Below, in pieces: positions 1 through 64,000 of a stretch of DNA of 64,000 nucleotides. Source of the DNA: Kineosporiaceae bacterium. Lineage in GTDB: Bacteria; Actinomycetota; Actinomycetes; Actinomycetales; Kineosporiaceae. The DNA lies in the NCBI GenBank assembly GCA_016794595.1, contig JAEUJN010000027.1, forward strand, positions 1 to 64,000. The letters run 5' to 3'. Position 1 is the first letter of the stretch. Each line of letters opens with the position of its first letter. Under the pieces are notes generated by a model. It worked only from the letters and a program-made list of their open reading frames with translations. It was not told where the DNA came from and made no database searches. Position numbers and translations under genes: made by a program.

Positions 1-134
1 AGATCGAACAAGCGCCCCAGATCAGCCCAGACAGGACACGCCGAAGCCGTCCCCAGGTGGTCCCATGACTGGCAGAACAGGTGGTCCCATGCCCGTGGCA
101 GAACTCAACTCACGGTGGTCCCATCCCCGTGGCA
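1..134. mobile_element. Terminal repeats of an insertion sequence (end fragment)
   Basis: Three near-identical copies of a motif of about 22 bp, core GTGGTCCCAT followed by GTGGCAG (or CTGGCAG), lie at 54-77, 78-104 and 112-134. Multiple short direct repeats of this kind at an element end are typical of IS21-like transposases' binding sites. The element would end at the CA at 133-134, because host coding sequence resumes directly afterwards (SRPBCC remnant). The rest of the element would be upstream of the window. No transposase is visible here, so the family assignment is an inference from the repeat layout. Confidence 0.55.
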
Positions 135-313
135 GGCGACAGATCCGGCTGGCCTTCGGCGAGAGCGTCGCCGGGATCACTCTGCACGAACTCACCGGCG
201 GCCGGCTGAGGATCGTCGTCGAGCATCGAGGGTTGGCGTCGGTCGACGAGGTGGAGCAGTGGAAGTTCTACTGGTCCGACTGGATCGATGCCGTCGATGA
301 CGGACACCAATAG
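135..313 (+). pseudogene. 3' remnant of an SRPBCC/AHSA1-type gene cut by the insertion sequence
   Basis: An open frame through the IS repeats ends in about 58 residues that look like the C-terminal strand-helix unit of an AHSA1/SRPBCC (START-like) protein: TLHEL..GG.LRIVVEHRGL followed by a Trp-rich helix YWSDWIDAV. Family members are about 140-160 residues, so roughly two thirds is missing at the 5' side, exactly where the IS repeats begin. The frame has an ATG at 65 inside the IS end, but the first 23 codons are IS sequence and no functional product is expected. The remnant is assigned from pattern recognition only. Confidence 0.5.
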
Positions 314-323
314 CGCACCGGTG

Positions 324-335
324 TAGTATTCGAGC
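324..335 (+). promoter_or_regulatory. Leaderless -10 element before the PadR gene
   Basis: TAGTAT at 324-329 is followed by exactly 6 nt and then the GTG start at 336. In actinobacteria this spacing puts the transcription start on the first base of the start codon. No Shine-Dalgarno sequence is present, which agrees with a leaderless mRNA. Confidence 0.6.
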
Positions 336-920
336 GTGATCGACTCCGAGCTCGCGCTGGCCGCCCTGTTGGGGGAGCTGGGGCCGAGCTCGGGCTACGG
401 CATCACCTCGATCGTCCGGCAGCGCGGCATGCAACGGTGGGCAGGCCTGAGCCCGACCTCGATCTACCAGGGGCTGCGCCGACTCGAGGCCAGGGGGCTG
501 GTGTCCTCGGCTCCCGATCTGGCCAAGCGCGGCCGCGGCCCGGTCGGGCGCCTCGCCGCCCTCACGCCGGCCGGGGCGGAGCTGGTGCGTCGCGAGCTCA
601 CCGCCGCACTGGCCGACGCGCCGGAACAATCCACCCGGTACCGCATCGCCCTGGCCTTCGTGCCCCAGGTGGGGGAGCGGATCGCGATCGCCCAACTCGT
701 GGCACGGGCCGACGCACTGCGGGCACGCGCGCGTCAGGTCCGCCTTGCCCGGGCAGCGGGCGACGGGGCGATGGGCGGGGCCGCGGACGGCGCCGCAGAG
801 TCGGCCGCGGAGTCGCTGGGCGCGCGGCTCGTCTTCGACTACGTCCTGGCCGCGCTCGAGCACGAGATTGCCGTCACCGAACGGCTGACAGAGATCCTTC
901 AGGAGGCACGGTCGTCATGA
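336..920 (+). CDS. PadR-family transcriptional regulator
   Basis: 194 residues. The N-terminal ~90 residues are a PadR winged helix: LALAALLGELGPSSGYGI, then a recognition helix region SPTSIYQGLRRLEARGLV and the wing (GPVGRLAALTPAGAELV). The C-terminal half is a long helical region with an Ala/Gly-rich insert (about 140-160), as in the longer PadR proteins that dimerise through C-terminal helices. It starts with GTG behind a leaderless -10 and overlaps the next gene by 4 nt (ATGA), so the two are co-transcribed and translationally coupled. This suggests it controls its own operon with the BtrH-like protein. The ligand is unknown. Confidence 0.85.
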   Translation: MIDSELALAALLGELGPSSGYGITSIVRQRGMQRWAGLSPTSIYQGLRRLEARGLVSSAPDLAKRGRGPVGRLAALTPAGAELVRRELTAALADAPEQSTRYRIALAFVPQVGERIAIAQLVARADALRARARQVRLARAAGDGAMGGAADGAAESAAESLGARLVFDYVLAALEHEIAVTERLTEILQEARSS

Positions 921-1897
921 CCATCCACGTCACCCCATTCGTCGGTGTGCACTGCGAGACGGTGGCCACCGGGACACTGCTGAACGCTCTGGGCTGCGAG
1001 CTGTCCGAGCCGCTGTTGCTGGGACTGGGCGAGGCATTCGGCTTCGTCTACCTCAACCTGTCCAGCCTGCCGTTCGGCCTGATCGGCGGGCGGAACAAGC
1101 CCTTCGCCCTGACCGGCAACGCCTGCGGCCACCTGGGGCTGGACTGCCGGGAGAGCCAGACCTCGTCGGTGGCCAAGGCCTGGAGGCAGCTCGAGCAGGA
1201 CCTGGCCGCCGGTCACCCGGTGGGGCTGCAGCTGGATTGCTTCCACCTGCCCTACTTCGCGAACGCCCCGCACTTCGCCGGGCACTTCGTCGCCGTGACC
1301 GGGCTGGACGACGACCGGGCCGAGGTGGTCGACACGGTGCAGCAGGGCACCAGGCAGCAGGTCCCCCGGACGGCGTTGCAGGCCGCCCGCCACGCCGGCG
1401 GGCCGATGTCGGCCAAGGCGCGGTCCTACACGATCACCGGCGAGGTGACCGCCGACCTCGGTGTGGCGGCCCTGGCTGCGATGCGCGCGACGGCGTCCGC
1501 GTACCTGGCACCGGACTTCGGTGGCATGGGGGCACCCGGACTGGCGAAGCTGGCCACGGCGATGCCGGGCTGGCTGGGGCGATCGGCCACGCCGGGTGAG
1601 GACCTGCACCTCGCCGCGGACCTGATCGAGCGGGCCGGCACCGGCGGTGCCCTCTTCCGCACCCTCTACCGGGACTTCCTGGCCGAGGTCGCCGAGCTGG
1701 TTCCCGGTCGGGCAGACCAGATCCTGCAGGCGCGGGACCGGATCGCCGCCTCGGCGCAGCTGTGGACGACGATCGCGCACTTGCTCGATCAGTGCGCCGT
1801 GGACGGCTCGCCGGCCCACCTGCGGCAGGCAGCCTCTCTCTGCCGTCCGATCGCCGACGCGGAGGTCGCCGCCATGCGGGTGCTGGCCGAGCTCTGA
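917..1897 (+). CDS. BtrH N-terminal domain / DUF4872-like protein (papain-like fold)
   Basis: 326 residues. The start ATG at 917 overlaps the PadR stop and is preceded by AGGAGG at 901-906. The N-terminal part has GVHCETVATGTLLNALG, where Cys is the likely nucleophile, and about 110 residues later HFAGHFVAVTGLDDD, a papain-like His strand. This layout is that of the BtrH_N family; the C-terminal 150 residues are helical and fit the DUF4872 extension. BtrH itself transfers an acyl group from an acyl carrier protein to an aminoglycoside in butirosin synthesis; no carrier protein or antibiotic cluster is seen here, so the substrate is unknown. The gene is convergent with the TIR-STAND gene 41 nt downstream. 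Confidence 0.7.
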   Translation: MTIHVTPFVGVHCETVATGTLLNALGCELSEPLLLGLGEAFGFVYLNLSSLPFGLIGGRNKPFALTGNACGHLGLDCRESQTSSVAKAWRQLEQDLAAGHPVGLQLDCFHLPYFANAPHFAGHFVAVTGLDDDRAEVVDTVQQGTRQQVPRTALQAARHAGGPMSAKARSYTITGEVTADLGVAALAAMRATASAYLAPDFGGMGAPGLAKLATAMPGWLGRSATPGEDLHLAADLIERAGTGGALFRTLYRDFLAEVAELVPGRADQILQARDRIAASAQLWTTIAHLLDQCAVDGSPAHLRQAASLCRPIADAEVAAMRVLAEL

Positions 1898-1938
1898 GCC
1901 CCGCCTCCGTCCCCCGATACCTCCCGGGAGGCCGCCGA

Positions 1939-4900
1939 TCACCAGCCGGACGTCGCGAGGCGGTGATCGGGGCCGCGGTGATCAGGGTCGAGTGGGGGGA
2001 GGTTCACCACGGCCCAGTGCCCACCGGCCCCCACGGCGAGCCCGGTGGCGAGCCCGTTGTCGAGCCCGGTGTCGAGCCCGGTGGCGATCCAGGCCACGGG
2101 CCCGGTGCAGGCCAGCGCCAGGGTGAGCACGCACTCCCCGGTCCCCAGGTGCCAGATCCGGGCCGCACCGTCACTGCTGCCGGAGGCCAGGTGCCGGCCG
2201 TCGGGGGCGAGTGCCAGGTGGTACACCGGGCCACCGGGGCCGGTCAGGGTGCCGATCGCCTCGCCGCTCGCCACCTCCCACAGCCGCACCGTGCCGTCCT
2301 CGCCCGAGGACACCACCGTGCGTCCGTCGCTCGCGAAGGTGACATCCCAGACCTGGCTCCGGTGCCCGGTCAGGGTGCGCAGCGGCGTCGCCGTGGTGAG
2401 GTCCCACAGCCGTACCGTGCCGTCGTCGCCGACGGAGGCCAGCACGCGACCATCGGGGCAGACCTCGACCGCGCGCACCTGCCTGGTGTGCCCGGCCAGC
2501 ACCGGGCCGGCCTCCCCGGTGTCGGCGTTCCAGAGCCGTACCGTGCCGTCCTCCCCGGCGGTGGCCAGCAGGTGGCCGTCAGGGGAGTACGCCACGTCCC
2601 AGACCTGCGCGCGGTGCCCGGTGAGGACGAGCAGTTCGCTGCGGGTGCCGACATCCCACACCCGCACGGTGCCGTCCCAGCTGGTCGAGGCCAGCCGGGT
2701 GTCGTCCGGGCTGAACTGCACGCCCCAGGCCGGCGCCGTGTGCCCGACGAGGTCACTCGCTCGCCCGCCGTCGGCCGCGTCGCAGAGGACGGCCCGGCCG
2801 TCGGCGTGGGCGGTGGCGATCAGGTTCCGGTCGTGGCTGACGACGACCCCGTAGGCTCGGCCGGGTCGCGGGCTGGGCGCTGCCGGGCCGTCGCCGAGGT
2901 CGGCGAGGTCGGTCACGTCCCAGATGCGGGCGGTGGTGTCCGCGCCGCAGGTCACCACCTGCTCGCGACCGGGCAGGAACGCCACGTCGTGGACGGCGTT
3001 GCTGTGGCCTTCCAGCACGGCCAGTCGTCCGCCGGTGGCAACGTCCCAGAGCTGCGCGGTGCCGTCGAAGCCCGCGCTGGCCAGCAGGCTGCCGGACCGG
3101 TCGAACGCAACGCCCCACACCGCCTCGCCGTGACCGGCCATCACGTGCAGCGGCTCCGTGGCGTCCGGCTGCCAGATCCGCACGGTGCCGTCGTCGCCAC
3201 AGGAGGCGAGGCGGCTGCCGTCGCGGGTGAAGGCCAGCGCGCGAACCTGGTCGGTGTGTCCCACCAGTGACCCCAGCGGGGCGCCGGTCACCGCGTCCCA
3301 GCTCCGCACGACGCCGTCCCGGCCCGCGCCGGCCACCCGGGCGCCGTCCGGGCTGAAGGCGACGGCCCAGACCGGGGTCCCCGCCTCGAGTACCAGCTCT
3401 CGCCGGCCGCTGGCAACCTCCCAGACGGACACGGTCCCGCTGGCGCAGGCAGCCGCCAACCGGCGGCCGTCGGGACAGAAGCAGACCGACCAGACCTCGT
3501 CCGGGTCGCCGCGCAGCAGGCCCGGGGCACCGCCGTCGTGGGTGTCCCAGAGCCGGACGCCGCCGTCGGCGCACCCGGCGGCGACCTGGCGGCCGTCGGG
3601 GGAGAACGCCACATCGCCGACGGGACCGGCGGCGTCCAGGGTGAGCAGGTGCTCGCCGCTGACGGCGTCCCACAGCCTGGTCGTCCCGTCACCGGCGCCG
3701 GTGGCCACCAGGCGGCCGTCGGGGCTGGGCGTGACCGCCCAGACGTCGGCCGTGTGCCCGCGCCAGGATCCGCGCAACTGGGCCGAGGGCACCGGCAGCG
3801 TGCCGTACCTCAGGCGCCGTTCGCCCGGGTGCCCCAGCCCGACGGCGTCCGCCCAGGCCTCGAGGCTGATCGTCAGGTCACGCTCGTGCCCGGCGGCCCG
3901 GAAGAGCGCGCCGTGGCGCAGCACCCGGCCCATCAGGTGCAGGGGCTCGTCCGCCCCGACCGCGGTGGCCTGGCAGACCGCGGTGACCTCGGCCTCGGCT
4001 GCCGCCGGTCCCTGGCGCCGGATCCGCTCGGCGAGTCGGTCGAGGTCACCGGCCAGCGTGCGCAGGGTGCTCCGGTTCAACCCGGCCCGGCAGGCGTGCC
4101 AGACCAGGTGGTCCCACAGGTACGGGGAGCGGTCGGCCAGCTCTGCCCAGCGACCCGGGCCCGCCGCCAGGGCCAGTTCCCACAGGCGCAGGTGGACGTC
4201 GGCGGTCGGTTCGCTCGCCTGCAGCACGAGGAAGTCGTGGACGTGGTCGTGCAGCACGATGCCGTCACCGGAGCGGACGGCGATGTCCTTGGCCACCAGG
4301 CGATCCAGGACCGCCTCGGCCTCGGCCGGACCGAGCGACCAGACGTCGGCGAGCACCCGGGCGGGGACCGTGGTGTCCGGCGGGAAGGTGCCCAGGCTCA
4401 GGGCGCGCCGGCGATCCGGTGGGTCCAGGGTGTCGATCGCGACCCAGAGTGCCTTCTGCGCCGAGGACGCGTCGTCGCCGCTGCCGAAGCGGGCGGACAG
4501 CCCCGGCAGTCGACCCAGCACAGCCGGCCAGCCGCCCTCGACGCGCGCGGTCGCGGCCAGGACGGCGAGCGCCAGTCGCAGCCCGCCGGCGGCATCGAGC
4601 ACGGCGGCCAGGTCGTCGGGACCGGTCGGGGCCCCGAGCGGCAGCGCCGCCAGGAACGTCGTGGCCTGTGCGGCGGTCAGCCGTCGAAGCTCGACCCGGA
4701 CGCTGGCGACGGGCAGGGCCTCGACGAACCGGGTGGTGAACAGGATCCGTGAGCGCGTGCCGGGGCGCTGGACGTCGAAGGCGCGGGACTGCCAGGGATG
4801 CCACACGTCATCGATCACGAGCAGGACGCCGGCCTCGGGCAGGGCAGCGGCCAGCAGCTTCTTGCCGTGGTTGATGTCCTGTGGCCGAACTCCCGTGTGC

Positions 4901-5772
4901 TGCAGGCGTTCCAGCAGTTGGGCCTGGAGCCGGCGGACATCCTCGCTGGTGGCCAGTTCGCCGACCGTCACCCAGATCGCGCCCCCGGGGAACGACCCGG
5001 CGATCCGGCGGGTGACGGCCCCGGCGAGCACGGACTTGCCGGTTCCGCCCTCGCCCACCAGGGCGACGACCGGTTCGGTCACCAGCAGCTCGCCCAGCTC
5101 GACCGACTCGGTGGGCTCGACGAACTGCTCCGGGATGCTCGGCAGCCCGTACAGCCCGGGCTCGCCGGGGTGCTCGGGTGCCTCCGATTCCCCCGGAGCA
5201 GGGCCGGGCTGGGCCGGTGCCCGGCCCTGAGGGGGGGCCACGTCGTCCGGGACGGCGTGGAGGTCCCCGTCCCCGGGTCCCGCCGCGGCGGAAACGGTTC
5301 GCGCGTGCCGTCCGACCAGGTCCGAGAGCCGGGTCAGCACCCGGTCGCGGGTCGCGTCGTCGGCCGCGACGAGGAGCTCCTCGCGCAGGTCGTTGACGAA
5401 CGTGCGCAGGCGCAGGGGGTCGTCGCTGTCCAGATCGTGGACGGCGAGCAGGAAGACACCGAAACCGGGCTCACTCGCGCGCGCGAGCACCGTGGGCCAC
5501 TCGTGTTCCTGGATGTAGGTGGACACGGACCAGGAGTCGCTGATGATGATGATCGCGCCGGCCGCGCTCGCCAGGACCCGTTGGATCTCCGGGGTGAACT
5601 CCTCCCAGACGTCCAGGTTGCGCACATCGCGCCACAGGTCGATCTCCCCGCGGCGGCGGCGCGCAGCGAGTTTCGCCTCGACCTTGCCGGCCAGGTCGCG
5701 CTCGTCACGGGAGTAGCAGACGAAGTACAGCGGCGCGGCCGACCCCGCAGGTGGTGACTGCGCGAGCGGCAT
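1939..5772 (-). CDS. TIR / NB-ARC (STAND) ATPase with double WD40 propeller
   Basis: 1277 residues. TIR domain about 14-150 (LYFVCYSRDERDLA; WRDVRNLDVW; SDSWSVSTYIQEHEWP, whose Glu is the likely NADase residue). A Pro/Ala/Glu linker follows (165-215). NB-ARC about 228-400 has Walker A GEGGTGKS (240-247), Walker B LLVIDDVW (317-324), SRILFTTR (341-348) and GGLRLALAV (396-404). A winged helix follows with an Apaf-1-like VLHDHVHDFL (506-515), then a helical spacer. From residue 671 there are 13 clear WD repeats ending in LWD-type motifs plus a degenerate last blade, about 14 in all, or two seven-bladed propellers. The architecture is that of Apaf-1/NLR-like sensors: the propellers detect a trigger, the ATPase oligomerises, and the TIR acts. 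In bacteria such proteins are linked to phage-induced NAD depletion; that role is inferred here. TACGAT lies 5 nt before the ATG (near-leaderless). Four 12-bp direct repeats at 2038-2085 encode the tail. Confidence 0.9.
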   Translation of the reverse strand: MPLAQSPPAGSAAPLYFVCYSRDERDLAGKVEAKLAARRRRGEIDLWRDVRNLDVWEEFTPEIQRVLASAAGAIIIISDSWSVSTYIQEHEWPTVLARASEPGFGVFLLAVHDLDSDDPLRLRTFVNDLREELLVAADDATRDRVLTRLSDLVGRHARTVSAAAGPGDGDLHAVPDDVAPPQGRAPAQPGPAPGESEAPEHPGEPGLYGLPSIPEQFVEPTESVELGELLVTEPVVALVGEGGTGKSVLAGAVTRRIAGSFPGGAIWVTVGELATSEDVRRLQAQLLERLQHTGVRPQDINHGKKLLAAALPEAGVLLVIDDVWHPWQSRAFDVQRPGTRSRILFTTRFVEALPVASVRVELRRLTAAQATTFLAALPLGAPTGPDDLAAVLDAAGGLRLALAVLAATARVEGGWPAVLGRLPGLSARFGSGDDASSAQKALWVAIDTLDPPDRRRALSLGTFPPDTTVPARVLADVWSLGPAEAEAVLDRLVAKDIAVRSGDGIVLHDHVHDFLVLQASEPTADVHLRLWELALAAGPGRWAELADRSPYLWDHLVWHACRAGLNRSTLRTLAGDLDRLAERIRRQGPAAAEAEVTAVCQATAVGADEPLHLMGRVLRHGALFRAAGHERDLTISLEAWADAVGLGHPGERRLRYGTLPVPSAQLRGSWRGHTADVWAVTPSPDGRLVATGAGDGTTRLWDAVSGEHLLTLDAAGPVGDVAFSPDGRQVAAGCADGGVRLWDTHDGGAPGLLRGDPDEVWSVCFCPDGRRLAAACASGTVSVWEVASGRRELVLEAGTPVWAVAFSPDGARVAGAGRDGVVRSWDAVTGAPLGSLVGHTDQVRALAFTRDGSRLASCGDDGTVRIWQPDATEPLHVMAGHGEAVWGVAFDRSGSLLASAGFDGTAQLWDVATGGRLAVLEGHSNAVHDVAFLPGREQVVTCGADTTARIWDVTDLADLGDGPAAPSPRPGRAYGVVVSHDRNLIATAHADGRAVLCDAADGGRASDLVGHTAPAWGVQFSPDDTRLASTSWDGTVRVWDVGTRSELLVLTGHRAQVWDVAYSPDGHLLATAGEDGTVRLWNADTGEAGPVLAGHTRQVRAVEVCPDGRVLASVGDDGTVRLWDLTTATPLRTLTGHRSQVWDVTFASDGRTVVSSGEDGTVRLWEVASGEAIGTLTGPGGPVYHLALAPDGRHLASGSSDGAARIWHLGTGECVLTLALACTGPVAWIATGLDTGLDNGLATGLAVGAGGHWAVVNLPPLDPDHRGPDHRLATSGW

Positions 5773-5908
5773 GGGCGATCGTAGCGCCGCGCGGGTGCCT
5801 CACCGGGTGGTCACCCGTGGGTCACGAGCCGGTCAAGAAGTCCGCCCGGTCGGCCGATGACACCCCCAAGGGCCGCCGACCGGGGCGGCGTGATCCGAGG
5901 GGTGTCGG

Positions 5909-6370
5909 GTGAGCAGGCAACTGGACGTGCTCCTGGTGAGTTCGAGCGGCGGGCACCTGGCGCAGCTCACCGCGCTCGAGCCCTGGAGCCGGCAGCACCG
6001 TCGCCGCTGGGTGTGCTTCGACACCCCGGACGCCGTGAGCATCCTGCGGGGTGAGGACGTGTTGTGGGCTTACCACCCGACCACCCGCAACGTGGTCAAC
6101 CTGGTGCGCAACATCGGTCTGGCCTGGCGCGAGCTGCGCCGGCGGCGTCCGGATGTGGTGGTCTCGACCGGTGCCGGGGTCGCCGTCCCGTTCTTCCTGG
6201 TGGCCAAGCTGTTACGGGTGCCCACCGTGTACCTGGAGGTGTACGACCGGATGGACAGTCCCACCCTGACCGGACGGCTGTGCCGGCCGTTCACCGACGC
6301 GATGCTCGTCCAGTGGGAGGAGCAGCGCGAGCTCTACCGGGGCGCCGACGTGGTGGGGTGCGTCCTGTGA
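5909..6370 (+). CDS. Alg14/PssD-like glycosyltransferase subunit (membrane-anchor half)
   Basis: 153 residues. LLVSSSGGHLAQL near the N-terminus and the VVVSTGAGVAVPFFLVAKLL hydrophobic segment are those of the Alg14/PssD family, the N-terminal half of a GT28-type UDP-GlcNAc transferase that recruits the catalytic Alg13-like half to the membrane. The partner is encoded next, overlapping by 4 nt (GTGA). GTG is chosen as start because GAGGGGT lies just upstream; the TIR-STAND gene is divergent. The gene holds a TTA codon at 6212-6214 (codon 102), the only in-frame TTA I noticed in the window. The pair probably adds one sugar to a lipid-linked or surface glycan, but no other pathway gene is adjacent. 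Confidence 0.8.
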   Translation: MSRQLDVLLVSSSGGHLAQLTALEPWSRQHRRRWVCFDTPDAVSILRGEDVLWAYHPTTRNVVNLVRNIGLAWRELRRRRPDVVVSTGAGVAVPFFLVAKLLRVPTVYLEVYDRMDSPTLTGRLCRPFTDAMLVQWEEQRELYRGADVVGCVL

Positions 6371-6870
6371 CCCGGCGGATGTTCGTCACCGTGGGCACCG
6401 ATCACCACCCGTTCGAGCGGTTGATCGGCTGGGCGGAGAACTGGGCCGCCCGGGTCGAGGACTGGGAGGTGCAGGTGCAGCACGGGCGCACCCGGCCCCC
6501 GCGGCACGGCATCGGGTTCGACTTCTGCAGCCACGATCGGCTCCAGGAGCTCTTCGAGACCAGCGATGTGATCGTCACCCATGGCGGCCCGGCCACCATC
6601 ACCGAGGCGCGCCGGTTGGGCCACCGCCCGATCGTCGTCCCGCGGGACCCGCGGCTGGGTGAGCACATCGACAACCACCAACAGCTCTTCGCCCGCCGGC
6701 TGGGTGCGGCCGGGGTGGTGGAGCTGACCGAGACCGAGGACGACTTCCTGGCCGCTGTGGTCGCCATGAGCTATCTGCCGCGGCAGCGCTCGGCGTCCGA
6801 GGAGGTCCCTGCGGGGGTGTTCCGGGTCGGCGCGGTGATCGAACGGCTGGCCCAGCGCCGGCGTCGGTGA
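6367..6870 (+). CDS. Alg13/PssE-like glycosyltransferase catalytic subunit
   Basis: 167 residues, matching the C-terminal nucleotide-sugar-binding half of GT28 enzymes (MurG/Alg13). Visible motifs: MFVTVGTDHHPFERL at the start, then DVIVTHGGPATITEA and RPIVVPRDPRLGEHIDNHQ, which form the UDP-sugar pocket. The GTG start at 6367 overlaps the stop of the Alg14-like gene, so the two subunits are made together and should form one enzyme. A longer frame opens at 6064 but would run through the Alg14-like gene and is not the real start. Confidence 0.82.
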   Translation: MTRRMFVTVGTDHHPFERLIGWAENWAARVEDWEVQVQHGRTRPPRHGIGFDFCSHDRLQELFETSDVIVTHGGPATITEARRLGHRPIVVPRDPRLGEHIDNHQQLFARRLGAAGVVELTETEDDFLAAVVAMSYLPRQRSASEEVPAGVFRVGAVIERLAQRRRR

Positions 6871-6916
6871 CCATGAGCACGGCCCCCGCAGCATGGTTAC
6901 TTTGCGAGTTCAATCG

Positions 6917-6951
6917 TTAACGGACAGTCATATCCCTGATAGATTTCCCCC
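6917..6951 (+). promoter_or_regulatory. Complete promoter with leaderless start
   Basis: TTAACG (6917-6922) and TAGATT (6940-6945) are 17 nt apart, and the GTG start codon at 6952 follows after 6 nt. The surrounding 50 bp is AT-rich compared with everything nearby, which makes this one of the clearest promoters in the window. Confidence 0.6.
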
Positions 6952-7314
6952 GTGCGGAACGAGTCTCGACGGTTGGCCGATCGATTCGGCGGCGCTGTCG
7001 ACACCGAGCCGATCGACCTGCGGGACATCCGCCGGGCGGCCCCGCCACGCGCCGAGGTGGTCCACCAGCGCCTGGGCCCGGGCCGGCGGCGGGTGGCCCC
7101 CATCCCGCCGGCCACGGTGACGGTGTTCGGTGCCCCGATTCCCGGAGCGGACGTCGCCGACCCGGAACCGGGCGCCCAGATCATGCTCCGCCGCACCCCC
7201 TGGGGGACGCCGCTGCGCCGTCGTCAACTGCGTCTGGCGGGTGTGATCCTGGCCGGGATCTCGGCGGTCGCCCTGGTGGTCACGGCTGCGGCCAGCGTGT
7301 TCGGCGGCTCCTGA
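6952..7314 (+). CDS. Small protein with C-terminal membrane anchor, unknown function
   Basis: 120 residues, not recognised. The first 90 residues are polar, rich in Arg and Pro and probably unstructured. They are followed by a basic stretch (LRRRQLRLAG) and one transmembrane helix of about 22 residues at the very C-terminus (VILAGISAVALVVTAAA). It looks like a tail-anchored protein with its N-terminus in the cytoplasm. It starts with GTG behind a strong promoter without an RBS. It stands alone between the Alg13-like gene and the repeat protein downstream. No function is proposed. Confidence 0.6.
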   Translation: MRNESRRLADRFGGAVDTEPIDLRDIRRAAPPRAEVVHQRLGPGRRRVAPIPPATVTVFGAPIPGADVADPEPGAQIMLRRTPWGTPLRRRQLRLAGVILAGISAVALVVTAAASVFGGS

Positions 7315-7461
7315 CCGTCGCAGGATCGATCGGTTGCCCGGCGGTCGCCCCGAGCGACATGAATCACGCTCTGCGTCACTCTTGCCCGCGGCTCGAGAGG
7401 CGTTCAATGGGACCAACGGTCGATCCTCGGTCCTGACCTCTGCTGGGCAAAGGGGCTCATC

Positions 7462-8193
7462 ATGGCGTGGAAGTGCAAATCGGCGCGCACGGTGAACGAC
7501 GTCCTGCACCTACTGAACGGGGAGTCGCGGTACGACCGGCCCGTTCCGGACGCCCGGATCTGTATGGCCTGGCGGGGGGAGCACCCCCACTTCTGGGTGT
7601 TCGCGCCCAAGGCGGTTCGCTCACGGCAGCCGCACGACGGCCTCGGCGACTGGGCGGTGCGCACGAGCACCGATCCTGACGAGGTGATGCGCCTGCTGGG
7701 CGGCGAGGAGTCGTCCTCGGGGCGGATCGACCACCTGCAGGTCTGTGCCGCCTGGGTCGGTGATCACCACGAGTTCCTGGTCTTCCACCGGATCGCCTCG
7801 GGCGAGGCGGACCCGACCATGGATCCGGGCAACTGGGGCTGGAAGCTGTCCACCCGGGCGGTGGACGCCCTGGACTTCCTCAATGGCAACGGGCCCTACG
7901 ACGACCCGGTCTCGGCGGCCCGCATCGCCACCGCCCACCGCGATCATCACGACGAGTACTTCGTCTTCTACCAGCGGGAAGGGCGTCCGCTGGCCGGGGA
8001 GTGGGCCTGGCAGGCGGTCACCTCGGCGAACGCCGTCCGGGGCCTGGTCGAGGTCAGGGACGCACCACCGGTCGACTTCCAGATCGCGGCGCCCTCGGTG
8101 GACCTGGGCAGCTTCCAGGTCTTCGCCCACCCGCTGCCCTCGGCACCGGCGATCGTGGATCTGGCCGAGTCGGCGACGGCGGATCGCCTCTGA
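7462..8193 (+). CDS. Uncharacterised protein of three to four ~60-residue repeats
   Basis: 243 residues, no family recognised. Three internal copies start at about residues 2, 62 and 124, each with a W-x-(W/V/C)-K/R opening, a helix V..(V/A)L.(F/L)LNG, then AxI..A(W/H)R..H..F.VF. A fourth partial copy begins at 179 (EWAWQAV..ANAV). Aromatic and His residues are conserved in every copy, so each unit is probably a small alpha/beta ligand-binding module. There is no signal peptide or membrane segment, so it should be cytoplasmic. The ATG follows AAAGGGG at a good distance. The gene lies directly upstream of recQ, which has its own promoter, so there is no evidence of a functional link. Confidence 0.7.
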   Translation: MAWKCKSARTVNDVLHLLNGESRYDRPVPDARICMAWRGEHPHFWVFAPKAVRSRQPHDGLGDWAVRTSTDPDEVMRLLGGEESSSGRIDHLQVCAAWVGDHHEFLVFHRIASGEADPTMDPGNWGWKLSTRAVDALDFLNGNGPYDDPVSAARIATAHRDHHDEYFVFYQREGRPLAGEWAWQAVTSANAVRGLVEVRDAPPVDFQIAAPSVDLGSFQVFAHPLPSAPAIVDLAESATADRL

Positions 8194-8230
8194 TCGCTGC
8201 GGTCGTCACGGTCGTCGGGTGAGACGCTCG

Positions 8231-8242
8231 TAGACTCACCCG
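8231..8242 (+). promoter_or_regulatory. Leaderless -10 element before recQ
   Basis: TAGACT at 8231-8236, then 6 nt, then ATG at 8243. No Shine-Dalgarno sequence lies between. Confidence 0.6.
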
Positions 8243-10093
<1,851 letters not shown>

Positions 10094-10102
10094 GCCCGGA
10101 GC

Positions 10103-10159
10103 GGGGGAGGGGGGTGGGGAAGGGGGGCGGGGGCAGGGGGGTGGAGGGGCAGCGGGGGG
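10103..10159 (+). repeat. Array of G-runs (possible G-quadruplexes) between convergent genes
   Basis: At least eight runs of 4 to 6 G on the plus strand within 57 nt, separated by 1 to 5 nt, between the stop of recQ and the stop of the LURP-one-like gene. The spacing meets the usual rule for intramolecular quadruplexes in both the recQ transcript and the coding strand. The region is otherwise non-coding. Confidence 0.6.
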
Positions 10160-10171
10160 TCAATCGGGCGC

Positions 10172-10798
10172 TCAGCGACTCTGCAGGGCATCCAGGGCCA
10201 CGGCCATGGCCGCGGCAACCCGCCAGTCCAGTCGCCAGCCGGTCGGGGCGGCCGGCAACTCGATCCGGTACACATCGCGGAAGGCGGCGCGCTTGACGCT
10301 GCTCATGACCACGGTGCCGTCCGCCGCCGTGAAGTCGAAGTGGAACAGCCACGGCACCGGGATGTCGCCGAGCAGGGGGACCAGCTCCCAGAACCGGCGC
10401 AGCACGGCCACGGTCTGGTTGCGCTCGCGGCCCGTGCCCTCGAAGCCGTCCGGGGTGCCCAGGTGCCAGGTCGAGCGCAGCAGGGACTTGGCGAAGTCCT
10501 TGCGGAACCAGCCGATCGGGGTGCCCGCGGCGTCCGTCACGTCGTAGGTGGCGCCCAGGTCCATCCGGGTGCGGGCCTTGAAGGAGAAGACCGGCCGTGA
10601 GCGCGACTCGTCGGCGTAGAAGGTCACCTGTTCCTTGAACGCCATGCGTTTCTGCTGGGCCAGGCAGAGCAACCCGGTCTCGGTGCCGGTGGCGTCGACC
10701 GCGATGACCTCGTAGCGGTTGACCATCATGGTGAGCTTCTGGCGCACCACGAACCGCTCCAGGGCCGGGATCGGCGTCGGCTCGCTTCCGTGGGTCAT
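10172..10798 (-). CDS. LURP-one-related / scramblase-like (tubby C-terminal superfamily) protein
   Basis: 208 residues. The protein is a run of short amphipathic beta strands: FVVRQKLTMMVNRYEVI, then TGLLCLAQQKRMAFKEQVTFY, FSFKARTRMDLGATYDVTDA and GTPIGWFRKDF. This strand pattern, with a central helix near the C-terminus, is that of the LOR/phospholipid-scramblase-like family. Bacterial members have no agreed role. The ATG at 10798 has GAGGA upstream; a frame extending to 11575 is a shadow of the neighbour. Divergent from the FMN-barrel gene and convergent with recQ. Confidence 0.65.
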   Translation of the reverse strand: MTHGSEPTPIPALERFVVRQKLTMMVNRYEVIAVDATGTETGLLCLAQQKRMAFKEQVTFYADESRSRPVFSFKARTRMDLGATYDVTDAAGTPIGWFRKDFAKSLLRSTWHLGTPDGFEGTGRERNQTVAVLRRFWELVPLLGDIPVPWLFHFDFTAADGTVVMSSVKRAAFRDVYRIELPAAPTGWRLDWRVAAAMAVALDALQSR

Positions 10799-10921
10799 GA
10801 TCCAGTCCTCTCCCGGAACGTCCCTCCAGCCTGCCCCACGCCGGGGCGGCCGGGGACGGCGGCGCGCGGACATCTCACAACCCCGTGGCCAGGTGGGGCC
10901 GGGGCACGGTTGGATGACCCC

Positions 10922-11581
10922 ATGAGTCAGGGTGCTGAACAGGTCAACCGTCACCGCGAGCGCTCGCGGACCGCGCGCGAGGAGTTGGACGCCGTCCTGG
11001 ACGCCGGGTCGGTCGGCACCCTGTCGACGGTGGTCGACGGCAGGCCGTGGGTGGTGCCCATGCTGTACGCGCGCGACGGCGACCGGCTGGTGCTGCACGG
11101 CTCGACCGGGGCCGGTGCCCTGCGTCACGTGGCCGCCGGCGCCCCGGCGGCGCTGTCCGTGGTGTTCCTGGACGGCGTCGTGGTCGCCCAGAGCACCTTC
11201 GAGTCCTCGGCCAACTACCGCTCGGCGGTGGTCCACGGTGAGCTGGTCCCGTTGGAGGGTGAGGACAAGTTCGCGGCGCTGGACACCTTGTCCGATGCGG
11301 TGATCCCCGGGCGCACCGCGGAGGTGCGGGCGATGACCGGCAAGGAGCTGGCAGCCACCCTGGCGATGGCGTTGCCGATCACGGACGGCCGGTGGACGGT
11401 CAAGGTGCGCACCGGGCCGCCGGCCCCGATGGAGGACGACGCCACCGACGCCGAACGCGCCACCTGGACCGGCGTCGTCCCCCTGCGCCTGGTCGCCGGC
11501 GACCCCGAGCCGTCCCCCTGGTGCCCCCCGGACGCCCCCGTCCCCCCGTCCATCCGCAACCTCCGAGCCCGCCACCCCTGA
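10922..11581 (+). CDS. Pyridoxamine 5'-phosphate oxidase-like FMN-binding split-barrel protein
   Basis: 219 residues. After a 30-residue N-terminal helix comes GTLSTVVDGRPWVVPMLYARDGDRLVLHGS, the hallmark first strands of the flavin split barrel, followed by AAGAPAALSVVFLDG and ANYRSAVVHGEL. It belongs to the PPOX-like group that binds FMN, F420 or haem; which cofactor is used cannot be told. The ATG at 10922 is preferred: TTGGAT lies 6 nt before it, a weak leaderless element, while the longer frame from 10790 overlaps the divergent gene. The C-terminus is proline-rich. Confidence 0.8.
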   Translation: MSQGAEQVNRHRERSRTAREELDAVLDAGSVGTLSTVVDGRPWVVPMLYARDGDRLVLHGSTGAGALRHVAAGAPAALSVVFLDGVVVAQSTFESSANYRSAVVHGELVPLEGEDKFAALDTLSDAVIPGRTAEVRAMTGKELAATLAMALPITDGRWTVKVRTGPPAPMEDDATDAERATWTGVVPLRLVAGDPEPSPWCPPDAPVPPSIRNLRARHP

Positions 11582-11582
11582 C

Positions 11583-11612
11583 CCCCTGACCCCTGACCCC
11601 TGACCCCTGACC
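11583..11612 (+). repeat. Tandem heptamer repeat
   Basis: Four copies of the 7-mer CCCCTGA directly after the stop codon of the FMN-barrel gene. Because it contains stop codons in the frame it lies in, it acts as a non-coding microsatellite. Confidence 0.8.
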
Positions 11613-11632
11613 CCCCTGCCTCCTCCCCGACA

Positions 11633-11734
11633 AACCCGCTCATGCTCCCCAGGTGACGCGTCATGCTCCCTGGCCGACGCGAATCGGGCCGGTTCGGCAG
11701 CCCGGACGCGTCAGCTGGGGAGCATGAGCGGGTT
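11633..11734. repeat. Long palindromic element, family B (copy 1)
   Basis: Arms of 29 nt, AACCCGCTCATGCTCCCC... at 11633-11661 and its near-complement ...GGGGAGCATGAGCGGGTT at 11706-11734. The 44-nt spacer carries another direct copy of the TCATGCTCC motif. It sits between two convergent genes, where it could end transcription from both sides. The same CTCATGCTCC core recurs in a palindrome at 50219-50319. Confidence 0.75.
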
Positions 11735-11761
11735 GGGAGCGGGGTTGGCGGGTGATCGGGG

Positions 11762-12655
11762 TCAGGGCCAGGGGAGCGTGCGGCCCAGCAGGTCGGCGAG
11801 GGCGGCGTTGTGCGGGGCATAGAACGCGGTCAGCTCGGCCTTCACCTCGGCGTCCATCGGTTCGTAGGGGCGGTAGTTGTGCTGCGTGGTGTCCGGGATC
11901 GGGGCGGGGTCGATGCCGAGGAAGCGAGCCATGTCACCCATGGCGGCCTGCTCGTCGCGGTACATGTCCTCGCTGATCATGACCATGACCCGCTCGCGAC
12001 CCACGGCCTCGAACCAGCGGGCCAGCTGCGGGGCGTAGATGCCGCGCTCGCGGTAGGTGTACCAGTCGTGCGCGCGGCTGTAGTAGTACGGGTCGGTGGC
12101 CATCTTCTCCAGTTCGCCGGCGGTGCGGGCCTCCTCGGCTGCCAGTGCCTGGGCAAAGGTCAGCGGCTCGACGTGGTTGTCCACCCGCTCCCAGTAGTGG
12201 CTGTAGGCGCGCTTGACCGGGTCACGCAGCAGCACGATGAACCGCGCCTCGGGCAGGTCGCGCGCCACCCGGGCCGACACCCGAGGGTCGAACAGGTAGT
12301 AGGGGCTGGACTCCCCGGTGATCACCCGCTTGCCCAGCTTGCGGGCCAGGGCGTGCCGGGCACCGACGGTGGGGAAGTGGCCGCGGTACCACTCCTGACC
12401 CTTGTCGTAGTGCCAGTAGAAGTAGTGCGGCGACTTCCAGTTCTCCCACTTGGCGACCATCGGCATCACTTGCGGGTGCTGGATCAGATAGCGCCAGGCG
12501 GACGTCGAGCCGCCGCGCTTGGTGCCCAGCACCAGGAAGTCCGGCATCGGGCGCCAGGTGGCGGTGGCCGTGCCGTAGCCCCGGATCGCGCCCTTCGCCG
12601 CCTGCTTGGCCTGTGCCGGGATCAGGTTCTTGAGGCTCTTCTCCAGCGTGCTCAT
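11762..12655 (-). CDS. PAPS-dependent sulfotransferase
   Basis: 297 residues. 5'-phosphosulfate-binding loop LGTKRGGSTS (43-52) and 3'-phosphate-binding segment LLRDPVKRAYSHYWE (142-156) are both intact, as in NodH / heparan-sulfate-type sulfotransferases. No signal peptide or membrane helix, so sulfation would occur on the cytoplasmic side. The gene is last in the minus-strand polysaccharide operon and overlaps the flippase stop by 4 nt. The likely acceptor is the lipid-linked glycan made by this locus. PAPS could come from the APS kinase encoded at 46389. Confidence 0.88.
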   Translation of the reverse strand: MSTLEKSLKNLIPAQAKQAAKGAIRGYGTATATWRPMPDFLVLGTKRGGSTSAWRYLIQHPQVMPMVAKWENWKSPHYFYWHYDKGQEWYRGHFPTVGARHALARKLGKRVITGESSPYYLFDPRVSARVARDLPEARFIVLLRDPVKRAYSHYWERVDNHVEPLTFAQALAAEEARTAGELEKMATDPYYYSRAHDWYTYRERGIYAPQLARWFEAVGRERVMVMISEDMYRDEQAAMGDMARFLGIDPAPIPDTTQHNYRPYEPMDAEVKAELTAFYAPHNAALADLLGRTLPWP

Positions 12656-14484
12656 GCCGACCTTCCTTCACGGGGGACTCGGGGGACACGGGGGGCTTGG
12701 CTGTCGGTGGGGTCACCGGTGGGGCGTTGCGCGGGGACAGTCCGGCCCGGCCTTCCGCCCGGCTCCGCGCCTGACTCGGCGGCCGGTTCCCCGGCCGGGG
12801 ACGGACGGCGACGGCGCAGCGCGCCGATCAGCTCGTCCAGCTCGAGCGGAACCCGTTGCACGGCCAGGGCTGCCAGATAGCAGCCGGTCGCGATCAGGCC
12901 GCCGATCAGCAGGACGACGACGGGCGCCGCGTCCGGGTCGAGGACGGCGACCCCGGATCGGATGGTCAGCGCGGGCAGGCCGAACGCGACCAGGGCGGTG
13001 GCCATCGCGCGGCCGGCGCCGGCGTCCAGGCTGTGCAACCCCAGGCCCCGGCGAACCTCGAGGGTGCCGGCGACGGCGTCGGTCACCATGGCTGCCGACC
13101 AGCCGACGGCGGCCCCCAGGATGCCCATCCGGGGCACGAGGAGCAGATCGAGGGTGAGCATGACCACCACGGCGGTGCCGGTGTTGGCCGCTGCCCAGTG
13201 GCTGCGGCGAGCCATGTTCAGCACCGTGTTGGCGTTGCCGGTCGCCACCACGAGCAGCATGGCGGTCGACAGCAGCGTGAGAACCGTTGCGGCCGTGACA
13301 AAGCCCGGCCCGAGGATGCTCAGGACACCGGGGGAGAAGATGGCCAGGGTGAGGTAGACCGGCCAGGTGGACAGCACCGCCCAGCGCACGCTCAGCCGGT
13401 GCACGTGCTCGGCCTCGGTGCGATCACCGCGAGCGAAGGCGCCCGCCAGCAGCGGGCCGACCGAGAGCCGGACCGCTTGCAGCGCAAAGGTTCCGCTGGT
13501 CACGAAGCGGCTGGCGGCGGCGTAGACCGCGGCCGGGGCGGCACCGAGCAGCGCGGTGACCAGGACGACGTCCGCCCAGACGATCAGCACCTCGAAGCTG
13601 GCGGCCACGGCTCGGGGTGCGGTGGCCCGCCAGAAGGCACCGGCGGTGTGGTCCCCGGGCGGGGCCGAAGGGGTCGAGGACGCCGAGGATGCCGGGTGTG
13701 GCTCGGTGCCCGGCGAAGGGGTGCCTGCGGCGCGGCTCGGTAGCAGGCGGTGGACCTCCCGCCAGGCCAGCAGCACGGCGATCACCAGCGGTGACGCCCA
13801 GGCGGCCACCGCCCAGGTGGCGGTGCTGGCCCCGAGCGCCGCGTCCCCGGAGGCGCCGAGTGCGGTGACGAGCAGCACGGTCAGGGCGAGCAGCACCGGC
13901 CTCGACACCGGCAGGAACACCTGCTGGACGGTGGTGAAGGTGCGCAGGGACCCGAGCCCCCGAGCTGCGCCGTTGAGCAGCACCATGGACAGCGTGGACA
14001 GCACCAGGAACGGCGCCAGCAGGGTGAGTACCACTCCCATCTGATGGGCTGTCGGCCCATGGAACACCCACTGGGACAACGGATCAGCCGTGAGCCCGAC
14101 GGTGAGCGCGACCATCACTGACACCACCGAGACCGGGCGCAGGGCGTGCGAGAGCGCCGTCCGCAGCAGGTCCGGACGCCCCGAGGCCCGCAGGCCCGAC
14201 AGCGCGCGGACCAGCCCGGTGTCCGTGCCCAGCATCAGGATGGAGGAGGCGATCGTGAACAGCGCCACCGCGGTGAAGTAGATCCCGGCGTCCTGTGCGG
14301 ACAGCAGGCGTCCGACGGCGATCGTCAGCACCAGCCCGCCGGCTCCCGCGGTGATGGCCCCGATCAGGCCCAGCGCGCCCTGGCGGGCGGCGGTGGCGGT
14401 GACCTCGGATCGGATCGAGCCCGCCTCGGCCGAGGTGTCCGATGTCCCGGGCGAGCCGGTCACCCGAGACCCCGAGGTGCTCAC
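12652..14484 (-). CDS. Polysaccharide flippase (Wzx/MATE-like, MOP superfamily)
   Basis: 610 residues, with about 12-14 hydrophobic segments from residue 30 on. The first is GLIGAITAGAGGLVLTIAVG and the series ends near VVLLIGGLIATGCYLAALAVQ. There is a charged Pro/Ser/Ala loop in the middle (residues about 260-290) and an Arg/Pro-rich cytoplasmic tail of about 60 residues. It should move lipid-linked oligosaccharide units across the membrane. GTG at 14484 is chosen because it overlaps the glycosyltransferase stop (GTGA), giving a coupled operon. The longer frame up to 14751 overlaps the upstream gene. Confidence 0.85.
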   Translation of the reverse strand: MSTSGSRVTGSPGTSDTSAEAGSIRSEVTATAARQGALGLIGAITAGAGGLVLTIAVGRLLSAQDAGIYFTAVALFTIASSILMLGTDTGLVRALSGLRASGRPDLLRTALSHALRPVSVVSVMVALTVGLTADPLSQWVFHGPTAHQMGVVLTLLAPFLVLSTLSMVLLNGAARGLGSLRTFTTVQQVFLPVSRPVLLALTVLLVTALGASGDAALGASTATWAVAAWASPLVIAVLLAWREVHRLLPSRAAGTPSPGTEPHPASSASSTPSAPPGDHTAGAFWRATAPRAVAASFEVLIVWADVVLVTALLGAAPAAVYAAASRFVTSGTFALQAVRLSVGPLLAGAFARGDRTEAEHVHRLSVRWAVLSTWPVYLTLAIFSPGVLSILGPGFVTAATVLTLLSTAMLLVVATGNANTVLNMARRSHWAAANTGTAVVVMLTLDLLLVPRMGILGAAVGWSAAMVTDAVAGTLEVRRGLGLHSLDAGAGRAMATALVAFGLPALTIRSGVAVLDPDAAPVVVLLIGGLIATGCYLAALAVQRVPLELDELIGALRRRRPSPAGEPAAESGAEPGGRPGRTVPAQRPTGDPTDSQAPRVPRVPREGRSA

Positions 14485-15509
14485 AGGCCCCGGCCGCGCC
14501 GGTGCAGGAAGCGCTGGATGCCCTCGACGCCGACCACGCCACTGGCCACGGCTGCGGCCAGGTAGGCGCGCGGCTCGGTGCGGTTCAGTCGCAGGGTCGC
14601 GATCGCGGTGCCGAGTGCCTGCCGGCGGCGGCCCATGGCCGCCAGGGCGATCGCCTGCTGGCCCCGGATCCGCGCCTGTCCGCGAGGGATGGAGGCGAAC
14701 TGAGGGTGCTTGTCCAGCAGGACGTCCAGGCTGTCGTGGATCATCTGCCACTTCGAGAAGTAGTACGAGGACCCGTGCCAGTGCACCCGTACCAGCGGGC
14801 GAGGCACCGAGAGCACCGGCCCGACCGCGGCCGCCCGTAGCAACAGGTCATAGTCCTCGGCATAGCCGCCCGGCAGCTCCTCGTCGACCAGGCCGATGGC
14901 CCCGACCAGGTCGCTGCGGCGGATCAGGAAGGTCGACGGGTGTAGCTCCATGATCCGCCGGGTGATCAGGTCCTCGAGGGTGGTCGGCCGCAGTGGTCCG
15001 GGCCGGTGGTTGGCGACGCCATGGGTGACCACGGACACCCCGGTGGCGATCATGGATGCCGAGGGAGTCCGCAGCAGCAGCGGTACCTGGGCCGACAGCT
15101 TGCCGGGCAGCCACTCGTCGTCGTCGTCGCAGAAGGCAACCAGGTCGTGGCCGGCGGCCAGGATCCCGCTGTTGCGTGCTCCCGGAAGCCCCTTGGAGCG
15201 GGTGTTGGGCACCTGGCGCAGGCTGACGCCGGGGCGCAGCTCGGCGCTCATCGTCTGCTCGAGTTCGGCCGTGGCGTCGGCGGACGGCGTGCCGTCGCGC
15301 ACCACGACGATCTCGATCGGGCCGAGGTAGTCCTGCGCGGCGACACTGCGCACCGCCCGCAGCAGCAGCTTCTCCCGGTCGACGGTCGGGATGATCACGC
15401 TCACCGAGGGCGCGTCGTCCCCGGCTGCGCGGGGGGCGGGCACCTCGGAGGTGCGCGGCAGGGCACCAGCGGTGAGGGGGGCAGACGTCCGGGCGTGGGT
15501 CTTGGCCAT
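14481..15509 (-). CDS. Family 2 glycosyltransferase
   Basis: 342 residues. GT-A fold: VSVIIPTVDREKLLLRAVRSV (36-56), VVVRDG (68-73) and the metal-binding FCDDDDEWLPGK (126-137), followed by a conserved E/D segment GGYAEDYDLLLRAA that acts in GT2 enzymes as the base region. The C-terminal 100 residues are helical and basic, probably contacting membrane or acceptor lipid. The ATG at 15509 was chosen where GT2 homology begins after a 35-residue variable leader. It transfers a sugar to the glycan moved by the adjacent flippase. Confidence 0.85.
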   Translation of the reverse strand: MAKTHARTSAPLTAGALPRTSEVPAPRAAGDDAPSVSVIIPTVDREKLLLRAVRSVAAQDYLGPIEIVVVRDGTPSADATAELEQTMSAELRPGVSLRQVPNTRSKGLPGARNSGILAAGHDLVAFCDDDDEWLPGKLSAQVPLLLRTPSASMIATGVSVVTHGVANHRPGPLRPTTLEDLITRRIMELHPSTFLIRRSDLVGAIGLVDEELPGGYAEDYDLLLRAAAVGPVLSVPRPLVRVHWHGSSYYFSKWQMIHDSLDVLLDKHPQFASIPRGQARIRGQQAIALAAMGRRRQALGTAIATLRLNRTEPRAYLAAAVASGVVGVEGIQRFLHRRGRGL

Positions 15510-15619
15510 GGATGGCGAATCGACACTCTCGCCGCGGCGCTTGAGGTGTGGGGTTCGATCAGGTCCGAACAACCAGCGGCCGGCATCCCCCCGGGTGGCT
15601 CCGTGGGACTCCAGGAGGC

Positions 15620-17011
15620 TCAGGGACGTCGCTGCGCGGGTGGCACGTGCGGTGCCTCCAGGGAACGCATCACCTCGATGGCGTCGTCCAGGCCTGACGG
15701 CAGACCCCTTCCCGAGGCCAGCAGCCCCAGTGCGGTGGACACCGTCTCGATCACATGGAATCGCACCAGTGGCGTGGTCAAGGTGAGTGGCACACCCAGG
15801 GGCGGGAGCACACGGGGAGCGGCGGCTGTCATCGCGGCGACTCCCTCGGTGAACGTCGATCCGTTCATGGCGTGGTGGATCTGGAAGGTCCACCGCAGCG
15901 CGTCCAGGCCCAGGGGGCCCTGGGGACTGCCGTACTCCAGGTCCCAGGCCCAGATCACTCCCTTGCTCTCTCCCATGTTCCACGGTGTCCAGTCGCCGTG
16001 GTAACGGCCCACGGGCACCAACAGGGCAGCATCGGTCCGATGGGCGGTCGCGGTCAGTCGTGCGAGCGCGGTCACCAGCTCCTGTGCTGCGGAACGGGCG
16101 GTGCGAGCCGCCAGAGACCTGGCCATGACCTCGTCCCACAGCGCGGTCTGGGCCAGCGGCATCCGCGATGGCACGGACGGCCCCCCGCCGAAGGTCGCCA
16201 GGGCGCGCAACACCAAGGGCTCGTCGTCGTCCCCGACCCGCCGGGCATCGACCGGCAAGGGCTCGACCACCGAGTAGGCGAAAGGTCCGCAGCGGCCGGT
16301 GTCGAGCACCCTGGGCAGGCGGATGGGACTGTCCTCGGTGTCCAGGTCGGCGCCCAGGGTCTCCATGAGGTCTGCTTCCGTGAGAACTCGTTCGCCCGTG
16401 GCCGGATCGGACGCCACCTTGGCGAAGGCGACCACGCGGCCGCGGTCGTCCAGTAGTTGCACGGTGGGCTTGGCCCGCGGATGGAAGGCGCGCAAGCTGA
16501 TCGCGGTGCTGGTCGCTTCGGGCAGCCGGCGGCGAAGATGCCGGGTGATCACCGCGTCGTCGATGTCGTGATCGCTCACGTCGGCCGGGGCAGACAAACG
16601 CAGCAGGTTGTGTCGGCCAGTGCTCAGGGCGAGCGGCCGCATGGCCAGCGCGGCCAGCCGCCGCGTGGCGGCCTCCCTCCTGGTGCGCAGACCGTTGTGC
16701 GAGAGCACCAGTCGTGCCGCTGCCGACGGCTCGACGGGCACCAGGAACCGCGGCGACCGGCGCGACGGGATCACCCGCCACACCTCGATCTCGCGCCACC
16801 CGGGCGGTACCTCGCCATAGGCCAGGCGCATGGGGAACGAGACGGGGGGAAAGAGATGTTCGAGCTGGGCCCGCGCGGTGTGCAGCCGGATCGTGCGGGT
16901 CTCGGCCGCGGAGACATCATCGCCGAGCCGGCCCGATTGCCCACTACTCGTCCCGTCGCCGAGGTCGATCTGGACCGGGATGCTGTTACTGCTGCGCTCG
17001 ACGGTGCCCAT
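15620..17011 (-). CDS. Phosphotransferase with APH/choline-kinase-like fold
   Basis: 463 residues. The C-terminal half has the Brenner-type catalytic motif YHGDWTPWNM (about 337-346) and the metal-binding WDLEYGS (about 352-358), as in aminoglycoside/choline kinase folds. The N-terminal 200 residues are not recognised; they include a possible nucleotide-binding lobe (AKPTVQLLDDRGRVVAFAKVA). Its position inside a polysaccharide operon suggests it phosphorylates a sugar, a polyol or the glycan rather than an antibiotic. It overlaps the ligase gene by 26 nt. ATG at 17011 has AAAGGTGAGG just upstream; an in-frame GTG at 17020 has no room for an RBS. Confidence 0.7.
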   Translation of the reverse strand: MGTVERSSNSIPVQIDLGDGTSSGQSGRLGDDVSAAETRTIRLHTARAQLEHLFPPVSFPMRLAYGEVPPGWREIEVWRVIPSRRSPRFLVPVEPSAAARLVLSHNGLRTRREAATRRLAALAMRPLALSTGRHNLLRLSAPADVSDHDIDDAVITRHLRRRLPEATSTAISLRAFHPRAKPTVQLLDDRGRVVAFAKVASDPATGERVLTEADLMETLGADLDTEDSPIRLPRVLDTGRCGPFAYSVVEPLPVDARRVGDDDEPLVLRALATFGGGPSVPSRMPLAQTALWDEVMARSLAARTARSAAQELVTALARLTATAHRTDAALLVPVGRYHGDWTPWNMGESKGVIWAWDLEYGSPQGPLGLDALRWTFQIHHAMNGSTFTEGVAAMTAAAPRVLPPLGVPLTLTTPLVRFHVIETVSTALGLLASGRGLPSGLDDAIEVMRSLEAPHVPPAQRRP

Positions 17012-18446
17012 CGACCTCACCTTTCTCGCCCGAGGGGTTCCCGAGCAGGGTGTGCGGTGCGGGGACGGCGCTGTGCAGCCTGGCGCTCGCCCGCAGGGTT
17101 CGATTCGTCGGACCGTTGAGTTCGGGTCGCACCACGAGCGCGGCGCAGCTGAGTGCGATCACCAGGTGCAGGCCGTCGACGCCGTAGAACAGCAGGGTCA
17201 CCCCGATCAGCACGATCACGGTGTGCATGAGCATCGACTCGTGGTCGACCAGGCGCCGGGTGTACCGCGCGGTGATCAGCCCGAGACCCCACACCGTGCC
17301 CACGTACAGGGCGAGCCCGACGAAGCCGTGGGAGAACATCAGGTACCAGAAATGCCCCTGGGTGCCGACCGACACCTCGAGCGTGGCGCTCGGGCGTGGC
17401 GCCCCCCAGCCCAGCCAGGGTGACTCCAGCGTCCGATGGAACGCCTCCTGGTAGAGGGAGGCCCGGTCCTGCGTGGTCGAGGACGTGCTGGTGCGTTCGG
17501 TCACCCGGTCGAGGGCGCCGCTGGCGAACACCCCCACCCCGAGGACGGCGAGCGCCAGCGCGATCTGGAGGATCCGGACCAGGCTGATCCGGCGCAGATA
17601 GCGCAGGGTGAGGTAGGCCGCGCCGACTCCGATGCCGACGAAGATGCCACGGTTGAGCGTGGCCAGGGCGGGGGGGACGGCCAGGATGACGCCGACCGTC
17701 AGCAGCAGCCGCACCCGCCGGGTCGAGCGGACGGCGAGCGCCAGCACCACCGGGAGCAGCAGGACGAAGGTGTGCCCCCAGGCATTGGTGTAGGGGAACG
17801 GGGCTGACGGACGCACGAAATCGGACGTCGCGCCGTAGGGGTGCTGGACCTCGGCGAAGCGCGGGCTGAGCAGTTCGACCACGTATTCGTTGCTGGCCAG
17901 GGTCGGTGGGGTGAGCATCATGGCCGGGGTGGTGATCCGCTCGTAGGGCAGCAGCATGCCCAGGTACCCGCCGATCACCAGCCAGATGCCGAAGGTCGCC
18001 ATGGCCGCCAGCGCCCGTCGCCGGGGCAGGCGCTCACGGGCGTTGTAGACGTAGACGACCAAGAGGGTGGCGCCGATCACCGCGCCCAGCCGTTGGGCGA
18101 AGCCGATCATCCGGCCCGGGGTGTCGACCATCACCGCCGAGGCGGTCATCCAGATCACGAAGCCGGTCCACAGCCACCACAACGGCGGCAGGCGGATTGA
18201 CCCTCGCAGGGCCATCAGGAACAGGCACACCGCACCCAGGAGGGGCAGGATCACCGGGGTGATCCCGAGCAGCCACCACACGGGGTAGAGCACGAACAGG
18301 CCGGCGAAGGGCCAGGCCGGCAGGGCGCGGGCACGCAGCAGGGGGGCGGCGGAGGGCCTTTCCCGGTCCCGGACGGTGTCGTCGCCCGGGGCGCTGGCCA
18401 GGCCCGCAGCGGTGGGGGGACGCACGCCCGTCAGTCTGGCATTCAA
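16986..18446 (-). CDS. O-antigen ligase / polysaccharide polymerase-like membrane protein
   Basis: 486 residues with about 11 predicted transmembrane helices and a large loop after the middle helices (residues about 180-215). A second polar loop between 325 and 365 contains RASLYQEAFHRTLESPWLGWG, the shape of the Wzy_C / WaaL domain (.GxGxG..). It should join or polymerise lipid-linked repeat units on the outside. It is the first gene of the minus-strand operon. The start is uncertain: TTG at 18446 lies 7 nt after TATCTG, and an in-frame GTG is at 18425. Confidence 0.82.
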   Translation of the reverse strand: MNARLTGVRPPTAAGLASAPGDDTVRDRERPSAAPLLRARALPAWPFAGLFVLYPVWWLLGITPVILPLLGAVCLFLMALRGSIRLPPLWWLWTGFVIWMTASAVMVDTPGRMIGFAQRLGAVIGATLLVVYVYNARERLPRRRALAAMATFGIWLVIGGYLGMLLPYERITTPAMMLTPPTLASNEYVVELLSPRFAEVQHPYGATSDFVRPSAPFPYTNAWGHTFVLLLPVVLALAVRSTRRVRLLLTVGVILAVPPALATLNRGIFVGIGVGAAYLTLRYLRRISLVRILQIALALAVLGVGVFASGALDRVTERTSTSSTTQDRASLYQEAFHRTLESPWLGWGAPRPSATLEVSVGTQGHFWYLMFSHGFVGLALYVGTVWGLGLITARYTRRLVDHESMLMHTVIVLIGVTLLFYGVDGLHLVIALSCAALVVRPELNGPTNRTLRASARLHSAVPAPHTLLGNPSGEKGEVDGHRRAQQ

Positions 18447-18489
18447 TTACTCTCAGATACAGCACATCTACTTGTTGTCACCAAAATGT

Positions 18490-18553
18490 CGCACCCCCTC
18501 GTGATCATGCACTTTCGAACAGTCGAAAGTGCATGATCACGAAGGGGTGGTGC
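18490..18553. repeat. Long palindrome, family A (copy 1)
   Basis: Perfect 19-bp arms CGTGATCATGCACTTTCGA / TCGAAAGTGCATGATCACG (18500-18518 and 18523-18541) around the loop ACAG. Imperfect outer arms GCACCCCC and GGGGTGGTGC extend it to about 64 nt. It sits between two divergent genes, so terminator function is unlikely here. Copy 2 at 55663 shares nearly every base. Confidence 0.85.
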
Positions 18554-18599
18554 GTGACGACGGGTCAAGGTCAGCAGGCGGCGAGCCGAGCCAAACGGC

Positions 18600-20375
18600 G
18601 TGGACCTGCGTATGGACTCGCCGACCGTGCCCTCCCCCGTGCCCTCGCCCGTGCCCGCCGCGCTGCCGCTACGCGTGCCCGAGGACGAGGCCTTGAGCTG
18701 GCCCGCCACAATGGGCGCGGCCAGCTTCGGGTTCACCAACACCCAACCGCTCACCGTCTCGGACATCCTCGCCCGGGTCCGCGAGCGGTGGTTGCTGTTC
18801 CTGACCCCGGTCGTTCTGGCGGTGGTCGCTGCGGTCGGGTACACCCTCACCGCTCCGGCGATCTACGTCTCCACCGCCAGCGTGGTGGTCCAGCCCCTGC
18901 TGGCCGAGCAGTTCGGCAACGTCAACCTCTCCAGTGTGATCAACATGTCGACCGAGGCGCAGGTCGCCCGGTCCTCGGCGGTGGCCACCGCGGCCGGCGA
19001 GCGGCTCGGCCTGTCTGCGGACGTCGTCCGCGAGTCGTTCACCGTGGACTCGCCGCAGGACACCGAGGTGCTGAACATCCACTTCAGTTCCGGGACGCCG
19101 GACGGCGCAGCCGCCGGTGCGCAGACGGTGGCCGAGGCCTACCTCGCCTACCGCGAGGGTTCGGCGCAGTCCGACGCCGAGCGCCGCCTCACCTCGATCA
19201 CCGACCAGATCGACGCGGTGAACCTGAAGCTCGCCGACGGCGGGCAGGCATCGGCCTACCAGGAGACCCTGCGCTCCCTGCTGACCGACCAGAGGGAGCT
19301 GACCTCGATCAAGGCGACCTCCGGGGGGCGCGTGATCACTCGGGCCGTGCCGCCGCTGAACCAGAGCTCGCCGCGCCCCGTGGTGGACGTGGCCATCGGT
19401 ACCGCCGGTGGGCTGATCGTCGGGCTGATCGCCTCGGTGATGCTGCCTCGCCGCCGCCCGCGGGTCACGGTGGCCGCGGTGCCGCGTGAGCAGCCGCTGC
19501 CCGCAGGGGCCTGGGCTCAGCTGCCGGAGCCCGAGGTCATCGCCCCGCGCACGGTCCGCGAGCCGGTCGAGTCGGGGTCCGGGACGGCGCCGCTGGGCCA
19601 TTCCCCGGTGGTCACCCGGCAGGCGACCGCGAACCCCGACGATCCGGCCGACGGTTCCCCGGGGGCCGCAGCGGAGGATGAGGTGGCCGCTCAGGCCATC
19701 AGCGGTGACCGCGACCCGGTGGACGGCGCTGAGGACGCCCCAGCGGGCCCTGCCGGTGACTCAGCGGAGGGCCCGGTGGACGACGCCGCGAGGGAGGCGG
19801 CGGGCCTCCCGGCTGACGACGACCTCGAGGGCCAGGACGCCGAGCGGACCGATGCGACCATCGAGCCTGCCGACGACCTCGACGAGGCACCCGGCGAACG
19901 GACCGACGTGCCGGACGGGGGCACCACGACCCCCGAGGATGCCGCCGAGCCGAGCAGCGACCCTGCTGCGAGCACGGAGGAGCCGGCCACCGATGAGCTG
20001 ATCGCCGACGATCCGGCCGGCGACTCGGCCACCGCCGACTCGGCGACCGCCGACTCGGCCACTGAGGACCGCATTCCTGGTGCCCCGGGCCCGGCGCCGA
20101 CGCGTCCGGCACCGGCGCCCAGCCCGCGCCCGGTGCCCGGGCCGCCGCGGACCGGATCGGATGCCGGGAGCCAGCGCGCCGGGGGCATCCCCGCCCCGTC
20201 CGGTGGCCGCGACGCCCGCTCGGACATCGCCCGTCACCAGGTCTCCGGCGGCGCCCCGGGCTCGGGCACGATCCGCAATCTCGGCACGGCTGACCCCGCT
20301 GCCACCGCCTACCCCACCCGGCGCTCGATGCGCCAGCCCGGGACGACCCCCGGGAAGGCGTGGTTCCAGAACTGA
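18600..20375 (+). CDS. Wzz-like polysaccharide co-polymerase with long acidic tail
   Basis: 591 residues. Membrane helix 1 about 64-82, an extracytoplasmic domain with a helical hairpin (residues 90-255), a Pro-rich segment PPLNQSSPRP (251-260) and membrane helix 2 about 263-282: the classical chain-length regulator (PCP) layout. No tyrosine kinase domain follows. Instead residues 300-591 form a cytoplasmic tail of Ala, Asp, Glu, Pro and Thr with no predicted fold, which is unusual. It controls the length of the polymer made by the divergent operon. GTG at 18600 was kept; ATG at 18612 is equally possible. Confidence 0.8.
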   Translation: MDLRMDSPTVPSPVPSPVPAALPLRVPEDEALSWPATMGAASFGFTNTQPLTVSDILARVRERWLLFLTPVVLAVVAAVGYTLTAPAIYVSTASVVVQPLLAEQFGNVNLSSVINMSTEAQVARSSAVATAAGERLGLSADVVRESFTVDSPQDTEVLNIHFSSGTPDGAAAGAQTVAEAYLAYREGSAQSDAERRLTSITDQIDAVNLKLADGGQASAYQETLRSLLTDQRELTSIKATSGGRVITRAVPPLNQSSPRPVVDVAIGTAGGLIVGLIASVMLPRRRPRVTVAAVPREQPLPAGAWAQLPEPEVIAPRTVREPVESGSGTAPLGHSPVVTRQATANPDDPADGSPGAAAEDEVAAQAISGDRDPVDGAEDAPAGPAGDSAEGPVDDAAREAAGLPADDDLEGQDAERTDATIEPADDLDEAPGERTDVPDGGTTTPEDAAEPSSDPAASTEEPATDELIADDPAGDSATADSATADSATEDRIPGAPGPAPTRPAPAPSPRPVPGPPRTGSDAGSQRAGGIPAPSGGRDARSDIARHQVSGGAPGSGTIRNLGTADPAATAYPTRRSMRQPGTTPGKAWFQN

Positions 20376-20446
20376 TCTCCCGCTTCGGGCCGGAGAGGGC
20401 CGTACCCGATTGGGACCGCATCGGCGTCGCGGGTTAGAACTACTGC

Positions 20447-23400
20447 ATGACGCTCACCGGGCTGCTCGACGCCGTCCGCCCCGATCCGGGCCTGGCCCGG
20501 GTGTTGGACGCCGCGCGGACGGGGGGGTCCGACCGGCTGGACATCGTCGCCCCGCCAGGTGCCCGGGCGATGGCCCTGGCCGCGATCGCCGAGCGGGGCG
20601 GTGCGAACCGGCCGCTGCTGGTGGTGACCGCCACCGGCCGTGAGGCCGAGGACGTCGCGGCCGCCGTCCGCTGCTACCTGCCGCCGGACGCCGTGGCCGA
20701 GCTGCCCGCCTGGGAGACCTTGCCGCACGAGCGGCTCAGCCCGCGCTCGGACACGGTCGGACGCCGATTGGCCGTGTTCCGCAGGCTGGCCCACCCCACG
20801 CCGACGGTGGACGGCGAGACCGGGCCGACGGGTGCGATCCAGGTGCTCGTGGCGCCGATCCGCGCGGTGCTCCAACCGGTGATCGCCGGGCTCGGCGAGC
20901 TGGAGCCGATTGCCCTGGCCTCCGGTGACGAGCGGTCTCTGGACGAGGTGGTCGAGGCGCTGGCGGCGGCCGCCTACACCCGCACCGACATGGTCGAGCG
21001 CCGGGGGGAGTTCGCCGTCCGGGGCGGCATTCTCGACGTCTTCCCCCCCACCGAGGATCACCCGTTGCGGGTGGAGTTCTGGGGCGATGAGGTCGAGGAG
21101 GTGCGCTGGTTCTCGGTGGCCGACCAGCGCTCGCTGGAGATCGCCTCGGCCGGTTTGTGGGCGCCGCCCTGCCGGGAGATCCTGCTCACCGCGAGCGTGC
21201 GGGCGCGGGCGGCAGCGGCCGCCGAGGTGCTGCCCGGCGTGGCCGACCTGTTGACCAAGCTCGCCGAGGGCATCGCCGTGGAGGGGATGGAGTCCCTGGC
21301 CCCCGTGCTGGTCGAGGCCATGGTGCCGTTGCTCGACCTGCTGCCCGAGCACACCCACGTGGTGCTGCTCGACCCCGAGAAGGTCCGCCGGCGGGCGCAC
21401 GACCTGGTGGCCACCAGCGAGGAGTTCCTGGCCGCGTCCTGGGCGAACGCCTCGGCCGGCAATGCCGTCCCGGTCGACCTGCGAGGGGTCGACGGCCCGC
21501 CGGGCGGTGCGGCGAGCGCCCACATCGACCTGGCCGCCGGCAGCTACGCGACCCTGGCCGAGGTCCGGGCACACGCGATCACGGCTGGCATCCCGTGGTG
21601 GTCGATGACCTCGCTCGCCCGGGACGAGGAAGTCGCCGAGTTCAGTGCCGACCCTGGTGCCGACCTCGGTACCGAGTTCGGTACCGAGTTCGGTCGCCGG
21701 GCAGGCGAGGTGGCCACCGACGGCGACAGCGCCCGGGACGGCGATCCGGACGTGATCACGATCGGTGCCCGGGAGGTGGCCGGCTACCGGGGGGAGGTCG
21801 AGCGGGCGCTGGCCGACCTGCGAGCCCTGGTGCGGGACGGCTGGGCGGTGGTGGCCACCACCGAGGGCGCCGGACCCGCCAAGCGGCTGGTCGAGGTGCT
21901 CGCGGACGCCGACATCCCGGCTCGGCTCCAGGCATCCCTGGACGTCGCACCCGAGCGGTCCGTGGTGCACGTCACCACGGCGGCGATCGACCACGGGTTC
22001 ATGGCCGATGCGTTGAAGGTCGCCCTGCTCACCGAGGCCGACATCGCCGGCACCCGGTCGGCGACCAAGGACATGCGCCGCCTGCCCAGCCGGCGGCGCG
22101 CGATCGTGGACCCGCTCCAGCTGCGGCCGGGGGACTTCGTGGTGCACGAGCAGCACGGGGTCGGCAGGTACGTCGAGATGATCCAGCGGACCATCGGCGG
22201 AGCCACCCGCGAGTACCTGGTGATCGAGTACGCGCCGAGCGGGCGGCGAGGGCAGAGCCAGCCCGACCGCCTCTTCGTGCCGAGCGACTCCCTCGACCAG
22301 GTCACCCGGTACGTCGGGGGCGAGGCTCCGGCGCTGAACAGGATGGGCGGCAGCGACTGGGCCAAGACCAAGGGCAGGGCACGCAAGGCCGTCCGTCAGA
22401 TCGCGGGGGAGCTGATCCGGCTGTACTCGGCGCGGATGGCCAGCCGAGGGCATCAGTTCGGGCCCGACACTCCCTGGCAGCGTGAGCTCGAGGACGCCTT
22501 CGGCTACGTCGAGACCCCCGACCAGCTGGCCTGCATCGACGAGGTCAAGGCCGACATGGAGAAGCCGATCCCGATGGACCGGCTGATCTGCGGTGACGTC
22601 GGCTACGGCAAGACCGAGATCGCCGTCCGGGCGGCGTTCAAGGCGGTGCAGGACGGCAAGCAGGTGGCCGTGCTGGTGCCGACAACCCTTCTGGTGCAAC
22701 AGCATTACGAGACCTTCACCGAGCGGTACGCCAACTTCCCGGTCCGGCTGCGGGCGCTGTCCCGGTTCCAGAGCGAGGCGCACGCCCAGGCCACGCTCGA
22801 AGGGCTGGCCGACGGGTCGGTCGACGTGGTGATCGGCACCCATCGGTTGCTCTCCGCCGGGGTGAGGTTTGCCGATCTGGGGCTGGTCATCGTCGACGAG
22901 GAGCAGCGGTTCGGGGTCGAGCACAAGGAGAAGCTCAAGCAGTTGCGCACGAACGTGGACGTGCTCGCCATGTCGGCCACGCCGATCCCGCGGACGCTCG
23001 AGATGGCGGTCACGGGGATCCGCGAGATGTCCACGCTGGCGACGCCCCCCGAGGAGCGCCACCCGGTTCTGACCTTCGTCGGGTCCTACGAGGAGAAGCA
23101 GATCGCCGCCGCGCTGCGGCGTGAGTTGCTGCGTGAGGGCCAGGTCTTCTACGTGCACAACAAGGTCGACTCGATCGAGCGGGCCGCGGGCCGCCTGCGC
23201 GAGCTGGTGCCCGAGGCCCGGATCGCCACCGCCCACGGAAAGATGGGCGAGCACCAGCTCGAGCAGGTCATCGTCGACTTCTGGGAGAAGCGGTTCGACG
23301 TGCTGGTCTGCACCACCATCGTCGAGACCGGGCTGGACATCTCCAACGCCAACACCCTGATCCTCGAGCGGGCGGATGTGCTGGGCCTGAGCCAGTTGCA

Positions 23401-24190
23401 CCAGCTGCGAGGTCGGGTCGGCCGCGGCCGCGAGCGGGCCTACGCCTACTTCCTCTACCCCCCCGAGCGCCCGTTGACCGAGACCGCCCACGACCGGCTG
23501 TCCACGATCGCCGCGCACACCGATCTGGGCGCCGGGATGCAGGTCGCGATGAAGGACCTCGAGATCCGGGGTGCCGGGAACCTGTTGGGCGGTGAGCAGT
23601 CCGGGCACATCGCCGGGGTGGGCTTCGATCTGTACGTGCGCATGGTGGGGGAGGCGGTGGCCGAGTTCCGCGGTGAGAGCGACGGCGCCGAGACTGCCGA
23701 GATGAAGGTCGAACTCCCCGTGGACGCGCACCTGCCCCACGAGTACGTGCCGGGCGAGCGGCTGCGGCTGGAGGCCTACCGCAAGATCGCCGAGGTGGTC
23801 ACCGAGGAGGCCCTGGAGGCGGTGCGAGCGGAGCTGGTCGACCGGTACGGCGCATTGCCCGACCCCGCGCTGCGGCTGCTGGACGTCGCCCGGTTCCGCC
23901 TGCTGGCCCGCCGGGCCGGCCTGACCGAGGTGGCATTGCAGGGCAACCAGGTGCGCTTCGGGCCGGTCGAGCTGCCGGACTCGGGGCAGCTGCGGTTGAA
24001 GCGGCTCTACCCGGGCACGCTGATCAAGCCGGCGACCTCGACCATCCTGGTCCCGCGCCCGATGACCGCACGGGTCGGCGGGCAGGGGCTGCGCGACGTC
24101 CCGTTGCTCGACTGGGCCTCCGATCTGATTCGAGCGGTGCTGCTCGACTCGGTGTCGGCTGCCGCCCTGGTGGCGACGGCCGCGCGCTGA
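20447..24190 (+). CDS. mfd: Transcription-repair coupling factor Mfd
   Basis: 1247 residues. UvrB-like N-terminal domains (GRRLAVFRRL; RGGILDVFPP; RVEFWGDEVEEVRWF), the RNA-polymerase-interacting CarD-like domain GDFVVHEQHGVGRYVE (about 562-577), then a RecG-like helicase with Walker A CGDVGYGKTE (about 715) and DEEQRFGVEHKEKLK (about 820), and the C-terminal TRCF domain starting near VELPVDAHLPHEY. It removes RNA polymerase stalled at lesions and recruits UvrA. The linker before the CarD-like domain (residues 400-430) is enlarged by a duplicated 12-bp unit at 21668-21691. TAGAAC(T) ends 6 nt before the ATG, so it is probably leaderless. Confidence 0.98.
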   Translation: MTLTGLLDAVRPDPGLARVLDAARTGGSDRLDIVAPPGARAMALAAIAERGGANRPLLVVTATGREAEDVAAAVRCYLPPDAVAELPAWETLPHERLSPRSDTVGRRLAVFRRLAHPTPTVDGETGPTGAIQVLVAPIRAVLQPVIAGLGELEPIALASGDERSLDEVVEALAAAAYTRTDMVERRGEFAVRGGILDVFPPTEDHPLRVEFWGDEVEEVRWFSVADQRSLEIASAGLWAPPCREILLTASVRARAAAAAEVLPGVADLLTKLAEGIAVEGMESLAPVLVEAMVPLLDLLPEHTHVVLLDPEKVRRRAHDLVATSEEFLAASWANASAGNAVPVDLRGVDGPPGGAASAHIDLAAGSYATLAEVRAHAITAGIPWWSMTSLARDEEVAEFSADPGADLGTEFGTEFGRRAGEVATDGDSARDGDPDVITIGAREVAGYRGEVERALADLRALVRDGWAVVATTEGAGPAKRLVEVLADADIPARLQASLDVAPERSVVHVTTAAIDHGFMADALKVALLTEADIAGTRSATKDMRRLPSRRRAIVDPLQLRPGDFVVHEQHGVGRYVEMIQRTIGGATREYLVIEYAPSGRRGQSQPDRLFVPSDSLDQVTRYVGGEAPALNRMGGSDWAKTKGRARKAVRQIAGELIRLYSARMASRGHQFGPDTPWQRELEDAFGYVETPDQLACIDEVKADMEKPIPMDRLICGDVGYGKTEIAVRAAFKAVQDGKQVAVLVPTTLLVQQHYETFTERYANFPVRLRALSRFQSEAHAQATLEGLADGSVDVVIGTHRLLSAGVRFADLGLVIVDEEQRFGVEHKEKLKQLRTNVDVLAMSATPIPRTLEMAVTGIREMSTLATPPEERHPVLTFVGSYEEKQIAAALRRELLREGQVFYVHNKVDSIERAAGRLRELVPEARIATAHGKMGEHQLEQVIVDFWEKRFDVLVCTTIVETGLDISNANTLILERADVLGLSQLHQLRGRVGRGRERAYAYFLYPPERPLTETAHDRLSTIAAHTDLGAGMQVAMKDLEIRGAGNLLGGEQSGHIAGVGFDLYVRMVGEAVAEFRGESDGAETAEMKVELPVDAHLPHEYVPGERLRLEAYRKIAEVVTEEALEAVRAELVDRYGALPDPALRLLDVARFRLLARRAGLTEVALQGNQVRFGPVELPDSGQLRLKRLYPGTLIKPATSTILVPRPMTARVGGQGLRDVPLLDWASDLIRAVLLDSVSAAALVATAAR

Positions 24191-24209
24191 TCGCCGCACG
24201 GTCCGCTGC

Positions 24210-26204
24210 TCACGGATCGTCCGGCGGTGAAGGTGGCTCGGAGGTCTCCGGGGAGGTCTCGGGGCAGGTCGAGGGTGGTGGCGGCCTCCCCGGCGAACAG
24301 GGTTCAGCTCCTCGCAGGCCCGCCGAGGTCGGTGATGTCGGCGAGGCGCCGGTCGCGGGGTCGAGGTCGAGCCCGGTGTCGAGGTCGAGCGCGAGTTGGT
24401 CGCCGAGGTGGGCCGCCAGGCGGTGGGCGGTTCGTTCGTCGTGGTGGATGGTGTTGCGGATGGGTCGTTGCAGGGGGTCGATCCAGGGTGGGGGGATGAC
24501 CCAGGGCACGCCATCGATCATCTGGATGGTCCAGGTGCCGGCGTGGACGGCGGTGTGGTGGTGTCCGCAGACCAGGACCAGGGCCTCGACGTCGGTCAGG
24601 CCGCCGGCGGCCCAGGGGGTGACGTGGTGGACGTCGCACCAGTGCGGCGGTGACGTGCACCCCGGGATCACGCATCCCCGGTCTCTGGCGAACACGGCGC
24701 GGCGTTGGGCCGGAGTGGCCAGGCGTCGGGCTCGGCCGTGGGCCAGGACGGCGCCGCCGCCGTCGAGGATGGTCGGGGAGATCAGGGCGGTGCACAGCAG
24801 TTGGGCCAGGACGTGGCGGGGTAGGGGCCCACCGCCGGATCCCAGGTCGCTGCCCAGTCCGGCGCCCGTGGTGGGGTGCGGGGTGAGGGCAGCGGTGAGC
24901 TGGTCGAGGGTGGCGATCAGGGAGATGTGCACCCCCTGGCACGGCGGCGGGGTCCGCAGGCCGGGCCCGGCGGTAGCGGTGCAGGCCGGCGGGGTCGCGG
25001 CCGCCCCGGCCAGAGCCATCGTGCCGCTGCCAGTGCTGTCGCTGTCGGTGGTGTCGCTGCCGGTGGTGTCGCTGGGCTCGTGGTCGCCGCCACCGGTGCG
25101 ATCGCCCGCGCTGTCCGGGGTGAGGTCACCGGTGTCGGTGTCGGTGTCGGTGTCGGTGCTGGCGCTGTCGCTGGCGCTGTCGATGTCGTCGCCGGTGTCG
25201 GTGGTGCCGTGCAGGGCGAGGCGGGCGAGGTGGGTCAGGGCATCGGCGCGGCGTTGCTCGGCGGTGCGGGGATCACGCAGCGGCAGTCCACCCTGCGCCG
25301 GTCCCGCAGCGGCACCGTCCCTCTCGGCACCGTCCGCCTCGCTACCGGCAGGCGGTGCGCTCGGCTTGCTCAAGGCGTGGATGACGTTGCGGACGATCAG
25401 CCCGTCGGCCGGGGAGAGCGCGAACCGTCCCACCAGCATCCCGGCGGCGTCGGTGCCCAGGTGCAGGTACCGCTTCTCGTGAGCGTTCGGGTCGAACCCG
25501 GCGTCCGGGTTCAGGGCCTCCTCCAACTGGGTGCACACCCGCCGGAACACGTGCGGGGCATGCCGGCGGGCCTGCTCGGCCAGGAACTCATCGACCCGCT
25601 GGATCCCCGCGATCCCGTCCGGGTCGACGTGCGCCAGCACGTCCTGGTCGATGCGGGTCAGACAGGCGATGGCGTGGTCGACGTGACGGCGGGAGATGTC
25701 CCCGGCCGCCAACGCCGCACCCACCTCGGGCAACCCCAACCCCACGGCGTCCGGGCTCAGCGTGTCCGCACGGCCGCGGTCGACGCCCACGCCGGCGCCG
25801 TCCGGGTCGAGGCTGCGGGCGGCGGCCACGTCGCGGGCGGCGGTGCCGGGGTCGAGGCGCAGGGCGTGGACCAGGAACGTGGCGGCGACCTTGCCGGGTG
25901 GGCAGGTCGGCATCGCCTCCGGCCGATCATCCAACGCCCGCACCAGGTGCACCGTGGCGGCCTCGACCTGGTTGGCCAACCGGTGCACGGCGATGACAGC
26001 GGCACGCAACTCCTCATCCGACAACGTCAGCATCGGCGCCGTCTGCAGCGCACGGACCTGCGCCGAGAGTGCATCCAGCACCACGGTGACCGGCGAGGCA
26101 GCCAGACCCGCTGCGTCACAGACCGCGCCGTCCTGACGTCCGGAGGCAGCACCGTCAGCGGCGGCGGTCTCGCCGTCCGGGGTCGGGGTCTGCTCCGGGT
26201 CCAC
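24210..26204 (-). CDS. DUF222 / HNH endonuclease-domain protein (13E12-type)
   Basis: 664 residues from the preferred start. The first ~250 residues are the DUF222 helical domain (LSDEELRAAVIAVHRLANQVEAATVHLV; VGRFALSPADGLIV). A low-complexity Ser/Asp/Thr stretch follows (around 310-365), coded by a run of GTCGGT hexamers. The HNH nuclease is C-terminal: RGCVIPGC..PPHWCDVHHVTPWAAGG..VLVCGHHHTAVH, with all Cys and His present. Such genes occur in many copies in actinobacteria and may act on mobile DNA or DNA damage; the role is not settled. GTG at 26204 was chosen because TAGTGT lies 7 nt upstream; in-frame TTG at 26234 is the alternative. Convergent with mfd. Confidence 0.85.
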   Translation of the reverse strand: MDPEQTPTPDGETAAADGAASGRQDGAVCDAAGLAASPVTVVLDALSAQVRALQTAPMLTLSDEELRAAVIAVHRLANQVEAATVHLVRALDDRPEAMPTCPPGKVAATFLVHALRLDPGTAARDVAAARSLDPDGAGVGVDRGRADTLSPDAVGLGLPEVGAALAAGDISRRHVDHAIACLTRIDQDVLAHVDPDGIAGIQRVDEFLAEQARRHAPHVFRRVCTQLEEALNPDAGFDPNAHEKRYLHLGTDAAGMLVGRFALSPADGLIVRNVIHALSKPSAPPAGSEADGAERDGAAAGPAQGGLPLRDPRTAEQRRADALTHLARLALHGTTDTGDDIDSASDSASTDTDTDTDTGDLTPDSAGDRTGGGDHEPSDTTGSDTTDSDSTGSGTMALAGAAATPPACTATAGPGLRTPPPCQGVHISLIATLDQLTAALTPHPTTGAGLGSDLGSGGGPLPRHVLAQLLCTALISPTILDGGGAVLAHGRARRLATPAQRRAVFARDRGCVIPGCTSPPHWCDVHHVTPWAAGGLTDVEALVLVCGHHHTAVHAGTWTIQMIDGVPWVIPPPWIDPLQRPIRNTIHHDERTAHRLAAHLGDQLALDLDTGLDLDPATGASPTSPTSAGLRGAEPCSPGRPPPPSTCPETSPETSEPPSPPDDP

Positions 26205-26410
26205 GACTCGGACACTACGGGCGACCACCGACAACCGACCCGCCCCAGGACCTCGCGGAAACCATTGCAGCAGAACGATTTATGTGAAGGATCTCACTGT
26301 CACAGAGCTCGCCGACGCGACGCCTCATGGAACACCGACCACATCCTGGACACCTCGGAACACCATCGACGTCCCGAGCGCTGGCGACGCACCCCGTGAT
26401 AGAAGGACCC

Positions 26411-27496
26411 ATGGAGCGGAGGAGACCACGGCTGCGCGAGCTCGGGTTCACCCTGGGCTCCCTGCCCACCGGGCCGTTGAACGCGATCACGGACGTGCCG
26501 GGCATCGGGGTCGGTCACACCACGGTGATCACGGACCAGCCCACCACGACGCGCACCGGGGTCACCGTGATCATGCCGCGGCCGGTCGCCGAGCTCGACC
26601 AGCTCGCGTACGGCGGGCTGTTCTCGTTCAACGGCAACGGCGAGTTCACCGGCTCGCACTGGCTGGCGGAATCCGGGCTGGTCAGTGGCCCGATCGCGAT
26701 CACCAACACCGATCAGGTCGGTCTGGTGCGTGACGAACTGGTGGCCTACGAGGCCGCCCGCAGCCCCGCACTGGAATGGTGCCTGCCGTTGGTCGGTGAG
26801 ACCTGGGACGGCGTGCTCAACGACATCCACGCCCGTGGCCTGCGGGCCGAGCACGTGCACCAGGCGCTGGACGCCGCATCCTCGCCGTCCGGCCGTGGCC
26901 CGGTCGCCGAGGGCAACGTGGGCGGCGGCACCGGCATGATCTGTCACGGGTTCAAGGGCGGCATCGGCACCTCCTCCCGCGTGGTGACCACGGCCGGCGA
27001 ACAGTACACCGTCGGTGTGCTCGTCCAGGCCAACTACGGCCACCGCGAGCTGCTGACCCTGGACGGCCGCGCGGTGGGCAGCGTGATCGACCACACCGTG
27101 GTGCCCCTGCCCCCGGACGACGCCCCAGCGGCGTCCGGCGACACCGGGTCGATCATCGTCGTGGTCGCCACCGACGCCCCGCTGCTCGCCGACCAGTGCG
27201 CCCGGCTCGCCCGGCGCGCCACCGTGGGCCTGGCGCGCGTCGGCGGCTTCGGCAGCGACTCCAGCGGCGACATCTTCCTGGCGTTCGCGACCGGGAATCG
27301 CCTGCCGGCCGGTGCAACCCAGCCGGTTGACGTCCGGACCCTGCCGCACGAGGCGCTCACGCCGCTGTTCCGCGGAACCGCCGAGGCAACCGAGGAGGCG
27401 ATCTGGAACGCGCTCTGCGCGGCCGAGACCATGACCGGATTCCGCGGGGCGACGGTGCACGCCATCCCGCTGGACCGGTTGACTGCCCTGGCCTGA
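26411..27496 (+). CDS. P1 family peptidase (DmpA/L-aminopeptidase-like, N-terminal nucleophile)
   Basis: 361 residues. Opening ITDVPGIGVGHTTV and middle EGNVGGGTGMICHGFKGGIGTSSR are standard for MEROPS S58. The self-cleavage site is the Gly-Ser of SGDTGSIIVVVATDAPL; Ser becomes the new N-terminus and nucleophile. The product should be an aminopeptidase or beta-peptidyl aminopeptidase working in the cytoplasm (no signal peptide). ATG at 26411 has AGAAGGA upstream; earlier in-frame starts extend into the divergent promoter region and lack homology. Confidence 0.9.
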   Translation: MERRRPRLRELGFTLGSLPTGPLNAITDVPGIGVGHTTVITDQPTTTRTGVTVIMPRPVAELDQLAYGGLFSFNGNGEFTGSHWLAESGLVSGPIAITNTDQVGLVRDELVAYEAARSPALEWCLPLVGETWDGVLNDIHARGLRAEHVHQALDAASSPSGRGPVAEGNVGGGTGMICHGFKGGIGTSSRVVTTAGEQYTVGVLVQANYGHRELLTLDGRAVGSVIDHTVVPLPPDDAPAASGDTGSIIVVVATDAPLLADQCARLARRATVGLARVGGFGSDSSGDIFLAFATGNRLPAGATQPVDVRTLPHEALTPLFRGTAEATEEAIWNALCAAETMTGFRGATVHAIPLDRLTALA

Positions 27497-27637
27497 ACCG
27501 GGGCCGTCTTCCCGACTCGGCACCCGACTCGGCACCCGGCCCACCTCCGCCCGGCCACCCGGCGGAACCCCGCCCCGGCCGGGTACTAGCATGCGGGTGA
27601 GCTGCGCGCGCAGTGGCTGCTGCCCGAAGGGACCGTC

Positions 27638-28180
27638 GTGACCTCCACTCGTTCCGCCCGCACCACCCGCCGGATCGCCCTGGTGGCGACGAGCCTGACC
27701 CTGGCCCTCACCGGCGCAGGGTGCTCCTCCTCCACGGCGGGCGCGGCGGCAGTGGTGGACGGTCGGCGGATCTCGGTCGCCGAGGTGCAGCAGGCGACGA
27801 CCGACATCGCGGCCTACACCGGTCAGGAGGTCGCCCCCAGCCAGGTGCTGTTCTTCCTGATCGTCGGACCCCAACTGGTCAAGGCCGCGGCCGCCAACGG
27901 GGTTGGCATCTCCGACGCCGAGGCCCGCCAGGAGCTCACCACCAAGGTCGCCGAGCCGAGTGATGCGGCCATCGCAGCGATCCGGGCCAACGAGTCCCTG
28001 CAGCAGCTCAACGGGCTGGGTGAGGCGCAGGGCAAGCCGGCGGTCGATGCCATCGTGGCCCAGTTGAAGCAGAGCGACATCGAGGTCAGCCCACGTTACG
28101 GACGGTTCGACACCACCACGGTGTCGGTGGTTCCGGTGGAGCAGAACTGGCTGGTGCCCTCCGGGAAGGCCTCGTCCTGA
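27638..28180 (+). CDS. Lipoprotein with SurA N-terminal-like domain
   Basis: 180 residues. Signal peptide with lipobox LTLALTGAGC, so Cys29 is lipidated and the protein is anchored outside the membrane. Then a SurA_N-like helical domain (VDGRRISVAEVQQATTDI) follows, without a PPIase domain. Proteins of this kind, about 180-220 residues and just before mazG, are regular in this actinobacterial block and may act as exported chaperones. GTG at 27638 has GAAGGGA upstream. Confidence 0.8.
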   Translation: MTSTRSARTTRRIALVATSLTLALTGAGCSSSTAGAAAVVDGRRISVAEVQQATTDIAAYTGQEVAPSQVLFFLIVGPQLVKAAAANGVGISDAEARQELTTKVAEPSDAAIAAIRANESLQQLNGLGEAQGKPAVDAIVAQLKQSDIEVSPRYGRFDTTTVSVVPVEQNWLVPSGKASS

Positions 28181-28248
28181 CGACCGAGTTCTCCGAGCTG
28201 CCCGAGACCGACGCAGCGGGCGAGCTGTCGGCGGCCCGCGTCGTCCTG

Positions 28249-30656
<2,408 letters not shown>

Positions 30657-30670
30657 CCCTGTGATCGGCC

Positions 30671-30742
30671 GGCCCGCCTGAGCGGGCCGACGACCGGGTC
30701 ACTCGTGGAGGGCGCCGTCACCTTGGGGTGGCGGCGCCCTCC
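30671..30742 (+). terminator. Two successive hairpins after eno
   Basis: Hairpin 1: GGCCCGC / GCGGGCC with loop CTGA (30671-30688). Hairpin 2: GGAGGGCGCC (30707-30716) with GGCGCCCTCC (30733-30742). Neither has a clear U-run, as is common for actinobacterial terminators. Confidence 0.65.
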
Positions 30743-30965
30743 GACGTGTCGTGGCCTCGATCGGGGCGAGCGGGGAGAAACCGTCCCACACGTCACATCC
30801 GACACAGCTGCATCATGCGACACGTCCGTTTCGTCACTGCCTCCTCCGTGGTTCCGCGTCGGCGACGTGCGATGGTCGATCCACGACCACCAGCTGGCGA
30901 CAGCACGTGGTCTCTCGTGCACGTCATGTCACACCGGTGTCACCAGGCCGCGGAGGGAGGCTGCG
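30743..30965 (+). other. Non-coding leader region before divIC
   Basis: About 220 nt without a convincing gene between the eno terminators and the divIC RBS. It has several GACACGTC/CACGTG-like motifs and a perfect palindrome ACACCGGTGT (30931-30940), a possible operator. A small frame through it shows no coding character. GGAGGG at 30953-30958 serves divIC. Confidence 0.4.
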
Positions 30966-31688
30966 ATGACTGCGCGCCGCCCGACCGCCCCCCGAGGACG
31001 ATCGGCCAGCGGGACGCCGACAGCTCGCAGCGGGGGATCGCTCACCGAGCACCGCCCCGGCGCCCCCACCCCGCGCATGCCGTCCACCCCTGCCACCGGG
31101 CTGCCCGGTCGCACCCCCGCAGGGCGAGGCACCGTCGGCGGGGCGGCGAGTCGGCGCCGTCCCACGGCCACCCGCCCGTCGAGCACCGCCAAGGCGTCGG
31201 CCCGTCCGGCGTCCCGGAGCGCGACCGCCCGACCGTCCGCCGGACCGGGGCGGCCCCTGTCGTCTCGCACGGCGCGCAACCGGCCCCCGGTGATCCGCCC
31301 GATGACGGCGCTGGCCGGGGTGCTGGTGGTGCTGGTGCTGTTGATCGCGCCCTACGTGCGGCCGTGGGTCAGCCAGCGCTCGCAGATCTCGGCCGCGCAG
31401 CAGGAGCGCGCCGAGCTCGAGCGCGACGTCCAGACGCTGACCGCCGAGCGGGAACGCTGGCGGGACCCGGCCTACGTGGCCACCCAGGCGCGTGAGCGGC
31501 TGAAGTACGTCAAGCCCGGGGAGATTGCCTACTCGCTGCTGGACGACGTCTCGCCGGTCCTGGCAGCCGACCCGCGGCTGGCTGCGGTCGCGGTCCCCGA
31601 GCAGGACGCCGCGCGGTCCTGGTACGACACGTTCTGGGGGTCCGTGGTCACCGCGGGCGACCCGACCACTCGGCAGCCCGCGTCCTGA
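30966..31688 (+). CDS. Septum formation initiator FtsB/DivIC family protein
   Basis: 240 residues. A disordered Arg/Pro/Ser/Thr-rich cytoplasmic region of about 110 residues is followed by one membrane helix (MTALAGVLVVLVLLIAPYV) and then a coiled coil (SQISAAQQERAELERDVQTLTAERERWRD) with the family motif YVATQARERLKYVKPGE. It is a bitopic divisome protein acting with FtsL and FtsQ. The long basic N-terminal tail is usual in actinobacteria. ATG 30966 has GGAGGGAGG upstream. It lies in the conserved order eno, divIC, DUF501, ppx. Confidence 0.9.
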   Translation: MTARRPTAPRGRSASGTPTARSGGSLTEHRPGAPTPRMPSTPATGLPGRTPAGRGTVGGAASRRRPTATRPSSTAKASARPASRSATARPSAGPGRPLSSRTARNRPPVIRPMTALAGVLVVLVLLIAPYVRPWVSQRSQISAAQQERAELERDVQTLTAERERWRDPAYVATQARERLKYVKPGEIAYSLLDDVSPVLAADPRLAAVAVPEQDAARSWYDTFWGSVVTAGDPTTRQPAS

Positions 31689-31725
31689 GTCAGCTCCGCG
31701 CACCCCTCGGCCCCCAGCGGCTGGG

Positions 31726-31737
31726 TAGTCTCCCGGG
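31726..31737 (+). promoter_or_regulatory. Leaderless -10 element before the DUF501 gene
   Basis: TAGTCT at 31726-31731, 6 nt gap, GTG start at 31738; no RBS. The DUF501-ppx-lipoprotein operon would start here independently of divIC. Confidence 0.6.
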
Positions 31738-32310
31738 GTGAGCGCGCTGACCGATCACGACCTGACCGATCACGACCTGACCGATCACGACCTGGCTGCC
31801 GTCGAGGCGCAGCTCGGCCGCGTCCCTCGGGGGGTGGTCGAGATCGCGCATCGCTGCCCGTGCGGCCTGCCGGACGTCGTCCGCACCGCCCCGCGCCTGG
31901 ACGACGGGACCCCGTTCCCGACCTCGTACTACCTGACCTGCCCTCGCGCCGCCTCGGCGGTCGGCACGCTCGAGGCCTCGGGGCTGATGCGCCGGATGAC
32001 GCAGCGCCTGTCCGAGGACGAGGACCTGGCCGCGGCCCATCGGCGGGCCCATCAGGACTATCTGGCCCGCCGCGCCGAACTCGGCGAGGTGCCCGAGATC
32101 GCCGGTGTCTCGGCCGGCGGCATGCCCGACCGGGTGAAGTGCCTGCACGTGCTGCTGGCCCACGCCCTGGCCGCGGGCCCGGGGGTCACCCCGCTCGGGG
32201 ACGAGACCCTGGCGGCCCTCGGGGCCTGGTGGTCGGATGGGCCCTGTGTCGAGGTGGACCCTGGCCTCGACCTGGGCGTCGCGGACCGCGGGGTCGAGGT
32301 GGACCGATGA
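31738..32310 (+). CDS. DUF501 family protein
   Basis: 190 residues. The core VEAQLGRVPRGVVEIAHRCPCGLPDVVRTAPRL and FPTSYYLTCPRA is the DUF501 signature, with Cys residues that could bind a metal; a later segment DRVKCLHVLLAHALA is also conserved in the family. Function unknown; the gene is almost always next to divIC and ppx in actinobacteria, which hints at a link with division or phosphate/nucleotide metabolism. The N-terminus is lengthened by three copies of a 15-bp unit (TDHDL x3, 31747-31791). It overlaps ppx by 4 nt. Confidence 0.88.
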   Translation: MSALTDHDLTDHDLTDHDLAAVEAQLGRVPRGVVEIAHRCPCGLPDVVRTAPRLDDGTPFPTSYYLTCPRAASAVGTLEASGLMRRMTQRLSEDEDLAAAHRRAHQDYLARRAELGEVPEIAGVSAGGMPDRVKCLHVLLAHALAAGPGVTPLGDETLAALGAWWSDGPCVEVDPGLDLGVADRGVEVDR

Positions 32311-33266
32311 CCTCCCCCACCCGCGTGGCAGCGATCGACTGCGGCACCAACTCGCTGCGCCTGCTGATCGCCGATGTCGACCCGGTGGCCGGGACGCTGA
32401 CCGACGTCCTGCGGCGGATGGAGATCGTCCGGTTGGGCCAGGGCGTCGATGCCACCGGCCGTTTCGACCCCCGGGCCCTGGCCCGCGCGCTGGACCTGAC
32501 CGCCGAGTACGCCCGGCTCTGCCGCGAGGCGGGGGTGGGCCCGGTGCGGTTCGTGGCGACCTCCGCCAGCCGGGACGCCGCGGATGCCGAGGTGTTCATC
32601 GGCGGCGTCCGCGAGGTGCTGGGGGTCGAACCCGAGGTGATCAGCGGCCAGGAGGAGGCGGCGCTCTCCTTCGCCGGCGCCACCCGGGGGCTGGCCTCGG
32701 TGCCGGCCGATGCCGGGCCGGTGCTCGTGGTCGACATCGGGGGCGGGTCCACCGAGGCGGTGCTGGGCGAGGTGTCCGATGGGCGCCCCGGCCCGGCGAT
32801 CTCGGTGGACATCGGGTGCGTGCGGCTGTTCGAACGCCACGGTGGCGACCTGGCCGCGCTGACTGCCGACATCGAGGCCGCCGTGGACGACATCGCACGG
32901 GTCGTGCCGCTGGACCGTGCCCGGGCCCTGGTCGGCCTGGCCGGATCGGTGACCACGCTGACCGCGCACGCCCTGCGGTTGCCCAGCTATCAGGCGGAGC
33001 GGATCCACGGCGCCGTGCTGCCGATCGCGACCCTGGTGGCGGCCTGCGAGGACATGGCCTCACTGACCGGCGACCAGCGGCGAGCGCTGCCCTACCTGCA
33101 CCCCGGCCGGGTGGACGTGATCGTGGCCGGTGCGCTGATCTGGCGCGCGGTGCTGACCAGGGTGGCCGGGGCTGCTCGGCTGGTCGAGGCGGTGACCAGC
33201 GAGCACGACATCCTGGACGGGATTGCCTGGTCACTGGCCGATTCGGAGGACGGGCCATGCGGGTGA
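32307..33266 (+). CDS. ppx: Ppx/GppA exopolyphosphatase / guanosine pentaphosphatase family
   Basis: 319 residues, the short two-domain form. ASKHA phosphate-1 motif AAIDCGTNSLRLLIAD, RFVATSASRDA, catalytic region ISGQEEAALSFAG and phosphate-2 motif LVVDIGGGSTEAVLG, adenosine-like motif GLAGSVTTLTA. It hydrolyses polyphosphate and/or pppGpp. ATG at 32307 overlaps the DUF501 stop (ATGA), and its own end overlaps the lipoprotein start by 10 nt, so the three genes are one operon. Confidence 0.92.
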   Translation: MTSPTRVAAIDCGTNSLRLLIADVDPVAGTLTDVLRRMEIVRLGQGVDATGRFDPRALARALDLTAEYARLCREAGVGPVRFVATSASRDAADAEVFIGGVREVLGVEPEVISGQEEAALSFAGATRGLASVPADAGPVLVVDIGGGSTEAVLGEVSDGRPGPAISVDIGCVRLFERHGGDLAALTADIEAAVDDIARVVPLDRARALVGLAGSVTTLTAHALRLPSYQAERIHGAVLPIATLVAACEDMASLTGDQRRALPYLHPGRVDVIVAGALIWRAVLTRVAGAARLVEAVTSEHDILDGIAWSLADSEDGPCG

Positions 33267-33895
33267 CCGAGTCGGTGCGGCTGGTGTCGGGGGTGCTGCT
33301 GGCCGCACTGGTCCTGACCGGTTGCTCGACGGGATCGCCCGCCGACGCCGAGTCGGCGGCCGACCCCGCGTCGGCGTCGTCCTCGACGGGCCCGGCTCCG
33401 GGCCGGTCCCCGACCCGGACGCCCGGCGCCTCGGCGTCCGGGGCCGTCCTGCCCGCCACCAGCGCGACGCCCACGCTGCGCCCGCCCTCGCTGCCGACCC
33501 TGAGGGGCTACCGCTACACCAAGGCACCCGCCCCGGTGGTGGCGGCATTCCTGGCAGCCAAACCCGTGCCGCCCGGCGTGCTCCGGCCGCCCACCGTGGT
33601 CTCGGTGATGGCGGACGGCATGCCGATCGGCTCGGTGGCCGCCCGCACCCTGGACCCGGCGCACGTGGGCGAGACGGAGCTGGAGAACTCCCTGCTCACC
33701 AGCCTCACCGCCGGCCTGGCGGCCGGCGGGTACACCGTTCGCACCCGGAAGGTCACCGGAGGCCGGGTGATCACCGCGACCCGCACGGGCTCGACGGTGC
33801 TGACCTGGTACCACCGGGGTGTGGTGCTCCAGCTGGTCAGTTCCGCTCCCGCCGAGACCCCCCTGGAGTACGCCGAGGCCTACCTGGCGCGTTGA
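33257..33895 (+). CDS. Secreted lipoprotein, unknown function
   Basis: 212 residues. Signal peptide ending in the lipobox LVLTGC (Cys about 23), then a disordered Ser/Pro/Ala stretch to about residue 75. A compact domain follows (RGYRYTKAPAPVVAAFLAAK; VVSVMADGMPIGSVAARTL; NSLLTSLTAGLAAGGYTVR; VVLQLVSSAP). No family recognised. It starts inside the 3' end of ppx with GGAGG at 33246-33250 as RBS, so it is the last gene of that operon. Confidence 0.75.
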   Translation: MRVTESVRLVSGVLLAALVLTGCSTGSPADAESAADPASASSSTGPAPGRSPTRTPGASASGAVLPATSATPTLRPPSLPTLRGYRYTKAPAPVVAAFLAAKPVPPGVLRPPTVVSVMADGMPIGSVAARTLDPAHVGETELENSLLTSLTAGLAAGGYTVRTRKVTGGRVITATRTGSTVLTWYHRGVVLQLVSSAPAETPLEYAEAYLAR

Positions 33896-34107
33896 CGTGC
33901 GCGGCGGGTATCGCCGGCCGGCGGGTGACCGTACCCCTCCCGGTGGCGGCTCGCCGAGGACAGGGGCGTAGTTTCGGGGTGTCCCGGCACCGGCGTCCAG
34001 GGACCTGTGGGCTACCGTGACCGCCCCACGGATGCCAGGCTGACGCCGGTGCCCCAGCACCGTGACCGGCACCGAGGCCGCGCCACGTACGAGCCAGGAG
34101 GTTCGCC

Positions 34108-35610
34108 ATGACCACCGTCAGAACGGTCGGGATCACCGAGCTGGCGTTGCGGGACGCCCACCAGAGTCTGATGGCGACCCGGATGGCACTCGAGGACATG
34201 GTGGGGGCCTGCGCGGACATCGACGGCGCGGGGTACTGGAGCGTGGAGTGCTGGGGTGGGGCCACCTTCGACGCCTGCATCCGCTTCCTGAACGAGGACC
34301 CCTGGGCGCGGCTGCGCACGTTCCGTGAGCTGTTGCCCACGAGCCGGTTGCAGATGCTGCTGCGCGGCCAGAACCTGCTGGGCTACCGGCACTACGGGGA
34401 CGACGTGGTCGACCGGTTCGTCGAGAGGGCCGCCGAGAACGGCATGGACGTCTTCCGGGTCTTCGACGCCCTCAACGACGTGCGCAACGTGGAGCGGTCG
34501 ATCGCCGCGGTGAAGCGGGCCGGCAAGCACGCCCAGGGCACGATCTGCTACACCGTCTCGCCGCTGCACACGGTCGAGGGCTACGTCGAGCTGGCCCGCA
34601 ACCTGGCCGACCTGGGCTGCGACTCGTTGGCGCTGAAGGACATGGCCGCCCTGCTCAAGCCGCAGCCGGCCTTCGACATCGTGACCGCGATCAAGCAGGC
34701 GCTGCCCGGCATGCAGGTCAACGTCCACTGCCATGCGACCACCGGGGTGACTCAGGTGTCGCTGATGAAGGCCATCGAGGCCGGTGCCGACGTGGTCGAC
34801 ACCGCGATCTCCTCGCTCAGCCTCGGCCCGGGCCACAACCCCACCGAGTCGGTGGTCGAGATGCTCGAGGGAACGGGGTTCGTGGCCGATCTCGACAAGG
34901 ACCTGTTGCGCCGGGTCAAGGACCACTTCGCGGCGATCAAGCCACGGTATGCGCAGTTCATGAGTTCGTTCTCGGTCGAGACCGACATCTTCGACAGCCA
35001 GATCCCCGGCGGCATGATCTCGAACATGGAGTCCCAGCTGAGGCAGCAGGGGGCCGGTGACAAGCTCGCCGAGGTGCTGGCCGAGGTGCCGCGGGTGCGC
35101 AAGGCGGCCGGCTACCCGCCGCTGGTCACGCCGTCCAGCCAGATCGTGGGCACCCAGGCGGTGTTCAACGTGCTGATGGGCCCCTACCACGTGCTGACCG
35201 CCGAGTTCGCCGACCTGGTGCTCGGGTACTACGGCCACACCCTGGGCGAGATGGACCCCGACGTGGTGGCCAAGGCCCGGGCGCAGACCGGCAAGGACCC
35301 GATCACGGTGCGTCCGGGCGATCTGATCGAACCCGAGTGGGACGCCCTGCGCGACCAGGCGGCCGGGCTCGACGGGTTCGACGGCAGCGACGAGGACGTG
35401 CTGACCTACGCCATGTTCCCCAAGGTGGCGCCCGGGTTCTTCGCCACCCGTGCCGAGGGCCCGAAGAACGTCGGGCGGGATCCGGCGGAGGTCGAGGCCG
35501 AACGCCTGGCCGCGGCAGGGGACCCCGGCACCGGCCCGCTGCGGATGCCCATCGCCTACGACGTCACGGTCGACGGGCGCACGCACACGGTCTCGGTGCG
35601 TCCGGCATGA
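34108..35610 (+). CDS. Methylmalonyl-CoA carboxytransferase 5S subunit (carboxyl transfer to/from pyruvate)
   Basis: 500 residues, the length of the Propionibacterium 5S subunit. TIM-barrel HMGL-like domain with ITELALRDAHQSLMATRM, the lysine to be carboxylated in SLALKDMAALLKP, and metal-binding VNVHCHATTGVT (Asp of LRDAH plus the two His bind Co/Zn). A conserved carboxylase C-terminal domain follows (YPPLVTPSSQIVGTQA). It moves CO2 between biotin on the 1.3S subunit and pyruvate/oxaloacetate. The same domain occurs in pyruvate carboxylase and oxaloacetate decarboxylase alpha, but the neighbours 12S and 1.3S and the lack of a biotin carboxylase favour transcarboxylase. GGAGG is 7 nt upstream; it overlaps 12S by 4 nt. 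Confidence 0.88.
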   Translation: MTTVRTVGITELALRDAHQSLMATRMALEDMVGACADIDGAGYWSVECWGGATFDACIRFLNEDPWARLRTFRELLPTSRLQMLLRGQNLLGYRHYGDDVVDRFVERAAENGMDVFRVFDALNDVRNVERSIAAVKRAGKHAQGTICYTVSPLHTVEGYVELARNLADLGCDSLALKDMAALLKPQPAFDIVTAIKQALPGMQVNVHCHATTGVTQVSLMKAIEAGADVVDTAISSLSLGPGHNPTESVVEMLEGTGFVADLDKDLLRRVKDHFAAIKPRYAQFMSSFSVETDIFDSQIPGGMISNMESQLRQQGAGDKLAEVLAEVPRVRKAAGYPPLVTPSSQIVGTQAVFNVLMGPYHVLTAEFADLVLGYYGHTLGEMDPDVVAKARAQTGKDPITVRPGDLIEPEWDALRDQAAGLDGFDGSDEDVLTYAMFPKVAPGFFATRAEGPKNVGRDPAEVEAERLAAAGDPGTGPLRMPIAYDVTVDGRTHTVSVRPA

Positions 35611-37178
35611 GCAGCGATGTCGGAGCTCGCGTGCCCACCATGTCCGAGCGGATCGACCGGTTGCGCAGGGAGCGGGCCACGGTCGAGGACGGCGGCGGGG
35701 CGGCACGCCACGCCAAGCAGCATGAACAGGGCAAACTGACTGCGCGAGAAAGGATCTCGGCCCTGCTCGATGCCGGCTCCTTCGAAGAGATCGGCCTGTT
35801 CGCCAAGCACCGGACCACCCACTTCGGCATGGACTCGGCCGTCATGCCGGCCGACGGGGTGGTGACCGGCACCGGCACCGTGATGGGCCGCCCGGTGCAC
35901 CTGGCCAGCCAGGACTTCTCGGTCGCCGGCGGCTCAGCGGGCGAGATGCACTCGGTCAAGGTGGCGACCATGCTGGATGCCGCACTGGCCAACGGCACCC
36001 CGTTCGTGTTCTTCAACGACTCCGGCGGCGCCCGGGTGCAGGAGGGCATCGACTCCCTGTCGGGCTACGGCAAGGTGTTCTACGCCAACGTGGCCCTGTC
36101 CGGCGTCGTCCCGCAGATCTCGATCATCGCCGGGCCGTGCGCCGGCGGGGCCGCCTACTCGCCGGCGCTGACCGACTTCATCATCCAGACCCGGGCCTCG
36201 CGGATGTTCATCACCGGGCCCGACGTGATCCGCCAGGTGACCGGTGAGGAGGTGACCGCCGAGGCGCTCGGCGGGCCCGAGGCGCACCTGACCCGTTCCG
36301 GCGTCAGCCATTTCATCGCCGAGGACGACGAGCACGCCGTCCTCATCTGCAAGAAGCTGCTGAGCTACCTGCCGGCGAACAACACCGAGGAACCGCCCTA
36401 CGTCGAGGGGTTCGAGGCGGTGCCGCGCAACGAGCGGCTGAACTCGGTGATCCCCGACGATCCCAAGCGCGGGTACGACGTCCGCGAGGTGATCGCCGGC
36501 ATCGTGGACGCCGGGGACTTCCTCGAGGTGCACGCGGGCTTCGCGCCGAATCTGGTGGTGGGCTTCGCCCGGATCACCGGCAACACGGTTGGGGTGGTGG
36601 CCAACCAGTCGATGGCCATGTCCGGGGTGCTGAACATCGACGCCTCCGACAAGGGGGCGCGATTCGTGCGGTTCTGCAACGCGTTCAACATCCCCCTGCT
36701 CACCCTGGTCGACGTTCCGGGGTTCCTGCCCGGGGTGGCGCAGGAGCACGGCGGCATCATCCGGCACGGCGCGAAGATGCTGTTCGCGTACTCGTCGGCG
36801 ACCGTCCCCAAGATCACCGTGGTGCTGCGCAAGGCCTACGGCGGGGCGTACCTGGCCATGTGCGGCAAGGACCTCGGCGCCGACCGGGTCTATGCCTGGC
36901 CCAGTGCCGAGATCGCCGTGATGGGGGCCGAGGGCGCGGCCGAGGTGGTGTTCCGTCGCGAGATCAGCGAGGCCGACGACCCGGAGTCCCGGCGGGCCGA
37001 ACTGGTGGCCACCTACCGCGAGACGTTCTCCACGCCGTACGTGGCCGCCGCCCGTGGGCTGGTGGACGGCATCATCGAGCCGGCCGACACCCGGCGGATG
37101 GTGGCCCGGGCGCTGGCCGCCCTGTCGGGCAAGCGGGAGGCACGCCCGCCCAAGAAGCACGGGCTGATCCCGCTGTGA
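35607..37178 (+). CDS. Methylmalonyl-CoA carboxytransferase 12S subunit (acyl-CoA carboxyltransferase)
   Basis: 523 residues, two crotonase-like halves. Typical motifs: GKLTARERISALLDAGSFEE, FNDSGGARVQEGIDSLSGYG, IAGPCAGGAAYSPALTDF with the oxyanion Gly-Gly, ITGPDVIRQVTGEEV, and in the second half VDVPGFLPGVAQEHGGIIRHGAK and LRKAYGGAYLAMCGKDLGAD. It transfers CO2 between biotin and propionyl-/methylmalonyl-CoA. The sequence alone cannot separate 12S from propionyl-CoA carboxylase beta; the operon decides. ATG at 35607 overlaps the 5S stop (ATGA). Confidence 0.9.
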   Translation: MSSDVGARVPTMSERIDRLRRERATVEDGGGAARHAKQHEQGKLTARERISALLDAGSFEEIGLFAKHRTTHFGMDSAVMPADGVVTGTGTVMGRPVHLASQDFSVAGGSAGEMHSVKVATMLDAALANGTPFVFFNDSGGARVQEGIDSLSGYGKVFYANVALSGVVPQISIIAGPCAGGAAYSPALTDFIIQTRASRMFITGPDVIRQVTGEEVTAEALGGPEAHLTRSGVSHFIAEDDEHAVLICKKLLSYLPANNTEEPPYVEGFEAVPRNERLNSVIPDDPKRGYDVREVIAGIVDAGDFLEVHAGFAPNLVVGFARITGNTVGVVANQSMAMSGVLNIDASDKGARFVRFCNAFNIPLLTLVDVPGFLPGVAQEHGGIIRHGAKMLFAYSSATVPKITVVLRKAYGGAYLAMCGKDLGADRVYAWPSAEIAVMGAEGAAEVVFRREISEADDPESRRAELVATYRETFSTPYVAAARGLVDGIIEPADTRRMVARALAALSGKREARPPKKHGLIPL

Positions 37179-37233
37179 GCGCCCCGCCGACACCGGACCA
37201 GACCACCGGCCCCCGACGACCGAAGGGTTCGTG

Positions 37234-37515
37234 ATGACCGAGACCTCTGCTGCGGCGGGCGAACTGGCCGCTCTGCGAGCCGAGGTGGCCCGCCTCACCG
37301 AACGGGTGGACACCCTCGAGGCACGCCTGCACAGCTTCCATCCCGAGGGGCAGCTCCCCGAGGACGTCGTGCTCGCCATCTCGGCGGCCGTGGCTGCCTA
37401 CCTGGGAACTCGCGCCACGGTGAAGCAGGTCCGCTTGCGCCGGTCCGGGGTGTGGGCGGCCCACGGTCGTGCGGGTCACCACCACTCCCACGCGTCGTTG
37501 CACTCCGTGCGCTGA
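37234..37515 (+). CDS. Small transcarboxylase-associated protein
   Basis: 93 residues. An N-terminal coiled coil (LAALRAEVARLTERVDTLEARL) and then LPEDVVLAISAAVAAYLGTRATVKQVRLRRSGVWAAHGR (in parts), ending in a His-rich tail GHHHSHAS. The second segment is the conserved element found in small proteins encoded beside carboxyltransferase and biotin-carrier genes of transcarboxylases and sodium-pump decarboxylases. It probably helps assemble the complex, for example by binding the 12S core or the carrier. RBS CGAAGGG at 37221-37227 favours ATG 37234 over GTG 37231. Confidence 0.75.
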   Translation: MTETSAAAGELAALRAEVARLTERVDTLEARLHSFHPEGQLPEDVVLAISAAVAAYLGTRATVKQVRLRRSGVWAAHGRAGHHHSHASLHSVR

Positions 37516-37545
37516 GCCGCGCTCGCGCCGTCCGAAGGGGTTGTC

Positions 37546-37908
37546 ATGAAGCTGAAGGTCACGGTCAACGGGGTGGTCTACGACGTGGACGTCGAGGTTG
37601 CCGAGGAGGTGCAGCCGACCTTTGCGCAACTGGCGATGGCCAGTCCCACCGCCTATGCCGTCACCCCGACCGCGGCCAAGGCCCCGGCGACCGCCTCGGC
37701 GTCCCTGGTCGCCCCGATCGCCGGCACCGTGGTGAAGATCCTGATCGAGCCCGGTGACCAGGTGGACGCCGGGCAGACCCTGCTGGTGCTCGAGGCGATG
37801 AAGATGGAGACCGAGATCACCGCCCCCCACGACGGCACCGTGGCCAGCATTGACGTCGCCGTCGGCGCCCCGGTCACCGGCGGCCAGGTGCTGGTCACCT
37901 GGGCCTGA
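37546..37908 (+). CDS. Biotin carboxyl carrier (1.3S) subunit of transcarboxylase
   Basis: 120 residues, the same size as the Propionibacterium 1.3S protein. N-terminal segment MKLKVTVNGVVYDVDVEV binds the partner subunits, an Ala/Thr/Pro hinge follows (residues 42-55), and the C-terminal biotinyl domain has LEAMKMETEI with the Lys that carries biotin (residue about 86). It shuttles CO2 between the 5S and 12S sites. RBS CCGAAGGGG. A short hairpin follows. Confidence 0.93.
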   Translation: MKLKVTVNGVVYDVDVEVAEEVQPTFAQLAMASPTAYAVTPTAAKAPATASASLVAPIAGTVVKILIEPGDQVDAGQTLLVLEAMKMETEITAPHDGTVASIDVAVGAPVTGGQVLVTWA

Positions 37909-37917
37909 CCCCACCAA

Positions 37918-37933
37918 ACCCGCATGAGCGGGT
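37918..37933 (+). terminator. Short hairpin after the transcarboxylase operon
   Basis: ACCCGC ATGA GCGGGT, stem of 6 bp, ten nt after the 1.3S stop. Weak alone, but flanked by CCCCACC and GGCGGGGTG which may extend the stem. Confidence 0.4.
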
Positions 37934-37947
37934 CGGCGGGGTGTCGT

Positions 37948-37975
37948 CTGCGCAGTAGTGCGCAGTGTGTAGTAC
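37948..37975 (+). promoter_or_regulatory. Putative promoter with overlapping operator for the PadR gene
   Basis: A perfect inverted repeat CTGCGCA-GTAG-TGCGCAG (37948-37965) ends 4 nt before a -10-like TAGTAC (37970-37975). It covers the spot where the -35 and spacer should be, so a protein bound here would block polymerase. Autoregulation by the PadR protein is the simplest reading. Confidence 0.5.
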
Positions 37976-38012
37976 CGTGGGTCTCGCATCAGCGGACTCG
38001 GGAGGTGGGCGC

Positions 38013-38429
38013 GTGGACACGACGCAATTGCTCAAGGGGGTGCTCGATCTTGCCGTCCTCGCCGTGGTCTCCACCGAGGACGGGTACGGCTATGACGTTG
38101 TGCGTCGCCTGCGGGCTGCGGGCCTGGACGACGTCGGCGACGCCTCGGTCTACGGCACCCTGCGGCGGCTGTACTCGGCCGGGGCGCTGACCTCGTACGT
38201 GGTGCCCTCCGATGAGGGCCCCCACCGCAAGTACTACGGCATCAACCCGCACGGCCGGTCGCTGCTCACCGAGCAGTCCCGCACCTGGGCGGGGTTCGCC
38301 GACACCATGAGCGCTCTGCTGGCCGGCGCCGGACCCGAGGTCCGCCTCGCCGGGGCGACGCCCGCTGGGCAGCGCACTGACGTGCTGGCAGTCAGTTCGG
38401 CCACGAGCAGCAAGGAGCCGGTGCGATGA
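38013..38429 (+). CDS. PadR-family regulator paired with a HAAS membrane protein
   Basis: 138 residues, the short PadR form. DTTQLLKGVLDLAVLAVVS, GYGYDVVRRL and ASVYGTLRRLYSAGALTSYVV make up the winged helix; HRKYYGINPHGRSLL is the wing. The GTG start at 38013 has GGGAGG at the right distance. It overlaps the next gene, which begins with a HAAS-type domain, by 4 nt. PadR plus HAAS membrane protein is a common two-gene arrangement in which the membrane protein is thought to signal to the regulator. Confidence 0.88.
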   Translation: MDTTQLLKGVLDLAVLAVVSTEDGYGYDVVRRLRAAGLDDVGDASVYGTLRRLYSAGALTSYVVPSDEGPHRKYYGINPHGRSLLTEQSRTWAGFADTMSALLAGAGPEVRLAGATPAGQRTDVLAVSSATSSKEPVR

Positions 38430-39595
38430 ACACCTCCGTCAGCCACCCCGAGGTCACCGCCTTCGTCGCCGCGGTGCGCCGCGCGCTGGACGACCTGCCG
38501 CCGGAGGAGATCGATGACCTGACCGGCGGTCTCGAGGCCGACCTGGACGACGCGCTGTCGGACGGCTCGGTCCCTGCTGGTGGCGTGGCGTCCGGCATCG
38601 AGCGCTTCGGCACTCCGCAGGCCTACGCCACCGAGTTGCGGGCCGCCGCCGGACTGCCGCCCCGCGCCGTGCTCGGGGGGCGGCGCGGGTCGGCGAGCCT
38701 CATCGAGCGGGGCTCGGCATGGCGCTCCCGCTGGACGGCGCGCCTGGAGCGCCAGGCGTGGTGGCCGCCCGTGCGGGACTTCCTGGTCGCCCTGCGTCCG
38801 GCCTGGTGGTTCGTGCGGGCAGGGCTGTTCGCGGTGATCTTCCTCGGGGCCGCCTACGCCGGCCTCACCGGGGGGTTGGTGGCGTTGTTTGCCGTCCTGC
38901 TGGTGCTCAGCGTGCAGGCAGGCCGTCGGGGCTGGGCGCGGCGCAATCGCTGGCTGCGGCTGGGGATCCTGGCGGTCAACACCGTCGCGGTGCTGATGGT
39001 CCCGGTCGGGATCCAGCGCCTGACCACGCCCAACAACGTCTACCTGACCGAGACCCAGGTGCCTGAGAACGGGCTCTGGCTCAACGGCACCGAGGTGCGC
39101 AACGTTCTGGTGTACGACGCTCAGGGCAGGCCGCTGACCGATGTGCAGCTGTTCGACGAGAACGGCAAACCGCTGGCCGTCGGTGAGTCCGCCCGAACCC
39201 CGCTGTGGGACGGCGACACCAGCCTGTACTACCAGGGGATGCCGTCGATCAGCGGCACAGCGCAGGTGCCAGCGGTGACGGACCAGGGACGGGCGGTCTG
39301 GAATGCCTTCCCCTTGCGGCAGCAGAGGCTCGAGTGGACCGGTGAGACGGACGGCTCCGGGGTTGCGATCGGGACACCCGTGGGCGGCCCCTCGGCCGCG
39401 CCGGCTCCCCAGGGACTGGTGCCCCGGGTGGTCGGAATCGACGGCTCTGCCGTGGCGCCCGGTGCTGCCCCGTCGCCCGGTGCGGCCCTGTCCCCGGGCG
39501 CCACCCTGTCACCGGGTGCCACCGTGTCACCGGGCGCCACCCTGTCACCCGGTGCGACCCCGTCGCCGACCGCGGCCGCCTCGCCGTCACCGTGA
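38426..39595 (+). CDS. Membrane protein with N-terminal HAAS (PadR-partner) domain
   Basis: 389 residues. Residues 1-75 form the HAAS domain (VTAFVAAVRRALDDLPPEEIDDLTGGLEADL; IERFGTPQAYATELRAAAGL). Two or three membrane helices follow (about 130-200), then an extracytoplasmic domain of about 130 residues (VYLTETQVPENGLWLNGTEVRNVLVYDAQG) with 'LxDVQLFDENGKPL'-type strands. The C-terminus carries six copies of an 18-bp unit (39458-39565) coding PGA(A/T)xS, a Pro/Ala/Ser stalk outside the cell. It may sense an envelope state and inform the PadR protein. Confidence 0.75.
   Translation: MNTSVSHPEVTAFVAAVRRALDDLPPEEIDDLTGGLEADLDDALSDGSVPAGGVASGIERFGTPQAYATELRAAAGLPPRAVLGGRRGSASLIERGSAWRSRWTARLERQAWWPPVRDFLVALRPAWWFVRAGLFAVIFLGAAYAGLTGGLVALFAVLLVLSVQAGRRGWARRNRWLRLGILAVNTVAVLMVPVGIQRLTTPNNVYLTETQVPENGLWLNGTEVRNVLVYDAQGRPLTDVQLFDENGKPLAVGESARTPLWDGDTSLYYQGMPSISGTAQVPAVTDQGRAVWNAFPLRQQRLEWTGETDGSGVAIGTPVGGPSAAPAPQGLVPRVVGIDGSAVAPGAAPSPGAALSPGATLSPGATVSPGATLSPGATPSPTAAASPSP
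39458..39565 (+). repeat. Six in-frame 18-bp repeats
   Basis: Units of the type CCGGGCGCCACCCTGTCA encode PGATLS and variants (PGAAPS, PGAALS, PGATVS, PGATPS). The repeat lies at the extracytoplasmic end of the HAAS membrane protein and can change length without frameshift. Confidence 0.85.
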
Positions 39596-39625
39596 GGCAG
39601 CCGAGGAGCCGATAACCTCCCCCGC

Positions 39626-40747
39626 ATGACCCCTCGCCGGATCGCGGTGTGGCGCCTGCACTCCCAACACCTGGCCGGCTGGCGCCCGCCGGATCCGGCG
39701 TCCACGGTGGCCTCGATGCTCGCGATCCAGGCCGAGAACCCCTCGCAATCCGCCTGGGCAGTGGCCACCCGCACCGCGCCGCCCGCGGTGCCCCCCTCGG
39801 CCGGTGAGGTGGTTCCGAAGCCCTTGTCCGAGAACGATATCGGCCACAGCCTGGACGCCGGCGAGTTCCTGCGCACCCATGTCATCCGGCCCACCTGGCA
39901 CTACGTCCACCCGGACGACATCCGCTGGCTGATCGAGGTCACCGCACCCGGCGTCCGGCGTCCCTTCGCCTACCAGGCCCAGACCCTGGGGCTGGACTCG
40001 ACCACGCTGACCCGAGCCCTCGACGTCGTCCTGAACGCCCTGGCCGAGGCCCATCTGACCCGGGCGCAGCTCGGTGAGCGCCTGGCCGCCCAGGGTCTGC
40101 CGAGCGCGGGGCAGCCGCTGATGCTGGTGATGGGCCTGGCCGAGCAGGACCAGTTGGTGTGCAGCGGCGTCCGGCAGGGGAGCACCCAGACGTACGCCCT
40201 GCTCCACCAGCGCGCCCCGACGGCCAGGCGCCTCGACCGCGACCAGGCGCTGGCCGAACTGGCCCTGCGCTACTTCACCGGCCACGGACCGGCCACCGCC
40301 AAGGACCTGGCCTATTGGGCGACCCTGCCGCTGGGTGAGGTGAGCAGTGGCCTGGCCGCCGTCCGTGACCGGTTGGAGTCCTTCGACCTCGACGGCCGTA
40401 CGTTCTGGTTCGGGCGGCCCGAGCCCGATCCCCCGATCGACCACCCCGCACCGCGAGCCCACCTGCTCCAGTTGCTCGACGAGTACTACCGCGGGTACCA
40501 GGACTCCCGGTGGATGCTCGACGCCGATGGCCTGCTCACCCCGGGCCGCGAACCGGCGGTCGGCATGCTGGTGATCGACGGTCAGGTCGTCGGCCGGATG
40601 CGGCGCGCCGTGACCGCGCGCGCCGTCCGGTTCGATGTCGAACTGCTGCGGCCCGTCCGGGACGACGAGCGGGACGCCACCGAGCGGGCGGCCCGTCGCT
40701 ACGGGGCGTTCGTGGAGCGCGAGGTCGACCTGCGGCTGACCTCCTGA
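39626..40747 (+). CDS. Winged-helix DNA-binding-domain protein (HTH_42 / AlkX-like family)
   Basis: 373 residues. The start RIAVWRLHSQHLAG, the middle VIRPTWHYVHPDDIRWL and GHGPATAKDLAYWATLPLGEV, and the end DEYYRGYQDSRWML plus GMLVIDGQVVGRMRR are typical of the winged-helix family PF06224. Some relatives (YcaQ, AlkX) are DNA glycosylases that unhook crosslinks; whether this one is catalytic is not clear. It stands alone. TAACCT lies 7 nt before the ATG with no RBS, so it is probably leaderless. Confidence 0.82.
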   Translation: MTPRRIAVWRLHSQHLAGWRPPDPASTVASMLAIQAENPSQSAWAVATRTAPPAVPPSAGEVVPKPLSENDIGHSLDAGEFLRTHVIRPTWHYVHPDDIRWLIEVTAPGVRRPFAYQAQTLGLDSTTLTRALDVVLNALAEAHLTRAQLGERLAAQGLPSAGQPLMLVMGLAEQDQLVCSGVRQGSTQTYALLHQRAPTARRLDRDQALAELALRYFTGHGPATAKDLAYWATLPLGEVSSGLAAVRDRLESFDLDGRTFWFGRPEPDPPIDHPAPRAHLLQLLDEYYRGYQDSRWMLDADGLLTPGREPAVGMLVIDGQVVGRMRRAVTARAVRFDVELLRPVRDDERDATERAARRYGAFVEREVDLRLTS

Positions 40748-40824
40748 GCCGGAGGGGTTCCCGGCGCACCGGCCGTTCGTGAGAGGATCGACGGTCGGCA
40801 CGCGGGAGGGGCGGTGGCCAGGAC

Positions 40825-41712
40825 GTGGGGGGCGCGGTGGGCCAGGTTCGGCAGCCAACGGCACTGCGGGCATTCGCCGTGCTGTTCTCGGCGGGCTTTC
40901 GCCGGTACGCGACCTACCGGCGGGCCACGCTCGCGGGGGCGTTCACCAACACGGTGTTCGGCTACGTGCGGGCTGCGGTGCTCACCACCGCGATCACAGG
41001 GGCCACGGTGGGTGCCGCAGTGAGCGCCACGGCGACCGGCGGGGGCTCGTCCGCCGGCAGCGGCACGGTCGCCGGGTACACCGCCGGCCAGGCGGTGACC
41101 TATGCCTGGATCAGCCAGGGCCTGATCGCCTCCGTGATGCTCTTCGCCTGGAACGAGCTCGCCCTGCGGGTGCGCACGGGTGACATCGCGGTCGACCTCG
41201 CCCGCCCGGTCGATCTCCAATGGTCCTGGCTGGCCGGTGATCTCGGCCGAGCGACCTACCTGCTGCTGCCCCGCGGCGGCCCGCCGGTCCTGGTGGGGGC
41301 ACTGACCACCGGGTTGCTGCTACCGCACACCGCCTGGCCCTACCTGCTCGGCGGGCTCAGCACCGTGCTGGCGGTCGTGGTCTCCTTCGCCGGCCGGTTC
41401 CTGGTGAACCTGGCCGCCTTCTGGCTCACCGAGGTTCGCGGCCTGGTCGGCGCCTACGCCGGCATCGGCGCGATCTTCGGTGGGTTGCTGATCCCGCTGT
41501 CCTGGTTCCCCGACTGGCTGCGGGTCATCGCCTGGTCCACGCCGTTCCCGGCGATGCTGCAGGTGCCGGTCGACGTCCTGACCGCCCGGGTGGACGGCGC
41601 CACCGCGGTACGGCTGGTCGTCGTCCAGCTGCTCTGGGCGACAACCATGCTGGCGGCCGGTCGGGTCATGCTGCGGCTGGCGACTCGCAAGCTGGTGGTC
41701 CAGGGTGGGTGA
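40825..41712 (+). CDS. ABC-2 type exporter permease 1
   Basis: 295 residues with six predicted membrane segments (FTNTVFGYVRAAVLTTA; LIASVMLFAWNELA; LLGGLSTVLAVVVSF; IGAIFGGLLIPLSWF; end helix). VDLARPVDLQWSWLAGDLGR between helices 2 and 3 is the conserved cytoplasmic coupling element of this COG4587-type family. It forms a heteromeric exporter with the next two genes, overlapping permease 2 by 8 nt. A GGGAGGGG RBS lies 13 nt before the GTG, rather far, so the start is approximate. Confidence 0.85.
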   Translation: MGGAVGQVRQPTALRAFAVLFSAGFRRYATYRRATLAGAFTNTVFGYVRAAVLTTAITGATVGAAVSATATGGGSSAGSGTVAGYTAGQAVTYAWISQGLIASVMLFAWNELALRVRTGDIAVDLARPVDLQWSWLAGDLGRATYLLLPRGGPPVLVGALTTGLLLPHTAWPYLLGGLSTVLAVVVSFAGRFLVNLAAFWLTEVRGLVGAYAGIGAIFGGLLIPLSWFPDWLRVIAWSTPFPAMLQVPVDVLTARVDGATAVRLVVVQLLWATTMLAAGRVMLRLATRKLVVQGG

Positions 41713-42502
41713 CGCGCACGCGTACCGGGTCATCATGGCCTCCCGGCTGCGCTCCCAGCTGGCCTACCCGACGTCGTTCGCCTTCGACGTGGTCAACCAG
41801 CTGGTCTACGGCCTGATCGAGTTCATCGAGCTCTACGCGGTGTTCCACAACGTCGACTCCCTCGCCGGGCTCGGTTGGTCGCAGGCGCTACTGGTGATGG
41901 CCCTGTCCCGCTTGGCGTTTCAGACCGGCGACCTGTTCGTGGGCCATCTCGACCAGATGCCGGCCTACCTGCGCCAGGGCACGCTCGAGACCTTCCTGAT
42001 CCGTCCGCTGCCGGTGCTCGCCCAGGTGATCACCAGTGACATCAGCCTGCGCCGGGTGTCACGGATCGTGCTGTTCGGCGGCTTCACCGCCCTCGCCCTG
42101 GCTCGACTCGAACTGACCTGGACGCCGGCCGCCGTCGTCCTGCTGCTGGCCGCGCTGCTCGGCGGCAGTCTGATCACCGCGGCGATGTTCATCACCGCGG
42201 GAACCGCGCAGTTCTGGCTGATCGAGGGCGGCGAGGCGGCCAACGCGTTCACCTACGGCGGCGCCTACGTGGCGCAGTTCCCGGCCGGGGTGCTGCCGGT
42301 CGGGGTGAGGGTCTTCTACACCGCGGTCCTGCCGGTGACCTTCATCGGGTACCTGCCCACGGTGACCCTGCTGGGCCTGGCTGATCCCCTGGTTCCCTCG
42401 TGGTTCGGCTGGCTCACCCTGCCGGTCGGCCTGACGTTCCTCACCCTCAGCCTGGCTGCGTGGCAATTCGGGGTGCGGCACTACCAGGGAGGCGGCGGAT
42501 GA
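41705..42502 (+). CDS. ABC-2 type exporter permease 2
   Basis: 265 residues with six membrane segments. HLDQMPAYLRQGTLETFLIRPLPVL is the coupling element and matches the equivalent one in permease 1 (a sister paralogue, COG3694-type). The pair with one ATPase is the arrangement of the so-called viologen or daunorubicin-like exporters. GTG start inside permease 1; its stop overlaps the ATPase start (ATGA). Confidence 0.85.
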   Translation: MGDAHAYRVIMASRLRSQLAYPTSFAFDVVNQLVYGLIEFIELYAVFHNVDSLAGLGWSQALLVMALSRLAFQTGDLFVGHLDQMPAYLRQGTLETFLIRPLPVLAQVITSDISLRRVSRIVLFGGFTALALARLELTWTPAAVVLLLAALLGGSLITAAMFITAGTAQFWLIEGGEAANAFTYGGAYVAQFPAGVLPVGVRVFYTAVLPVTFIGYLPTVTLLGLADPLVPSWFGWLTLPVGLTFLTLSLAAWQFGVRHYQGGGG

Positions 42503-43512
42503 CCGGCGAGAAGTCAACCGGTGCAACGGACCTCGTGATCGAGAGCCGCGTGCTCACCAAGGAGTTCCGGCGAGGGCGATCCGGACGGCGGGGGCGGACC
42601 GATTCGGTCCTGAGGGCCGTCGACTCGCTCACCGTGACCATCCGCCCCGGCGAGGCGGTCGGCTACATCGGGGCCAATGGTGCCGGGAAGTCCACCACGA
42701 TCAAGATGATCACGGGAATCCTGAAGCCGAGCACCGGCAGCGTGCTGACCTGCGGGCTGGACCCGATGCGTCACCGGCGCGACCTGGCCCGCCGCATCGG
42801 GGTCGTCTTCGGCCAGCGCTCCCAGTTGTGGTGGGACCTGCCCCTGCAGGAGTCGTTGCGCATCCTCGGGGCGATCCACGCCCTGCCCCCGACGCGCTGG
42901 CAGCGGCGGCGTGACCAGCTGGTCGAGCGACTGGACCTGGCCGCCTTCCTCGACCGTCCGGTGCGCCGCCTGTCGTTGGGGGAGCGGATGCGCGGGGAGC
43001 TGGCTGCGGCGCTGCTGCACGAGCCCGAGCTGCTCATCCTGGACGAGCCCACGGTCGGCCTGGACGTGCTCAGCAAGGAGCGGCTGCGGGTGTTCCTGCG
43101 CGAGGAGAACCAGGGTGCGGACGGCGGCCCACCGCGCACCATGCTGCTGACCACGCACGACATGGACGACGTCCAGCGACTCTGCCCGCGCCTGATCGTG
43201 GTGGACACCGGTCGGTGCGTCTACGACGGCGATCACGCCGGCCTGGTGGCGCGGGTGGGGGCGAACCGGCTGCTGGTGATCGACCTGGTCGACCCGGTCC
43301 AGGAGCTGGCCGGTGCCCTGGCCGGGCTGCCGGTCGCGGTCGAACGCACGGACGACGCGGGGTTGCGGCACACGATCACCTTCGCCCCGGGCGAGGTGAG
43401 CGCGGGTGCCGTCCTGGACCGGGTCTCGGCGGTGGCGGCGATCCACGACCTGTCCCTGTCCGAGCCGGACATCGAGGAGGTCGTGCGCCGCCTCTACGCC
43501 AGCTCCGCCTGA
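42499..43512 (+). CDS. ABC transporter ATP-binding protein (ABC-2 exporter)
   Basis: 337 residues. Walker A GANGAGKSTT (about 58-67), Q-loop VVFGQRSQLWWDLPLQES, signature LSLGERMRGELAAALL (variant of LSGGQ), Walker B LLILDEPTVGLD and H-loop LLTTHDMDD. A C-terminal domain of about 85 residues after the NBD is typical of DrrA-like ATPases. It powers the two permeases encoded upstream; the substrate is unknown, a lipophilic or cationic compound in known relatives. Confidence 0.93.
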   Translation: MTGEKSTGATDLVIESRVLTKEFRRGRSGRRGRTDSVLRAVDSLTVTIRPGEAVGYIGANGAGKSTTIKMITGILKPSTGSVLTCGLDPMRHRRDLARRIGVVFGQRSQLWWDLPLQESLRILGAIHALPPTRWQRRRDQLVERLDLAAFLDRPVRRLSLGERMRGELAAALLHEPELLILDEPTVGLDVLSKERLRVFLREENQGADGGPPRTMLLTTHDMDDVQRLCPRLIVVDTGRCVYDGDHAGLVARVGANRLLVIDLVDPVQELAGALAGLPVAVERTDDAGLRHTITFAPGEVSAGAVLDRVSAVAAIHDLSLSEPDIEEVVRRLYASSA

Positions 43513-43561
43513 TCCGGTGCACGGTGAGAGCCCCGCCGAGCCGTGTGCCACAGTGACCGCC

Positions 43562-44269
43562 ATGACCAGCGACGTGCGCAGCGGCGGCGAGATGATCACC
43601 TACCCCAGCGCCGGCGGGACGGGTGAGGGCTACCTGGTGACCCCACCCGGCGGCAGCGGCCCGGGCGTGATCGTGATCCAGGAATGGTGGGGACTGGTCG
43701 GTCACGTGAAGAACGTCGCCGATCGCCTGGCCGCCGCCGGGTTCGTCGCGCTCGCCCCCGACCTCTACCACGGGGTCGCCACCGGCGAGCCCGACGAGGC
43801 GCGACGGCTGCTGATGGGGCTGGCGATGGACGGCGCCGCCCGGGACATCGCCGGCGCGGCCGCCCACCTGAGCGGGCTGGAGTCCGTGCTCGGGCGGGGC
43901 ATCGGGGCCGTCGGGTTCTGCATGGGCGGCTCGCTCGCCCTGTGGAGCGCGACCCTGGACGCCCCCATCGTGGCGGCCGTGGGCTTCTACCCGGCGGTGC
44001 CGTGGGAGCGAATGGACCCGGCCTGGCCGAGTTACCGGGGCCGGTCCGCGATGATCCACTGCTCGGAGGGGGACGGCACCTCCGCCGCACCGGGGATCCG
44101 GACCGCGGTCACGGCGATCACGGAGGCCGGGGGGTCGGTCGAGGTGTTCGACTACCCCGGCACCCAGCACGCCTTCGTCAACGACGACCGACCCGAGGTC
44201 TACGACGCCGAGGCGGCCGGTGTCGCGATGCAGCGCACCCTCGACTTCCTGACCGCTCACCTGCGCTGA
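43562..44269 (+). CDS. Dienelactone hydrolase family protein
   Basis: 235 residues. Alpha/beta hydrolase with the Cys nucleophile elbow [13 protein letters not shown], early [34 protein letters not shown] and late His in [11 protein letters not shown]. Asp of the triad is expected near SEGDG. This Cys type opens dienelactones in aromatic degradation, but many members act on other esters; no aromatic pathway is nearby. It has its own gap from the ABC genes (49 nt). Confidence 0.88.
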
Positions 44270-44283
44270 GCACCGCCACGTCC

Positions 44284-45129
44284 GTGCCCGGCGCCGACCC
44301 GTCCCGGCTGCCGCACCCCGCGGTGGGTGGGGCGTTCGCCTCACCGGTGCGGCCCGGGTCGGGCTGGCCCGGTGATCCCGCCGACGCCGAAACCCCGGTG
44401 GCCACGACCCCGGACGGCGCCCGCCGGCTGGCGGCCTCCGCCACCTCCCTGCCCGAACTCGACGCCCGGGTGAGCCTCTGCCGGGCGTGCCCCCGACTGG
44501 TCGCCTGGCGCGAGCAGGTGGCCGCCGGCAAGCGTCGTGCCTTCGCCGCCGAGCCGTACTGGGGACGTCCGGTGGCGGGCTGGGGTGAGGCTCGGCCCCG
44601 GCTCCTGGTGGTCGGACTGGCTCCCGCGGCCCATGGTGGCAACCGGACGGGACGGGTGTTCACCGGTGACCGCTCCGGGGACTGGATCTTCGCCGCCCTG
44701 CACCGGGCGGGTCTGGCCCGGCAACCGCACAGCCTGCACGCGGCCGACGGGCAGGAGCTGATCGGGGCCCGCATCGTCGCCGCCGTGCGGTGTGCCCCAC
44801 CGGACAACGCCCCGACTCCGGACGAGCGGGCGAGGTGTGCGCCGTGGCTGGACGCCGAGCTGGGGCTGGTGGAGCCGACCGTGCGTGCCGTGCTGGCCCT
44901 GGGGGCGCTGGCCTGGCAGGCGGCGCTGACCTGCGTGGTCCGGCTGGGCTGGGGGGTGCCCAGGCCCCGCCCCCGGTTCGGCCACGGCGTCCAGGTGATG
45001 CTGGAGCCGCCTGGCCGTGACCCTGTTCGGCTCGTCGGCTGCTACCACGTGAGCCAGCAGAACACCTTCACCGGTCGCCTGACCGAGCAGATGCTGGACG
45101 AGGCGATCGCCGCCTGCCTGACCACGTGA
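44284..45129 (+). CDS. Uracil-DNA glycosylase, family 5 (UDGb-like, iron-sulfur)
   Basis: 281 residues. Cluster-type Cys in [13 protein letters not shown] and AVRCAPPDN and C in LVGCYHVS; motif 1 [19 protein letters not shown] lacks the usual Asp/Asn water activator of family 1, as expected in family 5; motif 2 [14 protein letters not shown]. It removes uracil, hypoxanthine or ethenocytosine from DNA. The start is uncertain: GTG at 44284, 14 nt after the hydrolase stop, has no good RBS, but homology begins about 60 residues later. Confidence 0.88.
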
Positions 45130-45160
45130 CTCCCTCCTGACCGACCTCCTGATCGAGCTC

Positions 45161-45203
45161 CTGACTGAGCTACTGGGGATCGCCCTAGGCTGGGTGGGGT
45201 CCA
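45161..45203 (+). promoter_or_regulatory. Promoter of the tRNA gene
   Basis: TAGGCT (45186-45191) lies 12 nt before the first tRNA base, with CTGACT (45161-45166) as a weak -35 19 nt further up. Confidence 0.45.
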
Positions 45204-45276
45204 GCCCCCGTAGCCCAATGGCAGAGGCAGGCGCCTTAAAAGCGCTCCAGTGCGGGTTCGAGTCCCGCCGGGGGTA
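45204..45276 (+). tRNA. tRNA with UAA anticodon (Leu-like) but short variable loop
   Basis: 73 nt fold into a complete cloverleaf. Acceptor GCCCCCG / CGGGGGT (G1-U72 wobble, six other pairs), D-arm GCC...GGC with GGCAGA, anticodon stem GGCGC / GCGCT, loop CTTAAAA with anticodon TAA at 45237-45239, variable loop of only five nt (CCAGT), T-arm GCGGG-TTCGAGT-CCCGC, discriminator A. The three-pair D-stem, the GGNAGA D-loop and A73 are those of leucine tRNAs, but normal tRNA-Leu has a long variable arm. CCA is not encoded in full (CCG follows). It would read UUA codons, which are very rare here. Confidence 0.85.
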
Positions 45277-45315
45277 CCGGGAGACGCGCAGCGCCTCGCG
45301 AGGCGCACCCACCCC

Positions 45316-45366
45316 ATCGAGAGTGCTGATCACACCCGATAGGTGGGGGAGATCAGCACTCTCGAT
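45316..45366. repeat. Inverted repeat with 16-bp perfect arms, related to family A
   Basis: ATCGAGAGTGCTGATC (45316-45331) and its exact complement (45351-45366), spacer 19 nt. The arm CGAGAGTGCTGATCAC differs from the family A arm CGAAAGTGCATGATCAC by one substitution and one missing base, though arm orientation about the centre is reversed. It lies 39 nt after the tRNA and could end its transcription. Confidence 0.75.
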
Positions 45367-45505
45367 GTCACGAGTTGGACCCGATCACCCGGACGGCGCT
45401 GCGCGGCGGCGTCCGAGGGAACCAAATCGGGACCTTCGGCATTACGTTGATACCGAGCGGGCAGCGGCCCGCTTCACCGACACGATCTCGACCATGGAGA
45501 GACCG
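45367..45505 (+). other. Leader region of the BI-1 family gene
   Basis: About 140 nt without a convincing gene. A TTGATAC motif near 45447 and AT-richer sequence around it may hold the promoter; GGAGAG at 45497-45502 is the RBS. Confidence 0.35.
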
Positions 45506-46312
45506 ATGGAGAGCCGCAACCCTGTGTTCAACCGCAGCGGTGAGTTCAAGAGCGGTGGGTACGCGACCTTCAACCCCCCGACGCCTGCCGCGAGCACGAT
45601 CGAGGACATGTACCGGGCGCCGTCCGCGACCTCGATCGACACCAACCGCATGACCCTGGACGACGTCGTCGTCCGCACCAGCGCCCTGTTCGGGGCGCTC
45701 CTGCTGACCGCAGCACCCACCTACTGGCTGCTGAAGCCGGAGCAGTACTTCTTCGTCCTCGGCGCCGGCCTGGTGGGCTTCGTCCTGGCCATGGTCGCCC
45801 AGTTCAAGAAGGTCCCCAGCCCGCCGCTGATGTTCGCCTACGCCCTGGTCGAGGGCGTGTTCGTCGGTGGCGTGAGCAAGGTCTACGTCTGGTTCGCCGG
45901 TGGCAGTGACATCGTGATCCACGCCATCGTCGGCACCCTGTGTGCCTTCGGCACGATGCTCGTCCTCTACAAGACGGGCGTCGTCCGCAACAGCCCCAAG
46001 TTCCAGAAGACCCTGATGATCGCCGGCATCGGCTACCTGGTGTTCGGCCTGGTGCACTTCCTCGGGGTCATGTTCAACGCCTGGAGCAGCATCTACTCCG
46101 GTGGTGGCCTGCTGCCGATCGCGCTGAGCCTGTTCGGCGTCGTCCTGGCCTCGTTCTTCCTGGTGCTCGACTTCGACTTCGTCGAGCAGGGCATTCGCAA
46201 CGGGATCCCCAAGCCGTACGCCTGGACCGCCGCTCTCGGCCTGGTGGTCACCCTGGTGTGGCTGTACCTCGAGATCCTTCGGCTGCTGGCCATCCTGCGC
46301 GGCGACGACTGA
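45506..46312 (+). CDS. Bax inhibitor-1 / YccA family membrane protein
   Basis: 268 residues. A cytoplasmic N-terminus (SRNPVFNRSGEFKSGG, family-typical) and seven membrane segments. The family's LDFDFVEQGIRNG-type loop before the last helices (residues about 220-235) has the acidic pair that forms the pH-sensitive gate in BI-1 structures. It is probably a proton-sensitive Ca2+ leak channel; physiological role in actinobacteria unknown. ATG 45506 was chosen over 45494 because GGAGAG lies in front of it. A strong terminator follows. Confidence 0.88.
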   Translation: MESRNPVFNRSGEFKSGGYATFNPPTPAASTIEDMYRAPSATSIDTNRMTLDDVVVRTSALFGALLLTAAPTYWLLKPEQYFFVLGAGLVGFVLAMVAQFKKVPSPPLMFAYALVEGVFVGGVSKVYVWFAGGSDIVIHAIVGTLCAFGTMLVLYKTGVVRNSPKFQKTLMIAGIGYLVFGLVHFLGVMFNAWSSIYSGGGLLPIALSLFGVVLASFFLVLDFDFVEQGIRNGIPKPYAWTAALGLVVTLVWLYLEILRLLAILRGDD

Positions 46313-46329
46313 CCGATTCGATCCCTCGA

Positions 46330-46363
46330 CGCCCCCCTGCCGGTCACAGCCGGCAGGGGGGCG
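46330..46363 (+). terminator. Strong intrinsic terminator
   Basis: Perfect 14-bp stem CGCCCCCCTGCCGG / CCGGCAGGGGGGCG with loop TCACAG, followed by TCGCTGTTTGT. It separates the BI-1 gene from the APS kinase gene. Confidence 0.85.
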
Positions 46364-46388
46364 TCGCTGTTTGTGACACCATCCCGCC

Positions 46389-47582
46389 ATGGCCGTCGCC
46401 CCAGCCCTTCCCGGATGGCACCCCTCGCACGCCACGCTCGAGCTGATCGAACTCGTGCTGGCCGGGGCCCTCGATGCGTTGCCCCCAGCCGCACTGGACG
46501 AGCTGCCGGAGTCGGCGCGCGGCGGCGTCCTGGTCGAGGACGCCGAGGGCACCCCGGTGGCCGAGCTGCTGTTCACCCCGGACGGCGCGCCGCGGCTGCG
46601 CGGCCTGCGCCCCTTCGCCCACGGCCCCCTGCGCAGCCATCGCCGCACGCCCGCGCAGGTGCGCGAGGCCCTCGCCGGACGGCGGGTGCTGGCGGTCACC
46701 GTGGCCGGTCCGGTGGAGTCCGCGCAGGTGGACTCGCTGCGCGCCGAGGCCGCATCCACCGGGGCGGTGCTGGTGTGGCTGGTGCTCGTCGACCTCGGCC
46801 TCGATCCGGGGCGTTCCGGCGGGCTCGGCGGGGAGGCCCTCTGGCGGGCCAGCCGCGCCCTGGCCCTGCCCGAGGAACACGTCGTCCCGGTGGCCCTGCC
46901 CGCCGCCCACCACACCGACGCCACCCGGGTGGCGTTCGCCTACGGCGCGGACGCCGTCCGGGCCGCGGGCGGGGGCGGGGAGCCGGGCACCCTCCACCCG
47001 GCCTTCGCCCGGGAACTGGACCGGGTCCGGCCCGCCTCCGGCCGCGGTCTGGTGCTCTTCTTCACGGGCCTGTCCGGCTCGGGCAAGTCGACGGTGGCCA
47101 AGGCCCTGGCCGACGCCCTGGTCGAGGATGGCCGGCGCTCGATCTCGATGCTGGACGGCGACGAGGTTCGCCGCCTGCTCTCGGCGGGCCTGGGGTTCTC
47201 CGTGGCCGATCGCGAGGCGAACATCCGGCGGATCGGTTTCGTCGCGGCCGAGGTGGCCCGGCACGGCGGAACCGCCATCTGCGCCCCCATCGCCCCGTTT
47301 GCGGCCGGTCGGGCCGAGGTGCGGTCGATGGTGGAGCGCGCCGGGGGAGACCTGCTCCTGATCCACGTGGCCACCCCCCTGGCGGAGTGCGAGCGCCGTG
47401 ATCGCAAGGGCATGTACGCCAAGGCCCGGCGGGGGGAGATCGCCGACTTCACCGGGATCAGCTCGCCCTACGAGGAGCCAACGGACGCCGATCTCCTACT
47501 TGACACATCGGAAACATCAATCGACGATGGCGTTCGCCTGATCTGGGGCATGCTTCAGGACCGCGGCTATCTGGTCGATTGA
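46389..47582 (+). CDS. cysC: APS kinase with degenerate N-terminal ATP-sulfurylase-like domain
   Basis: 397 residues. C-terminal APS kinase is intact: Walker A GLSGSGKST (227-235), LDGDEVRRLLS (about 255-265), FVAAEVARHGGTAICAPIAPF and the lid KGMYAKARRGEIADFTGI. It makes PAPS from APS and ATP. Residues 1-200 resemble the PUA-like and catalytic parts of ATP sulfurylase (LVEDAEGTPVAEL; LRPFAHGPLR; TPAQVREALAGRRVLA). Where sulfurylases have QTRNPxHRAH there is VTVAGPVESAQ, and no GRDHAG motif follows, so this domain should not adenylate sulfate. It may bind or regulate. PAPS could feed the sulfotransferase at 11762. No separate cysDN is in the window. Confidence 0.85.
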   Translation: MAVAPALPGWHPSHATLELIELVLAGALDALPPAALDELPESARGGVLVEDAEGTPVAELLFTPDGAPRLRGLRPFAHGPLRSHRRTPAQVREALAGRRVLAVTVAGPVESAQVDSLRAEAASTGAVLVWLVLVDLGLDPGRSGGLGGEALWRASRALALPEEHVVPVALPAAHHTDATRVAFAYGADAVRAAGGGGEPGTLHPAFARELDRVRPASGRGLVLFFTGLSGSGKSTVAKALADALVEDGRRSISMLDGDEVRRLLSAGLGFSVADREANIRRIGFVAAEVARHGGTAICAPIAPFAAGRAEVRSMVERAGGDLLLIHVATPLAECERRDRKGMYAKARRGEIADFTGISSPYEEPTDADLLLDTSETSIDDGVRLIWGMLQDRGYLVD

Positions 47583-47642
47583 CCTTCGTAGCGACGTCGT
47601 CGTGGTTCGTGGGAATCCGACTCGGCTCGAAGGGCAGCGCCC

Positions 47643-48593
47643 GTGGACGTACTGGTGGTTCTCGCCGGTCTGATCGTCGGCTTCGTGGTCGGATTGACCG
47701 GGATGGGCGGAGGCGCCCTGATGACCCCAGTGCTGGTCCTCCTGTTCGGCGTGACGCCGCTGGCCGCTGTGTCCAGCGATCTGGTGGCGGCGGCGGTGAT
47801 GAAACCGGTGGGCAGTTGGGTGCACATGCGTCACGGGACCATCCAGTGGTCGCTGGTCACCTGGCTGATGGTCGGGTCCGTGCCCAGCGCCTTCGCCGGG
47901 GTTCTGGTGCTGCGGGCCCTCGGGAACACGGGTGACGTCCAATCAGTGGTCAAGACCTCGCTCGGGGTCGCCCTCCTGGTGGCCGCTGCGGCGATGGTCT
48001 ACAAGGCGTACACGGCCATGATCGCTCGGGTGAATCGCGAGGCGGCTGCTCGGCGAGGGCTCGAGGTCGTCGAGCCGGAGGACGTGCCGATCGTCGTCCG
48101 GCCGGTGCCCACTCTCGTCATCGGGGCCGCGGGCGGACTGATCGTCGGAATGACGTCGGTCGGATCCGGCTCCCTGATCATCATCGCGCTGATCGCGCTC
48201 TACCCAACCCTCACCGCCAACCGCCTGGTCGGGACCGATCTGGTGCAGGCTGTGCCCCTGGTGGCCAGCGCGGCCCTGGGACATCTCTTGTTCGGGGATT
48301 TCCAGTTCGATCTGACCGCGTCACTGCTGGTCGGCTCGATCCCCGGCGTCTACCTGGGCGCTCAGATGTCGTCCCGAGCCCCGGGTTGGCTGATCCGTCG
48401 GGCTCTGGCCGTCGTCCTGCTGGCCTCGGGTCTGAAGCTGCTCGAGTTGCCCACCTTCCACTTGGGAGTCGTGATCCTGTCGACCCTCACGCTGGGTCCG
48501 TTGATCTGGGCTGGCGTCCGCCGCAGGCAGGGTGAGCTTGCCGACCGCGCGGCCGGTGAGGCCGGGCCCACCGTGGGGGAAGTGCCCGCCTGA
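47643..48593 (+). CDS. TauE/SafE family sulfite/sulfonate exporter-like protein
   Basis: 316 residues with eight predicted membrane helices in two homologous halves, each opening with a Gly-rich signature: VGLTGMGGGALMTPVLVLLFG and VGMTSVGSGSLIIIALIALY. Between them is a cytoplasmic loop (residues about 125-155). The family exports sulfite, sulfonates or related anions. Position next to APS kinase supports a sulfur role, for example sulfite efflux. GAAGGG precedes the GTG start; gap to cysC is 60 nt. Confidence 0.87.
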   Translation: MDVLVVLAGLIVGFVVGLTGMGGGALMTPVLVLLFGVTPLAAVSSDLVAAAVMKPVGSWVHMRHGTIQWSLVTWLMVGSVPSAFAGVLVLRALGNTGDVQSVVKTSLGVALLVAAAAMVYKAYTAMIARVNREAAARRGLEVVEPEDVPIVVRPVPTLVIGAAGGLIVGMTSVGSGSLIIIALIALYPTLTANRLVGTDLVQAVPLVASAALGHLLFGDFQFDLTASLLVGSIPGVYLGAQMSSRAPGWLIRRALAVVLLASGLKLLELPTFHLGVVILSTLTLGPLIWAGVRRRQGELADRAAGEAGPTVGEVPA

Positions 48594-48776
48594 CCCCCGC
48601 ACGGGTCATGGCTCGCCTCCCCCCGGGGGGCGGGCTCACCGCGTCTGTCCCTCGGGTCGACTTGCCCGATCACCGGGCCGATCACGAGACGCAACCCCCC
48701 GGGATGGGGGAGCATGGCGCTCGCCAGCGACGTGCCGACGCACGTGCCGTCCGGGGGGCCGAGGAGGAGAGTGCCC

Positions 48777-50171
48777 ATGAGCGGTCAGAGCGCGCCCGCG
48801 AGCCATCAGCCGATGACCGTCGACCGCCTCCGGGAGGCCGTGGCCTCCGGCGTGGTGGACACCGTGCTCGTGGTCTTCACCGACATCCAGGGGCGCCTGG
48901 CCGGAAAGCGCATCCACGGCCGGTACTTCGTCGAGGAGGTGCTCGCCCACGGCACCGAGGGGTGCAACTACCTGCTCGCGGTGGACGTGGACATGAACAC
49001 CGTCGGCGGGTACGAGATCAGCTCGTGGGAGAAGGGCTACGGCGACTTCGTCCTGCGGCCGGACCTGTCCACGCTGCGCCCGGTGACCTGGTTGCCGGCG
49101 ACCGCGATGGTGCAGTGCGACGTGCTGTGGCTGGACGGCAAGCCGGTGCGCCAGTCGCCGCGCCAGATCCTGATGGCCCAGGCCGATCGGGCGGCCGACA
49201 TGGGCTTCGTCGCCTACGCCGGTACCGAGTTGGAGTTCATCGTCTTCGACACCACCTACGAGCAGGCCTGGGACGGCGGGTACCGGGACCTGCCGCCGGC
49301 GAACCGGTACAACGTGGATTACTCGATCCTGGGCACCACACGGGTCGAGCCGTTGCTGCGCGACATCCGCAACCACATGGACAAGGCCGGCCTGGTGGTC
49401 GAATCGGCGAAGGGTGAGTGCAACTTCGGCCAGCACGAGATCGCGTTCAAGTACGCCGATGCGATCACCACGTGCGACCAGCACGTGGTCTACAAGACCG
49501 CTGCCAAGGAGATCGCCGCCCAGCACGGCAAGGCGCTGACGTTCATGGCGAAGTACAACGAGCGCGAGGGCAACTCCTGTCACATCCACCTGAGCCTGCG
49601 TGGGCTGGGTGGCGAGCCGGTGTTCGCGCTGGAACCCGACGGGTCGCCGTCCCCGACCGGGCGCAGCGCGATCTTCGAGTCCTTCGTTGCCGGAGTGCTC
49701 AGCACGATGCGCGAGTTCAGCCTGCTCTACGCGCCGAACATCAACTCCTACAAGCGGTTCCAGCCCGGTACCTTCGCCCCGACCGCAGTGGCCTGGGGTG
49801 AGGACAACCGGACCTGCGCTGTCCGGGTGGTCGGCCACGGTGCGGGCCTGCGGATGGAGAACCGGGTTCCCGGCGGGGACGTGAACCCCTACCTGGCGGT
49901 GGCCGGCATGCTGGCCGGCGGGCTGTGGGGAATCGAGATGGAGCTGACGTTGGAGGCCCCCTTGGTGGGCAACGCCTACGTCGCCGAGCGGGCGCGGGTT
50001 CCCACCACGCTGCGGGAGGCGCGCGACCTGTTCGCCACCTCGGTGCTGGCCCGCAACGCGTTCGGGGACGACGTGGTCGACCACTACGTCAACGCGGCGG
50101 ACGTCGAGCTGGCGGCCTTCGAGGCAGCGGTCACCGACTGGGAACGGGTCCGCTGCTTCGAACGCTTCTGA
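48777..50171 (+). CDS. Glutamine synthetase-like gamma-glutamylpolyamine synthetase (PuuA/GlnA3-like)
   Basis: 464 residues. GS fold: FTDIQGRLAGKRI, YAGTELEFIVFD (metal Glu), GECNFGQHEIAFKYADA, NSCHIHLSL (catalytic His strand; true GlnA has NGSGMHxH), NINSYKRFQPGTFAP and NRTCAVRVVG, ENRVPGGDVNPYL. The adenylylation Tyr loop of GlnA-I is not present. Followed by an aldehyde dehydrogenase and a PuuD-like hydrolase, it most likely ligates glutamate to putrescine or a polyamine. RBS GAGGAGGAG (48761-48769) fixes the ATG. Confidence 0.85.
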   Translation: MSGQSAPASHQPMTVDRLREAVASGVVDTVLVVFTDIQGRLAGKRIHGRYFVEEVLAHGTEGCNYLLAVDVDMNTVGGYEISSWEKGYGDFVLRPDLSTLRPVTWLPATAMVQCDVLWLDGKPVRQSPRQILMAQADRAADMGFVAYAGTELEFIVFDTTYEQAWDGGYRDLPPANRYNVDYSILGTTRVEPLLRDIRNHMDKAGLVVESAKGECNFGQHEIAFKYADAITTCDQHVVYKTAAKEIAAQHGKALTFMAKYNEREGNSCHIHLSLRGLGGEPVFALEPDGSPSPTGRSAIFESFVAGVLSTMREFSLLYAPNINSYKRFQPGTFAPTAVAWGEDNRTCAVRVVGHGAGLRMENRVPGGDVNPYLAVAGMLAGGLWGIEMELTLEAPLVGNAYVAERARVPTTLREARDLFATSVLARNAFGDDVVDHYVNAADVELAAFEAAVTDWERVRCFERF

Positions 50172-50218
50172 GCACGGGCAGGTGGCCCCGGCAGGTCCCC
50201 CCGCACACCCCGCCCCGA

Positions 50219-50319
50219 ACCTGCTCATACTCCGCGGGTGACGCGGGTAGTCGGGTGGATGTCCGGATTGCGGGTTATTCGCGGAGCATGAGCAGTCGGC
50301 CACGGAGCATGAGCAGGTT
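50219..50319. repeat. Palindromic element, family B (copy 2)
   Basis: Left arm AACCTGCTCATACTCCGCG (50219-50237) can pair with either of two right arms, CGCGGAGCATGAGCAG (50280-50295) or CGGAGCATGAGCAGGTT (50303-50319), so alternative hairpins are possible. The GCTCAT.CTCC core and the following GTGACGCG are shared with the element at 11633. Here it sits between two genes read in the same direction. Confidence 0.7.
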
Positions 50320-50349
50320 TGTCACGGGTGCGAGGAGAGTAAGGCGCAG

Positions 50350-51720
50350 ATGAGCAGGTACCAGGTGATCAACCCGGCCACCGAGCAGGTGGCGGGGACC
50401 GTCGAGCAGGTGGACGCCGAGGCGACGGACGCCGCGATCGCGCGGGCGCACGCCGCGTGGCCGGGCTGGCGGGCGGTGGCCCCGGCAGACCGGGCGCGGC
50501 TGCTGCGCCGGTTCGCGGAGGCGGTGGACGCCCACGTCGAGGAGCTGGCCGCGCTGGAGGTGGCCGGCGCCGGGCACACCCTGGGCAACGCCCGCTGGGA
50601 GGCGGGCAACGTCCGCGACGTCCTGACCTACTACTCCGCCGCTCCGGAACGCCTGTTCGGCAAGCAGATCCCGGTGGCGGGTGGTCTCGACGTCACCTTC
50701 GCCGAGCCGATCGGCGTGGTCGGGGTGATCGTGCCCTGGAACTTCCCGATGCCGATCGCCGGCTGGGGATTCGCCCCGGCCCTGGCGGCCGGCTGCACGG
50801 TGGTGCTCAAGCCGGCCGAGCTGACCCCGCTGACCGCGATCCGGCTCGGCGAGTTGGCCCTGGAGGCCGGGATCCCGGCGGACGTGTTCCAGGTGCTGCC
50901 CGGTAAGGGCAGCGTGGTCGGGCAGCGCCTCGTCGACCACCCGCTGGTGCGCAAGATCGTGTTCACCGGGTCCACCGAGGTCGGCACCCGGCTGGCGGCC
51001 CAGGCCATGTCCCAGGTCAAGCGGGTCACCCTCGAACTGGGCGGCAAGAGCGCCAATGTCATCTTCGCGGACTCCGATCTCGAGAAGGCCGCGGCCACCG
51101 CGCCGTACGGGGTGTTCGACAACGCGGGCCAGGACTGCTGCGCGCGCTCGCGCATCCTGGTCGAGGCCTCGGTGTACGACAGGTTCCTGGAGTTGCTCGA
51201 GCCAGCGGTCCAGGGGGTCACCGTGACCTCCCCCGACCGGGCGGACGCCGAGATGGGTCCGCTGATCTCGGCCGCCCACCGTGAGAGCGTGCGCTCGTAC
51301 GTCGAGGACGCCAACGAGCCGGTCGACATCGCCTTCCGCGGTTCGGCGCCCGAAGGGCCCGGGTTCTGGTACCCGCCGACCGTCGTCCTGCCCCGCTCGG
51401 CGCAGGACGCGGTCTGGCGCGAGGAGGTGTTCGGTCCGGTCGTCGCCGTGATGCCCTTCCGTGACGAGGCCGAGGCGATCGAGCTGGCCAACGACACCGA
51501 GTACGGGCTGTCCGGCTCGATCTGGACCCGGGACGTCGGCCGCGCGCTGCGCGTGGCACGAGGCATCGAGTCGGGCAACCTGTCGGTGAACTCGCACTCC
51601 TCGGTGCGCTACGCAACGCCGTTCGGCGGTTTCAAACAGTCGGGCCTCGGGCGTGAGCTCGGCCCGGATGCCCTGGCCGCCTTCACCGAGGTGAAGAACG
51701 TCTTCATCGCCACGGACTGA
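50350..51720 (+). CDS. NAD(P)-dependent aldehyde dehydrogenase (PuuC-like)
   Basis: 456 residues. NAD-binding VPWNFPMPIAGWGFAPALAAGC, FTGSTEVGTRLA, catalytic Glu in VTLELGGKSANVIF and nucleophile Cys in NAGQDCCARSRILV, and C-terminal SVRYATPFGGFKQSG. It oxidises an aldehyde to an acid. In this cluster the substrate is probably gamma-glutamyl-gamma-aminobutyraldehyde or gamma-aminobutyraldehyde. The oxidase step (PuuB) is not in the window. ATG at 50350 has AAGG at 50341. Confidence 0.9.
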   Translation: MSRYQVINPATEQVAGTVEQVDAEATDAAIARAHAAWPGWRAVAPADRARLLRRFAEAVDAHVEELAALEVAGAGHTLGNARWEAGNVRDVLTYYSAAPERLFGKQIPVAGGLDVTFAEPIGVVGVIVPWNFPMPIAGWGFAPALAAGCTVVLKPAELTPLTAIRLGELALEAGIPADVFQVLPGKGSVVGQRLVDHPLVRKIVFTGSTEVGTRLAAQAMSQVKRVTLELGGKSANVIFADSDLEKAAATAPYGVFDNAGQDCCARSRILVEASVYDRFLELLEPAVQGVTVTSPDRADAEMGPLISAAHRESVRSYVEDANEPVDIAFRGSAPEGPGFWYPPTVVLPRSAQDAVWREEVFGPVVAVMPFRDEAEAIELANDTEYGLSGSIWTRDVGRALRVARGIESGNLSVNSHSSVRYATPFGGFKQSGLGRELGPDALAAFTEVKNVFIATD

Positions 51721-51739
51721 GCCAGCGCCGAGGAGGATC

Positions 51740-52540
51740 GTGAACCCCGTGCAGCACCCCGCTGATCGGCCCGCTGACAGGCCGGTTGACCGGCCCGTTG
51801 ATCAGCTCGCTGATCAGGCCCCACCGAGCGGGCCGGCCCCCCTGATCGGGGTGAGCGCCTATGCGGTCTCGGCTCGGTGGGGGGTCTGGGACGCCGCCGC
51901 CGTCCTGGTGCCACGGGCGTACGTCGATGCGGTGGTCGAGGCGGGTGGGGTCCCCGTGCTGCTCCCCCCCCTGCCGGGGCTGATCGAGCAGGTCACCTCG
52001 CGCCTGGACGGGCTGTTGCTGATCGGCGGGCCGGACGTCGACCCGGCCCGGTACGGCGCCGAGCGTGGCCCGGACACCCAGCCGGCCCACCCCGACCGGG
52101 ACGCCGCCGAGCTGGCCCTGCTGGCAGCGGCCACGTCCGGTCAGCAGCCGGTGCTGGCGATCTGCCGCGGGATGCAGTTGCTCAACGTCGCCCGCGGCGG
52201 CACCTTGCACCAGCACCTGCCCGACCTGCTCGGCGACCACGACGGTTCGCCCGGACCGGGCCTCTACGGGACGCACCCGATCAAGGTCGCGGACGGCACC
52301 CGGCTCGCCGATGCCCTGGGACGCACGGCGCTGGAAGGGGTTCCGGCCTACCACCATCAGGGAGTCGACCGGCTGGCGGACGGTCTGGTGGCCAGCGCCT
52401 GGACGCCGGACGGGCTGATCGAGGCGGTCGAGGACCCAGCCCTGCCGTTCTGCGTCGGGGTGCAGTGGCATCCCGAGGTCGGCGAAGACCTGAGCGTGTT
52501 CCGGGCGCTGGTGAGGGCGGCCCGTGATCGGCGGCCCTGA
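51740..52540 (+). CDS. puuD: Class I glutamine amidotransferase-like gamma-glutamyl-GABA hydrolase (PuuD-like)
   Basis: 266 residues. After a 33-residue low-complexity leader comes PLIGVSAYAVSARWGVWDAAAVLVPRAYVDAV, LLLIGGPDVDPARYG, nucleophile ILAICRGMQLLNVARGGTLHQ, catalytic His/Glu VGVQWHPEVG. It hydrolyses gamma-glutamyl-GABA to glutamate and GABA. The leader is coded by about five 12-bp units (51761-51817) reading ADRP/VDRP. AGGAGG is 3 nt before the GTG. It follows the dehydrogenase by 19 nt: one operon. Confidence 0.88.
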   Translation: MNPVQHPADRPADRPVDRPVDQLADQAPPSGPAPLIGVSAYAVSARWGVWDAAAVLVPRAYVDAVVEAGGVPVLLPPLPGLIEQVTSRLDGLLLIGGPDVDPARYGAERGPDTQPAHPDRDAAELALLAAATSGQQPVLAICRGMQLLNVARGGTLHQHLPDLLGDHDGSPGPGLYGTHPIKVADGTRLADALGRTALEGVPAYHHQGVDRLADGLVASAWTPDGLIEAVEDPALPFCVGVQWHPEVGEDLSVFRALVRAARDRRP

Positions 52541-52928
52541 GGCGGACAGCAGCGAGCGCGGTGCCCTGGACCGACGTGGCACGCCGGCCCCCACCGCTGC
52601 CACCTCAGACCCGTCGGCACTCGAGGCCGACCTGGTGCGCCGGGCCGAGCGGGTGGCCGACCGGTTGGCCGTGGTCGGCCCGCGGCTGGCGGGGCGCGAG
52701 TCCGCCTCGGCGGCAACGGCTCTGGACGACATCCGGCAGGTCACCCAGAACCTCGCCGATCTGGGGGCGGACGCCGAGGGCCGCGCGCGCCGTCCGGTGC
52801 CGGTTCTGGCCGCCCACGCCCTGGGCGATCAGGTACGCGTGCTCGCGCACGACGTTGCCGCCACCCGGGACACCGCTGCCCTCTCCGAGGCCGTGCAGCT
52901 CCTGCGGGACCTGGCGGCTCGGATCTGA
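52524..52928 (+). CDS. Small helical protein, unknown function
   Basis: 134 residues, not recognised. The first 28 residues are polar and likely disordered; the rest is predicted all-helical (LEADLVRRAERVADRLAVVGPRL; ALDDIRQVTQNLADL; AHALGDQVRVLAHDVAA; LSEAVQLLRDLAARI), compatible with a four-helix bundle. It starts with GTG within the last 17 nt of puuD, so it is coupled to the polyamine operon. No function proposed. Confidence 0.6.
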   Translation: MIGGPEADSSERGALDRRGTPAPTAATSDPSALEADLVRRAERVADRLAVVGPRLAGRESASAATALDDIRQVTQNLADLGADAEGRARRPVPVLAAHALGDQVRVLAHDVAATRDTAALSEAVQLLRDLAARI

Positions 52929-53027
52929 CCGGGGCCGACGGAGCTGACCGGACCCCTCGGATGCGATCGGCTGTGATCTGAGGTTGTTGATTGCGGGGAC
53001 CGATCCGGGGGGACCGACTGGTTCTGG

Positions 53028-54047
53028 TCAGTCCGGGTGCGGGTGCGCGGCCAGGTAGGCGGTGAGGATCTCGGGCCGGATGCGGCCGCGATCGGCCACC
53101 GGCCACCCCTGCTCGCGGGCCCAGGCCCGCACCACCGCGGTCGGCGGTCCCGCAGCGGCCGGAATCCGGCCTTCGACGAATCGTCGGGTCTGCGCTCCCT
53201 CCGGCACCGGGCCCGCAGTGACCAGGCCGTCGAGTCGATCCAGGGCCAGGGTGTCGGCGTCCTGTTCGGCGGCGCAGGCCACCAGGAACCGGTAGGTCCA
53301 CTGCTGGGCCAGGGACCGGGTGTCGGTGAACACGATCGGCACCGAGGGAAAGCGCGCCTGGCACTCGGCGAGGGCATCGGCGACCACGGCGGGCCGGACC
53401 CGGGTCAGGGTGAAGACCCGGGAGTACCGGTCCTCGACCACGACGGCCGCTCGCGGCAGCGTGGCCAGTTCGGCGAGCAGATAGCGCATCTTGCCGGTGG
53501 TCAGGGTCGAGACCAGATCGGCCAGGGACTTGCGCTCCACAGCGGCCACCACGACGCCGTCGCGCTCGATGGCGTAGTCGCCCGCGGCGAGCGCGCGCCT
53601 GATCGTGGACACCTGCGCCTCGGTGAACTGCCAGGCATAGCGTTCGTGGACGTCGATCACGATCTCGACGTCGGTGTGCCCCCCGGCACGAGCGGACGGC
53701 GCCCGCACCCCCGGCCGGGCCTGCTTCGCGGTCCGGGCGGTCTGCCAGAAGATCGCCTCCCGGCCGCGGACGTGGGTGAGCACGAGTTGCGAGCGGTTCT
53801 CGCGACCCCGGTCCAACACCAGATCGATCGCGGCTCCCCGGCGCACGCAGGATCGCGTGCCCACCCGTTCGATCACCTCGGCGTCCGCCGGCCAGTCCTC
53901 GGCCCGGTGGCAGTACACCTTGGCCGTGCGCGGCCAGGTCTCCCGGGCCTTCAGCACGATGCCCTGTGGCCCGAGTGGGATCCGGACCAGGTAGGGCAGG
54001 CGCGAGTCGGGGTCCGGGTTTCGGGCGATCACGAAGTCGTCCGGCAC
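53028..54047 (-). CDS. ERCC4-type nuclease fused to an Lsr2-like DNA-binding domain
   Basis: 339 residues. Residues about 128-260 are an ERCC4 (XPF-like) nuclease: IVIDVHERY (Asp132), then VVAAVERKSLADLVSTL with the ERKxxxD core (171-177). Residues 304-335 (VVRAWAREQGWPVADRGR..) match the C-terminal DNA-binding domain of Lsr2, including the RGR hook that enters the AT minor groove. The N-terminal 120 residues are not recognised. The fusion suggests cleavage targeted at AT-rich, possibly foreign or branched DNA. GTG at 54047 follows TACGCT by exactly 6 nt; longer frame up to 54218 overlaps the divergent gene. Confidence 0.8.
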   Translation of the reverse strand: MPDDFVIARNPDPDSRLPYLVRIPLGPQGIVLKARETWPRTAKVYCHRAEDWPADAEVIERVGTRSCVRRGAAIDLVLDRGRENRSQLVLTHVRGREAIFWQTARTAKQARPGVRAPSARAGGHTDVEIVIDVHERYAWQFTEAQVSTIRRALAAGDYAIERDGVVVAAVERKSLADLVSTLTTGKMRYLLAELATLPRAAVVVEDRYSRVFTLTRVRPAVVADALAECQARFPSVPIVFTDTRSLAQQWTYRFLVACAAEQDADTLALDRLDGLVTAGPVPEGAQTRRFVEGRIPAAAGPPTAVVRAWAREQGWPVADRGRIRPEILTAYLAAHPHPD

Positions 54048-54059
54048 GAACCCAGCGTA
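54048..54059 (-). promoter_or_regulatory. Leaderless -10 element before the ERCC4-Lsr2 gene
   Basis: On the minus strand, TACGCT (54059-54054), 6 nt, GTG at 54047. The divergent gene starts at 54086, so both promoters share less than 40 bp. Confidence 0.6.
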
Positions 54060-54085
54060 GGCGCACGACCGGCACACTGGCCCGC

Positions 54086-55657
54086 ATGCCGACATCGCCG
54101 AGCCCTGCCGACGAACCCGCTGCCACGCCCACTGACCAGCCCACTGACCAGCCCACTGACCAGCCTGCTGGGGTGGTCCTTCCCCGGGACGAGTCCAGCG
54201 GGGGAGGGCGCAGCACATCTGCCTTCGGGCGCCGGGTGCTCGCGGCGGCGCTGGCGGGGGTCGACGAGGTCGGACGGCGCGCCGTCCTGGCCGAGACCAC
54301 TTGGCGCAGCGGCTATCTGGGGCACTTCCGCCGCGTGCTGGAGGCGGGACTGACCTCGCCGGAGGCTGCTGTCGCCATCGCCGGCTCGGGCCTGGCTGCC
54401 TTCGGTGACGCGATGTGCTGGATCCACCCGGACGGCGGCGAGGTGGCCCTGGCCGAGGTGCTGGGCCCGGGTGCGCCGCCGCCGGACGGTTCCGCCGGCC
54501 AGGTGCACACCCACGAGATCGCCGGCGGCGGGCCGCGGGTGGAGGAGCTGGCCGTGCCCTACCGCGGTCGGCTGCTCGTGGGCGCCGACCTGCACGACCT
54601 GCTCACCGACTGGGCCGAACGTGGGATCGTCGAACCCGGTGTGACGCAGGCCGTCCGGGCAGTGGCCGATCACCCCGAGTGGCTCGCCCTGCCCGGGCAC
54701 ACCGTGATCGCCCTGGGCGCCGGCGCCGAGATCGGGCCGACCCCCACGCTGCTGCGCTGGGGCGCGCGGGTGATCGGCGTCGACCTGCCCCGAGCCGACA
54801 TCTGGCGGCGGGTGCTCGATCAGGCCGAACAGGCCGCCGGCACGCTGGTCGTGCCGGTGCGCCCCGGTGAGGGTTCCCTGCCGGACCGGGCGGGGCTGGA
54901 CCTGCTGACCGAGCTGCCGCTGCTGGCGACCTGGCTGGAAGGACACCTCGGCGGGGACGCCGCGGGCGGCGTCCCGGTGCTGGGCAACTACCTCTACGCG
55001 GACGGCGCCACCAACGTGCGGGTCAGTGCGGCCGGTGACGCTCTGCTCACGGCTCTGCGCCATACCCGGCCCGAGCTGGTGCCGGCGTTCCTGGCCACTC
55101 CGACCGATGTCTTCGCCGTCCCGGCCTCTGCGGTGCAGCGCTCGGCCGCGGCCTACTCCGAGGGGTCCTCGCGCTGGGTGGCTCGGGGGGTGCGCACGCT
55201 GAGTGCCGGGCGGCTGCTGCGCCGCGCCTACCTGCCGGACGCCGACCCGGGCATCAGCGATTCCCTGGTGGCCCAGCAGGGGCCGAACTACGCGCTGGCC
55301 AAGCGCGTCCAGCGCTGGCGGGCCACGGTCGAGCGGTCCGAGGGGCGTGCGGTGTCACTGAACGTGGCACCGCCCACCCGCACTCGCTCGGTGGTCAAGA
55401 ACCGGGCGCTGGCCGCCGCCTACGCCGGGGCGCACCGGTTCGGGGTCGAGGTGTTCGACCCCTCGACCACCCGCGTGGTGATGGCGGCGCTGTTGGTGCA
55501 CGACCTGATGGCCCCTGCCCCCGGGACGCCGACCGAGCACCCGTGGCAGGCCGAGGCGCGTCAGGCCGCCCATGGCGGGCTGTGGACCGGCCCGTTCGAG
55601 CCACGCAGCGCACTGGGCTTGGCCGCGCTGCTCGGCCTGGCCGGCGCCCGCTCCTGA
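54086..55657 (+). CDS. Uncharacterised protein with Rossmann-like core
   Basis: 523 residues, not assigned. N-terminal 45 residues are low-complexity with TDQP repeated three times (12-bp units at 54131-54166). Then a helical part FGRRVLAAALAGVDEVGRRAVLAETTWRSGYLGHFRRVLE. In the middle is a nucleotide-fold-like segment HTVIALGAGAEIGPTPTLL..GARVIGVDLPR, that is beta-(Gly-rich)-alpha-beta-Asp, and later VLGNYLYADGATNVRVSAAGDAL. A late helical part ends in MAALLVHDLMAP. This looks like a large soluble NAD(P)- or SAM-type enzyme, but no catalytic signature is certain. A family A palindrome follows its stop. Confidence 0.75.
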   Translation: MPTSPSPADEPAATPTDQPTDQPTDQPAGVVLPRDESSGGGRSTSAFGRRVLAAALAGVDEVGRRAVLAETTWRSGYLGHFRRVLEAGLTSPEAAVAIAGSGLAAFGDAMCWIHPDGGEVALAEVLGPGAPPPDGSAGQVHTHEIAGGGPRVEELAVPYRGRLLVGADLHDLLTDWAERGIVEPGVTQAVRAVADHPEWLALPGHTVIALGAGAEIGPTPTLLRWGARVIGVDLPRADIWRRVLDQAEQAAGTLVVPVRPGEGSLPDRAGLDLLTELPLLATWLEGHLGGDAAGGVPVLGNYLYADGATNVRVSAAGDALLTALRHTRPELVPAFLATPTDVFAVPASAVQRSAAAYSEGSSRWVARGVRTLSAGRLLRRAYLPDADPGISDSLVAQQGPNYALAKRVQRWRATVERSEGRAVSLNVAPPTRTRSVVKNRALAAAYAGAHRFGVEVFDPSTTRVVMAALLVHDLMAPAPGTPTEHPWQAEARQAAHGGLWTGPFEPRSALGLAALLGLAGARS

Positions 55658-55662
55658 GCGCC

Positions 55663-55720
55663 GACCACCCCGTGATCATGCGCTTTCGAATAGCCGAAAG
55701 TGCATGATCACGGGGTGGTC
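55663..55720. repeat. Long palindrome, family A (copy 2)
   Basis: 26-nt arms GACCACCCCGTGATCATG... and its complement, with a single G-T mismatch and loop AATAGC. The core GTGATCATGC(A/G)CTTTCG is the same as at 18500. Here it lies between convergent genes and could work as a bidirectional terminator. Confidence 0.85.
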
Positions 55721-55721
55721 G

Positions 55722-56762
55722 TCACGAGGGGGCGGGGGCGGGCTCGGTGCTCTCCTGCGCGGGCTCCTGCTCGTCGGTGGCGGCCATCTCCGGTCGCCGG
55801 CGGCGCAGCAGCACCGCCCAGCGCCCCCGCGGACCACGGGTCGAGCCACCGATCTCGGTGCCCGAGACCTCCGTGCCCGGCGAGGCCGCTGCGCGGACGG
55901 CGGCGTGCGCGACGTCGTCCACGCCCTCGCCCTTGCGGACGTCGGGCCGCTGCCGGTCGCCGTCCGGCATCAGGCCCATGGCGGCACACACGCTGGGCAA
56001 CAGCACCGCCGCCATCCGGGCGTAGCCGGCCTCGGAGGGGTGGAAGCGGTCGGCGGCGAACATCTCGTGGGGCCGGGTGGCCAGGTCGTCGGCCAGCAGA
56101 TCGGCCAGCGACACCGAGCGGGCGCCGGCCTCGACCACCACGATGGTCTGCGCCGCGGCCAGCCTCCGGCTCCAGCGGCGGGCGATGTAGCGCAACGGCT
56201 GGGCCAGCGGCTCGACCGTTCCCAGATCGGGGCAGGTGCCGACCACCACCTCGGTGCCCAGTTCGCGCAACCGGCGCACGGCGCCGTCCAGGGCCCGGAC
56301 CGACACCGCGGGTGCCAGGCGATGGGTCACGTCGTTGGCGCCCACCGTGATCACCGCGACATCGGGGGTCGCCCCGTCGGCAAGCAGGCGGTCGATCTGG
56401 GAGTCCAGCTCGCGGGACTCCGCGCCCACCACGCCCGCCACCCGCAGCCGGACCGGCCTGCCGGACAGCGCCGCCAACCCGGTGGCGATCACCGCTCCCG
56501 GGGTGGCCCGCGGGTCACTGGCCCCGAGCCCCACCGAACTGGAGTCGCCCAGCATGGCCAGCTCGATCGGCACCCCGGCGCCGGCGCCGTAGACGCCGTC
56601 CGAGTCCGGTCCGGCCTTGCCGTACGGGGTGCCGATCTGGCGCCGCGCCAGCTTCGCCTCGGCGATCAGGACGCCGAAGCCGGCGGCGCCCAGCCCGGCC
56701 AGGCTGCCGCCACCGAACGCCGCGGCACCGGCGATCCGGCGTGCGGCCCGGATGCGGCTCAT
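55722..56762 (-). CDS. SGNH/GDSL hydrolase family protein
   Basis: 346 residues. Block [17 protein letters not shown] (Ser nucleophile), block [16 protein letters not shown] and block [15 protein letters not shown] (Asp and His) define the SGNH fold. The first 35 residues are hydrophobic after RIRAARRI, probably a signal or membrane anchor, so it likely deacylates an envelope lipid or glycan. The last 80 residues are a charged tail. RBS GGAGGTGATCC is just before the ATG. Confidence 0.87.
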
Positions 56763-56879
56763 GGATCACCTCCCTGCTCCACCCACCGTAACCTTGCTGC
56801 CCGCCGCCCTCGTGCCGGGCAGCGCCACGCCGCGAGGTTCGACGCGCTGGGTCGGTGGCCTGGGTGCCAGGATGACGGT

Positions 56880-58301
56880 ATGTCGAGCCAGATGCGTTAC
56901 GCCGATTCGGTGATCGCCCTGGTGGGGGACACCCCACTGGTCCGGCTGAACCGGGTCACCGAGGCCGACGAGGACGCCGGCCGGCCCGCGGTGGCCGGCC
57001 TGGTGCTGGCCAAGCTCGAGTACCTCAACCCCGGCGGGTCGATCAAGGACCGGATCGCGCTGCGGATGATCGAGGCCGCCGAGGCCGACGGCCGGCTGCG
57101 CCCGGGCGGCACGATCGTCGAACCGACGTCCGGCAACACCGGGGTCGGCCTGGCGCTGGTCGCCCAGCAGCGGGGCTACCGGTGCGTGTTCGTCTGCCCG
57201 GACAAGGTCAGCGAGGACAAGCGCAACGTCCTGAAGGCCTACGGCGCCGAGGTGGTGGTCTGCCCGACGGCGGTCGCCCCCGAGCACCCCGACTCCTACT
57301 ACTCGGTCTCGGACCGGCTCACCCGTGAGCTCCCGGGGGCCTGGAAGCCCGATCAGTACTCCAACCCCGAGGGTCCGGCCAGCCATTACCTGAGCACCGG
57401 GCCGGAGATCTGGCGGGACACGGTGGGCCGGGTCACCCACCTGGTGGCCGGGGTCGGCACCGGTGGGACGATCACCGGCACCGGGCGCTACCTGAAGGAG
57501 GTCTCGGCCGGTCGATCGGCGAGCTCGGGGGGCCCGGTGCAGGTGATCGGGGTCGATCCCGAGGGGTCGGTCTACTCCGGTGGTACCGGCCGGCCCTACC
57601 TGGTCGAGGGGGTCGGCGAGGACTTCTGGCCCACCGCCTACGACCCGAGCGTCCCCGACCGGATCATCGCGGTCAGCGACGCCGACTCGTTCGCGATGAC
57701 CCGCCGCCTGGCTCGCGAGGAGGGTCTGCTGGTGGGGGGATCCTGCGGCATGGCCGTGGTGGCCGCGCTGCAGGTGGCGCGGGAGGCCGGGCCGGAGGCC
57801 GTGGTCGTCGTCCTGCTGCCGGACGGTGGCCGCGGCTACCTGTCGAAGATCTTCAACGACTCCTGGATGGCCTCGTACGGGTTCCTGCACGGGGACGGCG
57901 AGGCGAGGGTCGGCGACGTCCTGCGGGCCAAGTCCGGTGACCTGCCCGCGCTGGTGCACACCCACCCCACCGAGACCGTGCGGGACGCGATCTCGATCCT
58001 GCGGGAGTACCACGTCTCGCAGATGCCGGTGGTCAAGGCCGAGCCACCGGTGACAGCCGGTGAGGTGGCCGGGTCGGTGAACGAGCGCGATCTGCTGGAG
58101 GCGGTGTTCACCGGCAAGGCGGGTCTGGCCGACCCGGTGGAGCGGCACATGGCGGCGCCCCTGCCGCTGGTCGGTGCCGGGGAGGGAGTCGGGGCCGCGC
58201 GGGAGGCGTTGCGGGTGGCCGACGCGTTGATGGTGGTGGACGACGGGAAACCGGTCGGCGTGCTGACCCGGCAGGACCTGCTCGGATTCGTCGCCGGCTG
58301 A
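56880..58301 (+). CDS. cbs: Cystathionine beta-synthase
   Basis: 473 residues. PLP fold type II: VIALVGDTPLVRLNRV, the PLP Lys in NPGGSIKDRIALRMI, phosphate/serine loop EPTSGNTGVGLAL and GTGGTITGTGRYLK, then SGGTGRPYLVEGVGEDF. Two CBS domains follow (about residues 345-400 and 415-470), giving the full eukaryotic-like CBS architecture rather than a cysteine synthase. It makes cystathionine from serine and homocysteine. CAGGAT ends 6 nt before the ATG, a weak leaderless element. A longer upstream frame is antisense to the SGNH gene. Confidence 0.93.
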   Translation: MSSQMRYADSVIALVGDTPLVRLNRVTEADEDAGRPAVAGLVLAKLEYLNPGGSIKDRIALRMIEAAEADGRLRPGGTIVEPTSGNTGVGLALVAQQRGYRCVFVCPDKVSEDKRNVLKAYGAEVVVCPTAVAPEHPDSYYSVSDRLTRELPGAWKPDQYSNPEGPASHYLSTGPEIWRDTVGRVTHLVAGVGTGGTITGTGRYLKEVSAGRSASSGGPVQVIGVDPEGSVYSGGTGRPYLVEGVGEDFWPTAYDPSVPDRIIAVSDADSFAMTRRLAREEGLLVGGSCGMAVVAALQVAREAGPEAVVVVLLPDGGRGYLSKIFNDSWMASYGFLHGDGEARVGDVLRAKSGDLPALVHTHPTETVRDAISILREYHVSQMPVVKAEPPVTAGEVAGSVNERDLLEAVFTGKAGLADPVERHMAAPLPLVGAGEGVGAAREALRVADALMVVDDGKPVGVLTRQDLLGFVAG

Positions 58302-58353
58302 GGCCGGTGCGGCACGTGGTCGTGATCGATCGGCTCGGGAGGGAGCTGGCGGG

Positions 58354-58968
58354 ATGCCCATCAGGGCAGTGATCTTCGATGTGGGGACGGTGCTCGTGCA
58401 CGAGGAGCCGGTCGAGAGGCTGCTCGAGCGCTGGCACGTGCGCGGCGGCGTCCCACTGGACGAACTGGCCGAGGCGGTGGCGACCCTCGACCCGGTGGCC
58501 ACGGCGACCGGCGAGGTCAGCGAACGCCAGCTGGCCGGGGCCCTGGCCGCCCGCTTCGACCTGGACGAGCATCAGGTTGCCGGGTGGATGGCCGACTTCT
58601 GGGACTGGTACTGCGGCACGTCGAACGACATGGTGCGCGACTACGCCCGGGCCCTGCGGCCCCGGTACCGGGTCGCCCTGCTCAGCAACTCGATGGACGG
58701 CGCCCGGCGCGAGGAGTCTGTGCGGCTGCGCTTCGAGGACGACTTCGACCCGATCGTGTACTCCCACGAGGTGGGCATGGCCAAGCCGGATCCCCGGGTG
58801 TTCGAGCACACCCTGTCCCTGCTGGGCTGCGCGCCCCGCGAAGTGGTCTTCGTCGACGATCGGATCGAGAACGTCGAGGCGGCGCAGGCGCTGGGGATCC
58901 GGTCGCTGCGGCACATCGACTCGGTGAGCACGATGTCTGCCCTCGATCGTCTGCTCGATCGGTTCTGA
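58354..58968 (+). CDS. HAD superfamily hydrolase
   Basis: 204 residues. Motif I VIFDVGTVLV (nucleophile Asp; Gly at the second position as in the YihX-type subgroup), cap helices at 20-90, motif II LLSNSMD, motif III Lys in GMAKPDPRVFEH and motif IV VFVDDRIENVEAA. Likely a sugar- or small-phosphate phosphatase. GGGAGGGAG is well placed before the ATG; the gene follows cbs by 52 nt. Confidence 0.9.
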   Translation: MPIRAVIFDVGTVLVHEEPVERLLERWHVRGGVPLDELAEAVATLDPVATATGEVSERQLAGALAARFDLDEHQVAGWMADFWDWYCGTSNDMVRDYARALRPRYRVALLSNSMDGARREESVRLRFEDDFDPIVYSHEVGMAKPDPRVFEHTLSLLGCAPREVVFVDDRIENVEAAQALGIRSLRHIDSVSTMSALDRLLDRF

Positions 58969-59004
58969 GCGGTTCGCCCGACCCGGTCAAGGCGGCCGCC
59001 GGTC

Positions 59005-60315
59005 GTGTCGACCTGCAAGGGTGTGAGCGCAGGTCCGGAGTTCCTCGCGACGCCTGCTCGGTCGCCCGGCGGCCGGGGTGCGGGCAGCGACTTCACGGTG
59101 ACCGGGCCGCTGCTCGGCCCGCTCTGGCTGACCTGCGGCATCACCTTCCTGTTCGGCGGGTTGATGCTCGCCGACCGGGGCCGGGGCCTGTGGATCGCCG
59201 GCGGCCTGATCGCGATGGTGTTCGGGATCGCGGTCTGGCGGGTCGCCTGGTCGCGGGTGCCCTGCGCGCTGCCGCGCAGCATGCCCTACCTCGCGGCCGT
59301 GGTGCTGACCCCGCTGGCGCTGGCCAGCCACGGCGTGGAGCTGATCGTCTGCATCACGGCAGCCCTGCTGTTCGTGTGGACCGGGCTGTCGGCGGAGCCG
59401 GTGGACATCACCGTGGTCAGCGTGCTGGGCTCCTTGGTGATCACCGCGGCGATGGTCAACGCCGTCGGGTGGCGGATCGGGATGCTGACCGCCGCAGCGG
59501 CGCTGCCCTTGCTCGCGGGGCTGGCAGGGTTGCTGCACCGGTTGCGCCGGCATCTCGACCAGGCGGTCCTGGACGCCGAGCTCCACCAGCAGGAGGCCGT
59601 GCGCCTCGAGCACGCTGCCGCCGAGGTGCGCGAGGCCGCCGAACGTGAGCACGCCGAACGCGCCGAACGCGAGCTGAGAACCCGCCAGGAGCGTCAGGCC
59701 GAACTGTCCGCGCACACGGCGGAGCTCAGCGAATCGGCCGTCGGGGTCAGCGACCAGACCCGCACCCTGGCCGCAGCCGTCGAGCAGATGGCGGCCAGCC
59801 TGCCCGAGGTCTCGCAGGCGGCTCAGCGCACGGACGGCATCACCGGGCACGTCGCCGATCTGGCCGACAACGCCACCGCGGTGATGACTCGCCTGGCCGG
59901 CGCCAGCAGCCAGATCATGGCGGCGTCCGAGGTGATCCAGGGCATTGCGGCGCAGACGAACCTGCTGGCGCTGAACGCGACCATCGAGTCGGCGCGAGCC
60001 GGGGAGCTGGGTAAGGGCTTCGCTGTGGTGGCGCAGGAGGTCAAGGGTCTGGCCCACGCCTCGGGCGAGAACGCCCAGGCGATCGGGGCCACCCTGGCCG
60101 AGGTCCGGCGCGAGGTGGACGAGGCCGTGGCCCGGGTGGAGGAGATCTCGACCAGCATGGGCCTTCTGCGGGAGCAGAACGGCTCGCTGGCCTCGACCGT
60201 GATGGAGCAGAACCAGACCGTGGCCGAGATCGCGCGCGGCATCCAGGAGGCCGCATCCGCTGCCGACCGGATGGCGGACGGCGTCCGAGGGCTGGACGAC
60301 CTGTCCCGGGGCTGA
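59005..60315 (+). CDS. Methyl-accepting-chemotaxis-like signalling protein with multi-helix membrane domain
   Basis: 436 residues. About five or six membrane helices (residues 35-175), then a coiled coil beginning with LDAELHQQEAVRLEHAAAEVREAAE. The MCP signalling hairpin tip is IAAQTNLLALNATIESARAG..GKGFAVVAQEVKGLA (about 315-350), nearly consensus. There is no periplasmic sensor domain and no HAMP, so stimulus must enter through the membrane domain. No che genes are in the window. Start is one of GTG 59005 or 59023. Confidence 0.85.
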   Translation: MSTCKGVSAGPEFLATPARSPGGRGAGSDFTVTGPLLGPLWLTCGITFLFGGLMLADRGRGLWIAGGLIAMVFGIAVWRVAWSRVPCALPRSMPYLAAVVLTPLALASHGVELIVCITAALLFVWTGLSAEPVDITVVSVLGSLVITAAMVNAVGWRIGMLTAAAALPLLAGLAGLLHRLRRHLDQAVLDAELHQQEAVRLEHAAAEVREAAEREHAERAERELRTRQERQAELSAHTAELSESAVGVSDQTRTLAAAVEQMAASLPEVSQAAQRTDGITGHVADLADNATAVMTRLAGASSQIMAASEVIQGIAAQTNLLALNATIESARAGELGKGFAVVAQEVKGLAHASGENAQAIGATLAEVRREVDEAVARVEEISTSMGLLREQNGSLASTVMEQNQTVAEIARGIQEAASAADRMADGVRGLDDLSRG

Positions 60316-60330
60316 GGCCCGGTGATCTCC

Positions 60331-60774
60331 TCAGAGCGCAGTGGCCAGCAGCACGGGGATGAGTCGTTCGGTGCGCTGCTGGTAGGCGGCGTACGGCGGG
60401 TAGACCGCGACCGAGCGCTCCCACCACACCTCACGCTCGGCGCCGTCCAGTTCGCGGACCTGGACGTCGAAGGGCTCCGGACCGTCCTGGATCATCACCT
60501 GGTCAGGTGCCGCCGTGACGTTCAGGTACCAGGTCGGGTGCTCAGGTGCCCCGCCCTTGGAGGCGACCAGGGCGTACTGGCCCTCGTGCTCGACCCGCAT
60601 CAGCGCGAACGTGCGCAGCGCCCCGCTGCGGCGGCCCCGGCAGGTGACCAGGATGATCGGGATCCCGGTGTCCCGCAACGTGTTCGCCTCCCGGCCGCCA
60701 CTGGCTCGGTAGGCCTCGACCTGCTCGCGGACCCAGTCGACGGGGTTCGGTTCTTCCTCACCTGTCAGCGGCAT
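60331..60774 (-). CDS. Nitroreductase-family deazaflavin (F420)-dependent oxidoreductase
   Basis: 147 residues, the DUF385/Ddn family. IPIILVTCRGRRSGALRTFALMRVEHEGQYALVASKGGAPEHPTWYLNV (in parts: RGRRSG, and GGAPEHPTWYLN) are the F420-binding motifs. It reduces quinones or other electrophiles with F420H2. The last residues of motif PPYAAYQQRTERLIPVLLA are typical. TACAGT lies 6 nt before the ATG (leaderless). Confidence 0.9.
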   Translation of the reverse strand: MPLTGEEEPNPVDWVREQVEAYRASGGREANTLRDTGIPIILVTCRGRRSGALRTFALMRVEHEGQYALVASKGGAPEHPTWYLNVTAAPDQVMIQDGPEPFDVQVRELDGAEREVWWERSVAVYPPYAAYQQRTERLIPVLLATAL

Positions 60775-60786
60775 GGGCCGACTGTA
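60775..60786 (-). promoter_or_regulatory. Leaderless -10 element before the F420 enzyme
   Basis: Minus-strand TACAGT (60786-60781), 6-nt gap, ATG at 60774. Confidence 0.6.
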
Positions 60787-60850
60787 GTCCGTTGAGAGGG
60801 CGGCGCCGTGGCACGTCCCACGTCGGTCACCGGTACGGCTGTCCGCGCCC

Positions 60851-61282
60851 TCAGGTCACCAGGAGCACGTCGACGTCCAATGCTCGGTAGGTGCGCAGCG
60901 CCCGGTGGTCGCGGGTGACCAGCGGGACCTGCTCCTGGACAGCGACCGCCCCCACCAGGGCGTCATAGACGGACCCGCCGGAGATGCCGAGCTCGGGCAG
61001 CCGTGCCAGCAGGTCCGCCGTGCCCGCCGCGGACAGGAACCGCGAGTGCGGGAAGTTCGTGACGAGCAGGCGGCCAATCGCCGCCGGTGTGCGCCGCGCC
61101 GGCGCGGGCAACCGCGTGAGAACGGAGAACGACTCGAACGCCGCATGTCCGGCCAATCCCAGACGGCGCCGGGCCACCGCGGCGCGCGAGGCGGCCAGGC
61201 CCTCGTGGTCTGCGACGCTCAGCGCGACCGCGACGCTGGTGTCGACCAGCAGTTCGGGTCGGCGATCACCGCTGGTCGGCAT
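60851..61282 (-). CDS. vapC: VapC-like PIN-domain toxin
   Basis: 143 residues. PIN ribonuclease acids: Asp in LLVDTSVAV, Glu in AAFESFSVL, Asp in VYDALVGAVAV and Asp in VTRDHRAL. It should cleave RNA and be neutralised by the protein encoded directly upstream, whose stop it overlaps. ATG at 61282 was chosen (MPTSGDRRPELLVD); another in-frame ATG lies at 61306. Confidence 0.88.
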   Translation of the reverse strand: MPTSGDRRPELLVDTSVAVALSVADHEGLAASRAAVARRRLGLAGHAAFESFSVLTRLPAPARRTPAAIGRLLVTNFPHSRFLSAAGTADLLARLPELGISGGSVYDALVGAVAVQEQVPLVTRDHRALRTYRALDVDVLLVT

Positions 61283-61499
61283 CACGCAGCGCCTGCACGT
61301 CGGCATCGGTCACCACAGAACCGACCGGCGGAACGATCAGCCAGCCGTCGTCGTCCGCCAGGTCGTCCACGGCGATCGGGCGGACTCTCAGGTCGGCGCC
61401 GTCCGACTCCACCTCGACCTCACCCGGGACCAACCCGAGCCGATCGCGCAGCTGCTTGGGGATGACCAGACGGCCGGCAGCATCGATGGTTGCCCTCAT
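61266..61499 (-). CDS. vapB: VapB-like antitoxin (AbrB/SpoVT domain)
   Basis: 77 residues. N-terminal swapped-hairpin DNA-binding domain (TIDAAGRLVIPKQLRDRLGL), then a flexible acidic C-terminal part that should wrap the toxin. It represses its own promoter in known systems. TAACGT lies 6 nt before the ATG, giving a leaderless message, so the antitoxin is made first. Confidence 0.88.
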   Translation of the reverse strand: MRATIDAAGRLVIPKQLRDRLGLVPGEVEVESDGADLRVRPIAVDDLADDDGWLIVPPVGSVVTDADVQALRDADQR

Positions 61500-61511
61500 G
61501 CCATGACGTTA
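61500..61511 (-). promoter_or_regulatory. Leaderless -10 element before vapB
   Basis: Minus-strand TAACGT (61511-61506), 6-nt gap, ATG at 61499. Confidence 0.6.
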
Positions 61512-61523
61512 CCATCTGCCTGG

Positions 61524-62384
61524 TCAGCACCCCAGCGCGGCGACCAGCCGGGCCAGCGTCGGAGCCAGCGCGGCGTCCACCCGGTGGGTGGCCTCGCCGT
61601 CACCGCGGGTGGGGCCGCGGGTGATGATCACGATCGGGACGCCGCGCGCGGCCGCTCGCCGGACGAACCGGTAGCCGGACATCACCGCCAATGAGGAACC
61701 GAGCACCACCAGCGCGTTCGCGGCGTCCGTGAGCGCGAAGCAGTACTCGACCCGGCCGGGTGGCACCGAGTCGCCGAAGAACACGACGTCCGGCTTGAGC
61801 GTGTCCTGCCCGCACGAGGTGCACAGCGGGACGACGAAGCGCTCGACGTCCACCTCGTCCAGCCGGACGTCGCCGTCCGGGCGGATCTCGTCGCCCCGGA
61901 CGACGAAACCCGGGTTGTCCGAACGCATCCGGGCATCCAGCGCGGTCCGTGAGGAGCGCTCACCGCAGGTCAGGCAGACCACATCGCGCAGCGCACCGTG
62001 CAACTCGACCACATCGGGGCTGCCCGCGGCTTGGTGCAGCCCATCGACGTTCTGGGTGATCAGTGCGCCCAGGTGCCCGGCGCGCTGCAATCGGGCCACG
62101 GCACGGTGAGCCTCGTTGGGCTGCACCGTGGCCATGCGTTGCCAGCCGACGAACGAGCGCGCCCAGTAGCGACGTCGAGCGGCCGAGGAGGCCCGGAACT
62201 CGTTGTACTGCATGGGTTCCACGCGCCGGGTGCCGTCCGGGCCGCGATAGTCGGGGATGCCGCTGTCGGTGCTCATCCCGGCCCCGGTGAGCACCAGGGC
62301 AGAGGCCTCGCGCAACAGCTCGGCGATCGGCAGCAGGTCGCTGTCACCGGTCGCTGCGGCGAGCCGCGCGGCGTCCTGGCTCAT
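61524..62384 (-). CDS. Sirtuin (NAD-dependent protein deacylase, Sir2 family)
   Basis: 286 residues. [32 protein letters not shown], catalytic His in [17 protein letters not shown], zinc Cys pairs CLTCG and CTSCG, then [12 protein letters not shown] and [15 protein letters not shown]. This is the class II (SIRT4-like) pattern. It removes acyl groups from Lys using NAD. Leaderless start: TAGCAT, 6 nt, ATG. Confidence 0.94.
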
Positions 62385-62396
62385 GGGGTGATGCTA
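62385..62396 (-). promoter_or_regulatory. Leaderless -10 element before the sirtuin gene
   Basis: Minus-strand TAGCAT (62396-62391), 6-nt gap, ATG at 62384. Confidence 0.6.
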
Positions 62397-62402
62397 CGTC
62401 GG

Positions 62403-64000
62403 TCAGCGGCGGGCGAAGCTGGTGCCGATGCCGCCGGTCATGTCGGCCCAGGTGGTCAGCGCCCCGACCTGGACGGGGGCGGTCTGGTCGGTGGTGTTGG
62501 ACAGGCCGAGCTGACCGGTGTTGTTGTGGCCCCAGCACCACAGGCTGCCCGCCGTCCGGGTGGCGCAGGAATGTGTGCTTCCGACGAAGGCCGACGCCCA
62601 CGTCGTCACGGCGCCGACCTGGGTGGGGCTGTACATGATCGAGGTGTTGCCGAGGCCGAGCCGGTAGTTGTTCCCGTTGCCCCAGCACCACAGGGTGCCG
62701 TCGGTGCGGGTGGCACAGGAGTGCGAGTACGCGCCCGCGACCCTGGCCCAGGTGGTGGCCGCGCCGACCTGGACGGGGCTCAACCGGTCGGTGGTGTCGC
62801 CCTGCCCCGGGCGTCCGTCCTGGCCCAGGCCCCAGCAGTACAGGGTGCCGTTGGTGCGGACGCCGCAGGAGTGCCAGTCGCCCAGCCCGAGGCTGCGCCA
62901 GGTGGTCGCGGTGCCGACCTGGACGGGGCTGGTGCGGTCAGTGGTATCGCCGAGCCCGAGGCGTCCGTACGCGCCCGTGCCCCAGCACCACAGCGTGCCG
63001 TCGGCCTTGATCGCGCAGGTGTGGTTGCGGCCGGTGGCAACGGTGGCCCAGGTGGTCGCGGTGCCGACCTGGGTGGGGTTGGTGCGGTCGGTGGTGTCGC
63101 CCTGGCCGAGTTGCCCATTGGCGTTGTCGCCCCAGCACCACAGGGTGGCGTCGGTGCGGGTGGCGCAGCTGTGCGCCTCGCCGGCGGCGACCGCGGCCCA
63201 CGTCGTGGCGGAGCCGACCTGGGTGACGGCGCTGCGTGGCGTCGTGTCGCCGGTGCCGAGCTGCCCCGAGCCGTTGTTGCCCCAGCACCACAGGGTGCCG
63301 TCGCTGCGGGTGCCGCAGACGTGGTCGACCCGGGAGGAGACGGTGGTCCAGGTGGTCGCCGAGCCGATCTGGGCGAAGCCGGTGACGTCGGCCTGGACGG
63401 TGCGTCCGAGTTGGGTGTTGTTGTTGTTGCCCCAGCACCACAGCGTGGTGTCGGTGCGGAACGCGCAGAGATGGCCGTAGCTGATGCCGCCGCCGGCCTG
63501 GGCCCAGTCGGTGGAGGTGCCGATCTGGGTGGGGCTGGTGCGGTCGGTGGTGTCGCCGGTGCCGACCTGGCCGTAGGCGTTGTCGCCCCAGCACCACAGG
63601 GTGCCGTCCGAGGGGGTGGCGCAGGTGGCGTAACCGCTTGCGGCAAGGGTCGCCCAGGTGGTGGAAGTGCCGACCTGGGTGGGGCTGGTGCGCTGCGTGG
63701 TGTCGCCGACGCCGAGCTGGCCCTCGGCGTTCCAGCCCCAGCACCACAGGGTGCCATCGGTCTTGACGGCACAGCTGTGGTACTGCCCGACGGACAGTGT
63801 CGACCAAGTGGTGAGGGCTCCGACCTGGGTGGGGGTGGTGCGGGTGGTGGTGTCCCCGACGCCGACCTCGCCCTCGCCGTTGGCTCCCCAGCACCACAGG
63901 GTGCCCGTGGTGCGCCGGGCGCAGGTGTGCCGGTCGCCCATGTGCACGCTGGCCCAGGTGGTCGCGGCGCCGACCTGGACCGGCGTGGTCTGCTGGGTGT
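62403..64000 (-). CDS. RCC1-repeat beta-propeller protein (5' end outside the window)
   Basis: At least 532 residues are visible; the frame stays open to the window edge, so the N-terminus, with any signal peptide, is missing. Ten or more repeats of about 50 residues follow the pattern TTWA.V..G..H(T/S)CA.R.DGTLWCWG.N..GQLG.GDTT.RT.PTQVG. This is the RCC1 / alpha-tubulin-suppressor-like fold, which forms seven-bladed propellers; repeat number here exceeds one propeller. In bacteria such proteins are often secreted or surface-bound. The Cys pairs in each unit (HTCA, LWCWG) may form disulfides, consistent with an external location. The internal GTG/ATG near 63947 is not the real start. Confidence 0.88.
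   Translation of the reverse strand, partial: TQQTTPVQVGAATTWASVHMGDRHTCARRTTGTLWCWGANGEGEVGVGDTTTRTTPTQVGALTTWSTLSVGQYHSCAVKTDGTLWCWGWNAEGQLGVGDTTQRTSPTQVGTSTTWATLAASGYATCATPSDGTLWCWGDNAYGQVGTGDTTDRTSPTQIGTSTDWAQAGGGISYGHLCAFRTDTTLWCWGNNNNTQLGRTVQADVTGFAQIGSATTWTTVSSRVDHVCGTRSDGTLWCWGNNGSGQLGTGDTTPRSAVTQVGSATTWAAVAAGEAHSCATRTDATLWCWGDNANGQLGQGDTTDRTNPTQVGTATTWATVATGRNHTCAIKADGTLWCWGTGAYGRLGLGDTTDRTSPVQVGTATTWRSLGLGDWHSCGVRTNGTLYCWGLGQDGRPGQGDTTDRLSPVQVGAATTWARVAGAYSHSCATRTDGTLWCWGNGNNYRLGLGNTSIMYSPTQVGAVTTWASAFVGSTHSCATRTAGSLWCWGHNNTGQLGLSNTTDQTAPVQVGALTTWADMTGGIGTSFARR

Follow-up and report, generated by a model that had tools for sequence, protein, structure and literature searches.

Bacterial tRNA-Leu is usually described as a class II tRNA (PMC7609411, PMC4033280, PMC11559606), and for Mycobacterium tuberculosis only Leu-2, Leu-3, and Leu-5 have been named as having arms comparable to those of tRNA-Ser (PMC11541572). 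In E. coli, leucine identity resides in A73, A14, A15-U48, G18G19, and A20a, the anticodon and long arm are dispensable, and truncated, armless tRNAs are still charged (PMC9976931). Metazoan mitochondrial tRNA-Leu(UUR) also does without a long arm; A73 and A14 serve as its determinants, and it is charged by LeuRS in the absence of the arm (PMC9976931). An armless leucine tRNA of Actinobacteria has been remarked upon in passing, i.e., a tRNA-Leu(UAG) with a short variable loop that is borne on a mycobacterial cluster as an extra isoacceptor beside the normal copy (PMC6582537). Gene 115 (taa) of Streptomyces phage Yaboi, annotated as tRNA-Leu(taa) by its depositors, fits the same short-armed model as the tRNA described below (87.6 bits). 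Located at positions 1502-1575 of locus L373, it could supply a UUA reader that does not depend on the class II bldA tRNA of the host. We found only scattered remarks of this kind and no published account of a short arm across a whole group, in a literature search that covered few subscription journals.

The window analyzed here, i.e., the whole 64,000-nt stretch of DNA from a Kineosporiaceae bacterium (contig JAEUJN010000027.1, assembly GCA_016794595.1), encodes a complete tRNA with a short variable loop (Table 1). The initial annotation had reported a leucine-type tRNA with a complete cloverleaf, a UAA anticodon, a leucine-like D arm, a CUUAAAA loop, A73, and a variable loop of five nucleotides instead of a long arm, and this description was borne out by cmscan, ARAGORN, and direct reading. 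The RF00005 match (45204-45276, + strand) scored 57 bits (E = 1.2e-9), the gathering threshold being 29, and ARAGORN called tRNA-Leu(taa) at 45204-45278 as the sole tRNA of the window. As read from the sequence, a 7-bp acceptor stem (GCCCCCG/CGGGGGU) with a G1-U72 wobble is followed by U8 and A9, a D stem of 3 bp, A26, an anticodon stem of 5 bp (GGCGC/GCGCU), and a T arm of 5 bp (GCGGG-UUCGAGU-CCCGC). CC is encoded 3' of A73, and the final A of CCA is absent. Class II tRNAs have a variable arm of at least 10 nt with a stem, and the loop here is 5 nt long. The better, long-armed fold that the initial annotation had allowed for was not predicted by single-strand folding, and there are no spare bases from which to build one. 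An allo-tRNA, with 8/4 or 9/3 base pairs in the acceptor and T arms, was ruled out, the window tRNA being 7/5.

Table 1. Features of the tRNA gene and its flanks in the window.
Feature	Position	Strand	Basis
Class I (short variable loop) tRNA-Leu(UAA), body to discriminator A73	45204..45276	+	cmscan RF00005, ARAGORN, model R1
D arm GCCC-AAUGGCAG-AGGC; C12-G23 pair, C13/A22 unpaired, A14 A15, G18 G19	45213..45228	+	sequence
Anticodon UAA (positions 34-36), loop CUUAAAA	45237..45239	+	sequence, ARAGORN
5-nt variable loop CCAGU; last base U48 pairs with A15 (45218)	45247..45251	+	sequence, alignment A1
Discriminator base A73	45276..45276	+	sequence
Likely promoter CTGACT (45161-45166), 19-bp spacer, TAGGCT (45186-45191)	45161..45191	+	inferred from recurring hexamer
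17-bp inverted repeat 3' of tRNA, possible terminator; arm motif AGAGTGCTGATC	45315..45367		folding z = -5.6

With the class II tRNA-Leu(UAA) species of E. coli (leuZ) and Streptomyces (bldA), the window tRNA shares the UAA anticodon, A73, A14, A15-U48, and a D loop of the form AA..GGNAGA, and like them it is a presumed LeuRS substrate. However, its variable loop has 5 nt against at least 10 nt in theirs, and it carries C12-G23, C13/A22, and A9 where they carry G12-C23, G13/A22, and G9. All E. coli leucine-identity positions that can be numbered unambiguously are present, the set of A73, A14, A15-U48, and G18G19 (PMC9976931) being complete. The metazoan mitochondrial tRNA is organellar and has a weak anticodon stem, whereas the window tRNA is bacterial, GC-rich, and stably folded; we claim no common descent between the two. 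Unlike the cluster-borne mycobacterial isoacceptor and the phage-borne Yaboi tRNA, it is a chromosomal tRNA and the sole UUA reader of its genome. Since annotators and databases already label such genes tRNA-Leu, the gene assignment itself is not new.

The genome from which the window derives comprises 4.95 Mb in 123 contigs and is 99.4% complete. All 43 of its tRNAs were run through ARAGORN, and class II tRNA-Leu occurred only with the anticodons CAA, GAG, UAG, and CAG; the class II tRNA-Leu(UAA) that the initial annotation had proposed searching for was not found. An anticodon-loop search of the whole genome for a further UAA tRNA matched only the window gene. Since a genome of this completeness yielded no other UAA tRNA, the window tRNA is not the second, atypical UUA decoder that it had been suspected to be. 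UUA had also been thought nearly absent, and it is: TTA is the rarest leucine codon, at 0.12 per 1000 (13 of 111,964 codons in the window and contig C38), and one of the 13 is the tRNA's own anticodon lying inside an over-extended ORF. The called genes of the window contain a single TTA, in the Alg14-like gene (Pfam PF08660). One LeuRS locus, cut by a contig end, scored above the bacterial family cut-off in this genome.

Whether such tRNAs are usual in this group had been left open, and here the short-armed tRNA-Leu(UAA) proved to be the rule. To survey the family and order, 58 genomes were searched with a pattern that allowed long as well as short variable loops, and one more genome was resolved separately. 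Among the UAA tRNAs sampled in the order, 51 of 57 were short-armed and 6 long-armed; by family, 17 of 20 had only the short form, 2 only the long form, and 1 both. The short form is also common in the wider class. An apparent lack of any UAA tRNA in 45 pattern-negative class members was in part an artefact of the pattern, as UAA tRNAs were found in a few of them and the UAA tRNA of one family, f33, has the anticodon loop CCUAAAA. The matches listed from a further bacterial scan include Mycobacterium, Nocardia, Rhodococcus, Gordonia, Corynebacterium, Nocardioides, Microbacterium, Arthrobacter, Bifidobacterium, Amycolatopsis, and Streptosporangium, among others. Also among them are scattered short-armed UAA tRNAs on contigs or MAGs labelled Planctomycetota, Rokubacteria, Deltaproteobacteria, Chthonomonadales, Acidobacteria, Synechococcus, and Christensenellaceae. 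The pattern used in that scan demanded a short loop, so that it speaks to presence and not to frequency, and some of the MAG labels could be mistaken. The group-wide short arm is at odds with the common description of bacterial tRNA-Leu as class II; it is the group that is unusual, the window tRNA being ordinary within it.

Several variants were seen along the way. In family f33 (two loci), the CCUAAAA loop of the tRNA-Leu(UAA) has C33 in place of the nearly universal U33. Four tRNA arrays, with 10 to 34 tRNAs on the stretches analyzed (L147, L200, L154, and L134), contain short-armed tRNA-Leu with the anticodons GAG, CAA, UAA, CAG, and UAG. In another genome from the family of the window's organism (G009, contig C313), short-armed tRNA-Leu(GAG) and tRNA-Leu(CAG) are adjacent, and the pattern detected no UAA tRNA in this 88% complete assembly. 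On four contigs labelled Rokubacteria, Deltaproteobacteria, or Planctomycetota (L113, L135, L110, and L191), the short-armed tRNA-Leu(UAA) follows tRNA-Cys, and on L113 tRNA-Gly precedes as well. The glyW-cysT-leuZ operon of E. coli has this same gene order, leuZ being class II.

A covariance model (R1) was built from 44 distinct short-armed sequences. It gave the window tRNA 94.7 bits, compared with about 64 at most for tRNAs of the same genome outside the family, and it also revealed short-armed versions with other anticodons in the class, CAA in several families and UAG in different ones. Two of these families are putatively Mycobacterium-like and Streptomyces-like, judging in part by sequence matches, and both the UAA and the CAA tRNA seem to be short-armed in the group that includes Mycolicibacterium smegmatis. 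In the 44 relatives, 99.0% of cells were paired, 17 of 20 pairs had changed on both sides, and covariation was 0.73 compared with 0.19 after shuffling. Since the relatives both conserve the fold and covary, the fold of the window tRNA is beyond chance. We then compiled 198 distinct short-armed leucine tRNAs; for those obtained with the scan pattern, GGNAGA and CTTAAA were imposed, and positions 12-15, 48, and 73 were free. Positions 12-23 were C-G in 195 and 13/22 were C/A in 193, A14 was invariant (198/198), and A73 was present in 197. The 15-48 pair was A-U in 191 and, kept by compensation, G-C in 4, and A14, A15, U48, and A73 occurred jointly in 190. The window tRNA belongs to this family by its C12-G23, C13/A22, AA..GGNAGAG, loop of about 5 nt, U48, and A73. 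By contrast, 12-23 was G-C in 14 of 16 long-armed leucine tRNAs and 13/22 was mostly G/A. From these counts, the short and long forms share the leucine marks and differ in a fixed D-arm pair. Since the D-arm signature is also present in four class I tRNAs that are not leucine tRNAs, and A14/A15/U48/A73 also occurs in some tRNAs for Lys, Gly, Ala, and Arg, neither feature is unique to leucine. An origin from tRNA-Lys or tRNA-Gly through one inserted D-arm base was considered and set aside; the D arms are similar, yet a low-support tree joins the short-armed with the long-armed leucine tRNAs.

With high confidence, we regard the window tRNA as the ordinary and sole UUA-decoding leucine tRNA of the cell, housed in a class I body. 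The initial annotation had raised non-canonical charging. In this reading, the tRNA would receive an amino acid other than leucine, and UUA would have been reassigned in the lineage or have an ambiguous meaning there. A class I body would be suited to other synthetases than LeuRS, A15-U48 and A73 also occur in some class I tRNAs for Lys, Gly, Ala, and Arg, and reassignment of so rare a codon would be cheap. We examined decoding in a low-GC relative, G131 (47.9% GC; 800 kb read), in which the only UAA tRNA found is short-armed, by aligning proteins of the window's genome to it, E. coli proteins alone being too divergent. Of 155 conserved-context sites, TTA stood opposite Leu at 107, in keeping with the about 74-77% seen for other leucine codons, and a likelihood comparison favored Leu over the second-best amino acid by about 148 log units. 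With the divergent E. coli reference, the result pointed in the same direction but weakly (27 of 72 sites), and Leu could not be told apart from Ile when identity was filtered most strictly (n = 14). In the window's own genome, alignment was possible for only four TTA codons, of which two lay opposite Leu in well-aligned homologs and two in poor alignments. By these alignments, UUA is read as leucine in a relative with the same short-armed tRNA. Moreover, a tree built without the anticodon and variable loop groups short- and long-armed leucine tRNAs together and nearly all other isotypes apart, albeit with weak support. Charging with another amino acid is thus not supported, and we consider it highly improbable.

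The tRNA might instead be an auxiliary or regulatory one beside a class II tRNA-Leu(UAA), e.g., a growth-phase switch like bldA of Streptomyces, where UUA is likewise the rarest leucine codon and bldA is regulatory (PMC4255298). Such a switch is a class II tRNA-Leu(UAA), which the window tRNA is not, and the partner that an auxiliary tRNA presupposes was not encountered in the nearly complete genome. The role of bldA may not reach beyond Streptomycineae, and TTA elsewhere lacks the positional bias (PMC4255298). Since the short-armed tRNA-Leu(UAA) is single-copy, structurally conserved, and the only UUA reader found across the order, it looks like a housekeeping tRNA, and the regulatory role suggested in the initial annotation is very unlikely, although rare UUA codons may mildly throttle a few genes. 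That the gene is a decayed tRNA or a tRNA-like remnant could be argued from its G1-U72 wobble, its C13/A22 mismatch, and the unencoded final A of CCA. The first of these, however, occurs in 29 of 165 family members and the second is common family-wide, while the fold covaries, a -10-like hexamer recurs upstream, and the UUA codons that do exist have no other reader that we could find. We give a remnant practically no credence.

As the ordinary UUA reader, the window tRNA is most likely a normal leucyl-tRNA charged by LeuRS. It would be transcribed from its own promoter, and, since only CC is encoded, its CCA end would be completed enzymatically. The single bacterial-type LeuRS would then charge it with leucine, presumably recognizing, as in E. 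coli, A73 together with the D-arm and elbow elements A14, A15-U48, and G18G19 with no need of the long arm, and the charged tRNA would decode the rare UUA codons as leucine. A broader history is conceivable, if rather doubtful: short-armed leucine tRNAs (UAA, CAA, and UAG, with CAG and GAG in arrays) may all belong to a single ancient lineage of bacteria-borne tRNAs, recognizable by C12-G23 and C13/A22. This lineage would have displaced the long-armed ones in most Actinobacteria and would travel between phyla on phages and tRNA arrays, perhaps since a tRNA that has lost the arm escapes enzymes that grip it, e.g., some toxins.

These results indicate that most of the order and much of the class decode UUA without a long arm, against reviews in which class II tRNA-Leu is without exception. 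They confirm in nature the laboratory finding that the LeuRS of bacteria can do without the long arm, and they bear on tRNA classifiers and on reasoning about toxins that bind the variable arm in mycobacteria. Sister families with short and long arms also provide a comparative series in which the structural class changes and the amino acid does not.

The flanks of the gene suggest transcription from its own promoter. A -10-like hexamer, TAGGCT here and TAGCCT-, TAACCT-, or TAATCT-like in relatives, lies 5' of the tRNA in most family members. The AGAGTGCTGATC motif of the downstream inverted repeat had 11 matches in the genome compared with none in a reversed control, and the repeat was also seen on contigs C38, C47, C68, C79, C88, and C116. 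In three genomic occurrences, both perfect arms were present at the same 31-bp spacing; the repeat is possibly a dispersed hairpin element or a common terminator. A uracil-DNA glycosylase gene lies upstream of the tRNA and a Bax-inhibitor-1 gene downstream, and at other actinobacterial loci the tRNA is again adjoined by one or both of these neighbors.
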